Positions 1-6,728 of a stretch of DNA of 6,728 nucleotides are shown piece after piece. Positions within the stretch are counted from its first letter, which is position 1. Every line of letters starts with the position of its first letter. Where the stretch lies: NCBI GenBank assembly GCA_021781255.1, contig JAJXXG010000050.1, positions 1 through 6,728 on the forward strand, given 5' to 3'. The stretch comes from Acidobacteriota bacterium. GTDB taxonomy: Bacteria > Acidobacteriota > Terriglobia > Terriglobales > Acidobacteriaceae. A program made the translations under genes and the position numbers. The notes below the pieces were generated by a model. The model did not search any database. It worked only from the letters and a program-made list of their open reading frames with translations, and was not told the origin of the DNA.

Positions 1-38
1 TCAACAACTGCTCAACCTGATATTAATCAGAAAATGGG

Positions 39-67
39 TTGAAATTGCATCAGTCATGCAATAATTT
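39..67 (+). promoter_or_regulatory. Weak candidate sigma-70-type promoter in the AT-rich leader
   Basis: TTGAAA at 39-44 matches five of six positions of a -35 box. It is followed after 17 bases by TAATTT at 62-67, which keeps the first two and last bases of a -10 box. The stretch from 1 to about 120 is clearly richer in A and T than everything downstream, and it is the only non-coding stretch of any length before the gene run, so an operon promoter is expected here. The implied leader would be roughly 120 bases long. The -10 match is poor and other pairings are possible, so this is only a candidate. Confidence 0.22.
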
Positions 68-144
68 ATGTGCATGAGCTTCGCTGCTAAATATATCAAA
101 TCAGCAAAAAATAATCTTCTCCATCTTTTGTTGGAGGCGCGATA

Positions 145-156
145 GGGAGCAATCCC
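145..156 (+). other. Small GNRA-capped hairpin in the leader
   Basis: GGGA (145-148) can pair with TCCC (153-156) around a GCAA loop, a GNRA-type tetraloop. The hexamer CGATAG occurs on both sides, at 140-145 and 156-161, as a direct repeat. The element ends 36 bases before the TTG start of the DAHP synthase gene. A four-base stem is weak and there is no following T-run, so it is not an intrinsic terminator. It could be chance, or a minor leader structure affecting translation of the first gene. Confidence 0.15.
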
Positions 157-180
157 GATAGTCTGACGCTTCCCCGGAAT

Positions 181-184
181 GGAG
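181..184 (+). promoter_or_regulatory. Shine-Dalgarno site supporting the TTG start at 193
   Basis: GGAG lies eight bases upstream of a TTG codon at 193. The frame is open back to a stop at 112-114 but contains no ATG, GTG or TTG before 193. The next in-frame ATG, at 313, falls directly before the conserved AGPCSVE motif and would remove the first core strand. TTG at 193 is therefore the best start. Confidence 0.6.
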
Positions 185-192
185 CGCGCACC

Positions 193-1074
193 TTGCGCGA
201 AGCTTGGCGAGAACGCTTTGCTGCGTTCCCCCGTGTTCTGAGGGATCCGCAGCAACAACAGACCGTTGTTCCGGTACTTGGCGTCAACATCGGCGCGGAC
301 CAACTTGTCACAATGGCCGGTCCCTGCTCGGTGGAGACTGAGTCGCACCTGATGGCCACGGCACATCATGTTCGCCGTTGTGGCGCACGCATTCTGCGTG
401 GGGGCGCGTTTAAGCCGCGGAGCTCACCGTACAGCTTTCAAGGCCTTGGTGTTGAAGGGCTCAAGCTGCTGGCCGCCGCGCGCGAGGAAACCGGCCTGGC
501 AATTGTGACGGAGGTGATGTCGGAGTGCGACGTTGCGCTGGTGGCTGAATATGCCGACATCCTGCAGATCGGCTCACGCAACATGGAGAACTATGCGCTG
601 CTTGAAGCCGTGGCGCAGTCAGGTCGCCCCGTGCTGCTGAAGCGCGGAATGGTGGCGACGATTGCTGACTTTCTTCAATCGGCTCAAGTGATCTTGGCCA
701 ATGGCAATCCGCGAGTGATTCTGTGCGAGCGGGGAATCCGCACTTTCGACTCGACAATGCGGAACACATTCGACGCGGGTGCAATTGCCCTGCTTAAACA
801 TGTTTCGCACCTTCCGGTGATTGCAGATCCCAGCCACGCCGCGGGCTGCCGCGAAATGGTGCCTGCATTGGCGCGCGTTGCCATTGCTGCAGGCGCGGAT
901 GGCTTGCTGGTTGAAGTCCATCCCAATCCTGAACAAGCCTGGAGCGATGGCGAACAGTCACTCGACTTTACTGAGTTTGAACAGATGATGACGTCACTCA
1001 ATCCCTACCTTGCGTTGCGCGTGCTTGAAGCCCAAGAGCCAAACAGCGTGCGGTTGATGGAGGCTGTTGGATGA
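193..1074 (+). CDS. aroF: 3-deoxy-7-phosphoheptulonate (DAHP) synthase, type I-beta, core domain only
   Basis: This cytoplasmic enzyme condenses phosphoenolpyruvate with erythrose 4-phosphate to make DAHP, the first step of the shikimate route to aromatic compounds. The 293-residue product shows the whole TIM-barrel core: AGPCSVE (42-48), RGGAFKPR (69-76) followed by [10 protein letters not shown] (77-86), QIGSRNMEN (125-133), LLKRG (148-152), CERGIRTF (178-185), DPSHAAG (212-218) and VEVHPNP (240-246). The metal ligands are predicted to be C45, H215, E241 and D252. Their spacing (170, 26, 11) equals that recalled for the Thermotoga maritima enzyme, so the core has no net indels between them. 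The N-terminal ferredoxin-like domain that gives tyrosine/phenylalanine feedback control in that enzyme is absent, and no AroQ chorismate-mutase domain is present, so the enzyme is probably not feedback-inhibited in that way. The GAFKPR signature separates it from KDO-8-phosphate synthase. The start is TTG with GGAG eight bases upstream. The stop overlaps the next start (ATGA, 1071-1074), implying translational coupling to a secreted heme protein, which is unusual company. Confidence 0.93.
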
Positions 1075-2483
1075 GGGTTTGGGCGAAGGGATTTGTGGCA
1101 ACCGTATGCGTCGCACTGCTGGCGCCACTGTGCGGGTTTTCACCGTCCGTTGAGGGTAAGGTTGGTGCTGATTACATTGTGACGTCAGCGCCTTTCTATG
1201 TGCCGCTTGCGGAGTTGCATGGCCGGGAGCGATTCCCGCAGGGCGCTCAATTGCTGCTGGTTCACGACGGCAAGGCTAAACCCTTGGTGGAAGGTTTTGC
1301 GGAAACCGCGGATGCCGATGTCTCCTTTGACGCCAAGAGAGTCCTGTTTGCGGGCAAGCGCACGGCGGCCGATCCGTGGCAGATTTGGGAACTCACACTC
1401 AAGGATGGCTCGGTACGGAGGGTGATTGAAACCAAGACCGACGCCGAGCGCCCGTTCTATTTGCCCGGTGGCCGCATGGTGTGGGCACAGCGCACGCCCT
1501 CAGGATTCCGGGTTGAGTCGGCTGAGGATGGCCATCCGCCCAAGATTCCCTTCCTGAATCCGACGGCGGGTCCCGGTGTACTGCCACTCACCTATGTGCC
1601 GAGCAATACGTTTCCCACCGCGGTTCTTGCCGACGGGCGCATTCTCTTTGAATCAGGATTCCCACTTGGAGAGGATTCAACTCCCGAGTTGTATCTGGTC
1701 TACGCCGATGGCTCGAGCGTTGAATCCTATCGCTGCGATCATGGGCGAGCCCGTTGGGGTGGCTCGCAACTTTCCTCCGGCGACGTGGTCTTTACACATG
1801 GCCGATCGCTGGCGCGCTTCACTTCTGCGCTGGCGCATGAAGTACCGGTGGATGCGCCCAGTGCCTACTATGCCGGTGCAATTGCGGAAACAGCCTCCGG
1901 TTCGTGGCTGATGAGCGCGCGCGCAGGTGACGAATCGCGCTTTGCCATCCACCTGTGGAAGCCTGGAACCAGGCGAATGAAAACAGTGTTTGCCGAGCGC
2001 GGTAAAAATCTCGTCGAACCGGTTCTGGTGAATCCACGTGTGAAACCACTGCGTTTCCCTTCGGGATTGCATCATTGGAACTACGCCAACCTTCTGGTCC
2101 TCGATTCCAGGATGTCAATCGAAGGAGATTTGAGGCAGACGCCCACGTCGGTAAGGCTTGAGAGCCTTGACGCGAAGGGGCATGTCATTGTGAATGGAAC
2201 CGCGCCGGTCGCATCGGACGGTTCCTTCTTTGTGAAGGTCCCGGGGGATCGGCCCATTCGCTTCCTTCTGCTCGACCGCAAAGGTGTCGTGATGCGCCGC
2301 GAACGCGGCTGGTTCTGGGCGCGCAGTGGCGTGCAGCGAATCTGCGTCGGCTGTCATGCAGGACCGGCGCGCTCACCGGAAAATCGTGTGCCCGAGGTGC
2401 TGTTGCAAAACACCACTCCAGTCGACTTGACGGGAGCACAACTTCACGCGTCCGCGCAAAACACTTCATCGGGAGGCAAGTAG
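1071..2483 (+). CDS. Exported monoheme beta-propeller protein, hydrazine synthase alpha-subunit (middle domain)-like
   Basis: The product has 470 residues. A Sec signal peptide is visible (basic residues 2-6, hydrophobic 7-23). C21 is not in a proper lipobox, so it is not called a lipoprotein. Residues about 80-320 contain PD40/TolB-like strands, for example DADVSFDAKRVLFAG (81-95), ELYLVYADGSS (206-216) and SSGDVVFTHG (235-244), consistent with a beta-propeller. After SGLHHWNYANLL (331-342) comes a beta-rich segment with VASDGSFFVKVPGDRPIRF (380-398). Next is GWFWARSGVQRI and a single c-type heme site, CVGCH (425-429, proximal ligand H429). The order DGSFxVxVPxxRP, then an aromatic-rich stretch, then CxGCH is what I recall from proteins annotated with the hydrazine synthase alpha middle domain. 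Known anammox alpha subunits are about 800 residues with two hemes, so this is a shorter, one-heme relative. C222 is the only cysteine outside the signal peptide and heme site. GGAGG lies seven bases before the ATG. The exact reaction is unknown; an electron-transfer or heme-enzyme role in the periplasm is inferred. Confidence 0.85.
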   Translation: MRVWAKGFVATVCVALLAPLCGFSPSVEGKVGADYIVTSAPFYVPLAELHGRERFPQGAQLLLVHDGKAKPLVEGFAETADADVSFDAKRVLFAGKRTAADPWQIWELTLKDGSVRRVIETKTDAERPFYLPGGRMVWAQRTPSGFRVESAEDGHPPKIPFLNPTAGPGVLPLTYVPSNTFPTAVLADGRILFESGFPLGEDSTPELYLVYADGSSVESYRCDHGRARWGGSQLSSGDVVFTHGRSLARFTSALAHEVPVDAPSAYYAGAIAETASGSWLMSARAGDESRFAIHLWKPGTRRMKTVFAERGKNLVEPVLVNPRVKPLRFPSGLHHWNYANLLVLDSRMSIEGDLRQTPTSVRLESLDAKGHVIVNGTAPVASDGSFFVKVPGDRPIRFLLLDRKGVVMRRERGWFWARSGVQRICVGCHAGPARSPENRVPEVLLQNTTPVDLTGAQLHASAQNTSSGGK

Positions 2484-2485
2484 AG

Positions 2486-4207
2486 ATGATGATTCGTTCT
2501 CTTCTTCTTTTCTTAGGCGCCGTCTCGCTTGCCGCGGCGCAGAGTGCCATTCCTCCAACATCGCCTGTGGTGGATGCCGGCAAAGCTTTAACACAGCCGA
2601 CTATTCGCTTTGAGGACGCGACGCAGAAATCCGGAATCGACTTCGTGCACAGTATCGGATCGGCCAAGCTGGGATCACTGCTGGAAGGCACCGGCGCCGG
2701 CTGCGTGTGGTTTGACTACAACAATTCCGGCCGGCCGTCTCTTTATGTGGTTAACGGGCGCCCCCTTGCGGATGATATGCATCCCTTTCCCCTGAAAGTG
2801 AAGCCAAATCCGCTGCCGCACAACCATCTCTATCGCAATGACGGCAATGGCCACTTTACTGACGTGACCAAGGATTCGGGTCTCAATCCCGATATGTACA
2901 GTGATGCCGTTACGGCCGCCGACTATGACAACGACGGCTACGAAGATCTGCTGGTGACCGGCTATGGGAAGGTTGTTCTTTACCACAATGATGGCAATGG
3001 CCACTTTACTGATGTGACCGCGAAGGCTGGCATCAACGTGAAGGGTTGGGCCATCAGTTCCACATGGCTCGACTACGACAAAGACGGCTGCGTGGATCTT
3101 TTCGTCGGACGCTATGTGAAGTTTGATCCCAAATATCGCGCCTTCTATGCCGCGGATAATTATCCCGGTCCGCTCGATTATGCAGGCGAGACCAACATGC
3201 TGTTCCACAACAACTGCGACGGCACGTTTACAGATGTTTCCAAGCAGTCTGGAATCAGCGCCTTCATCGGTCGCACGATGGGAGTGACCGCAGCCGATTT
3301 TGACAACGACGGATGGGATGACATTTACGTTGCCAACGACAGCACACAGAACTTTCTCTTTCACAACAATCACGACGGAACGTTCAAGGAAATTGCCAAC
3401 GATACCAACTCTGCCTATGGACAGAATGGAGAAGCAACTTCGTCGATGGGCCCGGTGGCTGCGGACTTCTGGGGGCGTGGAGTTCTTGACTTGTGGGTGA
3501 CTGACGGAAGCTATAACCGCTTCCTGAAGAACATGGGTGCCCCTCAGCTCGGGTCGCCTGACCTGCCGAAAGAGTGGAGTGGCTTCGATGACGTGACCGC
3601 AGCTGCGCGCATCTCGCAGACTGAGGCGCAGTACGTGAGCTGGGGGAGCGGCGTCTTCGATTTCGACAACGATGGGCTGCTGGACATTCTGGTGTTTCAT
3701 GGCGGCCTGATCCACATGATTCCGCAAGAGCACACAGTGTTTCGTGGGATCGGCAATGGAAAATTTGCCGATGTATCTCGGGAAGCCGGCCAAGTTCTTG
3801 GAAATCGAACAGTAGCGCGCGGTGCATGCTTTGCCGACTATGACAGTGATGGCAAGGTGGACTCGTACCTGGTGAATCTCGGCGCCGAGGGAACGCTTCT
3901 TCACAATGTGTCGACGGACACCGGGCATTGGATCGAAATCAAACTGGTAGGCACCAAGAGCAACCGTGACGGCATTGGTGCGCGCATCGAGATAATGGCT
4001 GGAGACAAGCGCCAGACCGCGGAACGTGTGGCGAGCTCTGGATATCTCTCACAGAATGATGGACGCGTGCACTTTGGACTTGGCGCTGCCAAGACGATCG
4101 ACAAGCTCACGGTGCGCTGGCCCAGCGGAATTGTGCAGACGCTCAATGAGGAGCCGGTTGATCGCGTACTGACCGTGCAGGAGCCGGGAGAAAGGAAGCC
4201 AAGATGA
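2486..4207 (+). CDS. Exported CRTAC1-type protein: FG-GAP/VCBS beta-propeller with C-terminal ASPIC/UnbV domain
   Basis: The 573-residue product starts with a clear signal peptide, likely cleaved near A18. An integrin-like FG-GAP propeller follows, with calcium-loop motifs of the form DxDxDGxxD at 146-154, 196-204, 271-279, 392-400 and 451-459. Degenerate versions at 77-85 (DYNNSGRPS) and 327-335 (DFWGRGVLD) have lost some ligand positions. Seven loops fit a seven-bladed propeller. From GHW at 480 to about 565 is an ASPIC/UnbV domain, recognised by IGARIEI, VASSGYLSQND, VHFGLG and LTVRWPSG. Proteins of this build are secreted and calcium-binding; they are common in Acidobacteriota, Planctomycetota and Bacteroidota, and their biochemical role is mostly unknown. 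No heme motif is present. GGGAGG lies nine bases before the first of two adjacent ATG codons. The gene starts two bases after the preceding stop, and its own stop overlaps the next start (ATGA, 4204-4207). In this context it may be a structural or substrate partner of the neighbouring heme proteins; that is inference. Confidence 0.93.
   Translation: MMIRSLLLFLGAVSLAAAQSAIPPTSPVVDAGKALTQPTIRFEDATQKSGIDFVHSIGSAKLGSLLEGTGAGCVWFDYNNSGRPSLYVVNGRPLADDMHPFPLKVKPNPLPHNHLYRNDGNGHFTDVTKDSGLNPDMYSDAVTAADYDNDGYEDLLVTGYGKVVLYHNDGNGHFTDVTAKAGINVKGWAISSTWLDYDKDGCVDLFVGRYVKFDPKYRAFYAADNYPGPLDYAGETNMLFHNNCDGTFTDVSKQSGISAFIGRTMGVTAADFDNDGWDDIYVANDSTQNFLFHNNHDGTFKEIANDTNSAYGQNGEATSSMGPVAADFWGRGVLDLWVTDGSYNRFLKNMGAPQLGSPDLPKEWSGFDDVTAAARISQTEAQYVSWGSGVFDFDNDGLLDILVFHGGLIHMIPQEHTVFRGIGNGKFADVSREAGQVLGNRTVARGACFADYDSDGKVDSYLVNLGAEGTLLHNVSTDTGHWIEIKLVGTKSNRDGIGARIEIMAGDKRQTAERVASSGYLSQNDGRVHFGLGAAKTIDKLTVRWPSGIVQTLNEEPVDRVLTVQEPGERKPR
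2837..2869 (+). repeat. Copy 1 of a 33-base intragenic repeat encoding an FG-GAP blade strand
   Basis: This segment encodes NDGNGHFTDVT (residues 118-128). It matches 2987-3019 at 31 of 33 bases, and both differences are synonymous GAC/GAT changes. The copies are 150 bases apart, exactly 50 codons, which is also the spacing between the calcium loops at residues 146 and 196. The near identity at DNA level suggests recent blade duplication or gene conversion. Confidence 0.85.
2987..3019 (+). repeat. Copy 2 of the 33-base intragenic repeat
   Basis: This is the partner of 2837-2869 and encodes the same eleven residues at 168-178. Twenty consecutive bases (2993-3012) are identical to 2843-2862. 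The other blades of this protein, such as HNNCDGTFTDVS and HNNHDGTFKEIA, are related in protein sequence but diverged in DNA, so only this adjacent pair looks recently homogenised. Confidence 0.85.
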
Positions 4208-6249
4208 TGAACAGGCTTCTGCGCTTTCGCCGAATGCACGCGGCTTTTGTGGCAGTTCTTGCTGCGCTGGCAGTGCTATGCGGCGTTGGTTTGTGGGATG
4301 TCGCAACCGTCAGGGCAGCCACTAACGCCAGCAAGGATGAAATTCTGAATTATGCCTCGCCGCTGGAAATGATTTTCTCGCACGACGGTTCGCGTCTCTA
4401 TCTGCTTTGTCAAAGCGGCGAAGTGAGGGTTTTTAACGGGCGCACCTATACATGGATTAAGACCATTCCCGTCGGCCATGAGCCGCGTGGATTTTCGCTT
4501 TCTCCTGATGAAAGCCGTCTCTTTGTCGCCAACTCATGGAACGACACCATCTCCGTCATCGACACGCGTGCGCTGGCAGTGGTTGCCACGTGGCATGTGG
4601 GCATGGAACCTTCCAGCGTAGTGGAGGGACCCTCGGGCAAGTACCTTTATGTAGCCAATCGAATCAGCAACGACGTGGCCGTGCTGAATGCCCAAACCGG
4701 CAGTGAAGTGAAGAGACTGGCGGCCGGGCGCGGCGCGAGCTACATGACTCTCTCTCCCGATGGACGCAACTTATATGTTACCCACGTGTATCCGAATCCC
4801 ACGCCACCACGCACACCGCCTGAGTCAGAGGTCACGGTAATTGATACGCGTACGGCGGAAGTGGTGAACCGCATCCCGCTGCACAGCATTGCCGGAGTCT
4901 TTCATATTGCTGTTAGTTCGGACGGACGGCTTGGAGTCGCGGCAGAGATGCATCCGAAAAATCTGGTGACCATCACTTCTGTAGAGCACGGATGGGTTTT
5001 TGAAGACACGCTGGAGTTGTTCGGTGCGGATGCAGGAAGCAAACCGGTTGAAGTGCCTCTGGATAACCTGGACAGCTATGCGGCGCGCCCATTTGGCGTA
5101 GCGATTACACCAGATAACAGGCGTCTTTATGTAAGCAGTGGTGGCTCTGAGCTCATGGTTGCGATCGACGTTCCGAGCCTGCTGCGCTATATCCAGACGC
5201 ATCGTCCGCCTTTTGCCTACAACCTTGCTGCCAGTGCTAATTACGTCATAAAGCGCATTCCGGTGGGCCACGATCCGCGTGGCGTGACTGTAAGTCCGGA
5301 CGGGCGGCGAGTTCTGGTGGCCAACCGGCTGGATGACACCATTAGCGTGATCGACACGCAGAGCAACAACGTAGTTTCAACGATTCATCTGGCCGGATCG
5401 AAGCAACTGTGGTCACTAAAGATGGCCCTGAAGGTCTACGGAGAGGTGATTAACACGCCAGTTGGCCGGTTGCGTTGCCAATATTGCCACATCGATCCGC
5501 GCCATCGTTACGCGCCGAAGATGGATTTGACAGAGAAGCAGGAAATTCAGGCGCTGCGCCGTGGAGAACAGCTCTTCTACACTGCACACTACTCGTTCCA
5601 CGGAGGCATTGGCTGCGCGAACTGTCATATCGATTCGACCTACGACGGATTGCAGTGGGATTTGGAACCGAACGGCCTGGGTCGCAACATTCTGGACAAT
5701 CGTCTGCTGGAAGACATCAAGGACACCGCACCCTTCAAGTGGAACGGGACGAATCCCAACCTGCCAACCGAATGCGGGCCGCGAACGGAAAAGTATTTCT
5801 GGCGATCGCAGAATTATGACGATCTCGCCTTGGCGGATTTAACCACATACGTCAACAGCCTTCCAGCAAGACCCAATCGCTGGCTCAGGCCTGGTGGCGA
5901 GCTGACACCCGCCCAGGAGCGCGGCAAGGCCATCTTCGATCGCACGGTCGACAACTTCGGTAAACCAATTCCGCTGGCCAATCGCTGCAGCTATTGTCAC
6001 AGCGGACCGCTGGGTACCGACCTGAAGAAATTTGATGTGGGTACGAAGGGAACTGGTGATAGCTCGGGGCTGTTCGATACTCCGCAGCTGAAGAACATCG
6101 CACTCACTGCGCCTTATTTGCACGATGGTTCGGCCGCGACCCTTGAAGAAATCTGGACAGTGCATAACCCGCAGGACAAACACGGGCGCACGAATGACCT
6201 GACCAAGGACCAACTGAATGACTTGGTTGAATATCTGAGGACTCGATGA
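4204..6249 (+). CDS. Exported triheme fusion: YVTN beta-propeller plus CCP/MauG-like diheme peroxidase module
   Basis: The product has 681 residues. The N-terminus is a signal peptide or anchor (basic to residue 10, hydrophobic 13-30, possible cleavage near VRA-A at 38). Residues about 48-410 form a YVTN/YncE-like propeller with blades such as LSPDESRLFVANSWNDTISV and the paired PVGHxPRG motifs at 89 and 353. The C-terminal part has three heme sites: CQYCH (425-429), CANCH (471-475) and CSYCH (595-599). The last two, 124 residues apart, belong to a diheme peroxidase-type module with pseudo-symmetric motifs TAPFKWNG (508-515) and TAPYLHDG (635-642), the second preceded by TPQLKNIAL. The first site is an extra heme in the linker between propeller and module. 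No methionine occurs after residue 599, so the Met ligand of classical cytochrome c peroxidases is missing; H640, H654 and H660 are alternatives. AGGA lies seven bases before the start. The propeller-plus-CCP make-up recalls the hydrazine synthase beta and gamma subunits joined in one chain. A periplasmic heme oxidoreductase or protein-modifying enzyme is likely; the substrate is unknown. Confidence 0.9.
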   Translation: MMNRLLRFRRMHAAFVAVLAALAVLCGVGLWDVATVRAATNASKDEILNYASPLEMIFSHDGSRLYLLCQSGEVRVFNGRTYTWIKTIPVGHEPRGFSLSPDESRLFVANSWNDTISVIDTRALAVVATWHVGMEPSSVVEGPSGKYLYVANRISNDVAVLNAQTGSEVKRLAAGRGASYMTLSPDGRNLYVTHVYPNPTPPRTPPESEVTVIDTRTAEVVNRIPLHSIAGVFHIAVSSDGRLGVAAEMHPKNLVTITSVEHGWVFEDTLELFGADAGSKPVEVPLDNLDSYAARPFGVAITPDNRRLYVSSGGSELMVAIDVPSLLRYIQTHRPPFAYNLAASANYVIKRIPVGHDPRGVTVSPDGRRVLVANRLDDTISVIDTQSNNVVSTIHLAGSKQLWSLKMALKVYGEVINTPVGRLRCQYCHIDPRHRYAPKMDLTEKQEIQALRRGEQLFYTAHYSFHGGIGCANCHIDSTYDGLQWDLEPNGLGRNILDNRLLEDIKDTAPFKWNGTNPNLPTECGPRTEKYFWRSQNYDDLALADLTTYVNSLPARPNRWLRPGGELTPAQERGKAIFDRTVDNFGKPIPLANRCSYCHSGPLGTDLKKFDVGTKGTGDSSGLFDTPQLKNIALTAPYLHDGSAATLEEIWTVHNPQDKHGRTNDLTKDQLNDLVEYLRTR

Positions 6250-6262
6250 AAGGACGGCAAGC

Positions 6263-6728
6263 ATGAAGAGCGCAATCAAGAATCTGTATCTGGGCGCGGC
6301 GCTTGTGGCCTCGGCGACGCTTGCAATTGCCGCTCCCTCCAAGCCGCCCATGATGCCGCATTATCGTTGGGTGAACTACACCACCAGAAACGGCCTGCCC
6401 AACAATCACGTTTATGCAGTGCTGGTGGATGGAAATCGCATCTGGGCAGGTACAGACGATGGACTGGCTCTTTACGAAAAAGGCAAGTGGAAGACTTACA
6501 CGACCAAGGATGGGCTGGCGCAGCAGGCTGTACTCTCGCTCGCACTGGACAAACGGACCGGTGACGTTTGGGCGGGGACAATGGGTGGGTTGAGCCGCAT
6601 CTCTGGTGGACGCATCGATACCTTTACGCAATTGAACTCAGGCCTGAGCAACGACATTGTCTATGGCGTAGCAGTGCAGGGCGAGTATGTGTGGGTCGCG
6701 ACGGCCGCAGGAGCCTGCCGCCTGAATC
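6263..6728 (+). CDS. Exported regulator-propeller (Reg_prop) repeat protein, 3' end outside the window
   Basis: The frame is open from ATG 6263 to the window end, giving 155 complete codons. AGGA (6251-6254) lies eight bases upstream, and the gene starts 13 bases after the preceding stop. Residues 1-24 are a signal peptide (hydrophobic 8-23, cleavage near AIAA). Three two-component-regulator-propeller blades follow, marked by WAGT at 61-64, WAGT at 103-106 and WVAT at 144-147, about 41-42 residues apart. Before each is a short GL-type motif: GLPNNHV (44-50), GLAQQAV (84-90) and GLSNDIV (127-133). In the family such blades form the sensor of hybrid two-component kinases or stand-alone secreted propellers. 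Whether a transmembrane segment, a kinase or diguanylate cyclase domain follows cannot be seen. If it does, this protein would be the sensor for the operon; if not, it is a fourth secreted propeller. Confidence 0.88.
   Translation, partial: MKSAIKNLYLGAALVASATLAIAAPSKPPMMPHYRWVNYTTRNGLPNNHVYAVLVDGNRIWAGTDDGLALYEKGKWKTYTTKDGLAQQAVLSLALDKRTGDVWAGTMGGLSRISGGRIDTFTQLNSGLSNDIVYGVAVQGEYVWVATAAGACRLN

Follow-up and report, generated by a model that had tools for sequence, protein, structure and literature searches.

Does a short operon on a contig of an Acidobacteriota bacterium, probably from soil, encode a relative of hydrazine synthase (HZS), an enzyme regarded until recently as being without kin (PMC12758564), and if so, is hydrazine what it makes? 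The window analysed here, i.e. the whole stretch of 6,728 bases, holds five genes arranged head-to-tail on the plus strand, with 4-base start/stop overlaps at two junctions. The catalytic domain of a DAHP synthase of the B. subtilis type comes first (193-1074; TIGR01361, 362 bits; NF006421 positions 69-328 of 338), and its stop shares 4 bases with the start of a gene for a HzsA-like protein of 470 residues (alpha, 1071-2483). These are followed by a CRTAC1/FG-GAP protein of 573 residues with a UnbV_ASPIC domain (2486-4207), a HzsB-HzsC-like fusion of 681 residues (betagamma, 4204-6249) and a Reg_prop propeller protein, of which only the start is present, as it continues past the contig end (6263-6728). 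Signal peptides of the CRTAC1-type and Reg_prop proteins were judged by inspection.

The original prediction described alpha as a monoheme propeller protein resembling the middle domain of the HZS alpha subunit, and this was borne out. The sole PDB sequence match of alpha was HzsA (5c2v_A), while its predicted model could be aligned with 5c2v_D over 424 residues, well beyond the PD40 strands to which a generic likeness would have been limited. The propeller and the middle domain of HZS alpha are both present, together with the equivalent of the heme alpha-I motif (CVGCH, 2343-2357), whose two cysteines and histidine are found in 197 of 197 aligned rows. This is the only CXXCH of the protein, which stops at residue 470 soon after it, so that the alpha-II cytochrome domain is absent. 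Tyr591, the ligand of the heme alpha-I iron in HZS (PMC12607021; the numbering of HZS ligands is taken from this work and from PMC12758564), is not kept. Its place is taken by Ala433 in the window (2367-2369), and by Glu (144), Ala (52) or Gln (1) among the 197 rows. A quick tree included 40 of the 52 Ala rows, all of which fell into one cluster with one Glu row (support 98, two changes needed), so that the acidic residue was lost in the sub-clade to which the window belongs. The glutamate, as the majority state of the family, would be a candidate ligand of the alpha heme iron. At alpha position 421, Glu was present in 196 of 197 rows, with Val in the window only. Another residue considered was Cys222 of the YRCDH motif (1734-1736; Cys in 191 of 197 rows). 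In HZS, zinc is held by the CXXCH histidine and by Cys303, the latter being conserved, according to PMC12758564, neither in the homologs described there nor in Scalinduaceae. Cys222 lies within one residue of Cys303 in a profile alignment whose register is ambiguous here. The CD motif had first suggested that the two are equivalent, but the profile alignment places Cys303 one residue on, and the equivalent of Cys222 is missing in distant relatives (e.g. L091 and L094); a conserved zinc site is therefore no more than a possibility.

The product of 4204-6249 had been predicted to join a YVTN propeller to a CCP/MauG-like diheme module. Indeed, over the length of its propeller it matches HzsB, and two stretches of it match HzsC. 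When a 28-member betagamma profile was compared with solved structures, HzsB reached 179.8 bits and HzsC 115 bits, as against 51.9 bits for MbnH (6e1c) and 33.2 bits for 1iqc; the diheme module, which also matches PF03150 (29.2 bits, cut-off 25.6), is thus closer to HzsC than to the MauG/CCP family. In sequence score, an archaeal YVTN protein (1l0q) beats HzsB (203.4 versus 179.8 bits) through three repeated short stretches, whereas 5c2v_B ranks first in the fold comparison. The gamma half of the betagamma model is of low confidence; the likeness to gamma was seen by sequence. The match to 5c2v_B spans residues 52-385 and runs through the propeller (4348-5373), also through the part that lines up with the HzsB loop that points towards the tunnel (residues ~248-300). 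Conservation of this loop was rejected as proof of a tunnel, as it barely exceeds that of the rest of the propeller (0.80 versus 0.74).

Of the three CXXCH motifs in the fusion, the first (CQYCH, 5476-5490) sits in a linker ahead of the HzsC-like part and is additional with respect to HzsB and HzsC. It is present in 64 and absent from 120 of 184 betagamma rows (window counted), a set biased to close kin of the window, since 119 rows are its highest-ranking database matches. The other two correspond to heme gamma-I (CANCH, 5614-5628) and heme gamma-II (CSYCH, 5986-6000). The equivalent of HzsC Cys165, which provides a third thioether to heme gamma-I, is kept as Cys524 (5773-5775; Cys in 179 of 184 rows), its bond to the heme being predicted from the sequence, and the heme gamma-II ligand His332 is kept as His660 (6181-6183; 184 of 184). 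His144 is not: Trp513 stands in its place (5740-5742; Trp in 184 of 184), as in MauG and CCP according to the comparison in PMC12758564. Asp168 is replaced by Thr528 or Glu529, depending on a one-residue alignment gap. As for more distant fusions, six of the ten read hold 6 to 10 CXXCH motifs, and cytochrome c554 modules were found in two of those scanned with Pfam. A strict coupling of Ala433 and the linker heme was considered and dropped, because five loci (L009, L019, L032, L036 and L054) combine Glu433 with three motifs.

Whether alpha and betagamma occur together elsewhere was surveyed in loci chosen by alpha alone as the query (the best 80 of 88 relatives were kept). The fusion was located downstream of alpha in all 67 loci with at least 2.5 kb of downstream sequence. 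Where 300 bases or more were available downstream, a CRTAC gene came directly after alpha in 77 of 79 cases. The exceptions were L036, which has alpha and betagamma without CRTAC, and L079, in which alpha is broken and the contig ends shortly after. The Reg_prop gene was linked in 63 of 64 testable loci, being absent again from L036, and a DAHP synthase preceded alpha in 70 of 77.

Neither of the outcomes that would have refuted the original prediction was observed. Taken together, sequence, fold and co-occurrence support the idea of a relative of HZS that is shortened and has beta joined to gamma, and we are nearly certain that the window set is true kin of hydrazine synthase. YVTN and CCP domains are common, and one could imagine that generic propeller and CCP domains merely resemble HZS by chance and became neighbours by accident, a notion to which the higher sequence score of 1l0q might lend some weight. 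Yet this is refuted by the invariable pairing, by alpha matching only HzsA among solved sequences and following its fold over hundreds of residues, and by HzsC lying well above other diheme enzymes; we give it practically no chance. A shortened but working hydrazine synthase would reduce NO at heme gamma-I and pass hydroxylamine through a tunnel to heme alpha-I, to be joined there with ammonium. The homology of all three subunits, the retained Cys165 and His332 equivalents and the HzsB loop segment, which aligns through, would all fit. However, Tyr591 has become Ala, His144 has become Trp, the alpha-II domain is lacking, and Asp168 has become Thr or Glu. Scores with the NCBIfam HZS models fall far under their cut-offs, both for alpha (49.5 versus 800) and for the fusion (169.3 versus 1250 with the fusion model, 142.9 versus 560 with beta and 74.6 versus 625 with gamma). 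On similar grounds, PMC12758564 argues that its own homologs, which lack key HZS residues, do not make hydrazine. Hydrazine synthesis was therefore rejected on residues and cut-offs and is, in our estimate, highly improbable. Judged by these residues, the window set very probably does not make hydrazine, and the heme chemistry other than hydrazine synthesis foreseen in the original prediction agrees with this.

The genes around the trio offer some hints about what its substrate might be. In the DAHP synthase of the cluster, the part that would match positions 1-68 of the PRK08673 model is missing. Each of the 20 genomes searched had two or more DAHP synthases over the cut-off, and in 18 of them one adjoins alpha; since a second DAHP synthase exists in the same genomes, the cluster copy is an extra one, and we infer that it serves the heme complex. 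In Occallatibacter savannae AB23 (L044), genes for a TPR/FG-GAP/UnbV protein and an amidase lie ahead of the cluster, and genes for a RidA-like and a solute-binding protein lie behind it. Relatives of the RidA-like and solute-binding proteins were found in 41 and 43, respectively, of the 44 loci with full flanks, where presence somewhere in the locus and not adjacency was counted. The contig of the window stops short of this region. The upstream TPR/FG-GAP count (78 of 80) was set aside, as the CRTAC gene can be hit by these repeats too. A small aromatic or amine metabolite as the substrate is suggested, by association only, by the linked extra DAHP synthase and by the RidA-like and solute-binding proteins of relatives.

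Our main reading, which we hold to be somewhat probable, is that the window encodes an exported, non-anammox branch of the HZS family, acting as a two-site heme complex of oxidase or peroxidase type; the oxidase- or peroxidase-type reaction taken by itself is put forward tentatively. Alpha, betagamma and the CRTAC1-type protein would form one complex outside the cytoplasm. An oxidant would bind to heme gamma-I, and electrons would pass via Trp513 to heme gamma-II and, in the sub-clade of the window, to the linker heme, while the alpha heme would act as a second site or as an electron port. Several observations speak against this reading. The locus without CRTAC (L036) may mean that the CRTAC protein is dispensable. 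The kept Cys165 equivalent, i.e. a third heme link that is said to occur in HZS gamma only, could point nearer to HZS gamma, with its NO reduction, than to peroxidases. The 1l0q score and the poor gamma half of the model also count here. Finally, the multiheme cytochrome family PF13447, sought in relatives in connection with hydrazine dehydrogenase, was present in 18 of the 42 alpha-domain genomes scanned, which may leave room for nitrogen chemistry.

Two other explanations compete with the main reading. The gamma module might reduce NO or peroxide in an electron-transfer or detoxifying complex, with alpha and the other hemes only carrying electrons. The heme-rich distant fusions with their c554 modules and the linker motif of about a third of the relatives are in line with this, whereas the majority of relatives manage without that motif, and simple electron transfer would presumably need neither two propellers nor a CRTAC protein. 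We consider such a role rather doubtful. Alternatively, betagamma could be a maturase similar to MauG or MbnH that oxidises Trp or Tyr residues, either of alpha or of the CRTAC1 protein encoded next to it. The Trp at the MauG position and the near-constant place of CRTAC right behind alpha agree with that, as does the mean column identity, which was highest in the CRTAC alignment (69%, from the fewest rows, 18) as compared to 52% and 59% in the other two alignments (37 and 28 rows). However, HzsC is clearly nearer than MbnH, one locus does without CRTAC, and no modified residue is known; this explanation appears unlikely. An extended version of the two-site reading can be imagined as well, although we regard it as a long shot. 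As in hydrazine synthase, a reactive small molecule would leave the gamma heme, cross the propeller and reach the alpha heme, but here it would be coupled to a metabolite, either aromatic or an amine, supplied through the cluster's own DAHP synthase. The machine would then be an exported enzyme for N- or O-transfer that is widespread in Acidobacteria, with an acidic alpha-heme ligand (Glu) in most members that was lost in the sub-clade of the window.

How widespread the family may be was estimated from 396 sampled Acidobacteriota genomes, 47 of which contained the alpha domain PF18582, at 60 places; as some of these places are partnerless, the domain exists outside the trio too, and the figure is not a trio count. 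Among the 20 places examined, alpha adjoined CRTAC in 14, and ten of these also had the fusion; in the other four, the contig stops inside CRTAC or at most 1.4 kb beyond. One of the 14 (L101) is probably a locus already included among the relatives (L026), counted twice. At L104, alpha matched more weakly (62 bits) and had no partners, and L103 and L105-L108 gave no alpha-profile match of at least 45 bits. A search with the window alpha returned at least 3379 proteins at E ≤0.001 among 7999 scored candidates, not all of which need be trio members. The named close relatives were Acidobacteriaceae, Terracidiphilus and other Acidobacteriota, plus one record titled Betaproteobacteria. Co-inherited relatives of all three HZS subunits occur in many Acidobacteriota, including a named strain, O. 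savannae AB23. This strain can be grown. A growable host would make the activity of the older, non-anammox HZS fold accessible to genetics and biochemistry without anammox enrichments. Hits to PF18582 or to HZS-like sequences from soil metagenomes should not, by themselves, be taken as anammox markers.

The window encodes a real, co-inherited relative of all three HZS subunits that does not qualify as HZS itself, and this kind of cluster was published in late 2025. PMC12758564 (Genome Biol Evol 2025 evaf244, December 2025) describes clusters of alpha and fused betagamma homologs in clades I-III, with 300 to 1,000 hits in GTDB species, a RefSeq subset studied closely, and Paludibaculum fermentans in clade I. 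In clades I and II, CRTAC1 lies between alpha and betagamma, an order shared by the window, whereas clade III has it upstream of alpha. Like clades II and III, its alpha has a shorter C-terminus without alpha-II, and as in all three clades, Tyr591 is missing and Trp occupies the His144 place. Extra c554 heme modules are reported for clade I; clade II is described as having no extra linker heme motif and clade III as having one. Unlike clades II and III, the window combines the clade I/II gene order with one linker heme. A Cys at the Cys165 place, reported there for clade I, is kept here in the shorter form, and at the spacing of Tyr591, where the published alignment shows a gap, the present family has Glu or Ala. 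The accessible part of that paper makes no mention of the DAHP synthase and Reg_prop genes linked in the window clusters. Likewise, neither the DAHP synthase link nor the Ala433 sub-clade was found in the literature searched, including that part, though the supplementary clade lists may hold close relatives. Compared with that part of the paper, the Acidobacteriota counts, the Cys165 equivalent in the shorter form, the Glu/Ala position, the linker-heme frequency and the DAHP synthase link are new; otherwise the two studies agree.

Genes similar to hzsABC were also reported from Phycisphaerae, where a wider enzyme family was suggested (PMC10732223). UBA1845, too, falls outside the known anammox group and has a hzsA-like gene ahead of a fused hzsBC-like gene, but the phylum is different and hzsA is directly beside hzsBC, with no CRTAC gene. 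With MauG, MbnH and the bacterial diheme CCPs, the C-terminal module of the window shares two CXXCH motifs and a Trp at the described place; unlike them, it is fused behind a propeller, carries an extra Cys at the Cys165 place and is closer to HzsC by score (115 bits for HzsC with the betagamma profile, versus 51.9 for 6e1c). Finally, the window has in common with HzsABC of Kuenenia stuttgartiensis (5c2v) the folds of the alpha propeller and middle domain and of the beta propeller, as well as, by sequence, the gamma diheme module with its Cys165 and His332 equivalents. It differs from the Kuenenia enzyme in lacking Tyr591 and the alpha-II heme domain, in having Trp for His144, in the fusion of beta and gamma with an extra heme in the linker, and in the CRTAC gene between them and alpha, which comes first in the window, whereas beta and gamma come first in anammox bacteria (PMC12758564).

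The alpha protein, an HzsA-like monoheme propeller, carries valine at residue 421 (window 2331-2333), four residues N-terminal to its heme motif, while the remaining 196 of the 197 alignment rows have glutamate at this position. The DAHP synthase encoded at window 193-1074 has no counterpart to the N-terminal portion of the model for its family. Besides the DAHP synthase in the cluster, one to four additional ones scored above the cut-off elsewhere in the genome in 18 relatives.

One locus (L036:8845-12524) contained alpha and the HzsB-HzsC-like fusion betagamma, with neither the CRTAC1-type gene CRTAC nor Reg_prop, and its betagamma has Asp instead of Cys at the place equivalent to Cys165 of HzsC. 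A complete cluster (L030) is located about 21 kb away on the same contig. L036 seems to represent a paralog from which the CRTAC gene has been lost. Another locus, L012, is titled Betaproteobacteria in its record, and its alpha groups among Acidobacteriota in the tree; this title is possibly a binning error.

The alpha heme domain PF18582 was also present in open frames of 762-1057 residues at L103 and L105-L108, where no match of at least 45 bits to the alpha, CRTAC or betagamma profiles was detected nearby. A further such frame, of 1367 residues, occurred at G039:C502 (the partner profile check covered L103 and L105-L108). Frames of this kind perhaps employ the heme domain for a second purpose.

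In some distant relatives, propeller-gamma fusions contained 6 to 10 CXXCH motifs (L091:4670-7525, L093:951-3458 and L096:5395-8205); among the scanned fusions, the two from L091 and L093 were those with Pfam cytochrome c554 modules. L091 also encodes an alpha-II-like domain (L091:9183-11234), in which CSTAACH, i.e. CXXCH expanded by two residues, occupies the place of the second heme motif of HzsA.
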